From Sulfurimonas aquatica (GTDB lineage Bacteria > Campylobacterota > Campylobacteria > Campylobacterales > Sulfurimonadaceae), in assembly GCF_017357825.1 (NCBI RefSeq), contig NZ_CP046072.1, positions 1,612,001 through 1,676,000 of the forward strand: DNA of 64,000 nucleotides, in the 5' to 3' direction. Both the position numbers and the translations under genes were made by a program. Position 1 is the stretch's first letter, and each line of letters starts with the position of its first letter. Positions 1-64,000 of this stretch are shown here, piece after piece. The notes under the pieces were generated by a model, which worked only from the letters and a program-made list of their open reading frames with translations, made no database searches and had not been told where the DNA came from.

Positions 1-1026
1 CTTACTTGTATCTTCTCTGTAGTATCTATTGAAAATCTCATCTGTATTTTCAATTCCAACACCATAATCTTTAAAGCTTAGATGACATTGTGAGTCTTTC
101 ATATAGAGTTTAATCTCTATTTTTGAGTTTTCATGAGAATATTTAATGGCGTTTGATAAATTGTTATCAATTAAACGCTGGAGTTGCTTCTCATTCATAT
201 TTACAAAGCCACACTCATCAATAGTAGATTCAATCACTATCTCTTTCATCTGTGCAACTTCTTCAAAGTATTCTACTCTTTCTTTTAGGAATGTACCGAG
301 ATTGATATCGATTTTTTCATGTTTTAGTCTCTCATTTTTAATCAAATAATCCATATCATTATATATATTTGAGAGTACTTTTACAGCAGCTTTCATTCTC
401 TGCATATATTTATTCTGCTCATGCTTACGATTGTATAGATCTATATTTACACTTATAATGGACAGGGGTGTATTTATCTCATGCATAGAATCTTTAATAA
501 AAGTATCGAGTTGATTATTTATCTTTTTAAATGGCTTAGCAAAACTTTGCAGGAAAAAAACACTCAGTATAAAAATCAGAACGACTATACTAAAAAGTAT
601 GAGTAAAACTCTTTCATATACTGGTGCAAATGAGAGTACATTATGCACTATTAGATAACTTGAGCTAAAATATTTTTCTTTTGGTAGTTTTACAATGAGG
701 TAAGCATCATTATCATCTAAATGATAACCATTTTTAAAATATTTTATTTTTGACTTAATCAAAGAGAAGATTGGTTTAAAACTTTCATCATATAATCCTG
801 AATCAAATGTTTTAAATCTCGGGTATTCAAAATACTCTTCATTTTGATTGTACTCCTGCATCGCTTTTACTATAAGAAGTGATTTCTCCTTTAGTAGAAG
901 CTCATTTTGCAAAGAGTGTATACTTTTCATATATATTAAATAATAAAAAAGTGGTGCCAAAAGTATAATAGATACTAAACTAGTATATATTAGTGCATAT
1001 TTGGCAGAGTATTGACTATCTTTCAA
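1..1026 (-). CDS. Sensor histidine kinase, 3' end cut by window edge
   Basis: Membrane histidine kinase, the likely partner of the regulator just upstream. The visible 342 codons give an N-terminal membrane segment (about residues 10-33), a short extracytoplasmic region, a second membrane segment near 140-165, an H-box DSMHEINTPL and a HATPase part with an N-box (DNNLSNAIKYS) and the first G-box (KDYGVGIEN). The rest of the ATPase domain lies beyond base 1. The start chosen is TTG at 1026, inside the last codons of the regulator (11-base overlap), because the reading frame has no earlier ATG after the regulator begins to end and the first membrane segment follows at once. This suggests translational coupling. 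The signal sensed is unknown. Confidence 0.85.
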   Translation of the reverse strand, partial: MKDSQYSAKYALIYTSLVSIILLAPLFYYLIYMKSIHSLQNELLLKEKSLLIVKAMQEYNQNEEYFEYPRFKTFDSGLYDESFKPIFSLIKSKIKYFKNGYHLDDNDAYLIVKLPKEKYFSSSYLIVHNVLSFAPVYERVLLILFSIVVLIFILSVFFLQSFAKPFKKINNQLDTFIKDSMHEINTPLSIISVNIDLYNRKHEQNKYMQRMKAAVKVLSNIYNDMDYLIKNERLKHEKIDINLGTFLKERVEYFEEVAQMKEIVIESTIDECGFVNMNEKQLQRLIDNNLSNAIKYSHENSKIEIKLYMKDSQCHLSFKDYGVGIENTDEIFNRYYREDTSK

Positions 1027-1669
1027 TTATATAACCTAATCCTCGTCTATTTTGGATTATAGACTCTGGTAGTTTTTTACGAAGATTATTAAGCTGTACT
1101 CTAATAGTTGCAGGTTCTACATACTCACCCCATACTTCATCTTGAAACATCTGCGTTGAGACTAAAGAGTTTTTATTTTTAATGAGTACCTCTAGGAGCT
1201 CTTTTTCTGTTTTACGTAGTACAATTTCATCTTCTCCCATAGTGAGTTTAGACTTCTTTAAATCATAAAATACATTATCCGCAAGTGTAACAATACTTCC
1301 ATCATTTTTAAGTGTACTTGCAAGTGCCTGATCGATTCTAAGTTCTAACTCCGCTAAATCAAAAGGCTTTCTTATATAGTCACAGCATCCGCGTTTATAC
1401 CCCTCTTTTAAATCATCTACATCTGTCATAGATGTTAAAAATATTGCAGGTGTTTTAATTCCATCTTCTCTAAGTTTTTTAAGAAGTTCAAAACCAGTTA
1501 ATGAAGGTACATTTACATCAAGCAGAAGCAGGTCATATGATTTATCATATACTCCATCGTATGCCTTAAGCCCATCAGTAAAACCATCTACATTGTAGCC
1601 TAGGTCACTCAAAAATTCTTCTATACTTATACGTAGCGAATATTCATCTTCTAAAAGTAAGATTCTCAT
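1016..1669 (-). CDS. OmpR-family response regulator
   Basis: DNA-binding response regulator of 217 residues. The receiver domain (about 1-115) has the acidic pair E7/D8, the phospho-acceptor D51 (LLLLDVNVP) and the conserved lysine in IRKPFD. A winged-helix DNA-binding domain (about 130-217) ends in the usual VQLNNLRKKL recognition helix and RGLGYII wing. The ATG overlaps the end of the dCache gene by four bases and its end overlaps the kinase gene, so the three are one transcription unit. Targets cannot be deduced; the dsbD gene at the head of the operon is a natural candidate. Confidence 0.92.
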   Translation of the reverse strand: MRILLLEDEYSLRISIEEFLSDLGYNVDGFTDGLKAYDGVYDKSYDLLLLDVNVPSLTGFELLKKLREDGIKTPAIFLTSMTDVDDLKEGYKRGCCDYIRKPFDLAELELRIDQALASTLKNDGSIVTLADNVFYDLKKSKLTMGEDEIVLRKTEKELLEVLIKNKNSLVSTQMFQDEVWGEYVEPATIRVQLNNLRKKLPESIIQNRRGLGYIIER

Positions 1670-2757
1670 TTAATTTTCCCATCTATTTTTTTAACTACCT
1701 GTCTATCTAGCATCATCTGAATTAGTTCATCTTTTGTATAACTATCTAGTTTATTATACACTTCATCAAAAAACATCTCTCTATCCTCTTTATCAATTAC
1801 ATCTTGAAGATAAACAAAAGAGTTGGCATCATATGAAGTATATATATTTTCATTATATTTCTCATCTTTGACTATCTCATAAAGATCACTTCTCGTGATA
1901 TTTACTAAAAAGGATATATCATCATTAGGGTTTCTAAAGTACTCTAAATAAACTTCAGGTAGAACAAAAACAAACCCACCAATATTTTGCATATTTCCAT
2001 CATACATATTTTCATAAAATATATACTTACTATCCTTGTATATTACTCTATTTAGTTTTAACTCTTTAAAATCAATCTTTTTAAGTGTCTGAATATGATT
2101 GTAGTTATAGTTTCTATTTGCCACAACATAATCATCAACAGTTAGGTTTTGCATCATAAGTACGGCACTCTCAAGATGATCAACATCTAGGAGTACATAA
2201 AGTTCAACACCCATACTCGCAAAGAACTCTGTTATAGATTTAAAAAAAGATATAACCTCGATGTAACCTAAGAAAATACCATCTTTATAGATAGGGACTG
2301 TCGACTTGTTACCTAAACGCCTACCAATCTCTACAGATGCTCGTGGCGTTTTGTTTGTTTTAAAATAATCTAAATCTTTTCTAAAGTCACCAATTGGCAT
2401 TCCTGCATATATATCATCCCAACTTCTAGCAAAAATGTTAAGTTCATTAGTAATCACCTGTGCTCTAATATGCATTTTTGTATTTTCTTCTATAGACTTT
2501 GTCATATCTGAAAGTATTTCATAGCCGAGGTCTTCATCATCATTTTCTAGTGCATCTATAAGAGCTCTGTTTTTTGAAAGAAGCAGAGCAACTTTTAAGT
2601 CATCCATCTGATGCTTTTTTAGTTCTCTATTTATGTTTAAAGAGAGTTGATCTAAAATATTATCAATTTTTTCCTCTTTAAGCTCTTGCTTCATGATAAT
2701 TGTGAAAAAAGAGATTAAGACGATAAGAGCGAAAAAGAGTATATATATTTTTTTCAC
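1666..2757 (-). CDS. Membrane-anchored dCache-type sensor protein without output domain
   Basis: A protein of 363 residues with one N-terminal membrane segment (about 3-22), a helical stretch rich in acidic and basic residues, and a long region that looks like a double Cache sensor (ARSWDDIYAG, then STVPIYKDGIFLGYIEVI). The same pattern is seen in the N-terminal part of the GGDEF-EAL protein at 58256-60550. No second membrane segment and no kinase, cyclase or chemotaxis domain follows, so it is a sensor domain alone. It sits 10 bases after dsbD and overlaps the regulator gene by four bases, suggesting it passes a periplasmic signal to the two-component pair as an accessory protein. That role is inference from context. 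Confidence 0.7.
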   Translation of the reverse strand: MKKIYILFFALIVLISFFTIIMKQELKEEKIDNILDQLSLNINRELKKHQMDDLKVALLLSKNRALIDALENDDEDLGYEILSDMTKSIEENTKMHIRAQVITNELNIFARSWDDIYAGMPIGDFRKDLDYFKTNKTPRASVEIGRRLGNKSTVPIYKDGIFLGYIEVISFFKSITEFFASMGVELYVLLDVDHLESAVLMMQNLTVDDYVVANRNYNYNHIQTLKKIDFKELKLNRVIYKDSKYIFYENMYDGNMQNIGGFVFVLPEVYLEYFRNPNDDISFLVNITRSDLYEIVKDEKYNENIYTSYDANSFVYLQDVIDKEDREMFFDEVYNKLDSYTKDELIQMMLDRQVVKKIDGKIK

Positions 2758-2767
2758 GGAGTAGCTT

Positions 2768-4537
2768 TTAGATACTATTTAAATGTTTTAAAAAAGTATC
2801 TGCGTCTACAAAACCAATAACGGTTTTCGAGCTTATTAGCTTTGAATCTTTATCAAAAAAGAGGATAGCTGGAGGTCCAAAAACACCATATTTTTTACTA
2901 AGTGCTTTTTCTTCATCTGTATTTTTTGTAACATCTGCACGGATTAGGACAAACTCATTCATCTTATTTTTTACTTTTTCATCTCCAAATGTAAGATGAT
3001 CAAGCTCTTTACATGAGGTACACCAATCAGCTGCGAAATCTAGTAAGATTTTTTTACCTCTGTTTTTTTCTAAGAGCGTATCAAGCTCGCCAACAGATCG
3101 CACTATTTCAAATGCAAGCTCTTCTTTTTTACTACCTACGGATGTAATAACCTCTTTTTGTTTTAAAAATCCTAATGGCTCTGTCATACTAGAGTAGCCC
3201 GCTAAAAATCCTACAAAAAGCGATACAGAGTAAATAAATATAACCATAGCAACACTATGTCTAAAGAAGTGGCCCTTATTATCAAATACACCTAAAAAGA
3301 AAGAAAAACCTATACCTAAAAGGCTATAGAGTATCATTGTAATAGAAGGTGCTACAACTTTTTCTAGCATCCAGATAGCCACTGCAAGCATCATCACACC
3401 AAAGATAGCTGTAACCATAGTCATCCAAGCACCAGGTTTTGGCATAAACTTACCAGCACTTACTCCAACTACGATTAATGGTATACCCATTCCTATACTC
3501 ATAAAAAAGAGTGCCAATCCACCAAGAAGTGCGTCACCAGTTTGGCCTATGTATACAAGTGCACCTGCAAGTGGCGCGGCAACGCATGGTCCAACAATAA
3601 GTGCAGATAAAAATCCCATAATGGCTACGCCCACAAAACCAGATCTTTTACCTGGTGAGCTTACTTTTGCCACTAAAGAATCCGGAAGCTTAAGCTCATA
3701 AAAACCAAACATGCTAAACGCCAAGGCTACAAAAACAAAAGAAAAAGAGTAAACTACCCATGGCGTTTGAAGCGCCGCTTGAAGGTTTGCGCCAAATAGA
3801 CCCGCTAATACGCCAGCTATGGTATACGCAACGGCCATAGCTAAAACATATGTCACTGAAAGTGCAAATGCTTTTTTAGTAGTAATCCCTTCACCCTGAG
3901 AGATAATCAATCCAGAAATAATGGGAATCATAGGAAATACACAAGGTGTCATTGCCAAAAGTAATCCAAAACCAAAAAACGTTAAGAGAATAGCAAGAAC
4001 ACTTCCTGATTTTATAGTATCTGCAATTTGGTCCATTTGAGATTTTTCTTGCGTTGCACTGTTTGTAGACTTTAAAGGTTCTACTATTTTCTCTTGTAGT
4101 CCATCAAGTGCAGCAGTATCTATACTGAGTTTATACTCTATTTTAGCTGGCTCGTAACACAAACCAAGTTCTGAGCATCCTTGATATGAAAGTACAAAAG
4201 TAATATCTTGCAGACCTGTAACTCCAGCATCATTTTTAAGTTTAATCGTAAACTCTGGAGAAGTTAAATAAACCTCTTCATCATGATGATTTGTTGTTTT
4301 AGGAGCATCTATTTTTGAAATAGAGACTCCACTGGAATCTTTTAGCTCAAGCTTCAGTGCATGCTCATAAAGATATATATCATCTCCAAGTTCTACACCT
4401 GCTACTATATTCATTTGCGAATTTACTTTAGCATAAGGCTTGAAGGCTTCTTCTGGCATTAAAAAATCACCACCATGTAGTGAAGTAAAACTAAATAACA
4501 TAACTAAAACTAAATACAAACTTTTAAATAATCTCAT
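2768..4537 (-). CDS. dsbD: Thiol:disulfide interchange protein DsbD
   Basis: Moves reducing power from cytoplasmic thioredoxin across the inner membrane to periplasmic partners. Signal peptide about 1-23; N-terminal periplasmic domain with its cysteine pair in SYQGCSELGLCYEP; central membrane domain with the family cysteines in AMTPCVFPMIP and VGPCVAAPLAG; C-terminal periplasmic thioredoxin fold with WCTSC. The three-domain order and length fit full DsbD. The start at 4537 (MRLFKSLYLV) is preferred over the upstream ATG at 4576 because it gives a clean signal peptide and follows an AAAAGGG ribosome site. First gene of a unit with the dCache protein, regulator and kinase. Confidence 0.93.
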   Translation of the reverse strand: MRLFKSLYLVLVMLFSFTSLHGGDFLMPEEAFKPYAKVNSQMNIVAGVELGDDIYLYEHALKLELKDSSGVSISKIDAPKTTNHHDEEVYLTSPEFTIKLKNDAGVTGLQDITFVLSYQGCSELGLCYEPAKIEYKLSIDTAALDGLQEKIVEPLKSTNSATQEKSQMDQIADTIKSGSVLAILLTFFGFGLLLAMTPCVFPMIPIISGLIISQGEGITTKKAFALSVTYVLAMAVAYTIAGVLAGLFGANLQAALQTPWVVYSFSFVFVALAFSMFGFYELKLPDSLVAKVSSPGKRSGFVGVAIMGFLSALIVGPCVAAPLAGALVYIGQTGDALLGGLALFFMSIGMGIPLIVVGVSAGKFMPKPGAWMTMVTAIFGVMMLAVAIWMLEKVVAPSITMILYSLLGIGFSFFLGVFDNKGHFFRHSVAMVIFIYSVSLFVGFLAGYSSMTEPLGFLKQKEVITSVGSKKEELAFEIVRSVGELDTLLEKNRGKKILLDFAADWCTSCKELDHLTFGDEKVKNKMNEFVLIRADVTKNTDEEKALSKKYGVFGPPAILFFDKDSKLISSKTVIGFVDADTFLKHLNSI

Positions 4538-4562
4538 GTAGACCCTTTTTAACTTATGCGAA

Positions 4563-4571
4563 AGTATAACA
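4563..4571 (-). promoter_or_regulatory. Extended -10 promoter for dsbD
   Basis: On the minus strand the sequence reads TG-T-TATACT, an extended -10 about 25 bases before the dsbD ATG. Campylobacterota housekeeping promoters are known to rely on this form with no fixed -35. It also argues against the longer dsbD reading frame, whose ATG lies upstream of this box. Confidence 0.5.
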
Positions 4572-4716
4572 TTCACATGTGTACTTTTTGTGTAGCGATA
4601 GTTTACTATTATATTTTAAACAAAGGGACTTAGTTCAAACTCTTTTATTCTTAATTAAACAAGATTTGATACACTTTCAAAAATTATGTTTTACAACTAA
4701 AAAATAAGGAAACACC

Positions 4717-4935
4717 TTGGATATAAAAACTGAAATCTGTGCATGTAACTCACTAACGATAGAAGATATCGCAACATGCATAAAAGAGAATAACTTCACT
4801 ACTATGGAAGAACTATTAGAGAACCAAATTTGTCCTATGGGTGATAAGTGTGAATCTTGTCGAGATGAGGGAATAAATAACGATGGTCTAAATATCCCTA
4901 TGGTACTCGCAATGGTTAAACGCGGAGTACTTTAA
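4717..4935 (+). CDS. Small BFD-like [2Fe-2S]-binding protein
   Basis: A 72-residue protein with the cysteine layout of bacterioferritin-associated ferredoxin-like domains: CAC near the N-terminus (C8, C10) followed by the sequence T-I-E-D-I, then ICPMGDKCESC. The family binds a [2Fe-2S] cluster and acts in electron transfer or iron handling. The start is TTG at 4717, supported by AAGGA six bases upstream; no ATG is available in the right place. Its 3' end overlaps the convergent deoxyribosyltransferase gene by 20 bases. The exact partner is unknown. Confidence 0.7.
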   Translation: MDIKTEICACNSLTIEDIATCIKENNFTTMEELLENQICPMGDKCESCRDEGINNDGLNIPMVLAMVKRGVL

Positions 4936-5413
4936 GTACATCCTCAAAATCACCAGACACTACCTGCTCAACTGAGCAAGCTATCATAAGATTTATAGGG
5001 TGATCAAAATCCTCTATAAATCTTCCTTCATTATCAAAGAAGAACTCTCCCTCTTGAACTTTTTCATTCTCACTAAACTGATCTACATAAGAGCAACTCT
5101 CTTTCATATACCCATAAACTCTCTTACCTAGTCCATATGCATACCCACACTCCCAAATAGTACCACTATCTGCTTCTTTGCCTCGAAAACTATTGAGGTT
5201 TGCTATGACTATATCTGCCTCATTTATCATCTTTACATTTGCTATAAATATATCCGAAGCAATTTTATGTTTTTCTTGGTCAAAATCTGCTTCATTATCA
5301 AGAGGATAAAGGCCTATATACCCATACTTCTTACAGAGGGCTACAAGTTTTTTTCCTATTTCTTTAGAATTTTTTTCAAAAACATCTGGTCCAGCAATAT
5401 ATATTTTTTTCAT
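4916..5413 (-). CDS. Nucleoside 2-deoxyribosyltransferase
   Basis: Enzyme of the PF05014 family, which transfers deoxyribose between nucleobases or hydrolyses the N-glycosidic bond in salvage or clean-up of nucleotides. Seen here: N-terminal KKIYIAGPDVF, a substrate-side ADIVIANLNSFRG motif, the catalytic-region pattern DSGTIWECGYAYGLGK, and a length of 165 residues, normal for the family. The gene is divergent from the REC-PAS-PilZ gene at 5503. A TG-T-TATCAT box lies about 30 bases upstream of the ATG on the minus strand. Confidence 0.85.
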   Translation of the reverse strand: MKKIYIAGPDVFEKNSKEIGKKLVALCKKYGYIGLYPLDNEADFDQEKHKIASDIFIANVKMINEADIVIANLNSFRGKEADSGTIWECGYAYGLGKRVYGYMKESCSYVDQFSENEKVQEGEFFFDNEGRFIEDFDHPINLMIACSVEQVVSGDFEDVLKVLRV

Positions 5414-5469
5414 ATTTTCTCTATTTTTAATATGATGATAACATATAATTTTGCTTTTAACTTCTATGA

Positions 5470-5478
5470 TGATATAAT
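5470..5478 (+). promoter_or_regulatory. Extended -10 promoter for the REC-PAS-PilZ / di-iron protein pair
   Basis: TG-A-TATAAT ends at 5478. Transcription would start near 5485, giving an 18-base leader with AAGG as ribosome site before the ATG at 5503. The predicted first base is also the A of an ATG that opens a five-codon frame ending in TAG exactly before the gene start. Confidence 0.6.
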
Positions 5479-5502
5479 CTACAGATGTATAAGGCTGTAT
5501 AG

Positions 5503-7002
5503 ATGGATGATTTAAAAAAACTCAAACAACAAGCACAGGGCTTCAAACTTCTTTATGTAGAAGATAATGACTCACTTAGAGAAAATGCTTCAAAATTACT
5601 TCGAAAGCTTTTCGATGGTGTTGAAGTAGCAGAAGATGGTGCTGTAGCATTTGAACTCTTTAAAAAACATCACTTTGACATTGTTATTACTGATATTAAA
5701 ATGCCAAATATGAATGGTATAAGCCTCGCCCAACATATAAAAAAAATAAAACCAAACACACTTATAATAATAATGTCAGCATTTGATGACAAAGAGTACC
5801 TCTTAGACTCTATTGAGGTTGGTATTTTTCGCTTTATTAAAAAACCAGTCAAAATATCCGAGTTATCTGATGTTTTAGAAGAAGCACTTCATCACCTCAG
5901 ACAAGAGATAAACTCTAAACTTTTCACCAAACATCTAGAAAATATTTTTAATTATCAGAGTTCTATGGTTATGATGATTAATGACACAAAACCTATTATT
6001 GCAAATGATATGTTTTTAGATTTTTTTGATTGTGAAACAATTAATGAGTTTAAAAAAAAGCATGATAACTTTGGAAGTGAATTTTTACCTCATGATGGCT
6101 TTTTATATAATCATGATGAAATTGAGTGGCTAGATAAGCTAAAAACAAATGAAAGAAAACTTTTCCATATTAAAATTAGAAACTTAGAAAATAAACTAAG
6201 ACACTTTATACTCAAGTATCAAAGTGTTCCTGAAAAAAATGGCTATGGTGTTTTATCATTTGAGGATGTAACAGAGCTAAACCTTCTCAAACTCTTTGAT
6301 CAAAAACAGACAAGTAGTGATGACTTGAAATTAAATACAGAGGCTATGATTGACCTTCTTGAAGTTATTCAAAGAAATAGTGCAAAAATAAGTATGCATA
6401 ACTATTATAAAGGTCTAAGTATTACAAATAGTGCAATTATCTCTGAGATGAGTAATGAAGAGATAACTATTAAAACAACTTACCTTCAACAAAAAGCCAT
6501 ACAAAATGAGCAAAGAACACTTATAGTTTCAGAAGCACTACCTAGTGCTATACAGTGTACTGATATTGGTGATATTAGTTTTGAAAATCAGAGTGTGGTA
6601 TTGAAATCACTCAGTTTTGCCCACACTTCACCTATTCAAAGAAAAACTATACGGGTCGGGATAGAGGGAAAACAAAATGTTTCTCTTTTTTTAGCTGAGG
6701 GGAAATTTCATGGTGATATCGAGATAGAAGATATATCTTTAGATGCTGTAAAACTGAGATTAAAAGCTCTTCCTGCAGGTTTAGAAAAGGGAAGTGTAGT
6801 ACGACTAGATATTGTACTAGAACTCGACAAACATCCACTTATCATAAACACTGAAGCAACACTTCTTAGAAAAAGTGAATCTAGACTTAATTATAGTGTT
6901 GTTTTTATATTTAAAGAGACAAAAAAAAGTGAGCTTGTAAAATATATTACTAAACGCCAAATGGCAATAATTAGAGAATTTAAAGGATTACAAAATGGCT
7001 GA
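5503..7002 (+). CDS. Response regulator REC-PAS-PilZ
   Basis: Receiver-controlled protein of 499 residues. REC domain at about 14-135 with E20/D21, phospho-acceptor D64 (VITDIKMPNMNG) and lysine in FIKKPVK. A PAS-like middle part starts near 145 (ENIFNYQ, NDMFLDFF). The C-terminal part (about 380-499) looks like PilZ, the cyclic-di-GMP receptor fold: RKTIR fits RxxxR, and DISLDA stands where D/NxSxxG is expected, with A in place of the glycine. A paralogue with the same domain order lies at 28889-30397. The 3' end overlaps the di-iron protein gene by eight bases, so the two are co-translated. Whether PilZ still binds the nucleotide is uncertain. Confidence 0.82.
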   Translation: MDDLKKLKQQAQGFKLLYVEDNDSLRENASKLLRKLFDGVEVAEDGAVAFELFKKHHFDIVITDIKMPNMNGISLAQHIKKIKPNTLIIIMSAFDDKEYLLDSIEVGIFRFIKKPVKISELSDVLEEALHHLRQEINSKLFTKHLENIFNYQSSMVMMINDTKPIIANDMFLDFFDCETINEFKKKHDNFGSEFLPHDGFLYNHDEIEWLDKLKTNERKLFHIKIRNLENKLRHFILKYQSVPEKNGYGVLSFEDVTELNLLKLFDQKQTSSDDLKLNTEAMIDLLEVIQRNSAKISMHNYYKGLSITNSAIISEMSNEEITIKTTYLQQKAIQNEQRTLIVSEALPSAIQCTDIGDISFENQSVVLKSLSFAHTSPIQRKTIRVGIEGKQNVSLFLAEGKFHGDIEIEDISLDAVKLRLKALPAGLEKGSVVRLDIVLELDKHPLIINTEATLLRKSESRLNYSVVFIFKETKKSELVKYITKRQMAIIREFKGLQNG

Positions 7003-7753
7003 GAAAGAAAAAATACTTTATGATGATGGTAAACATAAGTGTGTAATGTTTAGTTTTGATGATGAATCCCACGAAGACTCTTTTTTATCAGTAAACCAAT
7101 ACCTCATAGTTCAAAATGGCTCTGGAGTTTTAGTAGACCCTGGAAGTGAGGTCATCTTCGAAGAGCTTTATGATGCAGTCTCTAAACATGTAGAGATAGA
7201 GAACATCAAGTTTATTTTTTTCTCTCATCAAGATCCTGATGTATCAGGCTCAATTTCTCAATGGGCTATCAGCACAAAGGCAAAATTTGTCATGTCAGCT
7301 TTATGGGTACGCTTTATGAGTCACTATGGTTTTATGGAGATGGATAGAGTACTTTCACTTGCTGATCATGGTGCAAAGATAAACTTTGGAGATGACTATC
7401 TAAAGTTTATTCCAGCACACTTTTTACACTCTCCTGGCAACTTCTCACTCTATGATTCTAGGTCAAAGATTGTTTTTTCTGGAGATATTGGTGCAGCTAT
7501 ACTCGATGCTCCTGAGACTTACAAATGTGTAGATGAGTTTGAAAAACACCTGGAGTATTTACTCCCTTTTCATAAACGCTATATGGGCTCAAACAAGCTT
7601 ACTCGCGCATGGGTTAAAAGCATACAAACAAACGATGTGAAGATGATAGCACCGCAACACGGTTTTATCTTCGAAGATGAAAATGTAGGAAAATTTCTTG
7701 AGTGGTTTGAGGAGCTTCAGTGTGGGAGTGACTTTATAGATGAGCTTTATTAA
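6995..7753 (+). CDS. ODP-type di-iron metallo-beta-lactamase-fold protein
   Basis: Metallo-beta-lactamase fold of the flavodiiron branch but without a flavodoxin domain (252 residues). Ligand candidates line up with flavodiiron proteins: H78, D80 and D82 in SHQDPDV, H145 in FLHSPGNF, D164 in FSGDIGA and H222 in APQHGF. D80 stands where flavodiiron enzymes usually have glutamate, and V83 replaces the non-ligating histidine. Stand-alone relatives named ODP (oxygen-binding di-iron protein) serve as oxygen sensors for chemotaxis in Treponema. The eight-base overlap with the REC-PAS-PilZ gene suggests the two proteins work together, with this one as an oxygen or redox sensor. The sensor role is inference. 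Confidence 0.8.
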   Translation: MAEKEKILYDDGKHKCVMFSFDDESHEDSFLSVNQYLIVQNGSGVLVDPGSEVIFEELYDAVSKHVEIENIKFIFFSHQDPDVSGSISQWAISTKAKFVMSALWVRFMSHYGFMEMDRVLSLADHGAKINFGDDYLKFIPAHFLHSPGNFSLYDSRSKIVFSGDIGAAILDAPETYKCVDEFEKHLEYLLPFHKRYMGSNKLTRAWVKSIQTNDVKMIAPQHGFIFEDENVGKFLEWFEELQCGSDFIDELY

Positions 7754-7773
7754 AATATAGATTTATAAAATTT

Positions 7774-7801
7774 TTACTACCACTAGAAATAGTGGCAGTA
7801 A
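7774..7801. repeat. Stem-loop with GAAA loop
   Basis: TTACT-A-CCACTA, GAAA, TAGTGG-C-AGTAA: eleven paired bases with one A/C mismatch and a tetraloop, between convergent genes. No T-run follows directly, so it may stabilise a 3' end rather than end transcription alone. Confidence 0.5.
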
Positions 7802-7804
7802 GTG

Positions 7805-7827
7805 AAAAATTCTGAGGAGGAATTTTT
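7805..7827. terminator. Bidirectional terminator between convergent genes
   Basis: AAAAATTC and GGAATTTTT form a stem around a short purine loop. The A-run on one side and T-run on the other make it usable from both strands, which fits its place between the di-iron protein gene (plus) and the lipoprotein gene (minus). Confidence 0.6.
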
Positions 7828-7835
7828 ATTTTATT

Positions 7836-9182
7836 CTAGTTACCGTAGTATGCAAGTATATTCGCATTTCCAGATGTTCCAACTTGGTTTGCATAGTCAG
7901 CTTCTGAACATGAGCGAGAGTTTAAACCATCAATAATAGTATAAACCTTTACATTTGCAGTAACTGTTGGATTAGTAAAACCAAAATCTGTACAACTTGC
8001 TGTTGTATTTTCCGATTTAAACCCACTGTTATTTGAGAATCCTGAGAGTAAACTATCTGCTATTGGTTGGCTAATATTTTTATAGATAATAATACTGCTA
8101 TATCCACTTAAGTTTACAGAAGTGTTCGTGCTAGCATCCGGAGTTACAACTGTAGGAGTAGTTAGAGCTATTGTTGTAGAGCCGTAATCTTGCATGGTAT
8201 CACCATAGTACCCAACATGAGTGACACTACTACCATTTGTAGGTGTTTGAGAATCAAAAGTAAATACTTCTTTGTCACCATCCATCATCTCTACAGTCAA
8301 AACATTTCCTACAACACTCCAATTATATACATTTGGAGTTCCTCCAGGTTGAAAAATCACATCAACAGTATAATCATCTTTAAAAACTGAATTATCAAAT
8401 ATATTATCTATACCAGTAATATTGTTTTGAAGAATAGCTGTTTCTAGTGTAGAAACAAGACCTAATATATCTTTATTAAAAAGAGCTATTTCGCTATTAT
8501 TAACTGCAAATACATTCTTATTTGTAACTAAATCACCAATTACTTTTACTTCAAAATCTTTAGCTGTTGCATCTGCACCCAAAGAGGAGTCAATAGTTCC
8601 AAACTGAGTAAGAACAGCATTCTCATCCGGTAGGGCATTTGAATTTTCTTTCATATCTTTATATATAGCATTCGCCACAACAAAAACATCTCTTGGTGCT
8701 TTTGAAGGAACTTTGAGTAAATCTTCTGCTGTTACACTTCCAGCCTCTCCAACACCATTAGCATTTAGTCTCGCAACTAAATCATTTAACTTACTATCTC
8801 TTATAGTCTCATTTGCATCTGCAATAAAAGTAGTAACAGGTGTAACCGTAGTTGTATATGATCTCATCTCTATGTCTAGCTTCACATCATTTAGATCCAT
8901 AACACCATCATCATTAACATCAATCCATCCACCATTTACTAGAACAGGGTATACAGGTTCATTAGTAAATGTATAAACATTTTGTCTTGACTTTTGTGTT
9001 GCTACTTGAGCAGGAGATGATGAATCAGTTACATTTGCACCAAAAACTTTCCCACGCTCTACCACTACATCTGTTCCTGGAGCTGAATCATTAGAATCAC
9101 TAGTACAACCAGTTACTCCTAAAGAGAGTACAGTTACTAGTGCTAAACTCATGCCTATCTTCATGTTTTTTTCTATTTTCAT
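7836..9182 (-). CDS. Lipoprotein with an EF-hand/dockerin-like calcium loop, function unknown
   Basis: Not recognised beyond its sorting signal. The N-terminus (MKIEKNMKIGMSLALV...) ends in a lipobox LGVTGC with C26 as the lipidated cysteine. After a serine-rich linker there is a loop DVNDDGVMDLND (88-99) that fits an EF-hand or dockerin calcium site. The remaining 340 residues are rich in N, T, V and D and show no membrane segment; three cysteines near the C-terminus (CTDFG, SCSEADY) could form a disulfide. AAGGA lies before the ATG at 9182. Its leader closely matches that of the lipoprotein gene at 9262-9720 (GCATA box and ATGT-C-A-run), suggesting shared control, although the coding regions are unrelated. 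Confidence 0.6.
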   Translation of the reverse strand: MKIEKNMKIGMSLALVTVLSLGVTGCTSDSNDSAPGTDVVVERGKVFGANVTDSSSPAQVATQKSRQNVYTFTNEPVYPVLVNGGWIDVNDDGVMDLNDVKLDIEMRSYTTTVTPVTTFIADANETIRDSKLNDLVARLNANGVGEAGSVTAEDLLKVPSKAPRDVFVVANAIYKDMKENSNALPDENAVLTQFGTIDSSLGADATAKDFEVKVIGDLVTNKNVFAVNNSEIALFNKDILGLVSTLETAILQNNITGIDNIFDNSVFKDDYTVDVIFQPGGTPNVYNWSVVGNVLTVEMMDGDKEVFTFDSQTPTNGSSVTHVGYYGDTMQDYGSTTIALTTPTVVTPDASTNTSVNLSGYSSIIIYKNISQPIADSLLSGFSNNSGFKSENTTASCTDFGFTNPTVTANVKVYTIIDGLNSRSCSEADYANQVGTSGNANILAYYGN

Positions 9183-9226
9183 TTTTGTCCTTTATTTTTT
9201 GTACATTTTAACTATGCTTACTACTT

Positions 9227-9256
9227 CTTGTTACACCTCTATTGAGGTATAACAAG
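9227..9256. repeat. Stem-loop after the lipoprotein gene (copy A)
   Basis: CTTGTTA-C-ACCTC and GAGGT-A-TAACAAG pair around TATT, a twelve-pair stem with one mismatch, six bases past the stop at 9262 on the minus strand. There is no T-run on the gene's strand, so it may act as a 3' stabiliser or partial terminator. The same stem is kept in copy B at 10142-10171. Confidence 0.5.
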
Positions 9257-9261
9257 CACAA

Positions 9262-9720
9262 TTATTTTTGTTTTGCTTCCCATCTTATGATGTCTTCTTC
9301 ACCAAACATAACTGTACGAATTTTTGTAACTTCTGCACCTGGTTTATCTATAACTTTCTGGTTTCTAGCATTGGCATATTTTTTCATACACTCTTCTTCT
9401 GTTTTAACATAGAAAGTCTCTTGATCCCATGTTTTGTATTGCTTATCTAAAGGCATTCCAATACGAAATTTTTTGTTTTTCCCATTTCCAACTTCACGCT
9501 CACAAGTAAACTCAAGTGTTTTATATGTGGCGTCAATTACTAACTTTGTACCTTTTTGTCCCATAACTTCTATAGACTCATCACTTTTAATATCAAAGCT
9601 TACAAGCTCTAATTTATCTGTTTTTAGTGTATCTTTTAAAAACTCTTCGTTATAAGAAGAACACCCACTAAGCGCTATCATTGACACAAGACCTAAGCCT
9701 ACTACTACTTTTTTTATCAT
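9262..9720 (-). CDS. Small lipoprotein, copy A (function unknown)
   Basis: A 152-residue lipoprotein: MIKKVVVGLG signal with lipobox ALSGC (C19 lipidated), then a soluble domain with one cysteine pair candidate (TCEREVG and EECMKKY). The start at 9720 is chosen over the longer frame opening at 9783 because it gives the signal peptide and follows AAAGGATC; the upstream codons are the promoter. It is identical to copy B except for one residue in the signal peptide (A versus F). Located downstream of an inverted-repeat operator. I do not recognise the domain; an envelope stress role is only a guess from the neighbouring two-component system. Confidence 0.75.
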   Translation of the reverse strand: MIKKVVVGLGLVSMIALSGCSSYNEEFLKDTLKTDKLELVSFDIKSDESIEVMGQKGTKLVIDATYKTLEFTCEREVGNGKNKKFRIGMPLDKQYKTWDQETFYVKTEEECMKKYANARNQKVIDKPGAEVTKIRTVMFGEEDIIRWEAKQK

Positions 9721-9766
9721 TTCTGATCCTTTGTTTTTTTGCACATTTAAATTATGCTTTACTTTA

Positions 9767-9783
9767 GTGACAGCATGTGTCAC
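9767..9783 (-). promoter_or_regulatory. Inverted-repeat operator, site 1
   Basis: GTGACA-N5-TGTCAC, a perfect six-base inverted repeat. On the minus strand it is followed after exactly 10 bases by CATAAT (9751-9756), the likely -10 of lipoprotein copy A. The repeat covers about -39 to -23, the position of a -35 box. Sites 2 and 3 share the half-sites and the spacing. Confidence 0.65.
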
Positions 9784-9915
9784 AATCTATTTTACAAACC
9801 AATTTTTTGACCACAAGGTCTTATAATCGATCTCTTATAATCCCTTTTATGCAGCATCTTTATCTTTTTGTGTTGGATTTCTAAATAATGCTATATCTTT
9901 AAAGGCATGTTTAAA

Positions 9916-10047
9916 TTAGTCGTGACAAGCTGGACACTTGTATGTTCCAAATACACTCATATCTTTAAACATTTCACCGCACTTACTACATTTAACCCAA
10001 TCACCTCTTGCTGACACTTTGAATGATAAGATTTTTGTATTAATCAT
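9916..10047 (-). CDS. Small zinc-ribbon protein
   Basis: A 43-residue protein with two CxxC pairs (C20/C23 in KCSKC and C38/C41 in KCPAC), the pattern of a zinc ribbon or rubredoxin-like knuckle. The ATG at 10047 follows AGGAAA. After the TAA stop the same frame stays open for 22 more codons with a protein-like, lysine-rich composition (down to 9847), so the gene may once have been longer. It lies between the two lipoprotein copies on the same strand. The function is unknown; such small zinc ribbons often bind nucleic acid or protein. Confidence 0.7.
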   Translation of the reverse strand: MINTKILSFKVSARGDWVKCSKCGEMFKDMSVFGTYKCPACHD

Positions 10048-10133
10048 TTTATTTCCTAAATTTTAATTTACCAATTCACTTTCATAAATAGGTATATTCA
10101 AGTTTCCAAACGATGTGGCTTTTTGAATATCCC

Positions 10134-10642
10134 TACTACTTCTTGTTACACCTCTAGTGAGGTATAACAAGCACAATTATTTTTGTTTTGCTTCCCATCT
10201 TATGATGTCTTCTTCACCAAACATAACTGTACGAATTTTTGTAACTTCCGCACCTGGTTTATCTATAACTTTCTGGTTTCTAGCATTGGCATATTTTTTC
10301 ATACACTCTTCTTCTGTTTTAACATAGAAAGTCTCTTGATCCCATGTTTTGTATTGCTTATCTAAAGGCATTCCAATACGAAATTTTTTGTTTTTCCCAT
10401 TTCCAACTTCACGCTCACAAGTAAACTCAAGTGTTTTATATGTGGCGTCAATTACTAACTTTGTACCTTTTTGTCCCATAACTTCTATAGACTCATCACT
10501 TTTAATATCAAAGCTTACAAGCTCTAATTTATCTGTTTTTAGTGTATCTTTTAAAAACTCTTCGTTATAAGAAGAACACCCACTAAACGCTATCATTGAC
10601 ACAAGACCTAAGCCTACTACTACTTTTTTTATCATTTCTGAT
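10134..10642. repeat. Copy B of the 509-base direct repeat
   Basis: Partner of 9219-9727 with three observed mismatches, including the 3' stem-loop at 10142-10171 and the whole lipoprotein coding sequence. Flanking bases on both sides differ. Confidence 0.9.
10177..10635 (-). CDS. Small lipoprotein, copy B (function unknown)
   Basis: Same 152-residue lipoprotein as copy A; the only residue change is A to F just before the lipobox (AFSGC). The start at 10635 follows AAAAAGGAATCAG. The leader is not the same as in copy A, yet it carries the same kind of operator (site 2) at the same distance from its -10. Near-identity of coding sequence with diverged leaders points to a recent copy or to gene conversion. 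The gene is divergent from the kinase at 10805. Confidence 0.75.
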   Translation of the reverse strand: MIKKVVVGLGLVSMIAFSGCSSYNEEFLKDTLKTDKLELVSFDIKSDESIEVMGQKGTKLVIDATYKTLEFTCEREVGNGKNKKFRIGMPLDKQYKTWDQETFYVKTEEECMKKYANARNQKVIDKPGAEVTKIRTVMFGEEDIIRWEAKQK

Positions 10643-10678
10643 TCCTTTTTGTTTATTTCAACATTATTTCTAAATATA

Positions 10679-10695
10679 ATGACAAGATATGTCAT
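10679..10695 (-). promoter_or_regulatory. Inverted-repeat operator, site 2
   Basis: ATGACA-N5-TGTCAT, perfect six-base inverted repeat. Exactly 10 bases later on the minus strand is AATAAT (10663-10668), the probable -10 of lipoprotein copy B. It also lies about 80-100 bases upstream of the predicted start of kinase gene transcription on the plus strand. Confidence 0.65.
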
Positions 10696-10761
10696 AAATT
10701 TAGTGATGTTGTAAATTATTTTAAAATAGTACTATTGAAATGGGTACTAATTGTGAATTTA

Positions 10762-10770
10762 TGCTATTAT
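10762..10770 (+). promoter_or_regulatory. Extended -10 promoter for the 7TMR-DISM kinase operon
   Basis: TG-C-TATTAT with a predicted start near 10777. Seven bases upstream of the -10 hexamer's extension region is GTACTAATTGTGAA (10744-10757), which recurs as GTACCAATTGTGAA at 13669-13682. Confidence 0.5.
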
Positions 10771-10804
10771 TCCGACAAAAATTCACTGATAGAGAGGTTT
10801 GCTA

Positions 10805-12679
10805 TTGAGTAATGCAAGATTATTCAGTTTACTAATGTTAGCTTTTCTATTTATAGTATCTACAAATTTAGTCGCAGATACTATAAATATAAACAGTAAT
10901 ACAGAAAGTATCAATATATTTAAAAAATCTAAAATATATTTTGATAAGGACAGTCAAAAGAGCGTTGCTGATCTTAGAGATATAGAAAAAGAGTTTATTT
11001 CTGTATTAAATGATTTTGTCAATTATGGCTACATGTTTAAAGATACACTTTGGGTAAAATTTAGAGTTAAAAATAGTTCAGATAAGGATATATTGAAATA
11101 TCTTGTTCTTGACTCTCCAAACATAGATATCATAAACCTTTATTTTTATAAAGACAATAAAGAGTATCAATATGAAGATGGTATTTTTAATAGACAATCA
11201 TTTGAAAGTGAACTCTCTTTTAAATTTCCATTAGCTTTACAAGCCCATGAAACTATTACTTACTATTTGGAACTAAAACCAATTACTCATTCACTACATT
11301 TTAGTTTAAAAATTAAAGATTATAAAACCTTCAAAAATGATGACTTACATCATCAGCTTATCCTAACTATTTTCTTTAGTATATTATTTATAATAATTAT
11401 GTCTAATGTTGTCATCTATATGAATACCAAAGATACAATTTATATATATTATTCTTTTTTCATATTTAGTATTTTTATCCACCATCTTTATATTAGAGGT
11501 ATGATTGCTTACTTTTTACCTTCAAATCCTGAAATAATCACAATGCAGGCTTATATGCCAGTCTATAATCTATCACTTGCTGTCATTGCTATATTTATGT
11601 TTGCAAGAAAGTTCTTAAACCTTTATAGATATAAAAAAATATACTTTGTACTAAAATTATTCATTTTAGCTGTTTTTTACATATGTATTTTTCACTCAAA
11701 AGAGAACTATATTTTAAACTATCTAACACCTGTCGCTCTCCTCTTCGCTATTTACATAGGCTTAATAGGCTTATACTTATTTGTTGAAAAAAAAGAAAAG
11801 AATGCCAAATATTTTTTCTTTATTTGGAGTCTTTCACTTATAGGGATGATTGGTACGATCTTGTACTATATAGGTGTTATACCTAGTGCAATTCCTTACC
11901 TTTTTGAAATAACGATAATAATTGAAGTTCTTCTTTTTTCACTTGTTTTATCAAGCCAGATTAAAGATTTACAAAAAGAAAAGATAGAAAAAAATAAAAT
12001 TATGCTTGAACAATCAAAATTAGCATCTATGGGTGAGATGCTACAAAACATCTCTCATCAATGGAGACAGCCACTCTCTGAGATAAACGCCGTTGCCATG
12101 AAGTTAGATGCCGATTTTTACAAAAAAAGGTTAACGCAAACAACTCTTGAAGCAGATATAGAGCGAATCGAAAATATCACCTCCCATATGTCAGACACTA
12201 TAGAGAGCTTTAACTCCTACTTTAAAAAGAGTAAACAAATCGATGAAACTTCACTAGAAATAGTAATCAATAAAGCACTTAATCTTGTTCATAGTAAACT
12301 GCAAGGTGTTGAGATAAACCTATCTTATCAAGAGAATTCAAAGATAAGTATCAATACAAGCGAACTAATTCAAGTTCTTCTAATAATACTAAATAATGCA
12401 TTTGACGCACTTAGCTTAAACAATATACAAAACAAAACTATTACAATCACAACAAGTAAGTTAGAGAATAAACATATAATTCAAATAGAAGATAACGCAG
12501 GTGGAATAAAAAAAGAGAATTTGAGTAAAATTTTTGAACCATACTTTAGTACAAAGTTTCAATCAAATGGTATAGGTATAGGTCTTTATATGGCAAATAT
12601 GTTAGCAGAAGAGAGCCTAATGGGGTCACTCAGTGTATCAAACACCCAAAATGGAGCGAGGTTCAAAATCGTATTATGA
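10805..12679 (+). CDS. 7TMR-DISM sensor histidine kinase
   Basis: Membrane kinase of about 624 residues. A signal peptide is followed by a periplasmic DISM-type domain (TLWVKFRVKNSS, YYLELKP), seven hydrophobic segments (about 190-390), a short coiled region and a kinase core: H-box SMGEMLQNISHQWRQPL with the phospho-histidine near residue 418, an N-box ILNNAFDAL, and G-boxes EDNAGGI and GIGIGLYMA. The TTG at 10805 is preferred to the TTG at 10799 because AGAGG then lies seven bases away. It overlaps the next regulator gene by four bases. Members of this family often sense carbohydrates or envelope compounds; the ligand here is unknown. Confidence 0.88.
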   Translation: MSNARLFSLLMLAFLFIVSTNLVADTININSNTESINIFKKSKIYFDKDSQKSVADLRDIEKEFISVLNDFVNYGYMFKDTLWVKFRVKNSSDKDILKYLVLDSPNIDIINLYFYKDNKEYQYEDGIFNRQSFESELSFKFPLALQAHETITYYLELKPITHSLHFSLKIKDYKTFKNDDLHHQLILTIFFSILFIIIMSNVVIYMNTKDTIYIYYSFFIFSIFIHHLYIRGMIAYFLPSNPEIITMQAYMPVYNLSLAVIAIFMFARKFLNLYRYKKIYFVLKLFILAVFYICIFHSKENYILNYLTPVALLFAIYIGLIGLYLFVEKKEKNAKYFFFIWSLSLIGMIGTILYYIGVIPSAIPYLFEITIIIEVLLFSLVLSSQIKDLQKEKIEKNKIMLEQSKLASMGEMLQNISHQWRQPLSEINAVAMKLDADFYKKRLTQTTLEADIERIENITSHMSDTIESFNSYFKKSKQIDETSLEIVINKALNLVHSKLQGVEINLSYQENSKISINTSELIQVLLIILNNAFDALSLNNIQNKTITITTSKLENKHIIQIEDNAGGIKKENLSKIFEPYFSTKFQSNGIGIGLYMANMLAEESLMGSLSVSNTQNGARFKIVL

Positions 12680-13362
12680 AGAGATTAAAATTACTATATG
12701 CAGAAGATGAAAAAAAAACACGTCGTGATCAAGTTATATATATTGAGAGTCGATATGATTTTGATATTTATGAAGCTGATGATGGTGTTCAAGCACTAGC
12801 ACTTTACAAAAAGTATAAACCAGACATTGTTCTCACTGATATCACAATGCCAAATATGAGTGGACTAGAATTAGCCAAAGAGATACGAAAAATCTCTCAG
12901 CAAACTAAAATCATTATAGCAACAGCGCATTCAGAGCAAAAAAAACTTTTAGAAGCATTTAGTTCGGATGTGATAAATTACCTTTTAAAACCTATCAATA
13001 GAGAAAAACTAAGAAGCAGTATAGATACGGCAATAGAGACTTTACCAAAAAATCCTAATTTAAATACAAATGAAATAGTGTTAAATGAATCTTCGAAATT
13101 TAATTTGATTAGCCATGAGTACTTTATTGATAGTGAAATTATAAAACTCTCTAAGTCAGAGAGCAAATTACTACAACTACTGTGTGAATACAAAAACCAG
13201 GATATAACTGCTTATGATATATTTGTTCATGTATGGGATGATCTTGATAAAGAGTTTAGTACAGATTCTGTTAGAACATTAGTTAAAAAACTTAGGAAAA
13301 AACTACCTGAGGGGATTTTGAAAAATATCTATGGTGGTTTTTATAAGTTAAGTGTCAAATAA
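12676..13362 (+). CDS. OmpR-family response regulator, partner of the 7TMR-DISM kinase
   Basis: Receiver domain (about 1-120) with E10/D11, phospho-acceptor D55 (VLTDITMPNMSG) and lysine in LLKPINR, then a winged-helix domain (about 140-228) ending VKKLRKKLPEG...NIYGGFYKL. The ATG overlaps the kinase stop by four bases, so they are a co-translated pair. A degraded copy of this gene's 3' end lies at 14300-14458. Three operator-like inverted repeats surround the pair and are natural candidates for its binding sites; that link is inference. Confidence 0.92.
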   Translation: MKRLKLLYAEDEKKTRRDQVIYIESRYDFDIYEADDGVQALALYKKYKPDIVLTDITMPNMSGLELAKEIRKISQQTKIIIATAHSEQKKLLEAFSSDVINYLLKPINREKLRSSIDTAIETLPKNPNLNTNEIVLNESSKFNLISHEYFIDSEIIKLSKSESKLLQLLCEYKNQDITAYDIFVHVWDDLDKEFSTDSVRTLVKKLRKKLPEGILKNIYGGFYKLSVK

Positions 13363-13365
13363 GAG

Positions 13366-13394
13366 TTAGGACTGTAAATCTTATACAGCCCTAA
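13366..13394. repeat. Stem-loop between convergent genes
   Basis: TTAGG-A-CTGTA and TACAG-C-CCTAA pair around a seven-base loop, ten pairs with one A/C mismatch. It lies just after the regulator stop and may serve as its 3' end, but no T-run follows. Confidence 0.45.
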
Positions 13395-13412
13395 AAGCCA
13401 AGAGAAAATGTT

Positions 13413-13559
13413 TTATTTTCCTGCATCCGATTTACATTTTGCTGAGCAATATGAACCATGTTGATGACCAAATGGATTTGCGAATGTTCTACCACACCAT
13501 TTACACACTTTTGACGCTGAAAACTCTCCAAGAGTTTTTACTATGTTGTTATTTTTCAT
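13413..13559 (-). CDS. Small treble-clef-like zinc-finger protein
   Basis: A 48-residue protein with C19-x2-C22, a histidine-rich turn (GHQHG) and C38-x3-C42, which suggests one zinc site of treble-clef or MYM-like type. The ATG at 13559 follows AAAGGAAAG. It is convergent with the regulator gene. Its zinc site differs from the CxxC/CxxC ribbon at 9916-10047, so the two are not copies. The function is unknown. Confidence 0.7.
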   Translation of the reverse strand: MKNNNIVKTLGEFSASKVCKWCGRTFANPFGHQHGSYCSAKCKSDAGK

Positions 13560-13608
13560 TTTCTTTCCTTTATTTTTTTGTTAAATTTACAAAGTAGATT
13601 ACTTTTAG

Positions 13609-13614
13609 ATTATA
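13609..13614 (-). promoter_or_regulatory. -10 box for the small zinc-finger gene
   Basis: TATAAT on the minus strand about 50 bases before the ATG at 13559. The bases before it are not TG-N, so support is moderate. Confidence 0.4.
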
Positions 13615-13716
13615 ACTATAAAAAATAGATATAATTTTTTTAACATAAAAATGATACTTGACAAATGTGTACCAATTGTGAAGAATTTTCAATTCAATTA
13701 TCTTAATTAAATAAAA

Positions 13717-13733
13717 GTGACAGATTCTGTCTC
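13717..13733 (+). promoter_or_regulatory. Inverted-repeat operator, site 3
   Basis: GTGACA-N5-TGTCTC, matching sites 1 and 2 in both half-sites apart from one arm position. Exactly 10 bases later is TATCAT (13744-13749), the likely -10 of the gene at 13770. The orientation relative to the gene is the same as in sites 1 and 2. Confidence 0.6.
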
Positions 13734-13769
13734 AAGAAATGTATATCATTATGTAGAAAAGGATTTAAA

Positions 13770-14282
13770 ATGAAAGTATCAGAAATGGAAGGATTAATGC
13801 CGATGATGCCAAGCGAATTAGCAATGAGGAAAGATTTTTTTATATATTTTGAGGGTGTATCGGAAGAGACCTTACGGTTAGATTTTATAGAAAAAGATTT
13901 TTTATCTTATTACTTTTTAATAGGAATAAAATATTCAACTAGATATTGGTTTCCTGTATGTGACAAAACGAGCCCTTTTATGGAAAAACTTTTCATAAAA
14001 CTTTATGGTAGTGAAGAAAAACTTTTACTTAAAAGAGCACCCTTGTTAGAAAAAACTCGAATGGCACTTAATTCTATTAATGATATAAGGGAATATCAAA
14101 ATCGAGGCATAGATACTGAGAAAGATGTTATGGAGCTAATTACTACTCAAAAACAATACCTACTTGCTATTTATGAGATGCTTGAATTTGAGTTTGGATT
14201 AGGCACATTTTCTCCAAAAATTGATTATTTAGGAGAATTCGAAGAATGGAAAAAGGATGTGAAATTAAATGGTTTAAAGTAG
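13770..14282 (+). CDS. Hypothetical cytoplasmic protein
   Basis: Not recognised. 170 residues, no signal peptide or membrane segment, and no repeat. The N-terminal half is aromatic (KDFFIYFEG, DFLSYYFLIGIKYSTRYWF) and the C-terminal half looks helical and charged (EYQNRGIDTEKDVMELI). AAAAGG precedes the ATG. It stands between the two-component pair and a decayed copy of its regulator, and its promoter carries operator site 3, so it probably belongs to the same regulon as the duplicated lipoproteins. Confidence 0.6.
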   Translation: MKVSEMEGLMPMMPSELAMRKDFFIYFEGVSEETLRLDFIEKDFLSYYFLIGIKYSTRYWFPVCDKTSPFMEKLFIKLYGSEEKLLLKRAPLLEKTRMALNSINDIREYQNRGIDTEKDVMELITTQKQYLLAIYEMLEFEFGLGTFSPKIDYLGEFEEWKKDVKLNGLK

Positions 14283-14299
14283 TTCTTTACTGAAGAAAT

Positions 14300-14458
14300 T
14301 TTAACTCTTATGATATTTTTGTTCAAGTATAGGATGATTTTGACAAAGAGTTTAGTTCGGATTCTGTTATGACATTAGTTAAAAAGCTTAGAAAGAAACT
14401 ACCTGATGGAGTTCTACAAAACATTTATGGTGGTTTTTATAAGCTTTGTCTAGCATAA
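14300..14458 (+). pseudogene. Remnant of an OmpR-family regulator (C-terminal 50 codons)
   Basis: Translates to a close match of the C-terminus of the regulator at 12676-13362: SYDIFVQV, then an in-frame TAG where the intact gene has TGG (W), then DDFDKEFSSDSV, LVKKLRKKLPDG and NIYGGFYKL, ending in TAA at 14456. No start or receiver domain remains. It is best read as the end of a duplicated regulator gene that lost its 5' part. Confidence 0.8.
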
Positions 14459-14473
14459 AGCAGTAAACTTTTT

Positions 14474-14482
14474 TGATATAAT
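14474..14482 (+). promoter_or_regulatory. Extended -10 promoter for the LolA-like / ABC operon
   Basis: TG-A-TATAAT about 45 bases before the ATG at 14528. AAAAAGGA gives the ribosome site. Confidence 0.6.
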
Positions 14483-14527
14483 TGTTTTATCTAATGTAGA
14501 AACCATAACTATAAAAAGGATTTTACA

Positions 14528-15256
14528 ATGAACAAAACACTTCTTTCACTTCTATTCTCCTTTACTCTTCTTTTTTCTAACGAAGCACTAGAGATCATGA
14601 AAAAAGTAGATAACAATATGCGTGGAGAAAACGTCTATATGAAGTTGAACCTCAGCATAACCTCCATGGGTCACACTAGAGTTATGAAGATGGAGAGTTG
14701 GTCTCAGGGAAGTGATAAGAGTTTTGTAAAAACGCTCTACCCTCCAAAAGATAGAGGCATAACCTTTTTAAGTTTAGATAATCAGATGTGGCAGTACATT
14801 CCTAAGATAGAGCGAGTTATAAAAATCCCACCCTCTATGATGTTACAAAACTGGATGGGTACCGACATTACAAATGATGACATAGTCAAGCAGAGTTCAC
14901 TCATAGAAGATTACACCGCAAAACTACTTAAACGCGAATCTAACATTGCAACCATAGAGTTAGTCCCACGAGAAGATGCCGCAGTTGTATGGGGTAAGAT
15001 AGTCTCTAAAATAGATACAGATACATACACTAGCACACAAGATACTTTTTATGATGAAGATGGTTTAGAAGTACGAGTTTTTACGTATAAAGACGTAAAA
15101 AAGATAGGCAAATACTTTATACCAACTATCTGGAGGATTACACCTCTTGATAAACAAGGTAACTTCACAGAGATTAAGATAGAAGACGTAGCGTTTGACA
15201 CAGAGATATCCGATACCTACTTTAACAAGTCGGCTCTTAAGAGGTTCTCACGTTAA
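14528..15256 (+). CDS. Periplasmic outer-membrane lipoprotein-sorting (LolA-like) protein
   Basis: A 242-residue secreted protein: signal peptide about 1-18 (MNKTLLSLLFSFTLLFS), then a beta-rich LolA/LolB-like fold of the PF17131 type with RVMKMESWSQG, FVKTLYPPKDRG, FLSLDNQMWQYIPKIERVIKIPPSMM and QNWMGTD, all typical of this branch. Members carry a lipidic cargo through the periplasm, often paired with an RND or ABC exporter. It is first in an operon with two FtsX-type permeases, an ATPase and an outer-membrane protein; the next ATG shares one base with its stop. The cargo is unknown. Confidence 0.85.
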   Translation: MNKTLLSLLFSFTLLFSNEALEIMKKVDNNMRGENVYMKLNLSITSMGHTRVMKMESWSQGSDKSFVKTLYPPKDRGITFLSLDNQMWQYIPKIERVIKIPPSMMLQNWMGTDITNDDIVKQSSLIEDYTAKLLKRESNIATIELVPREDAAVVWGKIVSKIDTDTYTSTQDTFYDEDGLEVRVFTYKDVKKIGKYFIPTIWRITPLDKQGNFTEIKIEDVAFDTEISDTYFNKSALKRFSR

Positions 15257-16473
15257 TGTTCTCTCTAGCGATTAAGAACATCCTCTTTTATAGAAGTCGC
15301 TCGATCACTACGATTATACTAACCTTTATCTCTGCCCTACTCTTTATAGTCTATGTCTCTATGATGGATGGCTCACACGACTCTATGCTTAAAAACGCTC
15401 TTAAAGTCTATACTGGCCCTATAGAGATATATAAAAAGGGTTACCGCGACATAGGAGGAAATGAGTATCTTATTCGTGACGTCAACGCCATTACTCAAAA
15501 GCTCTCTCGCATAGAGGGTATAAAGTCCTACACTTCGCGTTATGAGACCTATGCTCTGCTCTCGTCCAAAGAGTATTCAACAGCTTCTATGATAGCGGGC
15601 GTAACGCCAGAAGATGAAAAATCTATGAGTCAGTTAGAAGTCGCTCTCACAGAGGGTAAGTTTTTAACGGAAGATGATGCTAACTGCATATATGCTGGAG
15701 AGGGAGTGGTAAAAAAGCTTCATATTAAACTAGGAGATGAAGTAAGCTTTATAGGCTCTGCAAGTGACAACTCTTTTGCCGCGGATATTTTCAGACTCTG
15801 TGGCATTTTTAAAACAGGCTCCTTTGAGTTTGACGCTTCAAGCGCCTTTGTAAGTAGAAGCTACTTTGACACCCTTACTTACTCGATGAATACCGCTTCA
15901 TATATAAACATACATGTTGAGAACTTAGAAAATGTAGACCTCATCAAAGAGGAAATATCCAAACTTCTTGATGACGACTTAGAGATACTTACATGGAAAG
16001 AGTTGATGAAGCCTATGGTTGAGGCCATGAAGGTAGATAGCATCTTTGGCTATATCTCCATCAGTCTCTTTTTTGTGGTTATCTTTTTCGTTATCATGAT
16101 ATTTTCATTTATAAACGTCAGTTCGCGAGTTAAGGAGTTTGGAGTGCTTCGCTCCATAGGACTAAGCAAGTCAAACGTCACACGACTACTCACTTATGAG
16201 ATGTTTATACTCTCCACTCTAGCCATTCTTATCGCCACTCCCATTGGAGCGTATATAGCTTACTACTTTAGTCTCTACCCTATTATTATAGAGGGAATGA
16301 GTGAGACATATAAGGAGTATGGCGTTATTTCAGACGAACTACCATTTAACTTTGACGTTTTTACCATAACTTGGAATGTTTTACTTATATACTCTCTTAA
16401 CTTCCTTAGTATTCTCTACCCAATACTCTATATAAACGCGTTTAACCCAATTGAGGCTACAAAACATGTATAG
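15256..16473 (+). CDS. ABC transporter permease, LolC/E-MacB type (first)
   Basis: 405 residues: N-terminal membrane segment (about 12-32), a large periplasmic domain (MacB-PCD-like), and three C-terminal membrane segments starting near 265 with the FtsX-domain motif REFGVLRSIGLSKSNV (written here as VKEFGVLRSIGLSK). This fold extracts or pushes substrates at the inner membrane surface using ATP. It forms a pair with the next permease and the ATPase at 17674. Confidence 0.88.
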   Translation: MFSLAIKNILFYRSRSITTIILTFISALLFIVYVSMMDGSHDSMLKNALKVYTGPIEIYKKGYRDIGGNEYLIRDVNAITQKLSRIEGIKSYTSRYETYALLSSKEYSTASMIAGVTPEDEKSMSQLEVALTEGKFLTEDDANCIYAGEGVVKKLHIKLGDEVSFIGSASDNSFAADIFRLCGIFKTGSFEFDASSAFVSRSYFDTLTYSMNTASYINIHVENLENVDLIKEEISKLLDDDLEILTWKELMKPMVEAMKVDSIFGYISISLFFVVIFFVIMIFSFINVSSRVKEFGVLRSIGLSKSNVTRLLTYEMFILSTLAILIATPIGAYIAYYFSLYPIIIEGMSETYKEYGVISDELPFNFDVFTITWNVLLIYSLNFLSILYPILYINAFNPIEATKHV

Positions 16474-17677
16474 TCTTATATTTAAACTAGCGTTTAGCAA
16501 TGCCTTTTTGCGTTTAAACAGAACCATCTTGCTTATTCTTATGATTAGTGTGAGTATGAGTATGATGATAAGCATTCAGGGTTTATATGACGGGATGACT
16601 CTCTCACTCATAGATAAGAGCAAACGAAGCGACTCTGGGGAAATAAGCGTCTATGGCAATGGTTATAGACTCGATAAAAGTCTAAGTAATAATATCCATG
16701 GGTATCAGCAGTTAAAAAACGAACTTCAAGATATGGAAGACATAAAACGTCTTGCGTTTAGACTCAAAGCGGATGGACTTATATCTACTGCTAGAAAATC
16801 CTCTTTTGCCACTATGATAGGCATAGACTTAAAAGAAGAGGAGAAGTTTGGCAAGTTTAGTGAGTTTTTAGTTGAGGGGGAACTCTCACTTGGTAAACGC
16901 GACATATTGCTTTCAAAAGAAGTAGCTAAAAACCTCAAAGTAAAAGTCGGCTCAAAGATAATATTTTCCACACAAGACAGCAGTGGTGAGATTAACGCCA
17001 TGGCTCTTAAAGTCAAAGCTCTCATTACTACAAACAACATTGCACTAGATAGTTCAGCCATATACATAAATAGAGAGAGGCTGAGAAAGTTTCTCTCTCT
17101 TAGTAATGACATCATAACACAAGTAGCAATTCGAAGTGATTCAGAGACTCTAAAAGAACTCCTTACTCAAAAATACAACAAACTTGACGTAAAAAGCTTT
17201 TTAGAGCTCTATCCTATGATACAACAGATGCAAGATATGATGCTTATCTTTAACTCTATCACATTTGTTATAGTTATGAGTGTAGTTTTCATAGGCATCA
17301 TGGGAGTCATGTATGTCTCCATACTTGATAGAATACGAGAGTTTGGCATCATGAGAAGTATAGGTCTCTCATACAGACTCATTCGTCTGCAAATATTTTC
17401 AGAAGCCATTTTCTTAGGTTTGGCGGGTTATCTCTTTGGAGCGCTGTTTGGATTTGGAGCTCTTTATTACCTTCATAGTTTTGGTCTTGATTTGAGTGAG
17501 TTCTCTGATGGAATGGAGAGCTTTGGAATGAGTAGCGTTATATACGCTCAGATTAAAATAGACTATTTCAGTTCTACATTTATTGCGATACTTTTAGCAT
17601 CACTCATAAGTGTTCTTCCAGCACGTAAAAAGATAAAAACTATGAATAGCATCGAAGTTACAAAGGTTGAGACATGA
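16466..17677 (+). CDS. ABC transporter permease, LolC/E-MacB type (second)
   Basis: 403 residues with the same layout as the first permease: N-terminal membrane segment, periplasmic domain, and C-terminal segments with IREFGIMRSIGLSYRL. The ATG at 16466 overlaps the previous gene by eight bases and has GAGG nine bases upstream, so it is preferred to the TTG at 16451. Two different permeases plus one ATPase match the LolCDE layout rather than the MacB homodimer. Confidence 0.87.
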   Translation: MYSLIFKLAFSNAFLRLNRTILLILMISVSMSMMISIQGLYDGMTLSLIDKSKRSDSGEISVYGNGYRLDKSLSNNIHGYQQLKNELQDMEDIKRLAFRLKADGLISTARKSSFATMIGIDLKEEEKFGKFSEFLVEGELSLGKRDILLSKEVAKNLKVKVGSKIIFSTQDSSGEINAMALKVKALITTNNIALDSSAIYINRERLRKFLSLSNDIITQVAIRSDSETLKELLTQKYNKLDVKSFLELYPMIQQMQDMMLIFNSITFVIVMSVVFIGIMGVMYVSILDRIREFGIMRSIGLSYRLIRLQIFSEAIFLGLAGYLFGALFGFGALYYLHSFGLDLSEFSDGMESFGMSSVIYAQIKIDYFSSTFIAILLASLISVLPARKKIKTMNSIEVTKVET

Positions 17678-18345
17678 TAAGAGTGGAAAATTTAAACAAA
17701 TACTTTTTCAAAGGCGAAGAGCGTGAACTACATGCCCTTAAAGATATAAACCTCACAATCGCCAAAGGAGAGTACTCTCTCTTTACAGGACCTTCAGGGT
17801 GTGGAAAGACAACTCTTTTAAACGCCATTGGGGGCCTTGATAGCATTGACTCGGGAAAAGTTTATTTGAACGACATTGAGATAAGTCAGCTAAGCGAAGA
17901 TGAGAGAACTAAAATACGACTTGAAAAGATTGGCTTTGTTTTTCAAGCCTACAACCTCATTCCTGTTTTAAGCGTAGAAGAAAATATAGGGTTTATCATG
18001 AAACTTAGAGGCTTTAGTAACAAAGAGATAAACGCGAGGGTAAAAGAAGTAGCCTCTCTTTTAGAGATTGATACCAAACTTAAGTCCCTTCCAAACACTC
18101 TAAGTGGTGGACAACAACAGCGCGTGGCAGTCGCTCGTGCAGTCGCAGCTAAGCCCGAACTCATTTTGGCAGATGAGCCAACAGCAAACCTAGACTCTAA
18201 AAACTCCGAGTCTTTGATGAATATGATGCGTTCACTCAATGAAAAAGAGGGTGTTAGCATTATATTTGCCTCACATGATGAGTACGTACTTAGTAGCGTT
18301 GATAGAGTTATAAAACTAAACGATGGTGAAATTATTGAAAGTTAA
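17674..18345 (+). CDS. ABC transporter ATPase, LolD type
   Basis: 223-residue ATPase with Walker A GPSGCGKT (39-46), Q-loop VFQAYNLIP, signature LSGGQQQR (143-150), Walker B LILADEPT and a switch histidine in FASHDEYV. The sequence around AYNLIPVLSVEENI is typical of the LolD/MacB/FtsE family. It overlaps the preceding permease by four bases and powers the two permeases. Confidence 0.92.
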   Translation: MIRVENLNKYFFKGEERELHALKDINLTIAKGEYSLFTGPSGCGKTTLLNAIGGLDSIDSGKVYLNDIEISQLSEDERTKIRLEKIGFVFQAYNLIPVLSVEENIGFIMKLRGFSNKEINARVKEVASLLEIDTKLKSLPNTLSGGQQQRVAVARAVAAKPELILADEPTANLDSKNSESLMNMMRSLNEKEGVSIIFASHDEYVLSSVDRVIKLNDGEIIES

Positions 18346-19426
18346 ACTATTTATATCGCTTCTTTTACTTCTTCTTGGGACTTCTTTTTTAAACGCAGAT
18401 ACTCAAACAAGATTTGAAAACTCTAACTTCACTCTAAGCGACACTCAAGAACACTATAACTACAATAGATCGCGTTTGAGAGTAGACTATCAACAAGAGA
18501 ACTATTTTGCCACGCTCATTGGCGACGTACTAAACTACTACGGTATTGATAGCCCACTCATAGCTGTAGCAGATACTCCTCTTGCTATAAAGAGTAGACA
18601 AAAAGAGTATGAAAATGGCTCTTTATATGCCAAAGTTCACCGTCTTTATGGTGGTTATGAAGATGAAGACAACCGTATAGTTTTAGGTCTACAAAACATT
18701 ACTATGGGAGTAGGCAGACTCTGGAATCCTACAAATATATTTAACCCAAGATACACTTACGCTCTTGAGCCAGATGAAACTCTTCCCGTATTAGCCCTAA
18801 GCTATACAAGACACCTCTCTTCTACATCTGACATAAGCCTAATTGCGAGTCAAAAAAATGATTTAACATACAAATATGCACTGCGTTATAAATCTTTTAC
18901 CGAGTATGGAGACATAGCGTTTAACACCATTCTATCCGAACAGACTACAATGCTAGGCTACGAGCTAGAGTCAAACTTAGCAGACACCGGCATAGAGGTT
19001 AGAAGTGAAGGCGCTTACGTAAACGCGAAAATCAAACAGATTAGTTCTTCAGAAGAAAGAGAGCTCTATCAAGCCATACTTGGAGCTGACTATGGCTTTG
19101 TTAATGGTCTTAACCTTACCCTAGAAGCACTCTACTCATCTAATGCATTTAACCAAAGAGAGATACTTCTAAACAGTGACTCAGAGATTTTTAGCAACTT
19201 AAGCGACTCGCAGTTATATGTTGGTGGTGTGCTCTCTTATCCGCTAAATATCTTTTTAAATCTCTCTGTGAGTTATATAGAGAGTTTTATAACGCATAAG
19301 TCTCACTTCGTCTCACCTAACGTCACTTATACACTCAACGACTTCAACTCTTTTTCTCTTGGAGCGCTAATTCAAGATGGAGATGCTAAAAATATTTTAT
19401 ACTTTAACTACACTCTCTCATTTTAA
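18323..19426 (+). CDS. Outer-membrane beta-barrel protein of the LolA/ABC operon
   Basis: 367 residues with a signal peptide (KVKLFISLLLLLLGTSFLNA), alternating beta-strand pattern, and a C-terminal aromatic residue (YFNYTLSF), as in outer-membrane barrels. The domain family is not recognised. The frame opens at ATG 18323, overlapping the ATPase gene by 23 bases; a TTG at 18335 with GGTGA five bases upstream is a plausible alternative start and keeps the signal peptide. As the last gene of the operon it is the likely outer-membrane end of the pathway, either acceptor of the cargo or the transported client. Confidence 0.7.
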   Translation: MVKLLKVKLFISLLLLLLGTSFLNADTQTRFENSNFTLSDTQEHYNYNRSRLRVDYQQENYFATLIGDVLNYYGIDSPLIAVADTPLAIKSRQKEYENGSLYAKVHRLYGGYEDEDNRIVLGLQNITMGVGRLWNPTNIFNPRYTYALEPDETLPVLALSYTRHLSSTSDISLIASQKNDLTYKYALRYKSFTEYGDIAFNTILSEQTTMLGYELESNLADTGIEVRSEGAYVNAKIKQISSSEERELYQAILGADYGFVNGLNLTLEALYSSNAFNQREILLNSDSEIFSNLSDSQLYVGGVLSYPLNIFLNLSVSYIESFITHKSHFVSPNVTYTLNDFNSFSLGALIQDGDAKNILYFNYTLSF

Positions 19427-19455
19427 GATATAAGTTTAAGTTAGTTAGTTAGTTT

Positions 19456-21765
19456 TTAGTTTTGTGCAAAATCCTCAAGATTTCTTAAAATCTTACTTAA
19501 CTCTAGTATACTTGAAGCATGATCCTCTCCATTGTCATTATGCACTCTCTCTTGAATATCTGTTGCAATCTTTGTTATCTCATCAAAACACATCGAACTA
19601 CTAGCACCCTTTAATTTATGAGCTAAAAGGAGTAGTGTTGTATTATTATTCTCACTCTGTGCTTTAAACATATCTTTTATAACTTGAGCCATGGTACTTA
19701 AAAACTTCTCAAACAGCTTCATTATAATGTCATCAGATAACTCTAAGACCACACTAGCTTTATCAAGACATTTTTGTATCTCATCATGTTCATTATACTT
19801 CGCATCTCTCTCTATAGTGTTTTGTATATCTTCTACATCTACATTAAACAGTTCATTAAGTAGAGTAAGAATATCTCTCGCATGAAATGGCTTTCCAATA
19901 TGTGAGTGCATGCCTATCTCTTTGTAGATAGCTATGTCATTTTCAAGTACGTTTGAAGTCATTGCAACAATAGGCGTACTGATATTTAATGAATCTTCTA
20001 AGATTTTTTTTGTAGCTTTTATTCCATCCATCTCAGGCATATTAATATCCATAAAGATAAGATCATATTTTCTCACTTTAGCCTCATTAAATACTTTCTC
20101 TCCATTATCTACAATAGTAGTTTGGATATCTACTTTATTTAATATTTCATAGAGTAACATTTGATTGACTTCATTATCCTCAGCTATTAAAACATTAATA
20201 CCTGTAAATCTCATCAGCTCGTTTGATAGACTTTCTTCTACTTTAATGTGTTCAAAAATAATATTATAAAGAGTACTAGGACACTCTTGAAATGAGTTTA
20301 TATACTTTAAATTTGAGTAATTAGATAGATTTTCATAGTAAGCATCAATACATATAATAAAATAACTCTCATCATTTAATGATTTATAGAGTGCGTTAGC
20401 TTCTTGAGCATTAAAAAGTATAATAATTCGAGACTCTTTATTCAAGTCGTTCTTATCTTTTAGTGTATGTGTATGAACATTAAACTTACTTAAGTATGTA
20501 GTAACCATATCACTATATTCACTATCATAAATTACTTGAATGAAACTATCTTGTAAGCTCGTTTGTAATGTGGGTTGTTTTCCTATAGACTTATTTGCCC
20601 TAAGAACAAATGAAAACTCGCTTCCAAGATATTTTTCACTCTTAAGCTCTATCTTAGCACCCATAAGTTTTACAAGTGAAGCGCTAATGCTCAGACCTAA
20701 ACCTGTACCACCAAACTTACGTGTTGTGGAGTTATCTTCTTGAGAAAATGCTTCAAATATCTTCTCTTGGCGCTCTTTAGAGATACCAACTCCATTATCT
20801 TTTACTGAAAACCGGATTGTCTGAACTCTATTACTTGATTTCATCAAGCTAGCTTTTATTGTTATTTTACCGCCCTCTTGAGTAAACTTTATGGCGTTAT
20901 TGACAAGGTTTGATATTACCTGTTTTAGGTGATATCCATCCATAACTAAGTACTCATATATCTCTAAATCTATATCTAATATAAATGAGATATTTTTCTT
21001 TTTAGTCACTGGAGTAAAGTTCATATAAAGATGTTGCATCTCTTGAAATAGATTTACATCCGTAAGTTCTATCTCTAACTTTTTATTTTCAATTTTTGAG
21101 AAATCTAATATTTTATTAACAACGTCCAAAAGCATCTCAGCAGATTTTTTGATAATATCTACATAACCATGCTGCTTAGAGTTAAGTTTACACCCTTCAA
21201 GTAACTCAGTAAAGCCTATTATCCCATTCATTGGTGTTCTAATTTCATGCGACATATTTGCTATAAAATTTGACTTAGCTACTATCGCCTCTTCAGCAAC
21301 TATTCTCGCCTTTTCAAAATTTGTAATATCTGTTAGTGTTGAAATATATAGACCTTGAGTGCTATCTACAGACATCTTTTTTGTGTTTACATTAAAGGTT
21401 AAAACTTCACTCTTTTTATCTAGCATATATACTTGCTGTGTAAGATTCTCACTCCCTACAAAAAAATCATCTAAGTGACACTCATCATCACAGCCTATAC
21501 TTTTTCCACTACTATCTACATACATATCACATATGCAATCATACTTAGATAAGAACTCTTCCATATCTCTAAAATCAAAAGTCTCAAAGAATTTTTTATT
21601 TAGATATTCTACCTGTCCATTTTTTTGGATTAAAGCAACGATGCTCTCTAAATTATCAAGTATATTGTACAAATACTCAGCCATAGCTGTTGGGTCTTTT
21701 GTATCTATTTGTATATGAGCATTATTCTTTTCATCTGCATTATATGTATCAGTTACATTTTTCAT
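19456..21765 (-). CDS. Hybrid sensor kinase PAS-HisKA-HATPase-REC-Hpt
   Basis: Soluble 769-residue phosphorelay protein. The PAS domain (about 35-150) contains CIC and GCDDEC cysteine clusters. Kinase core: H173 in NMSHEIRTPMNG, N-box NLVNNAIKF, G-boxes VKDNGVGI and GGTGLGLSI. A loosely conserved stretch is followed by a receiver (LIAEDNEVNQ, DLIFMDINMPEMDG, IGKPFH) and a C-terminal Hpt domain with AHKLKGASSS. No membrane segment is seen, so the signal is internal. The ATG lies after a weak GGAG. It stands alone, convergent with the ABC operon, so its final output partner is elsewhere. Confidence 0.92.
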   Translation of the reverse strand: MKNVTDTYNADEKNNAHIQIDTKDPTAMAEYLYNILDNLESIVALIQKNGQVEYLNKKFFETFDFRDMEEFLSKYDCICDMYVDSSGKSIGCDDECHLDDFFVGSENLTQQVYMLDKKSEVLTFNVNTKKMSVDSTQGLYISTLTDITNFEKARIVAEEAIVAKSNFIANMSHEIRTPMNGIIGFTELLEGCKLNSKQHGYVDIIKKSAEMLLDVVNKILDFSKIENKKLEIELTDVNLFQEMQHLYMNFTPVTKKKNISFILDIDLEIYEYLVMDGYHLKQVISNLVNNAIKFTQEGGKITIKASLMKSSNRVQTIRFSVKDNGVGISKERQEKIFEAFSQEDNSTTRKFGGTGLGLSISASLVKLMGAKIELKSEKYLGSEFSFVLRANKSIGKQPTLQTSLQDSFIQVIYDSEYSDMVTTYLSKFNVHTHTLKDKNDLNKESRIIILFNAQEANALYKSLNDESYFIICIDAYYENLSNYSNLKYINSFQECPSTLYNIIFEHIKVEESLSNELMRFTGINVLIAEDNEVNQMLLYEILNKVDIQTTIVDNGEKVFNEAKVRKYDLIFMDINMPEMDGIKATKKILEDSLNISTPIVAMTSNVLENDIAIYKEIGMHSHIGKPFHARDILTLLNELFNVDVEDIQNTIERDAKYNEHDEIQKCLDKASVVLELSDDIIMKLFEKFLSTMAQVIKDMFKAQSENNNTTLLLLAHKLKGASSSMCFDEITKIATDIQERVHNDNGEDHASSILELSKILRNLEDFAQN

Positions 21766-21963
21766 GCTAAAGATTACTCCGTAATATTATTTTTTAACAA
21801 ATTTCATACTTTATTGTCTATAATATTATCCTTGTTAATATAAAATGATGCTTTGATGAGTAGTAATACTTTTATAAAGATTAGTTATATATGCTTGAAT
21901 CTATTGCAGGAAAGGTAGAGAGGGGGATAAAGATGTAGAGAGCTTTAATGACATATGTGATTA

Positions 21964-22836
21964 TTATGAGATATTATCCTCACTCATCTCATTTTTATTC
22001 TCTCCACAGCAGACTACTCTATTACGACCTTCGTTTTTAGCTATGTAGAGTGCATTGTCCGCACACTTTATAACCTCATGAGCTTCTTTAAAATCACTTG
22101 AACACTCAGCAACCCCGATACTCACAGTAATATGCAAGTCAGAAACATTGCTATGCTTTTGAGAGTCTACAATATTCATTTTCTCTATAAATTGACGTAA
22201 ACGCTCTGCTAAGTTAGTAGAAGCCTCTTCGCTAGTTGATGGACAGACAACAACAAGTTCCTCTCCACCATAACGTGCAACACAGTCACCATCTCTTACA
22301 TAGTTCTTTATACCTTGACCTAACGTTCTTAAAACCTCATCACCAATGTCGTGACCATAATTATCATTTATCTTTTTAAAGTGGTCCACATCAATCATAA
22401 GTACAGAAAATGGTACTCCAAAGTGTTCAAACTTTGCAAACTCCTCTTTTACTCTCTCGTCCAAATGGCGACGATTTCGGATATTCATCAGTGAATCTGT
22501 ACTATTTTCATACTCAAGTACATCTATGCGTCTTATGTCTCTTGTTGTCTCAAGAGAGAGCATTGATATCATCAGAACAAAGATAGCTCCACCAAGCAGT
22601 AAGGTTGAAACAACTGTCTCACTAGCAAAGCCATCACCAAATCTATGTTGATATATTACATGAAGATAACCACCAATAAACAAGATGATAACTAGGCTTA
22701 AAATCTTCCACTTTCTTAAAACTTGACCCTCAGGTAGTTCTAAAATAATTTTTCTCACAGATATAAGAGCTGTCATAATAAGGAGTAGTCCTATAATGTC
22801 AAAGTTTTGCACTAGCATCTGGAGTGTTTCTTGCAT
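21964..22836 (-). CDS. Membrane diguanylate cyclase (GGDEF)
   Basis: Makes cyclic-di-GMP from GTP. Three hydrophobic segments at about 13-28, 46-62 and 76-96 are followed by a GGDEF domain (about 115-280) with NIRNRRHLD, MIDVDHFKKINDNYGHDIGD and active site YGGEEL. The product-inhibition I-site RDGD lies five residues before GGEEL, so feedback control looks intact. TTGGAAT precedes the ATG. It is divergent from modA, with its own TATAAT. Confidence 0.92.
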   Translation of the reverse strand: MQETLQMLVQNFDIIGLLLIMTALISVRKIILELPEGQVLRKWKILSLVIILFIGGYLHVIYQHRFGDGFASETVVSTLLLGGAIFVLMISMLSLETTRDIRRIDVLEYENSTDSLMNIRNRRHLDERVKEEFAKFEHFGVPFSVLMIDVDHFKKINDNYGHDIGDEVLRTLGQGIKNYVRDGDCVARYGGEELVVVCPSTSEEASTNLAERLRQFIEKMNIVDSQKHSNVSDLHITVSIGVAECSSDFKEAHEVIKCADNALYIAKNEGRNRVVCCGENKNEMSEDNIS

Positions 22837-22866
22837 ATCTATTCCAATAATTTATTTAGTATAGAT

Positions 22867-22872
22867 ATTATA
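22867..22872 (-). promoter_or_regulatory. -10 box for the diguanylate cyclase gene
   Basis: TATAAT on the minus strand (GGGC-TATAAT), 30 bases before the ATG at 22836. Confidence 0.5.
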
Positions 22873-22981
22873 GCCCTTCCCTCTCTAAATGTAAATAGGG
22901 GATTTTTAAGGGGATTTTCACTAAAATCACTACTAAAGTTTAAATACTAGGCTTAAAAAAAAGTCTATTATATGGAAAAAA

Positions 22982-23731
22982 ATGCTCAAAAAAATACTTA
23001 TTTTATCTCTACTCTTACCTGTTTATCTTTTGAGTTCTACTATCAATATAGCCGTTGCTACAAACGTTAGCTATGCTATGGATGAGTTAAAAAAAGAGTT
23101 TCATAACTTATACCCAGATATCAATGTTAGAGTAACGCTAGGAAGCAGTGGAAAACTAACGCCACAGATAAAAAATGGAGCTCCTTATGATGTTTTTATG
23201 TCCGCAAATATGTCATATCCTAAATCACTTTACAAAGATAAGATTGCTATCACAAAACCTCGTATCTATGCTCAAGGTAGTCTCTCTTACCTAAGTGCAA
23301 AAAAACAAGACTTCTTTAAAGGAGTGCAACTCTTAAAAGATAAAAAAATAAAAAAAATAGCAATAGCAAATCCAAAAACAGCCCCTTATGGAAAAGCGGC
23401 ACTAGAAGCGTTAAAAAAGAGTGGCGTTTACAATCAGATAAAAAACAAACTCGTTTATGCCGAATCGGCTTCGCAGAGTCTTGCATACTCTATAAGTGCG
23501 GCAGATATTGGTTTTGTAGCTTCATCAGCACTCTATAGCCCCAAAATGAAAAAGTATAAAGAGGGTATTCACTGGAGTGATGTAAACGCTACTCTCTACA
23601 CACCTATAAACCAAGGCATAGTTTTACTCAAACATGCTAAAAGCAACAGAGAAGCTAAAATATTTTATGATTTTATTTTAAGCCCTACTGCAAAAAAGAT
23701 CCTACTTAAATTTGGATATAAAGTTTTATGA
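22982..23731 (+). CDS. modA: Molybdate ABC transporter, periplasmic binding protein
   Basis: Binds molybdate (possibly tungstate) in the periplasm. Signal peptide about 1-18, then the ModA pattern AVATNVSYAMDEL, LGSSGKLTPQI with the oxyanion-binding serines, GAPYDVFMSAN, and TAPYGKAALEAL. 249 residues is normal. The ATG is only a few bases after a TATTAT box, so the leader would be very short. The stop overlaps the next gene by four bases. Confidence 0.92.
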   Translation: MLKKILILSLLLPVYLLSSTINIAVATNVSYAMDELKKEFHNLYPDINVRVTLGSSGKLTPQIKNGAPYDVFMSANMSYPKSLYKDKIAITKPRIYAQGSLSYLSAKKQDFFKGVQLLKDKKIKKIAIANPKTAPYGKAALEALKKSGVYNQIKNKLVYAESASQSLAYSISAADIGFVASSALYSPKMKKYKEGIHWSDVNATLYTPINQGIVLLKHAKSNREAKIFYDFILSPTAKKILLKFGYKVL

Positions 23732-24129
23732 ACCAGCTTATAGCTAGAGTCTCAGAGATACTTCACTGTGATACTCTGCATATAGTAAAGTTTAGCTACA
23801 ACTCACAAACGCTTACAATGATGAGTCTAGAGTTAAACGCCAAAGTAAAAGTGGGCACAAAGGTAAAACTAGCCCTTAAACCTTTTAATATCGCACTAGC
23901 TAAAGAGTTGAGTGGGGATTTGAGTTTTTCAAACCAGTTAAACGCCACTATAAAGCAGTGTGAAAATGGAGTACTCCTTTGTAGCGTTATGTTAGACTTT
24001 TTTGGTTCTACACTAGAAGCCATCACTACGCTTTCAGCTTCAAAGAGTATGAATCTTCAAGTGGGTGACACTTTAAAGGTGCTTATTCATGCTAGTGATC
24101 TCTCTATAAGTGAGATTTTAGATGATTGA
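23728..24129 (+). CDS. TOBE/Mop-domain molybdate-binding protein
   Basis: 133 residues made of two TOBE (Mop-like) repeats (about 3-62 and 67-130), with no DNA-binding part, so it resembles the C-terminal half of ModE or a molbindin. Such proteins store or buffer molybdate. The same gene position, between modA and modB, is known in Campylobacter. It overlaps modA by four bases and modB by eight. Confidence 0.8.
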
Positions 24130-24811
24130 TACGCTTTTAGCATTGGAGTTTGAGCCTTTTTTACTCTCTTTTAAATTAGCAGCACTTACAACACTCATAC
24201 TTTTTACTATAAGTTTACCCCTAGCTTGGTACCTCTCGCAGACTACTTCAAAAGTTAAACCCATACTAGAGGCACTTACCGCACTGCCAATAGTCTTACC
24301 TCCATCAGTATTAGGTTTTTATATACTTGTAGCACTTTCGCAAAACTCTCCTCTTGGTGCTTTTTTTGAAGAAGTTTTTGGCGTTAGACTTGTTTTTAAC
24401 TTTACAGGTCTAGTCATTGCGAGTTGTTTTTATAGTCTGCCTTTTATGGTCCAACCGCTTCAGAGTGGATTTGAGTCTATAAACAAGAATATCTTAGAGG
24501 CGAGTTATATCGCTAAAAAAAGCCAACTTCAAACTATTTTTAGAGTAGCCCTGCCAAATATTAAACCTTCGATAATGACTGCGTTTATAATTACATTTGC
24601 TCATACCGTTGGAGAGTTTGGCGTAGTTCTCATGGTAGGTGGAAGCATTCCAGGAGAGACAAAGGTTGCTTCAGTTGCCATCTATGAGATGGTCGAGATG
24701 ATGGACTACAGTAGTGCCCATATATATAGTGCACTTATGGTGCTCATGAGCTTTTTAGTACTACTAAGTGTATATATATTTAATGCTAAACAAAAAAAGA
24801 ACTTTTTATAA
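24122..24811 (+). CDS. modB: Molybdate ABC transporter permease
   Basis: 229 residues with about five membrane segments, the family stretch [16 protein letters not shown] and the EAA loop [24 protein letters not shown] that contacts Mod[15 protein letters not shown] is characteristic of ModB. Overlapping ends on both sides show co-translation with its neighbours. Confidence 0.93.
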
Positions 24812-25659
24812 TGATAAATATAGACATAACTAAACAACTCCATGGCTCAGATGGTTTTATGGATCTTGACATCAAACTAAACATCAACGAGGGTGACTTT
24901 ATAGCACTTGGAGGTGAGAGTGGAAGTGGCAAAACAACACTTTTAAGAGTGCTTGCAGGTCTTGAAGATGCAAAGGGAAGCATAACCGTAGGTGATAAAA
25001 CTTGGTTAAACGCTAAAGAGTCTCTATCAGTGCAAGAGAGAGATATAGGCTTTGTTTTTCAAGACTATGCCCTCTTTCCAAACATGAGTGTAAAGCAAAA
25101 TCTTCTTTTTGTGAGTAAGGACAAAGAGTTAGCTGAGCATCTTTTAGAAGTAACGCAGCTGAGTTCACTCAAAGATAGAATGCCAAATAGACTCAGTGGT
25201 GGACAGAAACAAAGAGTAAGCCTCTGTCGTGCTCTTATGGCAAAACCAAAACTCCTACTTATGGATGAGCCTCTCTCAGCACTCGACCCCGCTATGAGAA
25301 GTAAACTCCAGCAGGAGATACTCTCATTACATAAAGAGTTTGGTACCACTACTATCATGGTTAGTCATGATCCAAGTGAGATGTACAGACTGAGTGAGCG
25401 GGTTATAGTTCTGGACAAAGGCAAAATTATAAATGATGGAAATGCCAAAGACGTTCTACTTAAAACGCAGGGCTCAGCAAAATTCTCTTTTGAAGGAGAG
25501 CTTCTAGACATCATCAAAGTTGATGTTATCTTCATTGCTATCATCTCTATTGGGAAACAGATTGTTGAAGTAGTTATTACAAAAGAAGAAGCACAAAACT
25601 TCACTATAGGACAAATTATAAACGTCAGTACAAAAGCCTTTTCTCCAAATGTCACTTAA
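24811..25659 (+). CDS. modC: Molybdate ABC transporter ATPase
   Basis: 282 residues: Walker A GGESGSGKT (34-42), Q-loop VFQDYALFPNM, signature LSGGQKQR, Walker B LLLMDEPLSALD, switch region VSHDPSEM, and a short TOBE-like C-terminal part (about 225-282) that may sense intracellular molybdate. The ATG shares one base with the end of modB. Last gene of the mod operon. Confidence 0.93.
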   Translation: MINIDITKQLHGSDGFMDLDIKLNINEGDFIALGGESGSGKTTLLRVLAGLEDAKGSITVGDKTWLNAKESLSVQERDIGFVFQDYALFPNMSVKQNLLFVSKDKELAEHLLEVTQLSSLKDRMPNRLSGGQKQRVSLCRALMAKPKLLLMDEPLSALDPAMRSKLQQEILSLHKEFGTTTIMVSHDPSEMYRLSERVIVLDKGKIINDGNAKDVLLKTQGSAKFSFEGELLDIIKVDVIFIAIISIGKQIVEVVITKEEAQNFTIGQIINVSTKAFSPNVT

Positions 25660-25693
25660 ATTAGTATAAAAACCGTCAAATATCATTTTTTAC

Positions 25694-25713
25694 AAATAAG
25701 TTTAAGCTTATTT
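25694..25713. terminator. Weak stem-loop after the mod operon
   Basis: AAATAAG and CTTATTT pair around TTTAAG. The stem is AT-rich and lacks a clean T-run, so terminator function is uncertain. Confidence 0.3.
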
Positions 25714-25753
25714 ATCCTATAGTAGTTCAATAATTTTTCTTAGGTTGCTAACT

Positions 25754-27631
25754 ATGTCTTCGCTAAATATTCTAGATGTTTTAATGAACTCAACAAGTAT
25801 CAATGTTGTTATATATAAGGCTATTGAAGATAATAGCGACTTTGAATTTGTAGCGTTTAATAAAGGTGCTGAGATAACAGAGGGCATTAGTAGTAAAGCT
25901 CTCATTGGGAAGAGACTCACAGAGGCATTTCCAGGAGTTGAAGAGTTTGGTTTACTAAAAGTTCTTCAAAGAGTACATGAGAGTGGAGTAAAAGAGATTT
26001 ATGATGATGGACTATATAGCGATGATAGAGTCTCTACTTGGAGATTTAATGAGGTCCAAAAACTAGAAGATGGTAACTTACTCGTCATATATCATGACAA
26101 AACAGAGAAAATAACTAATCAAGAGTCCCAAAAACTACTTAGAAGTTTCATTGAGCATAGTGCTGATGAAATCTATATGTTTGAACAAGATAGCCTACTC
26201 TTTACATATGCAAACCCTGTTGCTTTGAAAAATATCAGATATTCGCTCAAAGAGCTACAAAAAATGACTCCTCTTGATATAAAACCATATTTTGATGAAG
26301 AAAAATTTAGAGATCAAATCAAACCTCTTCTGAAAAATCAGCTAAACAGGATTGTATTTAACACAGCACACCAACGCAAAGACAGTTCAATATATGAGAT
26401 AGAGGTTGCTCTACAATCTATAATTTATAATGGAGTCAAACAGATAGTCGTTATAGCGCTAGACCTGACTGAGCGTAAATTAAAAGAGAGTTTAGCGAAG
26501 CTTCAAAGAGCGGAAGAGATAGCCAACTTAGGTTTATGGGAATGGAATATTGAAACAGGTCAGACATATTGGTCAGATCAAATATATAGCATATTTGGCG
26601 AATCGCCACAAAATTTTGAAGTAACAAGAGAGACATTTTTTCACTATATTCCTAAAGAGGATAGGCGAATACTTATGGATGCATTAGAAAATGCCATTCA
26701 AACAGGTCAGGTTTACAATGTTGAGCATAAGATTAGACTAAGAGATGGAAGAATAAAGTACGTTAAGGGCTGTGGTGAAGTGATATATGACTCTTTAGGA
26801 GTTGCCAAAAAAGTAATGGGTTCAGTACTAGATGTAACAGAAAAAGAGACTCTTCTTGAAGAGTTAAGAGACCTTACACATAATCTCCAAGAAAAAGTTG
26901 AAATGGAAGTTAAAAAAAATAATCAGCAAACTATGCATATATTTCAACAATCCAGACTTGCTCAAATGGGAGAGATGATAAGCATGATAGCGCATCAGTG
27001 GAGACAACCTCTCTCTTCACTCTCAGCAATATCTTCTACACTTACCCTTGATATACTTACAGAAAATTACAACAGAGAATTTTTCACTCAAAGACTTGAA
27101 GATATATCAAACTTAGCACAACACCTCTCCTCTACTATAGATGATTTTAGAGGCTTCTTTAAAGAAGATAAAGAGAAAAACTCCACATCTTTTGAGCAAA
27201 TGTGCTCTGAGTGTCTAAGTATTTTAGGCCCTGTTTTACAAAACGAAAATATTAAAATAACTAAAGAGTTTAGTGACAAATCATTGCTTTTCACTTACCA
27301 CAATGAAGTGAAACAGGTAATTTTAAACATCATTAAAAATGCACAAGATGCCATCAAGGGGAACAACATAAAAAATGGAGAGATTCATATAAAAATAATT
27401 AAAGAAGATGATTACTCCATCATCCATGTAGAGGATAATGCCGGAGGTATTGCTGAAGATATTTTAAAAGAGATATTTAACCCCTACTTCAGTACAAAAA
27501 AAGAAAAAGATGGAACGGGACTAGGTCTTTATATGTCAAAAGTCATTATAGAGGAGCATTGTGAGGGAGAGATAAGAGCCCAAAATATAAACAGTGGTGC
27601 AAGATTTAGCATAAAGCTACCGATTCATTAA
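25754..27631 (+). CDS. PAS-PAS-PAS histidine kinase
   Basis: Soluble kinase of about 625 residues: three PAS-like domains (about 10-120, 130-240 and 255-375, the last with LWEWNIETGQTYWSDQIY), a coiled coil, and a kinase core with the local H-box family QQSRLAQMGEMISMIAHQWRQP, phospho-histidine near residue 414, N-box ILNIIKNAQDAI and G-boxes EDNAGGI and GTGLGLYMS. The ATG at 25754 has TAGG upstream and is preferred to the TTG at 25745. It is convergent with the REC-REC-PAS gene, whose stop is five bases away. Confidence 0.9.
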   Translation: MSSLNILDVLMNSTSINVVIYKAIEDNSDFEFVAFNKGAEITEGISSKALIGKRLTEAFPGVEEFGLLKVLQRVHESGVKEIYDDGLYSDDRVSTWRFNEVQKLEDGNLLVIYHDKTEKITNQESQKLLRSFIEHSADEIYMFEQDSLLFTYANPVALKNIRYSLKELQKMTPLDIKPYFDEEKFRDQIKPLLKNQLNRIVFNTAHQRKDSSIYEIEVALQSIIYNGVKQIVVIALDLTERKLKESLAKLQRAEEIANLGLWEWNIETGQTYWSDQIYSIFGESPQNFEVTRETFFHYIPKEDRRILMDALENAIQTGQVYNVEHKIRLRDGRIKYVKGCGEVIYDSLGVAKKVMGSVLDVTEKETLLEELRDLTHNLQEKVEMEVKKNNQQTMHIFQQSRLAQMGEMISMIAHQWRQPLSSLSAISSTLTLDILTENYNREFFTQRLEDISNLAQHLSSTIDDFRGFFKEDKEKNSTSFEQMCSECLSILGPVLQNENIKITKEFSDKSLLFTYHNEVKQVILNIIKNAQDAIKGNNIKNGEIHIKIIKEDDYSIIHVEDNAGGIAEDILKEIFNPYFSTKKEKDGTGLGLYMSKVIIEEHCEGEIRAQNINSGARFSIKLPIH

Positions 27632-27636
27632 ACGAC

Positions 27637-28794
27637 TTATCCATACACTATAATATATTCAAATAACTCACCCTTGTTATTATGTATAAGTGTAATGTTT
27701 AGGTTAATATTTTCAGTATTGCCATCTTTCTTTTTGATGTTCATATTGATTTTTTTCTTTTTATCTCTACTACTCTGAAGTTTATTTAAAAAAGTGCTAA
27801 AAGTCTCTGCATCATTATGTAAAACATCACAAGACTCTCCTATAAGCTCATGTTTATTATAAGCAAAAAAGTCACAAAAGTTTTTATTTGCTTCTTTGAT
27901 TACTCCATACTTATCTATCTTCATTACCATGTTTCTATCATTGAGTATACTTTTATACTGAGTTAAAAGTTGTTCTAAGCAGTGTACCTCATTTTTTTTG
28001 TTTGAGAGTTGTGTCCATAAGTTTATTTTTAGAGTAAACTCTTCAATATTAAATGGCTTATGTACAAAGTCAGATGCTCCACCTTTTAAAACACTACTTA
28101 TAAGATCAGGATCATTAGTTCCTGATAAAATCATTACAGGTAAGGCACAGTGTTCAGGGTTATTTTTTATTCTCTGGAGTACTTTTAAGCCAGGTATATC
28201 TGGTAGTTCTAAATCGAGTATGACTAAGTCTATCTCACTATTTTCCAACATATCTAAGCCATCTTGAGCAGTTTGAGCTAAATAAAGCTGATAGTTTCTC
28301 ACTTTTAAAATCATCTCTATCTGTTTTCTCACAAGAGAAGAGTCATCGATAACAAGTATGCTAAACTCCTTGTTAGCTTCAATACTGTTAATCATATCAT
28401 CAATTTTATGTATAGATTTAATAAAGTTTTTATCTTTTAAGACATAATCTAATGCTCCAAATTTAAAAAGGGAGTTACGTATATCTACATCTTGTTCTGA
28501 GGTCAAGATTATTACTTTGGCGTCACTATGTGTTGTAACAGCCAAAAAAAGCTTTTCACCATATGCATCTGGTAGATGTAAGTCAAGGACTATAAACTCA
28601 TATACGTTCTCTTTAAGTAGTTGCATAGCCTCTTCTAAACTCAGTGCTTGCATACAATCATATCCAAGTCCATCGAGCTCTTTTTTTATAGCGTTGTTTA
28701 CAAATTCAGAGTCTTCAACTAAAAGAACATTTGATTTTTTTGTACTTTTAGAATTATATTTATTGTTACAATTCACAGATGTATTTGAAGACAT
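27637..28794 (-). CDS. REC-REC-PAS signalling protein
   Basis: 385 residues without a kinase or effector domain. First receiver (about 20-135) with VEDSEF and VLDLHLPDAYG; second (about 145-265) with VIDDSSLVRK and VILDLELPDIPG; then a coiled segment and a PAS domain (about 285-385, KIDKYGVIKEANKNFCDFF). The layout equals the N-terminal two thirds of the kinase at 32813-34723, so it is probably a paralogue that lost, or never had, the kinase part. It may act as a phosphate sink or adaptor in the island. It is divergent from the gene at 28889. Confidence 0.87.
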   Translation of the reverse strand: MSSNTSVNCNNKYNSKSTKKSNVLLVEDSEFVNNAIKKELDGLGYDCMQALSLEEAMQLLKENVYEFIVLDLHLPDAYGEKLFLAVTTHSDAKVIILTSEQDVDIRNSLFKFGALDYVLKDKNFIKSIHKIDDMINSIEANKEFSILVIDDSSLVRKQIEMILKVRNYQLYLAQTAQDGLDMLENSEIDLVILDLELPDIPGLKVLQRIKNNPEHCALPVMILSGTNDPDLISSVLKGGASDFVHKPFNIEEFTLKINLWTQLSNKKNEVHCLEQLLTQYKSILNDRNMVMKIDKYGVIKEANKNFCDFFAYNKHELIGESCDVLHNDAETFSTFLNKLQSSRDKKKKINMNIKKKDGNTENINLNITLIHNNKGELFEYIIVYG

Positions 28795-28873
28795 AATATA
28801 CCTTTAAAGAATTTTTAATATTCTATACCTTTACTCCTAAATAATTCATTAAGTTAATTTTATCTTATAAGTG

Positions 28874-28882
28874 TGCTATAAT
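28874..28882 (+). promoter_or_regulatory. Extended -10 promoter placing the RNA start on the ATG of the REC-PAS-PilZ gene
   Basis: TG-C-TATAAT, then six bases, then the ATG at 28889. The usual distance puts the first RNA base on the A of that ATG, so the transcript may have no leader. No ribosome site is visible before the ATG. Confidence 0.55.
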
Positions 28883-28888
28883 AATTTC

Positions 28889-30397
28889 ATGAAAGAAATG
28901 ATAGAAAACATCAAAGAATTGACCACTGGCATGACACTCTTGTATGTTGAAGATAATGCTGGTCTTCGTGAAAATATGTCTAAACTACTCACAAAGATAT
29001 TTGCAAACGTTATTTTAGCCCAAGATGGCGAAGAGGGTTATAAAAGCTTTTTCAAACATAGACCAAACATCATTATAACCGATATCAACATGCCCAATAT
29101 GAATGGTTTTAAGATGATTCGTAAGATTCGAGAGGCTGAGCCTGAAGCCAAAGTTATTATCCTCTCCGCTCATGATGAGAAAAAGCATCTGCATATTGCC
29201 ATAGAGCTTGGAGTATTTCGCTACTTACATAAGCCAGCTAAACTCCCTGAGCTAGTTAAAACTATTCATAGAGCAGTGACTTCCATACATAAAGAGGAGC
29301 AGAGACGCATTTTTTTAAGTCAAATGCAGAGTATATTTAACTATCAGAACAATATAGTTGTCATGATGAATAAAGAGAAATTTACACTCACAAATCAACG
29401 ATTTTTAGAATTTTTTGACGTAGATGATTTAGAAGATTTTAATAAAAAATATAAAGATATGGACTCTTTGCTTCTAAAACATGATGAATTTTTATATACA
29501 AATGAAAAGCTAAACTGGCAGCAGTCTGCTATGAGTAACCCTGGAACACTATTTCATACAAAAATAAAAAACTCCAAAAATGAGATGCGTCATCTAATCT
29601 TAAAGTCTAGAGAAGTGCCTAACAAAACTGGTTTTTATGTTCTCTCTTTTGACGACGTTACTGAGTTAAACCTTATGGGACTTTTTGATAAGAACTCTAC
29701 TATGGATGACAAGGCGCTCCAAGATAAGAACTCTATTTTATCCTTTATGAAGTTAGTTAAAGACAACTCTTCAGAGGTAAAGATACACAACTTCTATAAG
29801 GGCTTAACTATTATTAATCCTGCAGTTATATCTAAACTAACAGAGGATGAGATAAGCTTTAAAACAGCGTATTCTCAACTAAAGATTGTTCAGTTAACAA
29901 AGTTTATGACTATAAGTTCTGAAGCATTTCCTAAGAGCATCATCTGTAAATCTATAAAGAGTGTAGATGCGGATAAACAGACAATAGTTATAAATGATTT
30001 TCAATTTACACACCGAAGCTCAGCAGATAGAGAGCACATTAGACTCGAAGCAGGTAAAAAAGAGCGATGTACTCTCTTTTATAAAGATATAAAATTTATT
30101 GGTGATGTGAAAATTGTTGATTTATCTGAGGTTTCTGCAAAAATATCTGTTGATGCACTTGTTCCAGGCTTAGGTCTGGAGAGTAAGCTTAAATTATCTA
30201 TGAATTTGCCAGTATCAAGATCACAAATCTCTATAACAACCGATACAACTGTTTACAGAATAGATGAGAATGTTCGTACATTTTATCTCGTTCTCCTGTT
30301 TGATTTAAACACAAAAGAGAAAGATAATATGAAAGCTTATATAGCAAACCGTCAAATGGAGCTCATTCGAGAGTTTAAACAGCTTAATATTTTATAG
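28889..30397 (+). CDS. Response regulator REC-PAS-PilZ (second copy)
   Basis: About 502 residues with the same order as 5503-7002. REC at about 15-135 (E21/D22, D65 in IITDINMPNMNG, lysine in LHKPAKL), PAS-like part from about 145 (SIFNYQNN, NQRFLEFFDV), and a C-terminal PilZ-like part with REHIR for RxxxR and DLSEVS where the second motif expects a final glycine. The ATG at 28889 is chosen because the longer frame from the GTG at 28871 overlaps the promoter; an ATG at 28898 is possible. It heads a run of eight closely packed plus-strand genes to 40541 and is the probable PilZ output of the island. Confidence 0.82.
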   Translation: MKEMIENIKELTTGMTLLYVEDNAGLRENMSKLLTKIFANVILAQDGEEGYKSFFKHRPNIIITDINMPNMNGFKMIRKIREAEPEAKVIILSAHDEKKHLHIAIELGVFRYLHKPAKLPELVKTIHRAVTSIHKEEQRRIFLSQMQSIFNYQNNIVVMMNKEKFTLTNQRFLEFFDVDDLEDFNKKYKDMDSLLLKHDEFLYTNEKLNWQQSAMSNPGTLFHTKIKNSKNEMRHLILKSREVPNKTGFYVLSFDDVTELNLMGLFDKNSTMDDKALQDKNSILSFMKLVKDNSSEVKIHNFYKGLTIINPAVISKLTEDEISFKTAYSQLKIVQLTKFMTISSEAFPKSIICKSIKSVDADKQTIVINDFQFTHRSSADREHIRLEAGKKERCTLFYKDIKFIGDVKIVDLSEVSAKISVDALVPGLGLESKLKLSMNLPVSRSQISITTDTTVYRIDENVRTFYLVLLFDLNTKEKDNMKAYIANRQMELIREFKQLNIL

Positions 30398-30417
30398 ATA
30401 CCGTAGGGGAAGATATA

Positions 30418-32403
30418 ATGAAACTCAAGTCGCTGCCAATATCCTTTAAACTTGCTCTTGGTTTTACGCTAATCACTTTTATGACAATTGGAATTGCCAT
30501 ATATAGCATTGTTGCGTTAAAAAATCAAAGAGAGTTTTTGGGGAAAATGTTTCATCACCCCTATACCGTTAGCAATACACTCAAAGGTCTGCAGATTGAT
30601 ATACAAGAGATGTCCCTAACTGCTCACAATATGTTAAATATTCAAGACAAAGCTAAACTCAAGATGATACAAGAGAAAGTTTATTCCTATGATGATGGCA
30701 TATATAAAAAATTCGAAATTATTAAAGATAAATATCTCGGTCCCAAAGAAGAGATAAATCAACTAATCTATCAATACCAACAGCTTAAAATTATACGAGC
30801 CGAATTCATCAGACTCATAAATGATGACAAACCTATAGAAGCACGAACATTTATGTTAGAAGTAGGCGTAGTATATAAAGCACAATTAAATAAGGCAGTT
30901 AAAGTTCTCAGTAATTTTGCTGACAATAAAGCTAATGAATTTTTTCATAACGCAGAAGATACTGAGAAGTCTACAATATTCTACTTGAGTGTCTCACTTG
31001 TTATAGCGACTATTTTAAGTCTAGTTATTGGCGTTTACACTATTAGAAGAGTAGTCTCCCCTATCACAGAGCTTGTTGATACCACAAATAAAATTATTGA
31101 TGGTGAGATAGCTTTTGAAACTAGTGCAAGAGTCAAGCACCTATTAAGAAGAGATGATGAGATAGGTAAACTCTTCAACTCTTTTGACAAACTCATGAAG
31201 TACCTACTACTCCCTTATCAAAATATTATCAGTAACAAAAGACCTTTAGTAGAAAAAACTCTTGAAGTGCAAAGACTACTAAACTCTTTTGACAAGTACA
31301 TTATCGCTTCTAAAACCGATGTACGCGGTAATATCATCTATGTAAGTAGAGCTTTTATAAAAAACTCTGGTTACTCTAAAGAGGAGTTAATTACTCATAG
31401 TCATAACGTAACCAGGCACCCTGACATGTCTAAAGAGTTCTATAGAGAACTATGGAAAACCATCAAAAAAGGAAAAGTTTGGACAGGAGAGATAAAAAAC
31501 AAAAAAAAAGATGGAACATTTTTTTGGACACGCACTGTTATATCTCCTGATTATGATACAAACCGAGTTATCATCGGCTATAACGCCATAAGTGAAAACT
31601 TAACTATTTCAAAGGCCTATGAAGAGCTCTCCCTAACTTTAGAGGAGCGAGTCAAAAGTGAAATAGAAAAAAATGAGAAAAAAACTGCCTTTATCATCCA
31701 GCAATCTCGACTTGCTCAAATGGGTGAGATGATAAGTATGATAGCACATCAATGGAGACAACCTTTAGCCTCTATATCAGCTATATCTAGTACTTTAATG
31801 CTCGACGTAATTATGCAAAACTATAAAGAAGAGTTTTTTCAAGAACGCCTAGAAGCTATTGGTGAACTATCCCAACACCTCTCAAGTACCATTGATGACT
31901 TTAGAAACTTCTTTAAAGAAGACAAGCAAAAAGAGAATATCTTACTTGATACTATCATCAACTCATGCATTCATGTAATTGATACAAGTTTAAAAAATAA
32001 AGGCATAAAATTAATACTAGAGACAGACGAAAGTATCGTTCTTAGTACATTTTCAAATGAGCTTAAACAGGTAATTTTAAATATTTTAAAAAATGCAGAG
32101 GATGCTTTGGTAGAAAAAAACATAAGTGATGGTATAATTATAATTAAAACAATCAAAGAAGCTTCAAACGCCATAATCACTATAGAAGATAATGCAGGTG
32201 GATTACCTGATGAAATAGTAGATAAGGTGTTTGATCCTTACTTTAGTACAAAAACACAAAAAGATGGAACGGGGTTAGGTTTATATATGTCTAAAACAAT
32301 TATAGAAGATCATTGCGAGGGTGAAATAAGCTTACAAAACAGTACTATTGGTGCCTCTTTTGTCATAAAATTACCATTGAGCGATACAAAGGAGTTATCA
32401 TGA
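30418..32403 (+). CDS. Membrane histidine kinase with HAMP and PAS
   Basis: 661 residues: membrane segment about 12-36, a helical periplasmic domain like a four-helix-bundle sensor, second membrane segment about 182-204, HAMP (about 205-260), an Aer-type PAS (about 295-400) with GYSKEEL, HNVTRHPDMSKEF, LWKTIKKGKVWTGEIKNK, and the kinase core with QQSRLAQMGEMISMIAHQWRQP (H444), ILNILKNAEDAL, EDNAGGL and GTGLGLYMS. The PAS type resembles those that bind FAD or haem in redox taxis; the cofactor is not shown. The four-base overlap with the next receiver gene marks that as a likely partner. Confidence 0.9.
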   Translation: MKLKSLPISFKLALGFTLITFMTIGIAIYSIVALKNQREFLGKMFHHPYTVSNTLKGLQIDIQEMSLTAHNMLNIQDKAKLKMIQEKVYSYDDGIYKKFEIIKDKYLGPKEEINQLIYQYQQLKIIRAEFIRLINDDKPIEARTFMLEVGVVYKAQLNKAVKVLSNFADNKANEFFHNAEDTEKSTIFYLSVSLVIATILSLVIGVYTIRRVVSPITELVDTTNKIIDGEIAFETSARVKHLLRRDDEIGKLFNSFDKLMKYLLLPYQNIISNKRPLVEKTLEVQRLLNSFDKYIIASKTDVRGNIIYVSRAFIKNSGYSKEELITHSHNVTRHPDMSKEFYRELWKTIKKGKVWTGEIKNKKKDGTFFWTRTVISPDYDTNRVIIGYNAISENLTISKAYEELSLTLEERVKSEIEKNEKKTAFIIQQSRLAQMGEMISMIAHQWRQPLASISAISSTLMLDVIMQNYKEEFFQERLEAIGELSQHLSSTIDDFRNFFKEDKQKENILLDTIINSCIHVIDTSLKNKGIKLILETDESIVLSTFSNELKQVILNILKNAEDALVEKNISDGIIIIKTIKEASNAIITIEDNAGGLPDEIVDKVFDPYFSTKTQKDGTGLGLYMSKTIIEDHCEGEISLQNSTIGASFVIKLPLSDTKELS

Positions 32404-32816
32404 GTACTCCAATGCAAGAACTTCTAGAGTATACTAAATCTACAAGATTGTTATATGTAGAAGATAACGAAGAGGCTCGTCGTTTTACACTTGAGCTCTT
32501 AAGTCGTTTTTTTGATGATATTATTATCGCACAAAATGGCCAAGAGGGTTTGGATTTATTTAAAAATGAAAAATTTAATTTAGTTATTACAGATATAAAT
32601 ATGCCTATAGTCGATGGTCTTACTATGTCTGCTATCATTAAAGAGATAGACAATCAAATGCCTATTATAGCTCTCTCTGCACATAATGAGAAAAACTTCA
32701 TCGCCTCAGCTGATGAAATAGATATTGATGAATATTTAACAAAACCGCTAGAACTTTCTAAACTCATAACAACTCTTACTCTCGTCTCAAAAAAGCATAA
32801 AGATAAAACACAATGA
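32400..32816 (+). CDS. Single-domain response regulator
   Basis: 138-residue receiver only: VEDNEEARRF, D near 63 in VITDINMPIVDG, and lysine in LTKPLEL. No output domain, so it probably acts by protein contact or as a phosphate shuttle between kinases. It overlaps both neighbours by four bases (ATGA), tying it to the kinases on either side. The sequence is close to the N-terminal receiver of the REC-GGDEF-EAL protein at 34734, suggesting a common origin. Confidence 0.92.
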   Translation: MSTPMQELLEYTKSTRLLYVEDNEEARRFTLELLSRFFDDIIIAQNGQEGLDLFKNEKFNLVITDINMPIVDGLTMSAIIKEIDNQMPIIALSAHNEKNFIASADEIDIDEYLTKPLELSKLITTLTLVSKKHKDKTQ

Positions 32817-34723
32817 TAGAGATATCTAAGAGTGCCCTACTTGTTGAAGATAGTAAAACTATCCAAGTTTACTTAGCTCAACTATTTTCTACATTAGACT
32901 ACAAACTTAAAAGCTCTTCAACACTTCTAGAGGTTAAAAAGGTTATACAATCTACAGAGGGTATTGATATCGCATTAGTGGCGTTAGATTTGAGTTCTAA
33001 AGAGTCTGAAGCTATTGTACAATTTCTTATTAAGCAAGATATCTCTGTTATTTTGTTAAGTGGTTTAGAGGATGAGTCTCTAAAACAAAAACTTCTTAAA
33101 CAGGATATTGTTGACTATATAGAAAAGGAGTCCCTCTCTAACCTAGCTATGCTTAAAGAGTTACTGGTACGATTAGAGATTAACAAAAAAGAGACTATTC
33201 TCGTAGTTGATGACTCCTCTTTGTATAGAGCTTTGATCTCCAAACTCCTTAAACGCCACAATTTTAAAACTCTTGAGGCTGAGGATGGAGATGAAGCTCT
33301 ACTTGTTTTAAAACAAAACCCAGATATTAACTTAGTGGTTACGGATTATGAGATGCCTAACCTAAATGGCTTAGGACTTATAAAAGAGATTAGAAAAGAG
33401 CATAGTATCAACGTACTCCCTATTATAGTTATCTCTTCACTTGATACAGCTACAACTATAGTAGATTGTCTTAAGAATGGTGCGAATGATTATCTACATA
33501 AACCTTTTAGTAATCAAGAGTTTTACTCTAGACTATACCTTACACTCTCATATAAAGAGAATCTACAAAATGCTAAAGAGCAAAAAGATATATATGAAAC
33601 TCTTTTTCATGAATCTTCAAATGGCATACTTTTAATGAAAGGGGAGAAGTTTATTGACTGTAATGAGGCTGTACTTAAAATCTTAAAACTTGATACAAAA
33701 GAGCAACTCATAGGCCATACTACCTATGACTTTTCACCAGAGTTTCAACCAGATGGAGAAACGTCAAAGTATAAGTGTGAGCAGATATATAAAACAGAGC
33801 TTGAGCGTTTTGAGTGGCAATACTTACAATCTGATGGAACTCCAATATGGATAGATGTAATACGTACAACGCTAATCATAAAAGGTGAAAATATCGTACA
33901 TGTTGTTTGGCATGAAATATCTCACATGAAAAAGTTAGAAAATGAGCTTGCACTTTTGAATAAATCACTAGAAAAACGGGTACAAGAGGAGATACAGAAA
34001 AACTCTTTACAAGCATCACATATGATTGAGCAGTCTCGTCTAGCTCAGATGGGAGAGATGATTAGTATGATAGCACACCAGTGGAGACAGCCTCTATCAT
34101 CTATATCTGCCATTTCAAGCACATTAAATCTAGATATCATAATGGATAACTACAATAGTAACTTTTTTCAAGAGAGACTAGAGTCCATAAATGATTTATC
34201 CCAACACCTCTCCTCTACGATTGATGATTTTAGAGGTTTTTTTAAAGAGAACAAGGAGATGGAGGAGTCTACTCTTAGTACAATAGTCGAGAGTACTCTT
34301 CAAATCATAGGTTCTACGTTAACAACCTACTCTATAGAACTTACACAAGATAAAATAAGTAATCAAAAAGTTACTACATATGTTAATGAGCTAAAACAAG
34401 TAATCTTAAACATTATAAAAAATGCTGAAGATGCTCTAATGGAGAGTGACACTACAGATAAACGTATATCTATAAATAGCTATACACAAGAGTCATATGC
34501 TTACATAGAGATAGAGGATAACGCTGGTGGAATTGCTGAAGATATTATTAAAAATATTTTTGATCCTTACTTTAGTACTAAAACAGAAAAAGATGGCACA
34601 GGCTTAGGACTATATATGTCTAAAACTATCGTAGAAGAGCACTGTCAAGGTAAGCTCTCAGTACTTAATACTCAAGATGGTGCAAAATTTTGCATCAAAA
34701 TACCAATAAAACCAACAATATGA
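32813..34723 (+). CDS. REC-REC-PAS histidine kinase
   Basis: 636 residues: a diverged first receiver (about 5-120; VEDSKT, ALDLSS), a canonical second receiver (about 128-245; VVDDSSLYR, VVTDYEMPNLNG, LHKPFS), PAS (about 260-375), coiled coil, and kinase core with EQSRLAQMGEMISMIAHQWRQP (H422), ILNIIKNAEDAL, EDNAGGI and GTGLGLYMS. No membrane segment. Receivers placed before the kinase suggest its activity is set by another kinase's phosphate, as in a relay or network node. Confidence 0.9.
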   Translation: MIEISKSALLVEDSKTIQVYLAQLFSTLDYKLKSSSTLLEVKKVIQSTEGIDIALVALDLSSKESEAIVQFLIKQDISVILLSGLEDESLKQKLLKQDIVDYIEKESLSNLAMLKELLVRLEINKKETILVVDDSSLYRALISKLLKRHNFKTLEAEDGDEALLVLKQNPDINLVVTDYEMPNLNGLGLIKEIRKEHSINVLPIIVISSLDTATTIVDCLKNGANDYLHKPFSNQEFYSRLYLTLSYKENLQNAKEQKDIYETLFHESSNGILLMKGEKFIDCNEAVLKILKLDTKEQLIGHTTYDFSPEFQPDGETSKYKCEQIYKTELERFEWQYLQSDGTPIWIDVIRTTLIIKGENIVHVVWHEISHMKKLENELALLNKSLEKRVQEEIQKNSLQASHMIEQSRLAQMGEMISMIAHQWRQPLSSISAISSTLNLDIIMDNYNSNFFQERLESINDLSQHLSSTIDDFRGFFKENKEMEESTLSTIVESTLQIIGSTLTTYSIELTQDKISNQKVTTYVNELKQVILNIIKNAEDALMESDTTDKRISINSYTQESYAYIEIEDNAGGIAEDIIKNIFDPYFSTKTEKDGTGLGLYMSKTIVEEHCQGKLSVLNTQDGAKFCIKIPIKPTI

Positions 34724-34733
34724 GGATACCACA

Positions 34734-36467
34734 ATGAATCAATCAATACAAGAGTGTATTTTGTACTCTAAAGACCTCAGGTTACTCTATGTTGAGGATA
34801 ACAAAGATGCAAGGACCTTTACTCTTGAGTTACTCAATCGTTTTTTTACTGATATAGCTATTGCCATAGATGGAGAAGATGGGCTAAAGCAGTTTAAAGC
34901 TTCAGAATTTGATCTTGTAATTACTGATTTAAACATGCCAAATATGGATGGCATTGAGATGTCAAAAGAGATGAAACGCATAAACGAATCAATATCAATC
35001 ATCATCTTATCTGCACATAATGAAACAGACTTCTTTATTTCAAGTATACAGTTAGGGGTCGATGGGTTTTTACTCAAACCATTAGAGTTGTCTCAATTTG
35101 CACAAACTATGAGCAAGGTTGTAGAAAAGATTCACTTAAAAAAAGAGGTAAAGCTCTATCAGACTGAGCTAGAAGACTCAAATAAAAACCTTGAACAAAA
35201 AGTGCAAGAGAGAACTAATGAGTTAGAGTATAAAGTTTATCATGATGATTTAACAGGCTTGAAAAATCATACTGCTATGATGAAAAAAATAAATAACTTT
35301 ACCTTTGAAACACTTGTTTTAGTAGACATAGCTGGTTTTCAAAAGTTTAATGACCTCTATGGGCTCAGTGCTGGTAATACTATTTTAATAAAATTTGCAG
35401 ACTCTCTCAATGAGTTCAATGCTCAAAAAACATATACTCTATTTCGCGTATATAGTGATGTTTTTGCAATCTTATATGCATCTCAAGAGATAGAAAACGA
35501 TCATAGCGACATAGATATACAGAGACTCATCGACTCTTTTAAAAAGTTTAAAGTTTACATAGAGGAGATTGAGGCTGAAGTTGATATTGAGACCACTATT
35601 GGAATCGCTATAAATCAAGATAACCTTTTTGTAAAAGCTGACATGGCCCTAAAACATGCGAAAAAACTCAAAAAGCAAGCAATCATATACTCAGAAGAGA
35701 TTGACACATCTAAGCAACTACTAAAAGATATGCACTGGAAAAATGAGATTCAAAACGCAATATCAACTGATAATATCATTCCAGTATTTCAAGGCATTGT
35801 CGACATAGATGGTAATGTAATAAAATATGAAACATTAATGAGACTCACACAGTTTAGTAATAATGAAGAGAAGCTAATCTCTCCATATTTCTTTTTAGAA
35901 GCCTCTGTAAAAACTAGACAGTATGACAAACTAACGCGGATAATCGTTGAAAAAAGCTTTGAGTTTATGAGTGGAAAAGGTATTGATTTTTCCATTAACC
36001 TCTCATTTGAAGACCTATCAGATCCGCTTCGTGTTCAATTTTTACATGACCAAATAGCAAAATACGAGATTGGAAACAATCTAATAATGGAAGTTCTAGA
36101 GAGTGAGGTAGTTAGTGATTATAAGATGGTAGCAGATATATTAAACAGTTTTAGAGAGAGTGGCGTTAGAATTGCCATTGATGACTTTGGTTCAGGTTAC
36201 TCAAATTTTGAGCATATACTCAGACTAAATCCAGACTATCTAAAAATAGACGCATCCCTCATCAAAGAGGTGGTAACTGATGAAAAATCTTTTACTCTTG
36301 TAAAAGCAATCGCAGAGTTTTCAAAAGAACTTGGCATAAAAGTTATAGCGGAGTATGTAAGTTCTAAAGAGATATTTGACATACTCAAAGAGTTGTCGAT
36401 AGACGAATACCAAGGTTTTTACTTCTCAATGCCTTCAAAAGGATTGGAACTCATAAGAGATGTATAA
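34734..36467 (+). CDS. REC-GGDEF(degenerate)-EAL cyclic-di-GMP phosphodiesterase
   Basis: 577 residues. Receiver about 10-130 (VEDNKDARTF, VITDLNMPNMDG, LLKPLEL). The GGDEF-like part (about 165-320) keeps VDIAGFQKFND but has YSDVF where GGDEF should be, so it is unlikely to make cyclic-di-GMP. The EAL domain (about 330-577) keeps the catalytic set: YETLMRL for ExLxR, an asparagine in NLSFEDL, DDFGSGY, LKIDASLI, IAEYVSS and YQGFYFS. The likely job is phosphorylation-controlled breakdown of cyclic-di-GMP. It starts 10 bases after the kinase gene and overlaps the next gene by eight bases. Confidence 0.88.
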   Translation: MNQSIQECILYSKDLRLLYVEDNKDARTFTLELLNRFFTDIAIAIDGEDGLKQFKASEFDLVITDLNMPNMDGIEMSKEMKRINESISIIILSAHNETDFFISSIQLGVDGFLLKPLELSQFAQTMSKVVEKIHLKKEVKLYQTELEDSNKNLEQKVQERTNELEYKVYHDDLTGLKNHTAMMKKINNFTFETLVLVDIAGFQKFNDLYGLSAGNTILIKFADSLNEFNAQKTYTLFRVYSDVFAILYASQEIENDHSDIDIQRLIDSFKKFKVYIEEIEAEVDIETTIGIAINQDNLFVKADMALKHAKKLKKQAIIYSEEIDTSKQLLKDMHWKNEIQNAISTDNIIPVFQGIVDIDGNVIKYETLMRLTQFSNNEEKLISPYFFLEASVKTRQYDKLTRIIVEKSFEFMSGKGIDFSINLSFEDLSDPLRVQFLHDQIAKYEIGNNLIMEVLESEVVSDYKMVADILNSFRESGVRIAIDDFGSGYSNFEHILRLNPDYLKIDASLIKEVVTDEKSFTLVKAIAEFSKELGIKVIAEYVSSKEIFDILKELSIDEYQGFYFSMPSKGLELIRDV

Positions 36468-37671
36468 CATAGACGACATCAAGCATTTTAAAAAAATGTG
36501 TAGCGATATATCCATACTAATGCTAGATGATGAAGTCATTATAACTGATGCTTACAGCGATGTTGCAAGTCGTTTTTTCAACTCCATAGATATTTCTAAC
36601 AATCCTGCAGAAGTATTGAAAGCTTATACATCTACTAAATATGACATTATATATACAGATATCAATATGCCAGGGATAAATGGCGTTGAACTCATAAAAG
36701 AGATAAAAAAGATAAACCCAAAACAGAAATTTATAGTTATCTCTGCAAGTGATGAGTCGGATAAACTTCTTGATCTCTTAGCTCTAAATGTATCAGGCTT
36801 TATTGTCAAACCATTTAATCTACAAAAGTTTATAGACATAAGTATGGACCAGGTCTCCATTATATTACAAAGTCGTATAATGAAAAAAGAACTACTCACA
36901 GTTACTAAAGAGAAAGAAGAGCAGCAAAAAATGCTTATCCAGCAATCTAAACTAGCCCAAACAGGTGAGATGATTTCTATGATTTCTCATCAATGGCGTC
37001 AACCACTTTCATCGATAACTACGGTTATTGCAGGACTAAAAACCAGACTTCAGTTAGGTCTATATGAGCAAAAAGAGAATCCTCTAGAAGCGATGACAAA
37101 CGACTTCACAAAAGCTTTTGACAAAATAGAAACTTCGGCCAAATTTTTGTCTAAAACGATTAATGATTTTAGAAACTTTTATCGTCCCAATAAAGAGAAA
37201 AGTTTTTTTAATGTTTGTAGTGCGATAGAAAATGTATTTGAGATGATTCAAGTTACTAGCCATGACATCACAACTAATATAGAGTGTATAGATATTGATG
37301 GAGCGAGCATTACTAGCTATGAAGGAGAATTGAAGCAAGTCTTTATGAGTATCATTAATAATGCTATTGATGCATTAAAAGAAAAAAGTATTAAAAATAA
37401 AAAAATATCCATCTTTATAGTAGTTAAAGAGAATAATATTGATGTTTCTATTATTGATAATGCTGGTGGAATTCCCAATGAAATTATGGAAAATATATTT
37501 TTACCATACTTCTCAACAAAAAATGAAAAAAATGGAACGGGACTTGGCCTACACATGGCTAAGACCATAATTGAACAACACCTACAGGGCTCTTTAAGTG
37601 CAAGGAATTCTCAAGAGTTTCAAGGTGCCGAATTTTTAATAACTATACCAAAGAACTTAACTCAAGGATAG
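36460..37671 (+). CDS. REC-histidine kinase
   Basis: 403 residues: receiver (about 15-135; MLDDEVI, IIYTDINMPGING, IVKPFNL), a coiled coil, then a kinase core with QQSKLAQTGEMISMISHQWRQP (H177), a bent N-box IINNAIDAL and G-boxes IDNAGGI and GTGLGLHMA. It is soluble, with no other sensor, so input comes through its receiver. The kinase core is somewhat apart from the MIAHQWRQP set of its neighbours (MISHQWRQP, TRLQLGLYEQ insert). It overlaps the EAL gene and is three bases from the next receiver gene. Confidence 0.9.
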   Translation: MYNIDDIKHFKKMCSDISILMLDDEVIITDAYSDVASRFFNSIDISNNPAEVLKAYTSTKYDIIYTDINMPGINGVELIKEIKKINPKQKFIVISASDESDKLLDLLALNVSGFIVKPFNLQKFIDISMDQVSIILQSRIMKKELLTVTKEKEEQQKMLIQQSKLAQTGEMISMISHQWRQPLSSITTVIAGLKTRLQLGLYEQKENPLEAMTNDFTKAFDKIETSAKFLSKTINDFRNFYRPNKEKSFFNVCSAIENVFEMIQVTSHDITTNIECIDIDGASITSYEGELKQVFMSIINNAIDALKEKSIKNKKISIFIVVKENNIDVSIIDNAGGIPNEIMENIFLPYFSTKNEKNGTGLGLHMAKTIIEQHLQGSLSARNSQEFQGAEFLITIPKNLTQG

Positions 37672-37674
37672 ACT

Positions 37675-38742
37675 ATGCCAAATATCAAAGATTTACTAAA
37701 ATATACATCTCACTTATCAATACTCTATGTTGAAGATGACGACACTCTACGAGAAGAGACTGTTTTTTTGTTTGAGCCATTTTTCAAATCCATTGATACT
37801 GCAGTTGATGGAGTTGATGGGTTAAAAAAGTACAATGACAACTATTACGACCTTGTGCTCACTGACATTAATATGCCAAACATGAATGGTATAGATATGA
37901 TAAATAACATCAAAGAGATAAACCCTGAACAAAAAATCATGGCTATCTCCGCACACAACGAATCTGAGATACTTATTGAGCTTATTAAGGCTGGAACAAA
38001 TAGTTTTATCTTAAAACCAATCATTCAAAATGAGGTTATCAATGCTCTTTACCCAGTATGTAGAGATGCTTATACTCAGGTTTTAAACTTGGAGCTTATA
38101 GATGAGATTACAGATAAAAATAGTGAACTTGAAAAGCAGATCAAATTACTAAACTCTAGAAATAGTATCATTGATGTCAAACATAAACAGGTTGAAAGTC
38201 TTCTAAAAACAAGTACTCAACCAAAAGATATAGAAGTTAAACAAGAGAGTGCTTCACTCTCAGCATATTTTGCACAAGACGAATGTGAAGGTGAAGAGAA
38301 CGTACTCTTTTTACAAGATCATGTTCATGATATTCTAGAGTACTTTGAAGAGATAGAACAGATACTATCTACCATTGTGATGTTTTCCGACGAAACCGAT
38401 GTTTTAAAAATCAGTGAAAAACTATTTAAAATTTCTACTATTCTCTTACATTACTCTCCATACCTAAACTCACTCTCTACCGCTTTTAGTGAGTTGGCCA
38501 CTGCTATGCAAGAGCATAAAGATGACTTTTTAAATCTTTTAAGAACTGATGGCGATAGTCTTTTAGTCTTATTTGATGCAGTATATTTAGATATGGATAG
38601 ATATACAAAACGCTTTAGTGTAGAGAGCCTAGCTATGAGAAACTCACACCATATACATGAACCTACAGTCTTAAGTATAAAGCAGATAGTTTCACTCTTT
38701 GTCATAGATCATTTTGAAGATGGTGAAATAGAGTTTTTCTAG
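37675..38742 (+). CDS. Response regulator with unassigned helical C-terminal domain
   Basis: 355 residues. Receiver about 12-130 (VEDDDTLREE, VLTDINMPNMNG, ILKPIIQ), a coiled linker, then about 170 residues predicted mainly helical (HVHDILEYFEEIEQIL, LFKISTILLHYSPYLNSL, FDAVYLDMDRYTKRF). No HxxKG of an Hpt domain, no HD, EAL, GGDEF or DNA-binding pattern was found. The C-terminal part may be an unnamed output or protein-binding domain. It is tightly linked with the REC-kinase before it. Confidence 0.8.
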   Translation: MPNIKDLLKYTSHLSILYVEDDDTLREETVFLFEPFFKSIDTAVDGVDGLKKYNDNYYDLVLTDINMPNMNGIDMINNIKEINPEQKIMAISAHNESEILIELIKAGTNSFILKPIIQNEVINALYPVCRDAYTQVLNLELIDEITDKNSELEKQIKLLNSRNSIIDVKHKQVESLLKTSTQPKDIEVKQESASLSAYFAQDECEGEENVLFLQDHVHDILEYFEEIEQILSTIVMFSDETDVLKISEKLFKISTILLHYSPYLNSLSTAFSELATAMQEHKDDFLNLLRTDGDSLLVLFDAVYLDMDRYTKRFSVESLAMRNSHHIHEPTVLSIKQIVSLFVIDHFEDGEIEFF

Positions 38743-38765
38743 TTTATTTTAAAATAGGACCATAA

Positions 38766-40541
38766 ATGTTTTCATTAAATAAAATTCGCCTTTTAATAGC
38801 TCTATTTTTTGCTACTGCATATTTTCTTATCTACTTTGCTACTAGTTACAAAGAAAAAGAAGAGATTAACCTTATACTTGAGCAGCAGGTAAAAGACCTT
38901 AAAAACAGTTACTACATGACCCAACGTGTTTTTGGGGACTTAAGTGACTGTTTATATAGCATAGTATTAAACGAAGAAGAGATTACTGAACTTTTATATA
39001 AGGCAAAACACTCCAAGACAGAAGATGAACGTGCTAAAGTACGTAAAGCCTTATACAATAAAATGCAACCCTACTTCAAACATTTTTCTAATTCTGGTTT
39101 AAAAATCATGGTCTTCTCTTTTGAAGACAATATAGCATTTTTGAGGGTACATAAACCAGAAAAATATGATGATAGTCTTTCGCCTGTGCGTTATAGCTTT
39201 GAATATGCCAACAAAAACAAAAAACAAGTTCGTGGGTTTGAGCAGGGAAAAATTTCTCATGCTTTTAGAAATCTGTTTCCAATCTACCGTGGCGATGAGT
39301 ACTTAGGGAGTGTAGATTTTGGTTTTTCATCTGAAATAATGCAAGAGAATATGACATCAGTTCATAAAATAGACACTCACTTCATTTTAAATAAGGCACT
39401 TTTCGAAGCCAATGTCTGGAAAGACAAAAACCAAGTCAACTATATCCAAAGCATTGAACATAAAGATTTTCTTTTTGCTCTAACACCATCTCAAAAAAAC
39501 AGTAAATTTAAAAAAGAGAAGATAGAACTTAACAAATACCTAAAAGATCAAATAGCTAAAAATATAGACCATCAAGGTCCATTTTCACTCTATCACGATT
39601 TTAATGATAAGGTTATGATTATCTCCTTTATACCGATTAAAAATATAAAAGAGAAAAAAACAGTGGCCTATATGGTCTCATACACTACTGATGCATATCT
39701 AAAAAACCTAATTGATGGAAACTATTATATAAAAATTATATTTTTTGTTGCTCTTTTTATAGTCTCATATTTAATTTTACATATATCTTTAGAACGTTTC
39801 AACTTGCAAGTACGTGTCAATAAAGAGGTTGAGAAAAATAAAAAACAGCAAGACAAACTACTTATAAAGTCTCGTATGGCCCAACTTGGAGAGATGATAA
39901 GTATGATAGCACATCAATGGAGGCAACCCTTATCATCTATTTCTGCAATCTCATCTACACTAAGTCTCGATTCTATGATGGATAACTATAAAAAAGATTT
40001 TTTTATTAAAAGATTAGATGATATTAGTGAGCTTGCTCAACATCTCTCTTCTACAATAGATGACTTTAGAAACTTTTATGAACCAGATAAAAAATCTGTT
40101 GATGTCTCTTTAAATAGTGTGATTGAAAAGGCTCTAAACATTATAAAAGATTCATTAGCTGCTGATAAAATAGAAATAATAAGAGTGACTGATGGTGATA
40201 TAACAATAAGAGTTTATGAAAATGAACTTATACAAGTAGTCTTAAATATTTTAAAAAATGCACAGGACAACTTTAGAGAAAAAGGTACTACTAATCCTAA
40301 AATAACAATAACTATAAAAGGTAATACTATAGATATTTGCGATAACGGTGGAGGCATCCCTGAAGATATTATCCCAAATATATTTGATCCCTACTTTTCA
40401 ACAAAATCTGAACTCAATGGTACCGGTTTAGGTCTTTATATGTCAAAAATAATTGTTGAGGAACATCATGAAGGTAATCTCTTTGTAAAAAATCAAGATA
40501 CTGGTGTATGCTTTATAATTAAACTAAATCTAGTAAATTAA
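38766..40541 (+). CDS. Membrane histidine kinase with periplasmic dCache-like sensor
   Basis: 591 residues: membrane segment about 8-25, a periplasmic region of about 300 residues with the dCache_3-like pattern FLRVHKPEKYDDSLSPVR, VRGFEQGKISHAFRNLFPIYRGDEYLGSVDFGF, second membrane segment about 322-342, a short coiled coil and the kinase core SRMAQLGEMISMIAHQWRQP (H383), ILNILKNAQDNF, CDNGGGI, GTGLGLYMS. The family often senses small carboxylates or amino acids, but the ligand is unknown. Last kinase of the first block of the island. Confidence 0.88.
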   Translation: MFSLNKIRLLIALFFATAYFLIYFATSYKEKEEINLILEQQVKDLKNSYYMTQRVFGDLSDCLYSIVLNEEEITELLYKAKHSKTEDERAKVRKALYNKMQPYFKHFSNSGLKIMVFSFEDNIAFLRVHKPEKYDDSLSPVRYSFEYANKNKKQVRGFEQGKISHAFRNLFPIYRGDEYLGSVDFGFSSEIMQENMTSVHKIDTHFILNKALFEANVWKDKNQVNYIQSIEHKDFLFALTPSQKNSKFKKEKIELNKYLKDQIAKNIDHQGPFSLYHDFNDKVMIISFIPIKNIKEKKTVAYMVSYTTDAYLKNLIDGNYYIKIIFFVALFIVSYLILHISLERFNLQVRVNKEVEKNKKQQDKLLIKSRMAQLGEMISMIAHQWRQPLSSISAISSTLSLDSMMDNYKKDFFIKRLDDISELAQHLSSTIDDFRNFYEPDKKSVDVSLNSVIEKALNIIKDSLAADKIEIIRVTDGDITIRVYENELIQVVLNILKNAQDNFREKGTTNPKITITIKGNTIDICDNGGGIPEDIIPNIFDPYFSTKSELNGTGLGLYMSKIIVEEHHEGNLFVKNQDTGVCFIIKLNLVN

Positions 40542-40628
40542 TTTTAAAACAATTATTTATTAAAGAAAAATATGTTAGAGTCCTTGCATATATGCTAAAT
40601 AATTATATTCTGCAAAGGAATCTCAGTT

Positions 40629-42605
40629 ATGATAAATAGACTCTCCTTATCAATAATAACTACTATGCTACTTTCAATAGGAGCTGGTGCTACCGACATA
40701 GATGAGTTGTTAGACTTAGATCTTGAAGAGTTGTCAAATATAGAAATAACTACAGTATTTGGTCCATCTAAGACCACGCAAAAGATAACTGATGCTCCAG
40801 CAAATATAACTGTAATTACAAGCCAAGAGATTAAAACTCGCAATTATCGCTCATTAGCTGAAGCACTCTCTACTCAGAGTGGTTTTTATACCTCCTATGA
40901 TAGGGACTATACATACCTTGGCGTTAGAGGATTTAGCTCGCCAGGAGACTACAATAGTAAGATACTTACGCTCATTGATGGTCAACGTGTAAATGAAAAT
41001 ATCTATTCATCTTCAATGGTTGGTCCTGTAACGCATATTGATATGGACTTGATTGACTATATAGAAGTTATTCGTGGACCTGGTTCAGCCATTTATGGTT
41101 CTAGTGCTCTTTTTGCAGTTATAAATATAGTAACTAAAAGTGCTCAAAAGTTTCAAAATGGTGAAGCTTCTCTCATGGTTGGTAACTATGGTACTGATCA
41201 AGAGAGAGTGACTCTCTCGCATCTATTTGATAGTGGCAATGGCCTTTTACTCTCTGCTACTCGTTTTCATTCAGATGGTGATAACGACCTTTACTTCAAA
41301 GAGTTTGATGACCCTACTACAAACGGTGGACATGCAAAAAATATTGATAGTACTGATGGATATACACTCTTTTTAAAGTCAAATATTAGTGATTTTAAAA
41401 TTGAAGCTCTTATGTACTCCCGTGAAAAAACTGTTCCAACTGCAGCATGGGAATCAATCTTCAATGAAGCCATAATAAGTAAAGATAGACATGGCTATGT
41501 AAACTTAGCATATAAGCACTCTTTCTCAGATGAATTGAAAATTAGCACATCCTTAGCTTATAACTATTATGACTTTATAGGAGATTACATCTATGAAGAT
41601 GGTGGTCTAACACTTTCAAGAGATGAAGCGCGAGCACAATGGATAGATGGTAATGTTGATGTAAACTATAAACAGAGTGATAGTTTAGATTGGCTACTCG
41701 GTCTCTATCTTATGGAATCTTTAGAAGAAAAACAAGTCTATCTCTATGATAATGTAACAGATATAGATACAGATAACCCTATTAATTATTATGCATTTTA
41801 TCTACAAAACATTTATAAACCAACCGAAGATCTATCTTTTACTCTTGGTCTTAGATATGACAACTATGAAACAATAGGTTCTCAGATCTCTCCAAAAGCA
41901 TCTCTTATATACTCATTTTCACCAGTTTCTTCACTCAAACTAATTTATGGAGAAGCCTTTAGAGCACCAAACTCTTATGAGCTCTACTACAACGATGGTG
42001 ATTTTACAAGTAAGGCAAACCCAAATTTAAAAGAAGAAAATATAAAAAATTATGAAATAGTTCTTGAGCACTACTTCTCCACAAATCACTCATTTATAGT
42101 AAATGGTTTTTATTATGAAATGCAAAATTTAATCCAACAAACTACTGACGCTTCTGGTATTTTATTTTTTGATAACCTTGATAAGACAGAGTCTAAGGGT
42201 TTAGAGTTAAGTCATAAGTTTATGTTTACAAATGGCATAAAGAGTTCACTTAACTATACATACCAAGAGACTACAAATAAAGAAACAGGTGTTGTCCTAG
42301 TAAACTCTCCAAAAGATCTTGCAAATGCAGTTGTAACGATTCCGTTTCTAAGTAACTACTCTACATTTTTTGCACTCCAATATGTCGGTGAAAAGAAAAA
42401 TCCAAATGGTGATATACTTGATGATTACACTCTTATGAACTTGGGTTTAAATGCATATGATGTAGTAAAAGGACTAGACTTCTCAGGAACTCTCTATAAC
42501 CTTTTTGATACAAGCTACTCAAGTAGTGGTGGAGAAGAACATGCCCAAAAAGAGATTATTCAAGATGGCATCACTTTTCGAGTAAAAGCAACATATAAAT
42601 TTTAG
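40629..42605 (+). CDS. TonB-dependent outer-membrane receptor
   Basis: 658 residues: signal peptide about 1-21, an acidic N-terminal stretch (DIDELLDLDLEELSNIEI), plug domain (about 55-170; TDAPANITVITSQEI, LGVRGFSSPGD, YIEVIRGPGSAIYGSSALFAVINIVTK) and a 22-strand-type barrel ending in an aromatic residue (KATYKF). Located directly before a YfiR-family gene and a CHASE8 kinase. In such clusters the receptor can act as a signal receiver or importer of a signal rather than a siderophore. The substrate is not evident. Confidence 0.88.
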   Translation: MINRLSLSIITTMLLSIGAGATDIDELLDLDLEELSNIEITTVFGPSKTTQKITDAPANITVITSQEIKTRNYRSLAEALSTQSGFYTSYDRDYTYLGVRGFSSPGDYNSKILTLIDGQRVNENIYSSSMVGPVTHIDMDLIDYIEVIRGPGSAIYGSSALFAVINIVTKSAQKFQNGEASLMVGNYGTDQERVTLSHLFDSGNGLLLSATRFHSDGDNDLYFKEFDDPTTNGGHAKNIDSTDGYTLFLKSNISDFKIEALMYSREKTVPTAAWESIFNEAIISKDRHGYVNLAYKHSFSDELKISTSLAYNYYDFIGDYIYEDGGLTLSRDEARAQWIDGNVDVNYKQSDSLDWLLGLYLMESLEEKQVYLYDNVTDIDTDNPINYYAFYLQNIYKPTEDLSFTLGLRYDNYETIGSQISPKASLIYSFSPVSSLKLIYGEAFRAPNSYELYYNDGDFTSKANPNLKEENIKNYEIVLEHYFSTNHSFIVNGFYYEMQNLIQQTTDASGILFFDNLDKTESKGLELSHKFMFTNGIKSSLNYTYQETTNKETGVVLVNSPKDLANAVVTIPFLSNYSTFFALQYVGEKKNPNGDILDDYTLMNLGLNAYDVVKGLDFSGTLYNLFDTSYSSSGGEEHAQKEIIQDGITFRVKATYKF

Positions 42606-42619
42606 GTATAAACAACAAA

Positions 42620-43153
42620 ATGATAACAAAAATATTTTTACTTTTTATCACTAGCAGCTTATTTTTAACACCATTAAGTATGGCTGATGGAGCAAATGTA
42701 AAAGATATTAAAGTTGCCTATATTTATAATTTTATTAGATATATTAACTGGCCAGATTCACATTATCATGATGATTTATTTCATATATGTGTACATGAAA
42801 AATCAGACTTAATAACAAACCTTGAAGTCCTTGAAAAAAAGTCTGTAAAAAGTAAACCAATTAAACTGATCTTAATTTCAAATAAAACAGAGAAACTCGC
42901 TAGATGTGAAGTCCTAGTTTTACCAAAACTCAATCAGCAAGAGTTAAAAATGTACACAGACTATGCAGCCCCATCAAATATACTTACCATTTCAGATACA
43001 CAAGGGTATGCAAAATTAAATGTTATGATAAACTTAATTGTTTTAAATAATAAAATTAAATTTGAGGTTAACCTTCATGAGGTTGATACAACACAACTTA
43101 CTATTAGCTCAAGTCTTTTAAAACTTGCTAAAATAGTTAAAAACGAAGAGTAA
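42620..43153 (+). CDS. YfiR-family (DUF4154) periplasmic protein
   Basis: 177 residues, signal peptide about 1-22, then the YfiR pattern VKVAYIYNFIRYINWP (seen as IKVAYIYNFIRYINWP), FHICVHE, LPKLNQQEL, ILTISDTQGYAK, INLIVLNNKIKFEVNL. In Pseudomonas YfiR is a periplasmic inhibitor of the CHASE8 cyclase YfiN, released by redox or envelope signals. Here two cysteines are left (FHIC and ARCEV). The next gene has a CHASE8-like sensor, so this protein probably controls that kinase. That inference rests on family and adjacency. Confidence 0.88.
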   Translation: MITKIFLLFITSSLFLTPLSMADGANVKDIKVAYIYNFIRYINWPDSHYHDDLFHICVHEKSDLITNLEVLEKKSVKSKPIKLILISNKTEKLARCEVLVLPKLNQQELKMYTDYAAPSNILTISDTQGYAKLNVMINLIVLNNKIKFEVNLHEVDTTQLTISSSLLKLAKIVKNEE

Positions 43154-43162
43154 AGTAATGAT

Positions 43163-44716
43163 ATGTTAGATAATCTATTTCACTATTACAGTAACCTCTC
43201 TATAGCAAAAAAGTTAAGATTTACTGGAATTATCACAGCTTTTTTTGCTGGTTCTTTTTCTATTGTTCTAATCTTTTTTTATCAGTATAGCAATCAAAAA
43301 GAGTTCTTAAAAATAGAGACTGAGGTCCTAGGTAAAATTGTAGCTCAAAATATTTCATCGGCAGTTCTATTTAATGACCAGGAGTTCATGTCAACTTCCT
43401 TAAAATCTTTGATATATCAAAAGAGAGTGAAACATGCTTATGTCACTGATAGTAAATTTAATACTATGACTTCTTACCACCATTCTAAAGAAGCCGTAAA
43501 AGAAGAACTGCTTCAACGTCTTAGTAAATCTAACAACTCTTTATGGGACTCTCAAAATCTATATATAAAAATACCTATCAGTGTTGATGAAAATATAATT
43601 GGCTTTTTGATTCTTGTCTCTTCTTTAAATGAGTTTATAGAGTCTATGATTCAAGAGATGCTTGTAATTATTTTCATTGTAATTCTTGCTATGATAGTAT
43701 CTTTTAAGTTAAGAGTGAGACTGATTGACTCAATACTAATACCTATAGCAAGGTTAAATGAAAGTACCCATAAAATAATTCAAACAAAAAACTTAACAAC
43801 TAATGTTGAAATCTATAATAACGATGAGATTGGAGAGCTAGCAACTAACTTTAACCATATGATTAACACTATACAAATCTCCAACGAAAAGCTAATTGCT
43901 AATAATGAAGAGTTAGAATCTAGAGTTAATGAGAGGACATCTGAACTACAAGAGTTAAACCTAGAACTAGACCAAAGAGTAAAAAATGAACTACATAAAC
44001 GCCTAGAACAAGAGCAGATACTCATTCAGCAGTCTCGCTTTGCTGCAATGGGTGAGATGATTGGAAATATTGCTCATCAATGGAGACAGCCTCTGAATGC
44101 TCTAGGACTACTTCTACAAAACTTAGAAAACGCATATGAGATGGAGATGCTTGATAAAGAGTATATAGACCGTACTATTGAAAAGGGAAATCGCCTTACA
44201 GGGACTATGTCTCAAACTATTGACGACTTTAGAAACTTTTTTAAACCAAACAAGGACTCTGTGACATTTACTATCTCTTCAAGTTTAAAAAGTACTTTAG
44301 AGATGCTTCGTTCAAGTTTTGACAATAGTATAATTAGTGTTCATCAAGATATTGATGAGTCTGTAAATATCATGGGTGTTCCAAGTGAGTTTTCACAAGT
44401 TATTCTAAATATTTTAAATAATGCCAAAGATGCTTTAGTCGAAAATAGGCTTGATGATAGGCAACTATATATAAGAGTATTTGATGATGAAAATAGTGCC
44501 TATCTAGAGATTGAGGATAATGCTGGTGGCATACCATCAGAGTTACTTGAGAAAATATTTGACCCTTACTTTACAACAAAAGATGAAGGTAAGGGAACGG
44601 GAATCGGCTTATATATGTCTAAGACAATTATAGAAAACAATATGCATGGTACACTAAAAGTTAAGAATAATAAAAATGGTGCTATTTTTAGCATACAGAT
44701 AAAAAAGAGTATTTAA
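43163..44716 (+). CDS. CHASE8-HAMP histidine kinase
   Basis: 517 residues: membrane segment about 17-40, CHASE8-like periplasmic domain (LGKIVAQNISSAVLFNDQEF, then LIYQKRVKHAYV), second segment about 165-185, HAMP (about 190-245), long coiled coil, and a kinase core QQSRFAAMGEMIGNIAHQWRQP (H305), ILNILNNAKDAL, EDNAGGI, GTGIGLYMS. YfiN has the same CHASE8-HAMP front with a GGDEF output; here the output is a kinase. The ribosome site is weak. The last base of the stop is shared with the next ATG, tying it to the REC-HD-GYP protein. Confidence 0.88.
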   Translation: MLDNLFHYYSNLSIAKKLRFTGIITAFFAGSFSIVLIFFYQYSNQKEFLKIETEVLGKIVAQNISSAVLFNDQEFMSTSLKSLIYQKRVKHAYVTDSKFNTMTSYHHSKEAVKEELLQRLSKSNNSLWDSQNLYIKIPISVDENIIGFLILVSSLNEFIESMIQEMLVIIFIVILAMIVSFKLRVRLIDSILIPIARLNESTHKIIQTKNLTTNVEIYNNDEIGELATNFNHMINTIQISNEKLIANNEELESRVNERTSELQELNLELDQRVKNELHKRLEQEQILIQQSRFAAMGEMIGNIAHQWRQPLNALGLLLQNLENAYEMEMLDKEYIDRTIEKGNRLTGTMSQTIDDFRNFFKPNKDSVTFTISSSLKSTLEMLRSSFDNSIISVHQDIDESVNIMGVPSEFSQVILNILNNAKDALVENRLDDRQLYIRVFDDENSAYLEIEDNAGGIPSELLEKIFDPYFTTKDEGKGTGIGLYMSKTIIENNMHGTLKVKNNKNGAIFSIQIKKSI

Positions 44717-46557
44717 TGAGTATAGATAATTTAAAAGATTTCACTATTTTATATGTTGAGGATAATAGAGACATATCTGAAGAAGTAGCATATATGCTAC
44801 AAAGGTATGTTAAAAAACTCTATGTAGCATACGATGGTAAAGAGGGGTTAGAAGCCTTTTTAAAAAATAAACCAGATATTATCATAACAGATATACAAAT
44901 GCCAATAATGAATGGCTTAGATATGATAGAGATCATTAGAAAAACTAACACTGAAGTCCCCATTATAGTCACAACCGCATTTAATGAATCTGATTATCTT
45001 TTAAAAGCTATTGAACTACATGTTGATGCTTACCAGGTTAAGCCTATTAAAATGAAAATGTTAATAAAAAGTTTAAATAAAGTAATTGAGCCTATAGTTC
45101 TTCGTGAGCAGGTCAAGCAAAAAAATGAGCAAATATCTGAAAATAACCACTATTTAGAACAGTTTAAAAATATAGTTTATGAGGCATCGATTTTCTCCTC
45201 TTCAGATAAAAATGGAATAATTACAGACATTAACAAGAATTATGAACTCATTTCAGGTTATACACGCGAAGAGATGATAGGTAATCCTCATACTATACAT
45301 ATGGACGATAGTGTAGAAGCAGAAATATATCAAGATTTACGTGACACTATACAAAGTGGTAAGATTTGGAGTGGAATGATAAAAAACAAGAGTAAATCTG
45401 GTAAACCTTACTATGTAATTACTGAGATTGGTCCTATCTATAACAGAGATGGCTCTTTTAAAGAGTACATAGGTATCAGAAATGACGTAAGTGAACTAGA
45501 AGAGTATAAACTTCTTCTAAAAAATGAACTTGCTAAAACAAGTAACAATCTTGAAGAGACCATAAACTATACAAATCAATATGAAAACGCCATTAATACA
45601 AAAACAGCTATTCTCAAAACAGATACTATGAATATTATCACATATGCAAATGATAGTTTTTGTGAACTAAGTGGCTATAAAAGAGAAGAGATATTGGGAC
45701 ATAACTGTCTAGAGATGCGTCATAAAAAGCATCAAGAAACTCTAAATTGCGAGCTAAGAAGAGAGCAACTCTCTAAAAAGAAACTAGTAGAAGAAATTTT
45801 AACCAATATCAAGAAAAATGGGGATGAATATATTGTCGACAACCTCTTTTATCCTATTGTTAACTTAGAGGGAGAAGTTGTAGAGCACCTACAAATCATG
45901 TATGATATAACAGAGTTAATGCAACTCAATCAAGAGATAATTGACACACAAAAAGAGGTAGTACTCACAATGGGTGCTATTGGCGAAACAAGAAGTAAAG
46001 AGACAGGTCTACATGTTAAGAGAGTAGCAGAGTACTCCTACTTACTTGCAAGACTTAGTGGACTGAGTGAAAAAGAGGCATCCTTACTAAAACAAGCTTC
46101 TCCAATGCATGATATAGGAAAAGTTGGAATTCCCGATAATATTTTAAATAAGCCCGGCAAACTCACTGATGAAGAGTTTGAAATTATGAAGACACATGCT
46201 GAGATAGGTTATGAAATGCTAAAGTACTCTAAGAGAGCTATTTTAAAAGCTTCAGCAACTGTAGCCTATACACATCATGAAAAGTATAATGGAACAGGCT
46301 ATCCAAATAAAACCATAGGCAAAGATATCCATATATATGGTCGTATTACAGCTATAGCAGATGTATTTGATGCTTTAGGACATGATAGAGTTTATAAAAA
46401 AGCATGGCCACTTGAGGATATCTTAGAGTTGTTTACCAAAGAGAGAGGCAAGCATTTTGACCCTGATTTAATAGATCTATTTTTTGAAAATTTAGAGAAG
46501 TTTCTTTCCATCAAAGAGAGGATGAATGAAAATATATCACTTGCCACTATTGATTAG
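44716..46557 (+). CDS. REC-PAS-PAS-HD-GYP cyclic-di-GMP phosphodiesterase
   Basis: 613 residues. Receiver about 8-125 (VEDNRDISEE, IITDIQMPIMNG, QVKPIKM), PAS 1 about 150-270 with KIWSGMIKNKSKSG, PAS 2 about 290-410 with GYKREEILGHNC, and an HD-GYP domain about 420-600 with HDIGKVGIPDNIL, HAEIGYEML, HHEKYNGTGYP and IADVFDALGHDR. HD-GYP enzymes hydrolyse cyclic-di-GMP to GMP; metal-binding and GYP residues are all present, so activity is expected. It directly follows the CHASE8 kinase and is its probable phosphorylation target. Confidence 0.92.
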   Translation: MSIDNLKDFTILYVEDNRDISEEVAYMLQRYVKKLYVAYDGKEGLEAFLKNKPDIIITDIQMPIMNGLDMIEIIRKTNTEVPIIVTTAFNESDYLLKAIELHVDAYQVKPIKMKMLIKSLNKVIEPIVLREQVKQKNEQISENNHYLEQFKNIVYEASIFSSSDKNGIITDINKNYELISGYTREEMIGNPHTIHMDDSVEAEIYQDLRDTIQSGKIWSGMIKNKSKSGKPYYVITEIGPIYNRDGSFKEYIGIRNDVSELEEYKLLLKNELAKTSNNLEETINYTNQYENAINTKTAILKTDTMNIITYANDSFCELSGYKREEILGHNCLEMRHKKHQETLNCELRREQLSKKKLVEEILTNIKKNGDEYIVDNLFYPIVNLEGEVVEHLQIMYDITELMQLNQEIIDTQKEVVLTMGAIGETRSKETGLHVKRVAEYSYLLARLSGLSEKEASLLKQASPMHDIGKVGIPDNILNKPGKLTDEEFEIMKTHAEIGYEMLKYSKRAILKASATVAYTHHEKYNGTGYPNKTIGKDIHIYGRITAIADVFDALGHDRVYKKAWPLEDILELFTKERGKHFDPDLIDLFFENLEKFLSIKERMNENISLATID

Positions 46558-46697
46558 AAAATTGGTGTTAAGTAAAATGGATAAATGATTAAAAATAATA
46601 AGCTAAAATCAAAATCCTACTTTATTCTTTAAGCAAAACATCATCAATATTCCCCTACCCTACAGAAATTGAAAAAAATAATATTAAAGAACTTAAA

Positions 46698-48632
46698 ATG
46701 TCAAATAGATTAGAAAAAGAAGATAGCCCTTACCTCCAACAACATAAAGAAAGTCTCGTTGATTGGTGGCCTTGGTGCGATGAAGCGTTTGAAAAAGCGG
46801 AAGCTGAGAATAAAGCGGTTTTTATATCAATAGGTTATAGTTCATCTCAACTGTGTCATGTAATGAAAGAAAAAGTTTTTAATAACCAAGAGTGTGCAGA
46901 TATTTTAAATGAAAACTTTATCTGCGTTAAGGTTGACCGCGAAGAGAGACCCGACATAGACAAGTACTATCAAGAGGTACATCAACTTCTAAACAGGCGT
47001 CCAGGTGGTTGGCCAACTTCTATCTTTTGTACACCAGAAAATAAACCATTTTTTGCAGGTACTTACATTCCAGCTGAGTCTAGTGAAACTAGTATTGAGG
47101 GAATGGGCTTTAAAGCACTCTCTTCACTCATAGCTACTAAAATAGCCCAAAATGATAAAGAACTTTTTGAAAACGCTGATGAAATAGAAGACTTTATAAA
47201 TAAAGTAAATCATCCAACAGAGGCGACCAAACTTAAAGAGGAGTTCTATAAGAACTTCATGCTTCAAGCAAAAAATAATTATGAGCCAAAAAATGGCGGT
47301 TTTTCTCTTTCTCCGAAATTTCCACACGCCTCAACTCTCAATACTTTAATGACAATAGATAGACTCTACAATGATAAAAGTGCAGCTTCAATGGTAAAGC
47401 ATACACTTGATTCAATGATGAAGGGTGGAATATATGACAGGGTTGATGGTGGTTTTTGTCGCTATAGCACGGATGAGAAATGGCTTGTACCTCACTTTGA
47501 AAAAATGCTCTATGATAATGCCCTACTTTGTGGCGTTTACACAGATGCCTATCTTACATACAATGATGAGAGGTACCTACAAATTTCAAAAGAGTGTGCA
47601 GACTTTTGGCATAACTATATGAGTGAAGATGATCTTTTTTACTCAGCAAGCGATGCGGATATCAAAGCAAAAAAGGGATCTTACTTTGTCTATACGTATG
47701 ATGAAGTTCATTCACTTCTAACTAATAACAACTATGATGATATAGAGAGTAAGCTAGAGACTATGGGCGTTACTAAAGAGGGAAACTTTGAAGGAAAAAA
47801 TATAATCCGTTTTGAAACAGATAACACTCCCGTATGGTATGTAGACGTAAAAGCCGACTTACAAAGAGTCCGTGCAAAACGCGACTACCCTTTTATAGAT
47901 AAAAAAATTCAAACTTCTTGGTCCTCTATGATGATTAACTCTCTCTTTAAACTAGGTAGCATAGACTCAAGTTATATGCAAAGAGCTGTAAAAAGTCTAG
48001 ACAAACTACTTGAGACTATGTATATAGATGGCGCTTTATACCATACAACGCTTATTCATAAACAGCCAAAAGTAGAGGCTTTTTTAGAGGACTACGCTTA
48101 TCTTGCGCAAGCACTTATAACCGCGTTTAAACATACCGGTGATGAGCTTTATCTCATAAACGCCCAAAGATTTGCAAATAAAGCACTAGAAGAGTTTTAC
48201 GACAAAGGAACTTGGAACTTTAGTAGAGGTGATTTCATAACTAAGGCTGAGACGTCCGATAACACTTACATAAGTTCAATAAGTATCATTATAGATGTTC
48301 TTATATCTTTAGGAACACTTCTTGATGATGAGAAATATACTCATTTTGCATTTAAAACTATGGAGTATAACTCTTATGAGTTAGGGCGTAAACCTATCTA
48401 TTTTCCATATATGCTCACTCAAGTTATCAGGTACCTAAAGGGTGATAGAATTATTAAATCTAATCAGGACAACTTAAAGAACAATACTTACGAGTTAGCA
48501 AAGCTCAGATACCCTTTTGTACATTATCGCGCTTCTGAGGATAAAGACTTTATGATATGTGGTGATAAAAGCTGTTTTTCATTTACGCAAGATATAAATG
48601 AGATTAACAGACTCATTACAAACTCTTTTTAA
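46698..48632 (+). CDS. YyaL/SPATA20-type thioredoxin-fold protein (DUF255)
   Basis: 644 residues. N-terminal thioredoxin-like DUF255 domain ([50 protein letters not shown]) and a C-terminal (alpha/alpha)6-barrel-like part ([28 protein letters not shown]). The usual CHWCH motif is changed to SQLCH, so only one active-site cysteine remains. The cellular role of this family is not settled. A second member lies at 62354-64000. Not in an operon by spacing. Confidence 0.85.
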
Positions 48633-48644
48633 TAATTCATGCTT

Positions 48645-48650
48645 TATAAT
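48645..48650 (+). promoter_or_regulatory. -10 box for the PPK2 gene
   Basis: TATAAT 27 bases before the ATG at 48678; AGGGAG gives a good ribosome site. Confidence 0.45.
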
Positions 48651-48677
48651 AGTTACAGATAATTACAGGGAGTCACA

Positions 48678-49613
48678 ATGGGTTCAAAAAGAAATATGAT
48701 TGATGATGAGTTAAGTGAAGATTCTAAACTTGAAGAGATTGTTCATGAAGATAGAAGAAAAGATAAAGATGCCAATAAAAAAGAGTCTGAAAAACGTAAC
48801 AAAAAAGGTACTAAGAAACGGGTAGCTGTCTGGGTAAAAGATGAAGTTTTACAGTATGAAAGTGAACTTAAAAAACTTCAAATTGAACTACTAAAGATGC
48901 AAAACCATATCAAAGAGACGGGACAGAAAGTTTTAATGATATTTGAAGGACGTGACGCTGCTGGAAAAGGTGGTACTATAAAACGTATAACTGAGCATCT
49001 TAATCCTCGTGGAGCAAGAGTAGTAGCCCTTGACAAGCCTAGTGATGTTGAAAAAACACAGTGGTACTTTCAGCGTTATTCTCACTATCTACCATCTGCA
49101 GGAGAGATAGTCCTTTTTGATAGAAGTTGGTATAACCGTGGTGGTGTTGAACCTGTTATGGAATTTTGTACGCAAGAAGAGCATAAAGAGTTTTTACATG
49201 AAGTTCCAGAGTTTGAAAAGATGCTTATAAACTCAGATATTATTATATTTAAGTTTTATTTTTCTGTTTCAAAAAGTGAACAGAAAAAACGTTTTGACAA
49301 AAGACGAACAGATCCACTCAAACAGTATAAACTTTCACCTGTAGATGAAAAATCTCAAGGTCTTTGGGACAAATACACTATAGCAAAGTACTCTATGCTT
49401 CTTGCATCACATACTGATCATGCGCCTTGGACAATAATCCGTTCAGACAATAAGAAAAAAGCTCGTATAAACTGTATAAAACATATACTTGACAATATTG
49501 AGTACCCTACAAAACTCAAGAAAAATGAGTTTATAGCGGATGATGAGATTAGAATTTATGGTAATGATGAGATAAAAATTATGGAGACTGAAATGTCTTT
49601 AAAAAAAAACTAA
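48678..49613 (+). CDS. ppk2: Polyphosphate kinase 2 (PPK2)
   Basis: Uses polyphosphate to phosphorylate nucleoside diphosphates (or the reverse). 311 residues: a charged N-terminal tail (1-45), Walker A region FEGRDAAGKGG (about 89-99), Walker B/lid EIVLFDRSWYNRGGVEPVM (143-161), and KRRTDPLKQYKLSPVD. The GVEPVM lid and single-domain length fit class I PPK2, which favours ADP/GDP to ATP/GTP. The start at 48678 has a strong ribosome site. A small lipoprotein gene follows. Confidence 0.92.
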   Translation: MGSKRNMIDDELSEDSKLEEIVHEDRRKDKDANKKESEKRNKKGTKKRVAVWVKDEVLQYESELKKLQIELLKMQNHIKETGQKVLMIFEGRDAAGKGGTIKRITEHLNPRGARVVALDKPSDVEKTQWYFQRYSHYLPSAGEIVLFDRSWYNRGGVEPVMEFCTQEEHKEFLHEVPEFEKMLINSDIIIFKFYFSVSKSEQKKRFDKRRTDPLKQYKLSPVDEKSQGLWDKYTIAKYSMLLASHTDHAPWTIIRSDNKKKARINCIKHILDNIEYPTKLKKNEFIADDEIRIYGNDEIKIMETEMSLKKN

Positions 49614-49624
49614 AGGAGTAAAAT

Positions 49625-49729
49625 ATGAAATCAATAATATTCTTAACACTCCTAGTATTAGGTGCTATCACGGCATTTACTGCATGTGAACGTAATGATT
49701 ACCAGCACCCTATGCATAGAAGTAAATAA
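49625..49729 (+). CDS. Small lipoprotein-like peptide
   Basis: 34 codons: a basic start, a hydrophobic stretch (IIFLTLLVLGAIT) and a possible lipobox AFTAC followed by a short polar tail ending HRSK. AAGGAG overlaps the PPK2 stop, so it would be translated with PPK2. Entericidin-like in general form, but with no sequence match I can name. Composition, ribosome site and signal support a real gene. Confidence 0.55.
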   Translation: MKSIIFLTLLVLGAITAFTACERNDYQHPMHRSK

Positions 49730-49769
49730 TTTATAAATAGCATGAATATAAAAATTACTATATTTTAGT

Positions 49770-49775
49770 TATAAT
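49770..49775 (+). promoter_or_regulatory. -10 box for plsC-pdxJ-pdxA
   Basis: TATAAT 27 bases before the plsC ATG; AGAAGG lies six bases before the ATG. Confidence 0.45.
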
Positions 49776-49802
49776 CTTTGTTTTAAAATTAGAAGGTAAC
49801 AT

Positions 49803-50501
49803 ATGCTAAAAAATATTGGTAAATTTATATTTATGATTGAACTCGGACTTAGATATGTCTCAATCTTCAAAAAGACATTTTTCCACCCATTTATAACACT
49901 AAAGCCAGCGTATCAAAACCTCTCAAAAGAGAGACAGAACTACTCACTTAAAGTATTAGAGTACTTAAATATCGGAGTAAATGTATCGGGTAAACTTCTA
50001 AAAGAAGATAAGGTCCTATATGCAATCAACCACCGATCTCTACTTGACATCATCGTTATTGAAAGTATTCTAGCATCATCATCAAAAAATGGTGCATGGA
50101 TAGCTAAACAGGAACTTTTTGATTCTGTTATTTATGGAAAATTTTTCGAATATAGTGGCTGCATAAGCGTTGACTTGGAGAGTAAAAAGGGACTTCTTAG
50201 TTTCTTTAAAAAAATCAAAAAGACATTTGCTAAAGTTGATAATATGAACCTTTACATGTTTCCAGAAGGTGAGCGTTTTAAAGGTGAAGGTATTCATAAG
50301 TTTCAAAGTGGTGCAGCAAAGATAGCAAAAGCAAATAATCTTAAAATAGTCCCTATTTACATAGATGGAAAGATGGAAGAAGTTTTTGAAGCTGCCCCAT
50401 ATAAAGAAAAAGTAAACGTGAATGTATACATAGGAGATGTTATCTCGCATGAAACGCTAGAAGCGGACTACTTAAAATTTTATGATAGCGTAAAAGGTTA
50501 G
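49803..50501 (+). CDS. plsC: 1-acyl-sn-glycerol-3-phosphate acyltransferase
   Basis: Makes phosphatidic acid from lysophosphatidic acid at the inner membrane. 232 residues with the catalytic NHRSLLD (NHxxxxD), the glycerol-phosphate motif FPEGERFKGEG and a later PIYIDG. FPEGER replaces the usual FPEGTR. It is six bases before pdxJ, so probably the same transcript. Confidence 0.88.
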   Translation: MLKNIGKFIFMIELGLRYVSIFKKTFFHPFITLKPAYQNLSKERQNYSLKVLEYLNIGVNVSGKLLKEDKVLYAINHRSLLDIIVIESILASSSKNGAWIAKQELFDSVIYGKFFEYSGCISVDLESKKGLLSFFKKIKKTFAKVDNMNLYMFPEGERFKGEGIHKFQSGAAKIAKANNLKIVPIYIDGKMEEVFEAAPYKEKVNVNVYIGDVISHETLEADYLKFYDSVKG

Positions 50502-50507
50502 AGATAG

Positions 50508-51302
50508 ATGTCAAAGATGAGACTAGGCGTAAATATAGACCACGTAGCCGTACTGCGTGAAGCGAGGCAAGTAAACGATCCTGACATTATTCAAGCTCTT
50601 TATGTCGCTTGTGCGAGTGGAGCTGATCAGATAACCATTCACCTTCGTGAAGATAGACGCCATATACAAGATGCAGATGTAAAGTCTATCATGGCATTAT
50701 CAAAGCTTCCGGTCAACCTTGAGTGTTCTATAAACCGTGATATTTTAAATATAGTAAGTAGGGTTAAACCTCACCGTGCGACGCTTGTTCCTGAAAAACG
50801 CCAGGAGGTAACAACTGAGGGTGGACTTGACGTCTTTACTTATGAAGACGATGTTGCTTATGCTATAGAACAACTTCACGATAGTATCATTCCGGTTTCA
50901 CTTTTTGTTGATCCAACCATAGAAGCTATGGATAAGTCAAAAGAGTTAGGCGCAGAGATGGTTGAACTTCATACTGGACTTTTTGCAAATCTATTTGCAA
51001 TGCTTAATACGTCCCTACCACATTCAAATCACTCAGTAAAAGAGCTAGAACATCCAAGATATATGCTTTCTAGTATGTTAGAAAACTCAATAGAGCAGAT
51101 AAAACTCTCAGCAATTCATGCAGATAAGATAGGTCTAGAAGTAGCGGCAGGTCATGGACTTAACTATCATAATGTTCATGAGATGATGAAAATAAAAGAG
51201 ATAATAGAGTTAAACATAGGTCAAAGCATCATCGCTAGAAGTGTTTTTAGTGGTCTGAGCGATGCTATAAAAGAGATGAAAAGGCTCACAACAAGAATAT
51301 GA
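50508..51302 (+). CDS. pdxJ: Pyridoxine 5'-phosphate synthase
   Basis: Closes the pyridoxine ring from 3-amino-1-hydroxyacetone phosphate and deoxyxylulose 5-phosphate (DXP-dependent vitamin B6 route). Seen: RLGVNIDHVAVLREAR, ITIHLREDRRHI, LVPEKRQEVTTEGG, LEVAAGHGLNYHN. 264 residues, normal for the group. It overlaps pdxA by four bases, the arrangement usual in Campylobacterota. Confidence 0.96.
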   Translation: MSKMRLGVNIDHVAVLREARQVNDPDIIQALYVACASGADQITIHLREDRRHIQDADVKSIMALSKLPVNLECSINRDILNIVSRVKPHRATLVPEKRQEVTTEGGLDVFTYEDDVAYAIEQLHDSIIPVSLFVDPTIEAMDKSKELGAEMVELHTGLFANLFAMLNTSLPHSNHSVKELEHPRYMLSSMLENSIEQIKLSAIHADKIGLEVAAGHGLNYHNVHEMMKIKEIIELNIGQSIIARSVFSGLSDAIKEMKRLTTRI

Positions 51303-52210
51303 AACCAAAAATAGCAATAAGCATAGGCGACTTAAGTGGAGTTGGGATAGAAATAGCTCTAAAGTCACATGAAGAGATCTCTAAACTTTGTGATCCACTC
51401 TACTGCATAAATGAAGAGCTACTTGCTCAAGCCTCAAAACTTTTGAATAAAAATATCCCTAAAGACTTTAAACTCCATAGCGTTCCTGGCTCGTTTGAGA
51501 TAGAAGTTGCAACAGTAAATGCCAATAGTGGAAAATACTCATATGACTCATTTATAGAAGCTATAAAGTTATGTGAGACCAAAGAAGCGGATGCAGTTGT
51601 TACTATGCCAATCCATAAAGAGGCTTGGATGATGGCTGGAGTTGAGTACAAAGGGCATACTGACCTTCTTCGGGACTACTTTGATAAAGACGCCATTATG
51701 ATGCTTGGTTGTCCCGAGATGTATGTAGCCCTTTTTACAGAGCATATCCCTCTCAAAGAGGTTGCTTCATCTATAAAATATAAAAGATTAAAACAATTTC
51801 TTGTGGACTTGCATAGAGATGTTAAAGATAAAAAAGTAGCAGTACTCGGACTTAATCCTCATGCTGGAGATAATGGTGTTCTTGGGCAAGAAGAACTTAT
51901 AATCATGAAAGCAGTGAAGAGTGCTAACAAAAAAATAGGTGCTGAACAGTTTGTTGGTCCAGTGGTTCCAGACATCGCGTTTACTCCTCACTTTCGTGAG
52001 AACTTCAACTACTTCGTAGCAATGTATCACGACCAAGGGCTAGCACCACTTAAAGCTCTTCATTTTGATGAGAGTGTAAATATCTCTTTAAACCTTCCAA
52101 TAGTAAGAACTTCAGTAGATCATGGAACTGCATTTGACATCGCTTATAAAGGTCAGGCAAAAAACCTTAGTTATATAAACGCTATCAAGAGTGCAATAAG
52201 TTTTTTATAA
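51299..52210 (+). CDS. pdxA: 4-hydroxythreonine-4-phosphate dehydrogenase
   Basis: Oxidises 4-phosphohydroxy-threonine and supplies the PdxJ substrate. 303 residues with SIGDLSGVGIE, MPIHKEAWMMAG with GHTDLL, VLGLNPHAGD, MYHDQGLAPLK (metal histidine) and SVDHGTAFDIAYKG. Co-translated with pdxJ. Confidence 0.96.
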   Translation: MKPKIAISIGDLSGVGIEIALKSHEEISKLCDPLYCINEELLAQASKLLNKNIPKDFKLHSVPGSFEIEVATVNANSGKYSYDSFIEAIKLCETKEADAVVTMPIHKEAWMMAGVEYKGHTDLLRDYFDKDAIMMLGCPEMYVALFTEHIPLKEVASSIKYKRLKQFLVDLHRDVKDKKVAVLGLNPHAGDNGVLGQEELIIMKAVKSANKKIGAEQFVGPVVPDIAFTPHFRENFNYFVAMYHDQGLAPLKALHFDESVNISLNLPIVRTSVDHGTAFDIAYKGQAKNLSYINAIKSAISFL

Positions 52211-52249
52211 CACTTTAAAATATTATTTTTCATTTAAGTCTTTTTGGGT

Positions 52250-52255
52250 TATAAT
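52250..52255 (+). promoter_or_regulatory. -10 box and stem in the peroxidase leader
   Basis: TATAAT at 52250 gives a leader of about 45 bases before the ATG at 52307. The leader holds AAAGATT-ATA-AATCTTT. A PerR- or Fur-like site is possible but not clear. Confidence 0.4.
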
Positions 52256-52306
52256 GTGAGGAAATAAAGATTATAAATCTTTAACTAAAATCACTAAGGA
52301 CATTTA

Positions 52307-53320
52307 ATGAAAAAATTTATATCACTTACACTTGCTTGTACATCACTTATCATGGCTTCTTCACTTACTAAAGAAGCAGTAAATGCCGGTTTAGCTCCTA
52401 TTCCAGCAACTAAGTCTGCTCTTATGAAGTTAATCGATCCTCAAAATATCATCACTGATGCTAAGGTTGAACTTGGTAAAAAACTTTACTTTGATCCTAG
52501 ACTTTCTAAAAGTGGTTTTATCAGCTGTAACTCATGTCATAACCTAAGTGAAGGTGGAGATGATGGGATAGAGGCTGCTGTTGGTCATAAATGGACGGTT
52601 AATCCACACCATTTAAACTCTCCAACTGTATTTAACGCAGTATTTAATGACAAGCAGTTTTGGGATGGTAGAAGTCCACACTTAGAAGACCAAGCACAAG
52701 GGCCTATTCAAGCAGGACCTGAAATGGCAGCTACAAAAGAGCACGTATCTTCTACTGTAACTTCTATACCAGCTTATGTAGATGAGTTTAAAAATGCTTA
52801 TGGTAAAAATGTAAATATTACATTTGAAAAAATCACAGATACTATTGGCCTTTTTGAGAGAACTCTTGTAACGCCATCTGCATTTGATGACTATATGAAT
52901 GGTAATAACCAAGCACTTAGTACAAAGCAAAAAGATGGCTTAAAGACTTTCATCCAAGTTGGTTGTGCATCATGTCATAATGGTGTTGGTATTGGTGGGT
53001 CTATGAATGTTATAAATCTTTTTGGCACATACAAGTATATGGATGTAGGTGACTTTAAAGGTGATGCAAATGGTATGGTAAAAGTTCCTACTCTGAGAAA
53101 CATTACTCAGACTGCTCCATACTTTCATAATGGTAAAGTAGCTACTCTTAAAGAGGCTATTGTTGAGATGGGACGTATTCAACTTGGTAAGAATATAACA
53201 GATACTCAGGCTGATTCAATCGAAGAGTTCTTAAAAGCTTTAGAGGGTAAAAAATCAAACATGGTGCTACCATTACTACCAGCATCAACTGAAAATACTC
53301 CAAAACCAGACTTAAATTAA
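52307..53320 (+). CDS. Di-haem cytochrome c peroxidase
   Basis: Periplasmic enzyme that reduces hydrogen peroxide with electrons from cytochrome c. 337 residues: signal peptide about 1-18, first haem site CNSCH (C74, C77, H78), second haem site CASCH (C220, C223, H224), family stretches LGKKLYFDPRLSKSG, SPTVFNAVFNDKQFWDGR, and KVPTLRNITQTAPYFHNG. All expected for the CcpA/MauG family peroxidase branch. Confidence 0.93.
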   Translation: MKKFISLTLACTSLIMASSLTKEAVNAGLAPIPATKSALMKLIDPQNIITDAKVELGKKLYFDPRLSKSGFISCNSCHNLSEGGDDGIEAAVGHKWTVNPHHLNSPTVFNAVFNDKQFWDGRSPHLEDQAQGPIQAGPEMAATKEHVSSTVTSIPAYVDEFKNAYGKNVNITFEKITDTIGLFERTLVTPSAFDDYMNGNNQALSTKQKDGLKTFIQVGCASCHNGVGIGGSMNVINLFGTYKYMDVGDFKGDANGMVKVPTLRNITQTAPYFHNGKVATLKEAIVEMGRIQLGKNITDTQADSIEEFLKALEGKKSNMVLPLLPASTENTPKPDLN

Positions 53321-53330
53321 GACTATAAGA

Positions 53331-53338
53331 TGTATAAT
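53331..53338 (+). promoter_or_regulatory. -10 promoter for the DUF1566 / Memo genes
   Basis: TG-TATAAT, predicted start near 53345. The short leader contains TTGTAAA and TTTACAA arms (53339-53365) with the AAGG ribosome site between them. Confidence 0.5.
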
Positions 53339-53365
53339 TTGTAAATCCACATATAAGGTTTACAA

Positions 53366-53776
53366 ATGAAACTACATCTTATAGCAGCAACATTACTTTT
53401 ATTTTCTACTCTAAATGCAAGAGATGTAGTATTAGATACTAGCACATCTCTTCTTTGGCAAGACGCCCCTGACAATGCGGACCTCTCAATAACATACTAT
53501 GAAGCAGAGGAATACTGTGCAAAACTTAAAATAGATCAATATCAAAATTTCAGAATCCCAACACTAAATGAACTGCAAAGTTTAGTTGATTATACAAAAT
53601 ACAAACCTGCAATAATTTCAGGTTTTAACTATACTGAAGATGGAACATACTGGACTACAACGCCATTTGCAGATGACAGCTCTGAGACATGGACTATTAG
53701 CTTTTCAAAGGGTGAACGTAATGTAAAGGGAAAACACTACAGTAGATATGTCAGATGCGTTCAAAAAGTAAAATAA
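53366..53776 (+). CDS. Secreted DUF1566 protein
   Basis: 136 residues, signal peptide about 1-18 (KLHLIAATLLLFSTLNA), then a DUF1566 / Lcl C-terminal-like domain: LLWQDAPDN, AEEYCAKLKIDQYQNFRIPTLNEL, YWTTTPFADDSSETWTISFSKG, YVRCVQ. Two cysteines may form a disulfide. A related gene lies at 55230-55706. Function unknown. Its 3' end overlaps the next frame by 22 bases. Confidence 0.82.
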   Translation: MKLHLIAATLLLFSTLNARDVVLDTSTSLLWQDAPDNADLSITYYEAEEYCAKLKIDQYQNFRIPTLNELQSLVDYTKYKPAIISGFNYTEDGTYWTTTPFADDSSETWTISFSKGERNVKGKHYSRYVRCVQKVK

Positions 53777-55203
53777 GATTTTTATTTTTACTCTTGGTGC
53801 TTATGATGAATAATTTACATGCTAACAGAGAACCTGCAGTATCGGGTTCATTTTATCCCTCTAATCCTACTGAACTTTTATCTCAAATAAACCTTGCGTT
53901 TAAAGAAACAAAAAAGTTTGAGCAAAAAGAGATAAATGCCATTATAGTTCCACATGCTGGCTATGTATTTTCTGGAAGCATTGCAGCTACTGCTTACAAT
54001 ACACTCACTAAAAAATATAAAAACATCTTTTTAATTGGCTCAAGTCACCACATAAATATAGATGGCGTTTCAATCTATAATAGAGGAAACTACCAAACGC
54101 CACTTGGTGAAGTTCAAGTAAATAAAACCATAGTAAATGAGCTTATGAAAAACAACTCTTTTATAAGCTATGAAGAAGATGCCCATAAAAAAGAGCATAC
54201 ACTTGAAGTACAACTCCCATTTTTACAAGCTATATATAAAAGTGATATGCAGATAGTTCCTATTATTATGGCAACGTCTGAAATCGATACAATAATGAAA
54301 ATGTCAAAAGCGCTAGAGCCCTACTTTAACGATGAAAACCTTTTTGTTATAAGTACAGACCTCTCTCACTATCCAAACTATGAAGACGCTCAAAAAGTAG
54401 ATATGAATATACTAAATGCACTAACGAAAAACTCTCCCTTTAAGCTTATTGATGCCATAGTAGAAAATGAATCATCAAAAAAAGAGAACTTACAAACCTC
54501 TGCCTGTGGTTGGAGTTCACTTTTAACTCTTTTATACTTAACGCAAGAAAAAGATTATAAGTATGAAATTCTTGAGTATAAAAACTCTGGAGATACTAAG
54601 TATGGTGAAAAAGATAGAGTAGTAGGATATGGAGCTATGAGAGTTTTTAAAAACAGTGAAGAGTTTTTTTTAGAACAAAACGAAAAAGATCAGCTTAAAG
54701 AAATAGCAAAACTCTCTTTATACGAAGCAGTTATAAACAATAAAAAAGTAGCCGTTGATACAGAAAAACTCTCTAATAAATCAAAACTCCCACTCGGTGC
54801 TTTTGTAACTCTATATAAAGATAAAAAGCTCAAAGGTTGTATAGGTCGTTTTGAGCCAAAAGAGCCTCTCTATGATGTCATAACTGATATGGCTATATCA
54901 GCATCAAGACATGATACAAGATTTACTCCTGTGCAAAAAGATGAGCTTAAAGATATAGAGATTGAAATCTCTGTTCTAACACCAAGAAGAAAAGTAAACT
55001 CTATAGATGAAGTCATTATAGGTAAACATGGTATATATGTAAGCTATGGTGCGAAAAATGGAACCTACTTACCAAAAGTAGCAACAGATATGAACTGGAG
55101 TGCAGAGGAGTTTGTAAAAAGTTGCTGCGAACAAAAAGCGGGTATAGCAAAAGAAGATTGTAAAAATGCAGAGCTTTATGTTTATGAAGCGATAGTTTTT
55201 TAA
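53755..55203 (+). CDS. Fused Memo-AMMECR1 protein (AmmeMemoRadiSam system B-A)
   Basis: 482 residues. Memo domain (about 25-295) with REPAVSGSFYPSNP, VPHAGYVFSGSIAA, IGSSHHINIDG, EHTLEVQLPFLQ and SACGWSSL; AMMECR1 domain (about 310-480) with LPLGAFVTLYKDKKLKGCIGRFEP and SRHDTRFTPV. These are usually separate genes beside a radical SAM gene, which is not in this window. From the ATG at 53755 the first 23 residues look like a signal peptide (FLFLLLVLMMNNLHA); a start at 53803 would remove it. The function is unknown; location in the cell depends on the start. Confidence 0.88.
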   Translation: MRSKSKIRFLFLLLVLMMNNLHANREPAVSGSFYPSNPTELLSQINLAFKETKKFEQKEINAIIVPHAGYVFSGSIAATAYNTLTKKYKNIFLIGSSHHINIDGVSIYNRGNYQTPLGEVQVNKTIVNELMKNNSFISYEEDAHKKEHTLEVQLPFLQAIYKSDMQIVPIIMATSEIDTIMKMSKALEPYFNDENLFVISTDLSHYPNYEDAQKVDMNILNALTKNSPFKLIDAIVENESSKKENLQTSACGWSSLLTLLYLTQEKDYKYEILEYKNSGDTKYGEKDRVVGYGAMRVFKNSEEFFLEQNEKDQLKEIAKLSLYEAVINNKKVAVDTEKLSNKSKLPLGAFVTLYKDKKLKGCIGRFEPKEPLYDVITDMAISASRHDTRFTPVQKDELKDIEIEISVLTPRRKVNSIDEVIIGKHGIYVSYGAKNGTYLPKVATDMNWSAEEFVKSCCEQKAGIAKEDCKNAELYVYEAIVF

Positions 55204-55229
55204 TAGTTATTTTAATAAAAGGAAAAAAA

Positions 55230-55706
55230 ATGATAAAAACAGCTCTAATAATAACACTCAGTGCCTCACTAGCATCCGCTTGGTTTGTGCCAACATTTAG
55301 TTGGGGTGGAGATAATGATGATTTTACAAATGTAGATAAAAACTTTGTTCGTGATAATAATAGAAGTGTTGTAATCAACGAAAAAACTTCTAAAATGTAC
55401 TATGATGGCCCCTCTTCGAACAATATGCACTTTTTTGCAGCTTGGGACTATTGTCAAAAGATGGACTTTGCAGGCTATAGTGACTGGCGTGTAATTAGTA
55501 AAAATGAAGCAAGGGACCTGCTAGAAAACTCTAGAAGAACAATTACTGTTAAACATGCTTTTAAAAATGTACAAGAGGCTATTTACTGGACTTCTACTGA
55601 GGACAATTTTGAACAGGCTTGGTATATTGATTTTGATTTGGGTAGATATAGTACAAAAAAACAGACTTACAAGTACAAAGCTATTTGTGTAAGAGATATG
55701 AAGTAA
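55230..55706 (+). CDS. Secreted DUF1566-like protein
   Basis: 158 residues, signal peptide about 1-17 (IITLSASLASAWF), then the same fold pattern as the gene at 53366: KMYYDGPSSN, AAWDYCQKMDFAGYSDWRVISKNEA, EAIYWTSTEDNFEQAWYIDFDLG, AICVRDMK. AAAGGA gives the ribosome site. It lies 26 bases after the Memo-AMMECR1 gene, so the three probably form one unit with two related secreted proteins. Confidence 0.8.
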   Translation: MIKTALIITLSASLASAWFVPTFSWGGDNDDFTNVDKNFVRDNNRSVVINEKTSKMYYDGPSSNNMHFFAAWDYCQKMDFAGYSDWRVISKNEARDLLENSRRTITVKHAFKNVQEAIYWTSTEDNFEQAWYIDFDLGRYSTKKQTYKYKAICVRDMK

Positions 55707-55715
55707 TTAAGAACG

Positions 55716-55741
55716 CCTAGATAAGCTTATAACTTATCTGG
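55716..55741. terminator. Stem-loop between convergent genes
   Basis: AGATAAG and CTTATCT pair around a seven-base loop, with outer CC/GG pairs around a bulged T. It covers the last codons of the minus-strand gene. No T-run is present. Confidence 0.4.
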
Positions 55742-55984
55742 TGACATACCTACCTCTTCTAAAAAGTGACGAAGTTTTACTACAGCGTCTTTAGAGAGCT
55801 CATTTCTATGTGAAAGAGCTATGGAGTGTTCCTTCTCATTTATATGTATAATTGCACGATGTTGCTTATTCATATCAACAACTGCACCATAATGTTCAAG
55901 TGCATGAATAAGTTTAGTTGTATCTATATTTCCTGAAATAGGATGTTCAAATATTTTCTCAATTTTTACTTTATGTTTACTCAT
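55727..55984 (-). CDS. Small HicA-like protein
   Basis: 85 residues with a compact alpha-beta pattern: TTKLIHALEHYGAVVD, HRAIIHINEKEHSIALSHRNELSKDAVVKLRHFLEEVGMSPD. This resembles HicA mRNA interferases (helix, strands with an active histidine, final helix), but no HicB antitoxin gene is next to it and the classic GSH is absent. The start at 55984 follows AAGGAG with six bases spacing; the TTG at 55990 is too close. It is last in the operon with hisG. Confidence 0.55.
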   Translation of the reverse strand: MSKHKVKIEKIFEHPISGNIDTTKLIHALEHYGAVVDMNKQHRAIIHINEKEHSIALSHRNELSKDAVVKLRHFLEEVGMSPDKL

Positions 55985-56012
55985 CTTCAACTCCTTAAAG
56001 TCTACAACTTCA

Positions 56013-56696
56013 TTATCGTCTTTTAAAGATTAAAAGTGTCTTATCTTCTGTATCATAAAGTGAAAAAGTCTGTTTCTCGATAAGCTTTAAACTGCTGAGT
56101 TTTTGAAATCTGTTTATCTTGTGAAAGTATTGCACTATAGTGTCTTGATACTTTGTATAAGTGTCATCCTCATTTTTTTCAAAAAGTGTAAACTTAGTAT
56201 GAAGTTCATCATTTGCAAACTCGGCGTCTACGGATAAAAATTCATCATCCCTGTCACTACTCATTGTTCCCTCTGCCACATCACTAAAACCATAACGAGT
56301 GTTTATGTCAGCTATAAAAACTCCATTATCATTTAACTTATCAGCCACTGCATCTAAAAAAGAGACTAATGCTTCTTTATCTAAAAAGTTAAGCACGTCA
56401 AAGATACTAACAACTGCATCATACTTCCCAGCCACCTCTGCTACGTCTATGCACTCAGCATCAAGACCAACATTGACACACTCTTTCACCATTAAAGAGC
56501 TTAAATCTACTCCCTTACACTCTACTCCATCACTTATCATGCGTTGCATAAAGCCACCACGACCACAACCAACGTCTAAAAGCGTTTTTACCTTATACTC
56601 ATCAAGTTCAGAGCGATAAAGGTCATAAAGTGCTTCAGTTGCATCCTCTATGCCTAATAGATGCTCTGCTTTTGCATAAAGGTCGAGATTTGTCAT
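56013..56696 (-). CDS. SAM-dependent methyltransferase, class I
   Basis: 227 residues with motif I LLDVGCGRGGFM (about 37-48), GVDLSSLMV, and DAVVSIFDVLNFLD. The substrate is unknown. The ATG shares one base with the hisG stop, suggesting a common transcript. The sequence is near small-molecule methyltransferases of the UbiE-like fold. Confidence 0.85.
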   Translation of the reverse strand: MTNLDLYAKAEHLLGIEDATEALYDLYRSELDEYKVKTLLDVGCGRGGFMQRMISDGVECKGVDLSSLMVKECVNVGLDAECIDVAEVAGKYDAVVSIFDVLNFLDKEALVSFLDAVADKLNDNGVFIADINTRYGFSDVAEGTMSSDRDDEFLSVDAEFANDELHTKFTLFEKNEDDTYTKYQDTIVQYFHKINRFQKLSSLKLIEKQTFSLYDTEDKTLLIFKRR

Positions 56697-57322
56697 TATT
56701 TCTTTTGCTCTGCTTTGATTACTTCATTTATTTTTTCATAAATATCAAGTACTTCATCTTTTTTAGCGATGTAACTATTTTTGTTTGCTATGAGATACGT
56801 AGAACTTGTCATCATATCCTGAACGACTTCAAGACCATTTTGCTTCATTGTAGCACCAGTCTCTACGATATCTACTATCATATCAGCAAGACCAATAAGA
56901 GGAGCAAGTTCTATTGAACCATAAAGCTTGATGATTTCAACACTTACGGCTCTCTCTTCAAAGTAGCGTTTAGTAATGTTTACCATTTTAGTTGCTACTT
57001 TTAACTCAGGCTTACTAAGGTCAAGCTTTTCACCTTTTCTCATACCTATAGCTACCTTACATACACCACGTCTTAAATCAAGTAAACGCACTACATCAAG
57101 ACCCTGCTCATCTAGTGTGTCAAGTCCGACAACACCAATGTCAGCTGCTTGGTGATAAACATAAGTTGCAACATCTTGGTTACGAACAAGTAAAAAACGA
57201 AACTTTGGAGTCTCTAAAATTAGTTTTCTATCATCAAATTTAAAAGTGTCTCCAAATATTGTCTCAAATATCTCTAGTGTCTCTTTAGCAATACGACCTT
57301 TTGGAAGTGCAACTGTTAGCAT
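56696..57322 (-). CDS. hisG: ATP phosphoribosyltransferase, short form
   Basis: First step of histidine synthesis, joining ATP and PRPP. 208 residues: TVALPKGRIAKETLEIF, LVRNQDVATYVYHQAADIGVVG, LRRGVCKVAIGM, and VDIVETGATMKQNGL. The short form lacks the C-terminal regulatory domain and needs HisZ, which is not in this window. It overlaps coaX by seven bases and no other his gene is near. Confidence 0.95.
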   Translation of the reverse strand: MLTVALPKGRIAKETLEIFETIFGDTFKFDDRKLILETPKFRFLLVRNQDVATYVYHQAADIGVVGLDTLDEQGLDVVRLLDLRRGVCKVAIGMRKGEKLDLSKPELKVATKMVNITKRYFEERAVSVEIIKLYGSIELAPLIGLADMIVDIVETGATMKQNGLEVVQDMMTSSTYLIANKNSYIAKKDEVLDIYEKINEVIKAEQKK

Positions 57323-57933
57323 ATATTAGCCTTTTTCATTATCTTTTTCATTCCGCGAAAAATCAACTCTTCATCGATTTTAGCATCTTTAAATATCTTC
57401 TTTAACTCTTGTGAATCCCCACCTGTTAACACTATAGGCATATCATGTGAAATAACTTCGCTATAAAGAGTTTTCAAAAAACCATAACTTATGGCATCTT
57501 GAGAATTTTTCGGCATTATATCTAACTCACACTCAAAGTTAAATGAATATGACAGAGCGGGAGATATATTTGCATAAGTTTTCTCCATGGCGTTTACTCC
57601 AGGATATATAAATCCACCTCGAAAAACTCCTTCTTTAACAACATCTACAGTTATTGCACTTCCTGCGTCAACAATGACGGCGTCACTAAGTGCTTCGACT
57701 GCAAATATCCTATCAATACCCATAGTTTCATAGTAGTTTTTCATATCTATGAATTCTGAGAGGTCTATCCAATTTGTCAATCCATCTAATATTGTTTTTA
57801 CTTTAGCATTAACAGATATATAATAAACTTTTTCATCCACAGTACTGGGATCAAAAGAGTTTACACTCTCTTTATAGCTTTTAAAATCATCCAGAAAATG
57901 ATAAGATGTGTTGCCAATGTCACAAAGAAGCAT
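57316..57933 (-). CDS. coaX: Type III pantothenate kinase
   Basis: First step of coenzyme A synthesis. 205 residues with DIGNTSYHF (ATP-binding), IVDAGSAITVDVV (central acidic motif), GGFIYPGVNAMEKTYA and VLTGGDSQEL. Shorter than many CoaX proteins but typical for Campylobacterota. One base is shared with the gene before it. Confidence 0.93.
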   Translation of the reverse strand: MLLCDIGNTSYHFLDDFKSYKESVNSFDPSTVDEKVYYISVNAKVKTILDGLTNWIDLSEFIDMKNYYETMGIDRIFAVEALSDAVIVDAGSAITVDVVKEGVFRGGFIYPGVNAMEKTYANISPALSYSFNFECELDIMPKNSQDAISYGFLKTLYSEVISHDMPIVLTGGDSQELKKIFKDAKIDEELIFRGMKKIMKKANIC

Positions 57934-58253
57934 TACTGAATCTTCCAGCCTGCTTCTTTAAATGCCTTTTGTGCTTTAGAGCAAAGTGGTGCATCTATAA
58001 AGATAATCTTATGCTTGAAATTATGATCAAAATAGAGCGTTAATTTATTATATATCTCTTCAAATTTATGGACATCTTTCATAAGAAGTCTACTTTTTTG
58101 ACTCACAGCAAATATAGCCCAAAAATAACCACTTACATCTGTCGCTTTGTATATTTTTATTTTATTTCTTATTCCCAACTCTTTTGGAGATACTTCTAAC
58201 ATTTTTTTATATATTTTTCCCTTTTGTCTGAGGGAGTCAACTACCATTTGCAT
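57933..58253 (-). CDS. Conserved-looking hypothetical protein before coaX
   Basis: 106 residues, not recognised. No signal or membrane segment; the pattern KIYKATDVSGYFWAIFAVSQKSRLLMKDVHKFEEIYNKL and HKIIFIDAPLCSKAQKAFKEAGWK suggests an alpha-beta fold. Its end meets coaX and its start follows the GGDEF-EAL gene by two bases, so it is co-translated. Confidence 0.6.
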   Translation of the reverse strand: MQMVVDSLRQKGKIYKKMLEVSPKELGIRNKIKIYKATDVSGYFWAIFAVSQKSRLLMKDVHKFEEIYNKLTLYFDHNFKHKIIFIDAPLCSKAQKAFKEAGWKIQ

Positions 58254-58255
58254 AT

Positions 58256-60550
58256 CTATGACTTAGCCTTTAAATAAATTTCACACTCATGTTCAGGAAT
58301 TGGTCTTGAAAAATAATATCCCTGAAGAACATTACAGCCAGATTTTTTCAAAAACTCTGCCTGCTCTTTTGTCTCAACACCCTCTGCTATCACCTTTAAA
58401 TGAAGACTTCTTGCTAAAGCAATAATAGTTTGCACTAAAGACATGTCATCCTTGTTTTTTGGTATATCTCGTACAAAACTGCGGTCTATTTTCAAGTTAT
58501 CAATTGGAAGCTTTTTAAGATAAGTAAGCGATGAGTAACCTGTTCCAAAATCATCTATTGACATAGTTGTACCTAGTCCCTTTAAGGATCTCAAAATCTC
58601 AGCAACTCTATTTTTATTTTCAATATTTTGCCCCTCTAATATCTCTATATCTAAGTCTTTAGCATCAAATCCTGTATTTTTTAGACACTCTTCTACATCT
58701 TCTACATAACTATAATCACCTAACTGTTCACTTGATACATTTACAGAGAGCATTCCACATTTAAGACCCTTTGCTTTGAATCTTTTAAAAATTATCATAC
58801 TCTCTTGCATCATGAATTTATTAATATCCACAATAATCCCTATCTCCTCTGCAAAAGGTATAAAATCATCTGGTGGAATAATCCCTTTTGTCGGATGAAT
58901 CCATCTAATAAGAGCTTCAAATCCTACAACGCTCTTATCTTGGGCATCAACTTTCACTTGGAAGTATGGTTTAAATTGTTTGAGTTTCAGGGCATCACTT
59001 ATAGATTTTTCAAGTTCTATTCTAGCAAAAGCTAATTCTGTCATTTGTGAGTTATAAAACTGGTAACCATTTTTTCCAGCTTCTTTAGCCTTATACATAG
59101 CAGTATCAGCATTTCGTATAAGAAGCTCAGAGGTTATTCCATCTTTTGGAAACACACTTATACCAATACTAAATGTTGTACTTAACTCTATGCCATCAAT
59201 TACAAATTTTTCTTGCATTTTTCTTTGAATCTTATTTGCAACTTTAATCATATCTTCATTGTCTGTATTATGCAAAATAATAGTAAACTCATCTCCACCT
59301 AGTCTTGAGATTGTATCTTCATCTCTTACTGAGTCTATCAATCTAACAGCCACATGTTTTAAAAGAGCATCACCCATATTATGGCCGTAAGTATCATTTA
59401 CCTCTTTAAAACGGTCTAAATCTAAAAAGAGTATGCTTACGCTCTCCTCATCTCTAGTTGCATGCTTTAAATGCTGCTTTAGCCTGTCTAAAAATAGTAA
59501 TCTATTTGGTAGACCTGTTAAAGCATCATAGTTTGCTAAACGCTGTAGCTCTTTAGTTTTTACATTTACACTCTCTTCAAGTTTTTCATTTTGCTTTTGA
59601 ATAAATTTCTTGTAATTTCTTGTATAAAAGTAGTAAACTAGAAGTACCAATATTACAAATACAATAGCTAAGACTGTAATTATTTTTTCTACTGAGAGTT
59701 CTATCTGTCTCATGTCTATATTTGAGAGTTTTTTTGACATTAATAAATGAGCCATAACTTCATTGTTCATATCTTTTAACTCATAAACAGTTAATATAAT
59801 ATTTTTCTCTTTATCAACTATAAGGCCCTCTATATTTATATAATCTTTCACTCTAGCACTTTTAAGCATACCTAGTAACTCTTTATTTGGTTCTTGATTG
59901 GCTATATAATAGTTCTCAACAAATCGCTTTTTTTCAACTTCTGTCAACTGGTCCTTATACTTATCATTTACTATGATCAATGTCTCGACATCTCTCTTTT
60001 TCATCTTTGTAGCTACAGAGTCAAACTTTGCTATAGTCTCAATCACACCCAAAAAGTTATTATTATCATATATTGGCACCATAGACTTAAAAGTTATATC
60101 AAACTTCCCAGCACTTATACCTGATATAACATGTGGATTTTTAATCATCTGTGCTACGTCAATGCGAGCGTCAAGAAGAGAGTCTCCAGTTTTATCTGTC
60201 CAACTTCTATAAAAACTATTTCCTTTTGCATCAAGAATCTGAAACCATATACTTTTTAAAGAGGTTTCTTGCTTTAATTTTAGAGACAAACTACTATAAT
60301 CAAAATTATTTTCATGCTTCTTTAGTAGTACATGTTGTATATTTTCACTTGTTGCAAGGGCAAGACTCACTAAAGTAATAGCCTCTTGTTTTTCATGAAT
60401 AAGTGTTTCCACATTAGTTTTCATCTCATGTGATATTTCTTTAAATTTTTGATTTGTTAAACTGCTATAGAGTTGATGAACATAAATATAAGAAGTAGCT
60501 AGATAAAGAAATGCCAGTATTACACTGCTATACACTAATTTAAAATTCAT
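58256..60550 (-). CDS. Membrane dCache-GGDEF-EAL protein
   Basis: 764 residues: membrane segment about 5-25, dCache-type periplasmic sensor (FQILDAKGNSFYRSWTDKTG, MVPIYDNNNFLGVIETIAKF), second segment about 290-310, GGDEF (about 335-500) with LPNRLLFLDRL, LDLDRFKEVNDTYGHNMGD, I-site RDED and RLGGDEF, then EAL (about 515-760) with GFEALIRW, DDFGTGYSSL, NLKIDRSFV, VIAEGVE and QGYYFSRP. Both catalytic domains look intact, so it may make or break cyclic-di-GMP depending on the signal. First gene of a run with coaX and hisG. Confidence 0.92.
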   Translation of the reverse strand: MNFKLVYSSVILAFLYLATSYIYVHQLYSSLTNQKFKEISHEMKTNVETLIHEKQEAITLVSLALATSENIQHVLLKKHENNFDYSSLSLKLKQETSLKSIWFQILDAKGNSFYRSWTDKTGDSLLDARIDVAQMIKNPHVISGISAGKFDITFKSMVPIYDNNNFLGVIETIAKFDSVATKMKKRDVETLIIVNDKYKDQLTEVEKKRFVENYYIANQEPNKELLGMLKSARVKDYINIEGLIVDKEKNIILTVYELKDMNNEVMAHLLMSKKLSNIDMRQIELSVEKIITVLAIVFVILVLLVYYFYTRNYKKFIQKQNEKLEESVNVKTKELQRLANYDALTGLPNRLLFLDRLKQHLKHATRDEESVSILFLDLDRFKEVNDTYGHNMGDALLKHVAVRLIDSVRDEDTISRLGGDEFTIILHNTDNEDMIKVANKIQRKMQEKFVIDGIELSTTFSIGISVFPKDGITSELLIRNADTAMYKAKEAGKNGYQFYNSQMTELAFARIELEKSISDALKLKQFKPYFQVKVDAQDKSVVGFEALIRWIHPTKGIIPPDDFIPFAEEIGIIVDINKFMMQESMIIFKRFKAKGLKCGMLSVNVSSEQLGDYSYVEDVEECLKNTGFDAKDLDIEILEGQNIENKNRVAEILRSLKGLGTTMSIDDFGTGYSSLTYLKKLPIDNLKIDRSFVRDIPKNKDDMSLVQTIIALARSLHLKVIAEGVETKEQAEFLKKSGCNVLQGYYFSRPIPEHECEIYLKAKS

Positions 60551-60566
60551 AGATTAAAGTCCTTTA

Positions 60567-61823
60567 TTAAAAAACCATTGTAAGCTGAATACTAAATAAA
60601 TTGCCAACAGACGATTTAAGAAGATCATCTGCAGCAGAATTATCTACTGCTTTAATGCTATTAATTGCATAATTAAAATCTATTCTATCATAATTTTTAA
60701 AACGATACGAAAATCCACTTGTGAATGATTCAAATTTTCTATACTCTGAGTCACTATTAATCATCCTATTATATACATCATATCTTGCAACTGCTTCAAA
60801 GGGCTCAAAAATAGCATAGGTAGATGCAATATGATATCCATCTGCCCTATTTTCAAATTCGGGATTCATTGCATAAACCCAAAACTCATTTACTGCACTA
60901 CTGTCAATATCTTTTGCACCATTAAAAATCATTCCCCTACCAGCAACATATTCTGATTCAATATGTAATCCATGATTAAAATATGTTAGTCCTACTCCAT
61001 AACGTAGCCTATCATAAAGTTCATCCTTGTTGTTTATGTTTAATTTGCGTTTTCCATCTTGTAACCAAGTATAAAATTTTAGACTCTCTTGTCTATAAGC
61101 TTTACCCTTACCTAAAATATTTTCATAGGCTATATAGCCATAGTGTGTAAAGTTATTAGCATTTATATTATAGTTTTGCATACCAGAACCATTTCCAATC
61201 ATATAAGATAGAGACAAAGTCGAATGCTCAGTTATCTCTAAAGTTTTAAAAAGTTGAATTCCACTATCTCTATATGCTCCTACACCTTGTGTAGGGGCTG
61301 AGAGTCTGTTATCTACAAAACGCTCAAGCAGTAACTGGTCGCTTGACGTAGTGAAGTTGATAAAAGGCGACACAAAGCGGGCCATAAAGCCCTCTTCACT
61401 TCCAGCATATTTAAATTTTCCAACTCTTATAAAAATAGGAAGATGTTTAAAAGTAATTGATGCATCGGTGAGGTAAGTATCTCTATGATGCCCCAGAGGA
61501 TTATTTACACCATTTTCGGCAAACTCTGTAAGTATAAAGTAGTTTATTTTGTTCTCTTCATCAAGTGAGCCCCGAAGTCCAACTCTAGCACGGGCTATTT
61601 GAACTTCAGTTTGCTGCTCGAGGTTTGGTTTTATGAAAGAAAATGGTGTTTTATTTATCCCATTTTTAATTACTTCTTTTCCCGTATTATGCTCACCCCG
61701 AATCTGCACAAAACCCCATGGAGTATGCCCAAGTCTCTTTTGTGTACCTTGTAGCATCAGCCAGTCTGCTGCATTTACATAGCATGTAAGTAAAATAGCA
61801 ATAAAAAAAGTTCTATTCATCAT
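60567..61823 (-). CDS. Outer-membrane porin-like protein
   Basis: About 418 residues: signal peptide (RTFFIAILLTCYVNA), then a beta-rich barrel resembling phosphate-selective OprO/OprP-type porins (QIRGEHNTGKE, ARARVGLRGSLDEENKINYFILTEF, SITFKHLPIFIRVGKFKYAGSEEGFM) with a C-terminal aromatic residue (LTMVF). The frame opens at 61838, but the ATG at 61823 is preferred because a TATAAT box lies six bases upstream of it; the next ATG at 61820 is also possible. The substrate is unknown. Confidence 0.78.
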   Translation of the reverse strand: MMNRTFFIAILLTCYVNAADWLMLQGTQKRLGHTPWGFVQIRGEHNTGKEVIKNGINKTPFSFIKPNLEQQTEVQIARARVGLRGSLDEENKINYFILTEFAENGVNNPLGHHRDTYLTDASITFKHLPIFIRVGKFKYAGSEEGFMARFVSPFINFTTSSDQLLLERFVDNRLSAPTQGVGAYRDSGIQLFKTLEITEHSTLSLSYMIGNGSGMQNYNINANNFTHYGYIAYENILGKGKAYRQESLKFYTWLQDGKRKLNINNKDELYDRLRYGVGLTYFNHGLHIESEYVAGRGMIFNGAKDIDSSAVNEFWVYAMNPEFENRADGYHIASTYAIFEPFEAVARYDVYNRMINSDSEYRKFESFTSGFSYRFKNYDRIDFNYAINSIKAVDNSAADDLLKSSVGNLFSIQLTMVF

Positions 61824-61829
61824 ATAAAT

Positions 61830-61837
61830 ATTATACA
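61830..61837 (-). promoter_or_regulatory. -10 promoter placing the RNA start on the porin ATG
   Basis: TG-TATAAT on the minus strand, then six bases, then ATG at 61823. This is the same distance as at 28874-28889. No ribosome site is visible, so a leaderless transcript is possible. Confidence 0.5.
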
Positions 61838-61860
61838 ATGATAATTAAAAAATTAAACCT

Positions 61861-62289
61861 TTACTCAAGTACATATAGCTGATCATCGCTCAAAATTGCT
61901 CTTGTATCAAAAATACAATTTAGATGTACCATGGTTGCTGCTGCTCTTAAAGAGGCTAGTTTACTTACTCTATCTTTTAGTGATGCGGGTGTTGCACCAT
62001 CATTACTCGCTTTGACTATTTCTGCTTCTAGTGCGTTTACCTCTTTACCCAAGGCTTGAGCATTTTTTAGAGTATTTTTTCTTACTACCATTAGCTTCTC
62101 TTTTTGAGCGACACTCAATGCTAAATCCTCATCATCCCACATTATTTTCACCATACCAGTTAAATGTGGCAACTGCCCCTGAATTAGAAATGGTTTTGGT
62201 TTAGCTGCTGATTGAGCTATTAGTGAGGTAGTTGCAAAGCTACTTAGAATTGCTAAGGCTGTAAGTATTGAAGTTAGTTTTGTTTTCAT
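61861..62289 (-). CDS. Periplasmic Spy/CpxP-like (LTXXQ) protein
   Basis: 142 residues: signal peptide about 1-26 (ILTALAILSSFATTSLIAQSA), then a helical domain with LSVAQKEKLMVVRKN, LEAEIVKASND and ILSDDQLYVL at the C-terminus, the spaced LTxxQ-like pairs of the Spy/CpxP family. These act as periplasmic chaperones or metal-stress proteins. AAGGATAA gives the ribosome site. The porin gene follows after about 40 bases with its own promoter. Confidence 0.75.
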   Translation of the reverse strand: MKTKLTSILTALAILSSFATTSLIAQSAAKPKPFLIQGQLPHLTGMVKIMWDDEDLALSVAQKEKLMVVRKNTLKNAQALGKEVNALEAEIVKASNDGATPASLKDRVSKLASLRAAATMVHLNCIFDTRAILSDDQLYVLE

Positions 62290-62353
62290 AAGTTTATCCT
62301 TTTATATTTATATTCAAATAGTAGTATTTCTGTATTAACACAACATTAAAACA

Positions 62354-64000
62354 TCACTCAATATTTTCATATCTCTTGTTAATAGCGTCAATCACATTCT
62401 CAAGTCTCTTATCTACTACAAAGCACTCTCTCATACTACAGGCTAAATACTCATCATACTCATGTACCTTACTTAGCATATATGGATATTTTATCTCTTT
62501 TATTTGTTTGGCATTTAACTCTAAGTTTGGCTTTGAGCTTTTGAGTGTTACTATATTTAACTCTCTCATTAAGTATGCCTGTGCGAGGGCGGGAGCATTT
62601 GATTGTTTTTTTACCAAGTCCGATTTTAAAGACTTAAGCGTTTCATCTAAAATAGTTTCATATTTAAAAGAAGATTTTAGAGATGCCATTTTTGCTAAAT
62701 TTTGAGTCATTTTTGCTAAAGCGGAAGTATAATATTTATCTTTTATATCGGCTTCTATTTTTAAGCCATCGTCAGAGAGGTACCAAACGCCACTCTTGTA
62801 AAACTTATATATAGCCTGAGCAAGAAGATACTCCGCAAAGTCTAGTTTTTCTTTTTTATAGTCAACTTCATAGCCAGCTATAAGCGCTGATATGAAAAAA
62901 CTATAATCTTCTAGCAAAGCTTTTTGCGTAGGAGTTACTCCTAAAACGCTCTGATGATAGAGTTCGCTGCGTTTAAACATAAACTCTTTTAAGGCGTTGA
63001 GAGTTCTTTGTGCTTTTTTAGCGTACTTTTTATCTATAAAGCTAGCTGTGCATAAAGCTTCTATCATCATAGCGTTCCATGCAGTATTTATCTTTTTATC
63101 TATAAATGGATACTCTTTTTTAGCTCTTACTTTTAGTAATTCATTTTTAATTTTCATAAAGTCATCGGGACGTTTGTTTTCATAAAAATTTATATGTACT
63201 CTGTCTTCAAAGTTTTCATAATACTCAAACTTTAAGTTTTTTAAATCCTCAGTAGTAAATGTGAAGTAAACTCCCTCTTCATGATTTGTATCTGCGTCGC
63301 TTGCGCTATAGTAGAGATTATCTTTTAAAAATCTACTCTCTAACATCCCAATAGTTTCCTCTACGATTTCTTTATAAACCTCTTTTTTACTCTTTTTGTA
63401 TGCTCTCACATAAAGAGGTATCAATTCTGCTTGATTATAAAGCATCTTCTCAAAGTGAGGAATCTCCCATGCAGCGTCTACGCTATAACGAAAGAAGCCA
63501 CCTTCAATGTGATCATACAAACCTCTAAACGCCATCGCGTCTAGCATCTCATATAGATAAGTTTGGAGTTCACTATCTTGGGTAATCTCTGCAATATCCA
63601 TCATTAAAGAGAGTTTTGCGGCCTCTGGGAACTTTCTACCCTGTCCAAAACCTGCATAGATATCATCATAACTCTCTTTAAGTGAATTTGACAGAGTTGT
63701 GATAGATAAGCTTCTCTTTGTTTGAGTCTTACTCTTCTTACCCACTTCTTGTAGTAAGTTAAAGTCACCTTTTTTGTATGAGGAACCTACTTTTTCAAGC
63801 AAGCTGTCTAAACCTTCAGAATAGGATTTTCTAGTTGCTGGGATGTAAGTATTTATATCTATTATCTCTTTATCTGCTGTCATAAAAATAGATAGAGGCC
63901 ATCCTCCAGAGTGATTTTTGAGCCTAATGTGTTCGCGTTGATAAAATGAGTCAATATGCGGCATCTCTTCACGGTCAATCTTGATAGAGATAAAGTATTT
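62354..64000 (-). CDS. YyaL/SPATA20-type thioredoxin-fold protein, 5' end beyond the window
   Basis: The frame is open through the right edge (KIDREEMPHID read from 64000 inward), so the ATG near 63964 is internal. Seen: [44 protein letters not shown]. Paralogous to 46698-48632 but clearly diverged, and shorter in the C-terminal half. The active-site cysteine region is outside the window, so its state cannot be told. Confidence 0.85.
   Translation of the reverse strand, partial: KYFISIKIDREEMPHIDSFYQREHIRLKNHSGGWPLSIFMTADKEIIDINTYIPATRKSYSEGLDSLLEKVGSSYKKGDFNLLQEVGKKSKTQTKRSLSITTLSNSLKESYDDIYAGFGQGRKFPEAAKLSLMMDIAEITQDSELQTYLYEMLDAMAFRGLYDHIEGGFFRYSVDAAWEIPHFEKMLYNQAELIPLYVRAYKKSKKEVYKEIVEETIGMLESRFLKDNLYYSASDADTNHEEGVYFTFTTEDLKNLKFEYYENFEDRVHINFYENKRPDDFMKIKNELLKVRAKKEYPFIDKKINTAWNAMMIEALCTASFIDKKYAKKAQRTLNALKEFMFKRSELYHQSVLGVTPTQKALLEDYSFFISALIAGYEVDYKKEKLDFAEYLLAQAIYKFYKSGVWYLSDDGLKIEADIKDKYYTSALAKMTQNLAKMASLKSSFKYETILDETLKSLKSDLVKKQSNAPALAQAYLMRELNIVTLKSSKPNLELNAKQIKEIKYPYMLSKVHEYDEYLACSMRECFVVDKRLENVIDAINKRYENIE

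Follow-up and report, generated by a model that had tools for sequence, protein, structure and literature searches.

A TonB receptor, a YfiR-family protein, a CHASE8 sensor kinase and an HD-GYP regulator as a predicted signalling unit in Sulfurimonas aquatica

Four consecutive genes of Sulfurimonas aquatica, encoding a TonB receptor, a YfiR protein, a CHASE8-HAMP-HisKA-HATPase kinase and a REC-PAS-PAS-HD-GYP regulator, probably form one signalling unit in which the signal would pass from the receptor through YfiR and the kinase to the HD-GYP protein. We hold this reading with moderate confidence as the best explanation of the locus as a whole. The genes lie at 40629-46557 of the stretch of DNA that was analysed (64,000 nucleotides, hereafter the window), all on the + strand with ATG starts, and the intergenic gaps are 14 bp, 9 bp and then -1 bp, the kinase and HD-GYP genes sharing one base (TAATG). 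This run of four genes with short gaps or a one-base overlap, which a sequence-only reading of the window had described, was borne out by the ORF coordinates and the Pfam matches. A two-component cluster (34734-40541) stops 87 bp before the receptor gene; because it is so near, the transcription unit may extend beyond the four genes, and the cluster is possibly co-transcribed with them. A promoter scan of the locus gave no more matches than were found in shuffled sequence. The features are as follows:

34734..40541, + strand: upstream cluster of REC-GGDEF-EAL, REC-HK, REC and dCache_3-like HK genes (ORFs and Pfam)
40629..42605, + strand: TonB-dependent outer-membrane receptor, 658 aa (Pfam Plug 2.1e-21, barrel 1.6e-42)
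42620..43153, + strand: YfiR-family periplasmic protein, 177 aa, putative CHASE8 regulator (Pfam DUF4154 1.4e-35)
43163..44716, + strand: CHASE8-HAMP-HisKA-HATPase sensor kinase, 517 aa, H305 (Pfam)
44716..46557, + strand: REC-PAS-PAS-HD-GYP response regulator, 613 aa, D59; predicted c-di-GMP phosphodiesterase (Pfam)

In the mechanism that we propose, the kinase very probably autophosphorylates H305 and passes the phosphate to D59 of the HD-GYP protein, which would switch on c-di-GMP hydrolysis. Two earlier steps seem reasonably likely, namely that YfiR would bind CHASE8 as it binds YfiN, setting the state of the kinase, and that the receptor, in the place of YfiB of Pseudomonas, would report its occupancy to YfiR, perhaps via its N-terminal segment. 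YfiR restrains YfiN, and if it restrained the kinase in the same way, a signal might free the kinase and c-di-GMP might fall. Restraint is assumed here by analogy, and activation could hold instead. The sign opposite to that of YfiN (lower c-di-GMP), which had been proposed for the locus, we can only infer by the same analogy and treat as unproven.

The joining of a CHASE8-HAMP front to a histidine kinase, as originally claimed, was confirmed. The profile search, set beforehand as the test that could refute a CHASE8 assignment of the periplasmic domain, matched CHASE8 at 1.5e-12 (residues 50-151; 48 bits vs a cut-off of 27), and the remainder of the kinase matched HAMP at 2e-8, HisKA at 1e-6 and HATPase at 4e-18 in Pfam. 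Hydrophobic helices lie on either side of CHASE8 (20-38 and 167-185), the phosphoacceptor H305 is within HQWRQP, and the N and G boxes are present (NILNNA, DNAGGIP, and GTGIGL). The CHASE8 domain also retains a YfiN-type hydrophobic motif (SSAVLF, cf. AAVVF; PMC3375315). As a marker of YfiR linkage, this motif failed to separate YfiR-linked from orphan CHASE8 domains. CHASE8 is not confined to YfiR neighbourhoods either, as ~9 of the 32 genes of the genus with a CHASE8 match above the cut-off had no YfiR nearby.

The two halves of the kinase have different relatives. The front (residues 1-244) shares 40% identity with a CHASE8-HAMP-GGDEF protein of the same genus, and the core (residues 250-517) shares 65% with the kinase of a locus in a sister species (L178), the periplasmic part of which is ~20% identical to that of the window kinase; the cores were compared among sampled loci, so that a closer core may exist elsewhere. 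By these comparisons the window kinase is a mosaic with its junction near residue 245. A maximum-likelihood tree was built from 73 CHASE8-HAMP fronts, and its bootstrap was not fully settled. In it the window front clustered with six CHASE8-GGDEF proteins of the genus (support 100/98) and is of the cyclase type by this criterion. Kinase, cyclase, and phosphatase outputs are interleaved elsewhere in the tree, which points to repeated exchange of outputs behind CHASE8-HAMP fronts. The closest relatives of the window front are cyclases without an adjoining YfiR gene, and a Pfam-level YfiR is absent from three genomes (G009, G037, and G199); therefore, the window CHASE8 lineage may work independently of YfiR. 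The closest full-length kinase relative found among YfiR-linked loci (L099) is accompanied by TonB and YfiR, with no adjoining response regulator.

The next gene was read as a receiver-controlled HD-GYP hydrolase, and the Pfam domains (Response_reg 2e-22, two PAS, and HD_5 9e-30) and intact motifs agree with this, hydrolysis being predicted. D59 sits in TDIQMP, and the HD-GYP motifs are H..R, HDIGK (465), KTH, HHEKYNGTGYP (520), and DVFDAL. The HD-GYP domain matched PmGH (4mcw) at 1e-58 with the catalytic motifs aligned, better than it matched a cGAMP phosphodiesterase (4e-35), a difference that is not decisive for the substrate. A genus search with the PAS-PAS-HD-GYP part led to L178, where the HK and REC-PAS-PAS-HD-GYP genes overlap in the same order as in the window and the regulator is 65% identical over 611 aa. 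Before this pair come genes for two binding proteins of PF12974 and for a TolC-like OEP protein, with no TonB or YfiR gene, and the sensor domain of the kinase has no CHASE8 match; a related HK/HD-GYP pair at L185 is also fed by PF12974 binding proteins. Between the window and L178, the HK/HD-GYP pair is conserved while its input is swapped. With the loci L094 and L118 (described below) as a second, independent line, comparison lends good support to the kinase-to-HD-GYP wiring, the phosphotransfer itself being predicted. Relatives of the HD-GYP protein mostly do not cluster with YfiR (among the closest matches listed, G274 and G168 adjoin YfiR, and the rest are mostly without it); therefore, the regulator is probably a common component of the genus that was recruited at the window locus. 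One gene would thereby display the rewiring, a cyclase-type sensor front grafted on a kinase already with an HD-GYP partner, and with the graft a signal that probably meant synthesis would come to mean degradation.

We consider it quite improbable that the kinase mainly serves another receiver, e.g., in the 34734-40541 cluster, and that the upstream dCache-like kinase drives the HD-GYP protein. Three more receivers and two more HQWRQP kinases do lie <10 kb upstream, but the one-base overlap of the kinase and HD-GYP genes speaks for their pairing, as does the orthologous pair of L178, which adjoins behind different upstream genes.

The YfiR protein begins with a signal-peptide-like stretch and matched DUF4154 (PF13689) with 123 bits vs a curated cut-off of 24.9; P. 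aeruginosa YfiR is matched by the profile at 3e-9. An AlphaFold2 model (pLDDT 88, built from 47 related sequences) had P. aeruginosa YfiR (4zhu/4yn7) as its best PDB match, with a TM of 0.79 normalised by the YfiR chain. The disulfides of P. aeruginosa YfiR we take to be C71-C110 and C145-C152; C57/C96 of the window protein correspond to the first, and the second Cys pair, which is not strictly conserved across the family, is absent. The stretch KFEVNL at 147 corresponds to the YfiN-binding Phe region. The wiring of YfiR to CHASE8, including binding, is probable on these resemblances. A doubtful but serious alternative casts YfiR in the role of LuxP or TorT: as a periplasmic adaptor it would bind a ligand, imported or released by the receptor, and would activate or bias the kinase. 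The YfiR model is also similar to ABC_sub_bind proteins (3lft, 3lkv), and the PF12974 binding proteins of L178 and L185 feed the same HK/HD-GYP pair and a related one, respectively. Moreover, among 21 loci picked by the receptor alone, 12 had an adjoining YfiR, and in 5 the YfiR slot was occupied by a binding protein of the PF04392 type (L020 and L037, assigned by Pfam; L021, L031, and L035, assigned by position and length). However, the closest fold of the protein is YfiR itself, its YfiN-binding features are retained, and to our knowledge no YfiR has a known ligand.

The receptor consists of a plug (53-163) and a barrel (278-625) by Pfam, and its closest solved chain is the colicin I receptor (2e-29). 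It gave no Pfam match to the STN (FecA-type) domain, and no FecI/FecR-type genes adjoin it. Ahead of the plug lies an extra N-terminal periplasmic segment, DIDELLDLDLEELSNIEITTV. All four YfiR-linked receptors of the genome have a longer N-terminal periplasmic segment than ordinary receptors, while four of the five other receptors have a short tail (mostly TonB-box-like) and the fifth carries a long domain that is unrelated, a difference that was spotted post hoc and by eye and is a lead rather than a test. We infer from the conserved adjacency that the receptor may be the input of the pathway, and its wiring to YfiR is plausible. It is unlikely that the receptor is instead a regulated uptake gene, i.e., cargo or target, with YfiR alone sensing a periplasmic condition such as redox. 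That would suit the ordinary Plug-barrel domains without STN, and P. aeruginosa YfiR is reported to respond to reducing conditions without YfiB (PMC3375315). The receptor, however, remains beside YfiR irrespective of the output, the N-terminal segment is common to the YfiR-linked receptors and missing from the unlinked ones of the genome, and of the two disulfides of YfiR just one is retained. Taking the receptor as an input, we propose tentatively, at somewhat less than an even chance, that TonB receptors with a short N-terminal segment (LSLEEL... or DFESLLNEVSxIATK...) and YfiR-fold proteins might constitute a general envelope-crossing input class, unlike FecA-type transducers and YfiB, which would be swappably coupled to cyclases, phosphodiesterases, histidine kinases, and PP2C (SpoIIE) phosphatases, the segment being the YfiR contact.

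TonB plug genes number only nine in the genome, and each of its three Pfam-level YfiR genes adjoins one; we estimate the chance of TonB beside one random place at ~3%, and at ~2e-5 for three. Besides the window's, there are three further TonB-YfiR loci in the genome, with EAL, GGDEF, and GGDEF-EAL outputs:

Locus B (L004): REC-GGDEF-EAL / YfiR / CHASE8-HK / TonB
Locus C (L005): TonB divergent from YfiR / HK / REC-GGDEF, intact GGEEF
Locus D (L134, 5915-10666): TonB / YfiR-like / GGDEF-EAL

The GGDEF site of locus B is LESDIF, degenerate by eye, and its EAL residues appear complete. The YfiR-like protein of locus D has no Pfam match; it fits a YfiR profile built in this analysis (hhalign probability 97%), and its closest fold is YfiR, weakly (4e-5). 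Hydrolysis is predicted for the HD-GYP protein of the window and for the EAL protein of locus B, in contrast to locus C, which ends in an intact REC-GGDEF; similar inputs are thus coupled to opposite predicted outputs in one genome.

Among YfiR genes sampled irrespective of their neighbours, a TonB receptor was present ≤3.5 kb from YfiR in at least 80 of 110 loci from five groups, counts that ignore kinship and come from samples of modest size. The receptor was found in 43/56 loci of the own genus (one of them locus D, found via its receptor), 7/9 of other genomes of the same phylum, 8/15 of Acidobacteriota, 11/13 of Desulfuromonadia (L094, missed by the YfiR profile, is a twelfth), and 11/17 of the Gamma-class sample, many of these 17 being from one genome (G376). 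CHASE8 kinases were the most frequent YfiR partner in Desulfuromonadia, Acidobacteriota, and the Gamma sample (kinase:GGDEF, 10:2, 13:0, and 9:1, respectively). The CHASE8 partners of the own genus had 7 kinase, 4 GGDEF, and 10 SpoIIE-type phosphatase outputs, the last Pfam-confirmed for one member, and a c-di-GMP response regulator is near all seven YfiR-linked CHASE8 kinases, six of the seven probably being of one orthologous type. Among 135 genomes of the genus (55 YfiR places), no further case of the exact four-gene set with HD-GYP turned up. A search for the set elsewhere, which the sequence-only reading had suggested, yielded an equivalent with one extra kinase at L094 of Desulfuromonadia (TonB / YfiR / CHASE8-HK / SBP-HK / REC-HD-GYP in one run). 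At L118, TonB and YfiR are followed by one 1636-aa CHASE8-HAMP-HisKA-HATPase-REC-REC-Hpt-REC-PAS-GGDEF-EAL protein. Judging from gene neighbourhoods, the TonB-YfiR front half emerges as a widespread putative plug-in part, coupled to many different outputs. We hardly credit a chance neighbourhood without common function: uniqueness within the genus would fit it, but TonB-YfiR recurs at three Pfam-level and one profile-level loci of the genome and in other phyla, and L094 has the same set.

A kinase replacing the YfiN cyclase, the headline of the sequence-only reading, is not new. Distant YfiN homologs with kinase, Hpt, GGDEF-EAL, or MCP outputs are reported in an earlier paper (Malone et al., 2012; PMC3375315), and the replacement of the cyclase by phosphotransfer is therefore known in kind. 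The same paper aligns distant YfiN/YfiR pairs, including those of Acidobacteria and Geobacter, proposes a modular YfiR-YfiN core, and counts the nature of the YfiBNR activating signals among the central unanswered questions (PMC3375315). TonB receptors have 0 occurrences in its main text; an HD-GYP partner, a mosaic kinase, and a SpoIIE output were not found in the part available to us, and the open-access literature gave no text linking TonB receptors, HD-GYP regulators, or SpoIIE phosphatases with YfiR. The original interpretation thus stands for the CHASE8-HAMP front on the kinase and for the HD-GYP pairing, which is kept elsewhere, and falls for the novelty of the kinase output. If YfiR is usually partnered, across several phyla, by a specific outer-membrane receptor, finding the ligand of that receptor would reveal the signal.

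YfiBNR (TpbB) of P. aeruginosa is the textbook case of periplasmic c-di-GMP control. It shares with the window a YfiR-fold protein beside a CHASE8-type sensor and HAMP with a conserved hydrophobic patch, an outer-membrane partner, and c-di-GMP control. Its partner is the YfiB lipoprotein, whereas the window has a TonB receptor and no YfiB-type OmpA lipoprotein gene among the four genes. Its GGDEF cyclase serves synthesis, whereas the window CHASE8 protein has HisKA-HATPase instead of a GGDEF output (Pfam) and, with the HD-GYP regulator, predicted degradation. The divergent YfiN-YfiR systems, reported from distant homologs (PMC3375315), are like the window in having YfiR and a YfiN-type front with a kinase output. 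FecA-FecR-FecI resembles the window in TonB receptor signalling across the envelope, as proposed here, but the window has YfiR and a two-component output, with no STN and no anti-sigma/sigma pair. RpfC/RpfG is a kinase and REC-HD-GYP regulator that lower c-di-GMP. The window has the same kind of pair, and differs in its two extra PAS domains, its non-hybrid kinase, and its YfiR/TonB input in place of a DSF-sensing kinase. L178 comes nearest in its parts, with a kinase core and a regulator each 65% identical to those of the window in the same overlapping order, but with an efflux-type outer-membrane protein and binding proteins in place of TonB and YfiR.

The TonB receptor gene of the main locus starts 87 bp past the end of a cluster of signalling genes, and the window's genome (G000, contig C1) carries further TonB-YfiR loci. 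These features, together with related gene sets among the sampled loci (L-numbers), are as follows.

Window 34734-40541: REC-GGDEF-EAL protein, REC-histidine kinase, REC protein, dCache-like histidine kinase
L004 6089-11896 (G000:C1:2083000-2099000), locus 2: REC-GGDEF-EAL protein, YfiR, CHASE8-histidine kinase, TonB receptor
L005 5583-11046 (G000:C1:1150000-1166000), locus 3: TonB receptor, YfiR, kinase, REC-GGDEF protein
L134 5915-10666 (G000:C1:1976700-1989100), locus 4: TonB receptor, YfiR-like protein, membrane PAS-GGDEF-EAL protein
L178 5610-12506 and L185 1-7746: two PF12974 binding proteins, OEP outer-membrane protein, histidine kinase, REC-PAS-PAS-HD-GYP protein
L010 2248-3792: YfiR and GGDEF in a single polypeptide
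L011 6357-8909: YfiR and hybrid kinase in a single polypeptide

The GGDEF motif looks degenerate (VYSDVF) in the first protein of the upstream cluster, as does the GGDEF domain in the REC-GGDEF-EAL protein of L004. In L005, the YfiR and TonB receptor genes are divergent, YfiR is a divergent family member, the kinase gave no CHASE8 match, and the REC-GGDEF protein has an intact GGEEF. The YfiR-like protein of L134 has no match in Pfam.

The REC-PAS-PAS-HD-GYP gene follows the kinase gene in L178 and lies at the opposite end of the gene set in L185; the PF12974 pair with OEP seems to be a so far undescribed input that crosses the envelope and feeds the same kinase/regulator pair as that found at the main locus. 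In five loci (L020, L021, L031, L035, and L037), the gene that separates the TonB receptor from the kinase encodes a PF04392-type (ABC_sub_bind) protein in place of YfiR, with REC-HD-GYP directly after the kinase gene in L031 and L037.

CHASE8-HAMP-GGDEF cyclases with no YfiR nearby (L138, L140, L141, L144, and L145) have a conserved genomic place in the genus. Either these CHASE8 proteins work independently of YfiR, or a partner that has escaped recognition serves them. A SpoIIE/PP2C output, which the accessible part of the Yfi literature does not mention, is also found in this genus, where a CHASE8 protein with this C-terminal phosphatase domain adjoins YfiR-TonB pairs (L039, L041, L045, L047, L048, L049, and L088), often with HD-GYP or REC genes next after it.
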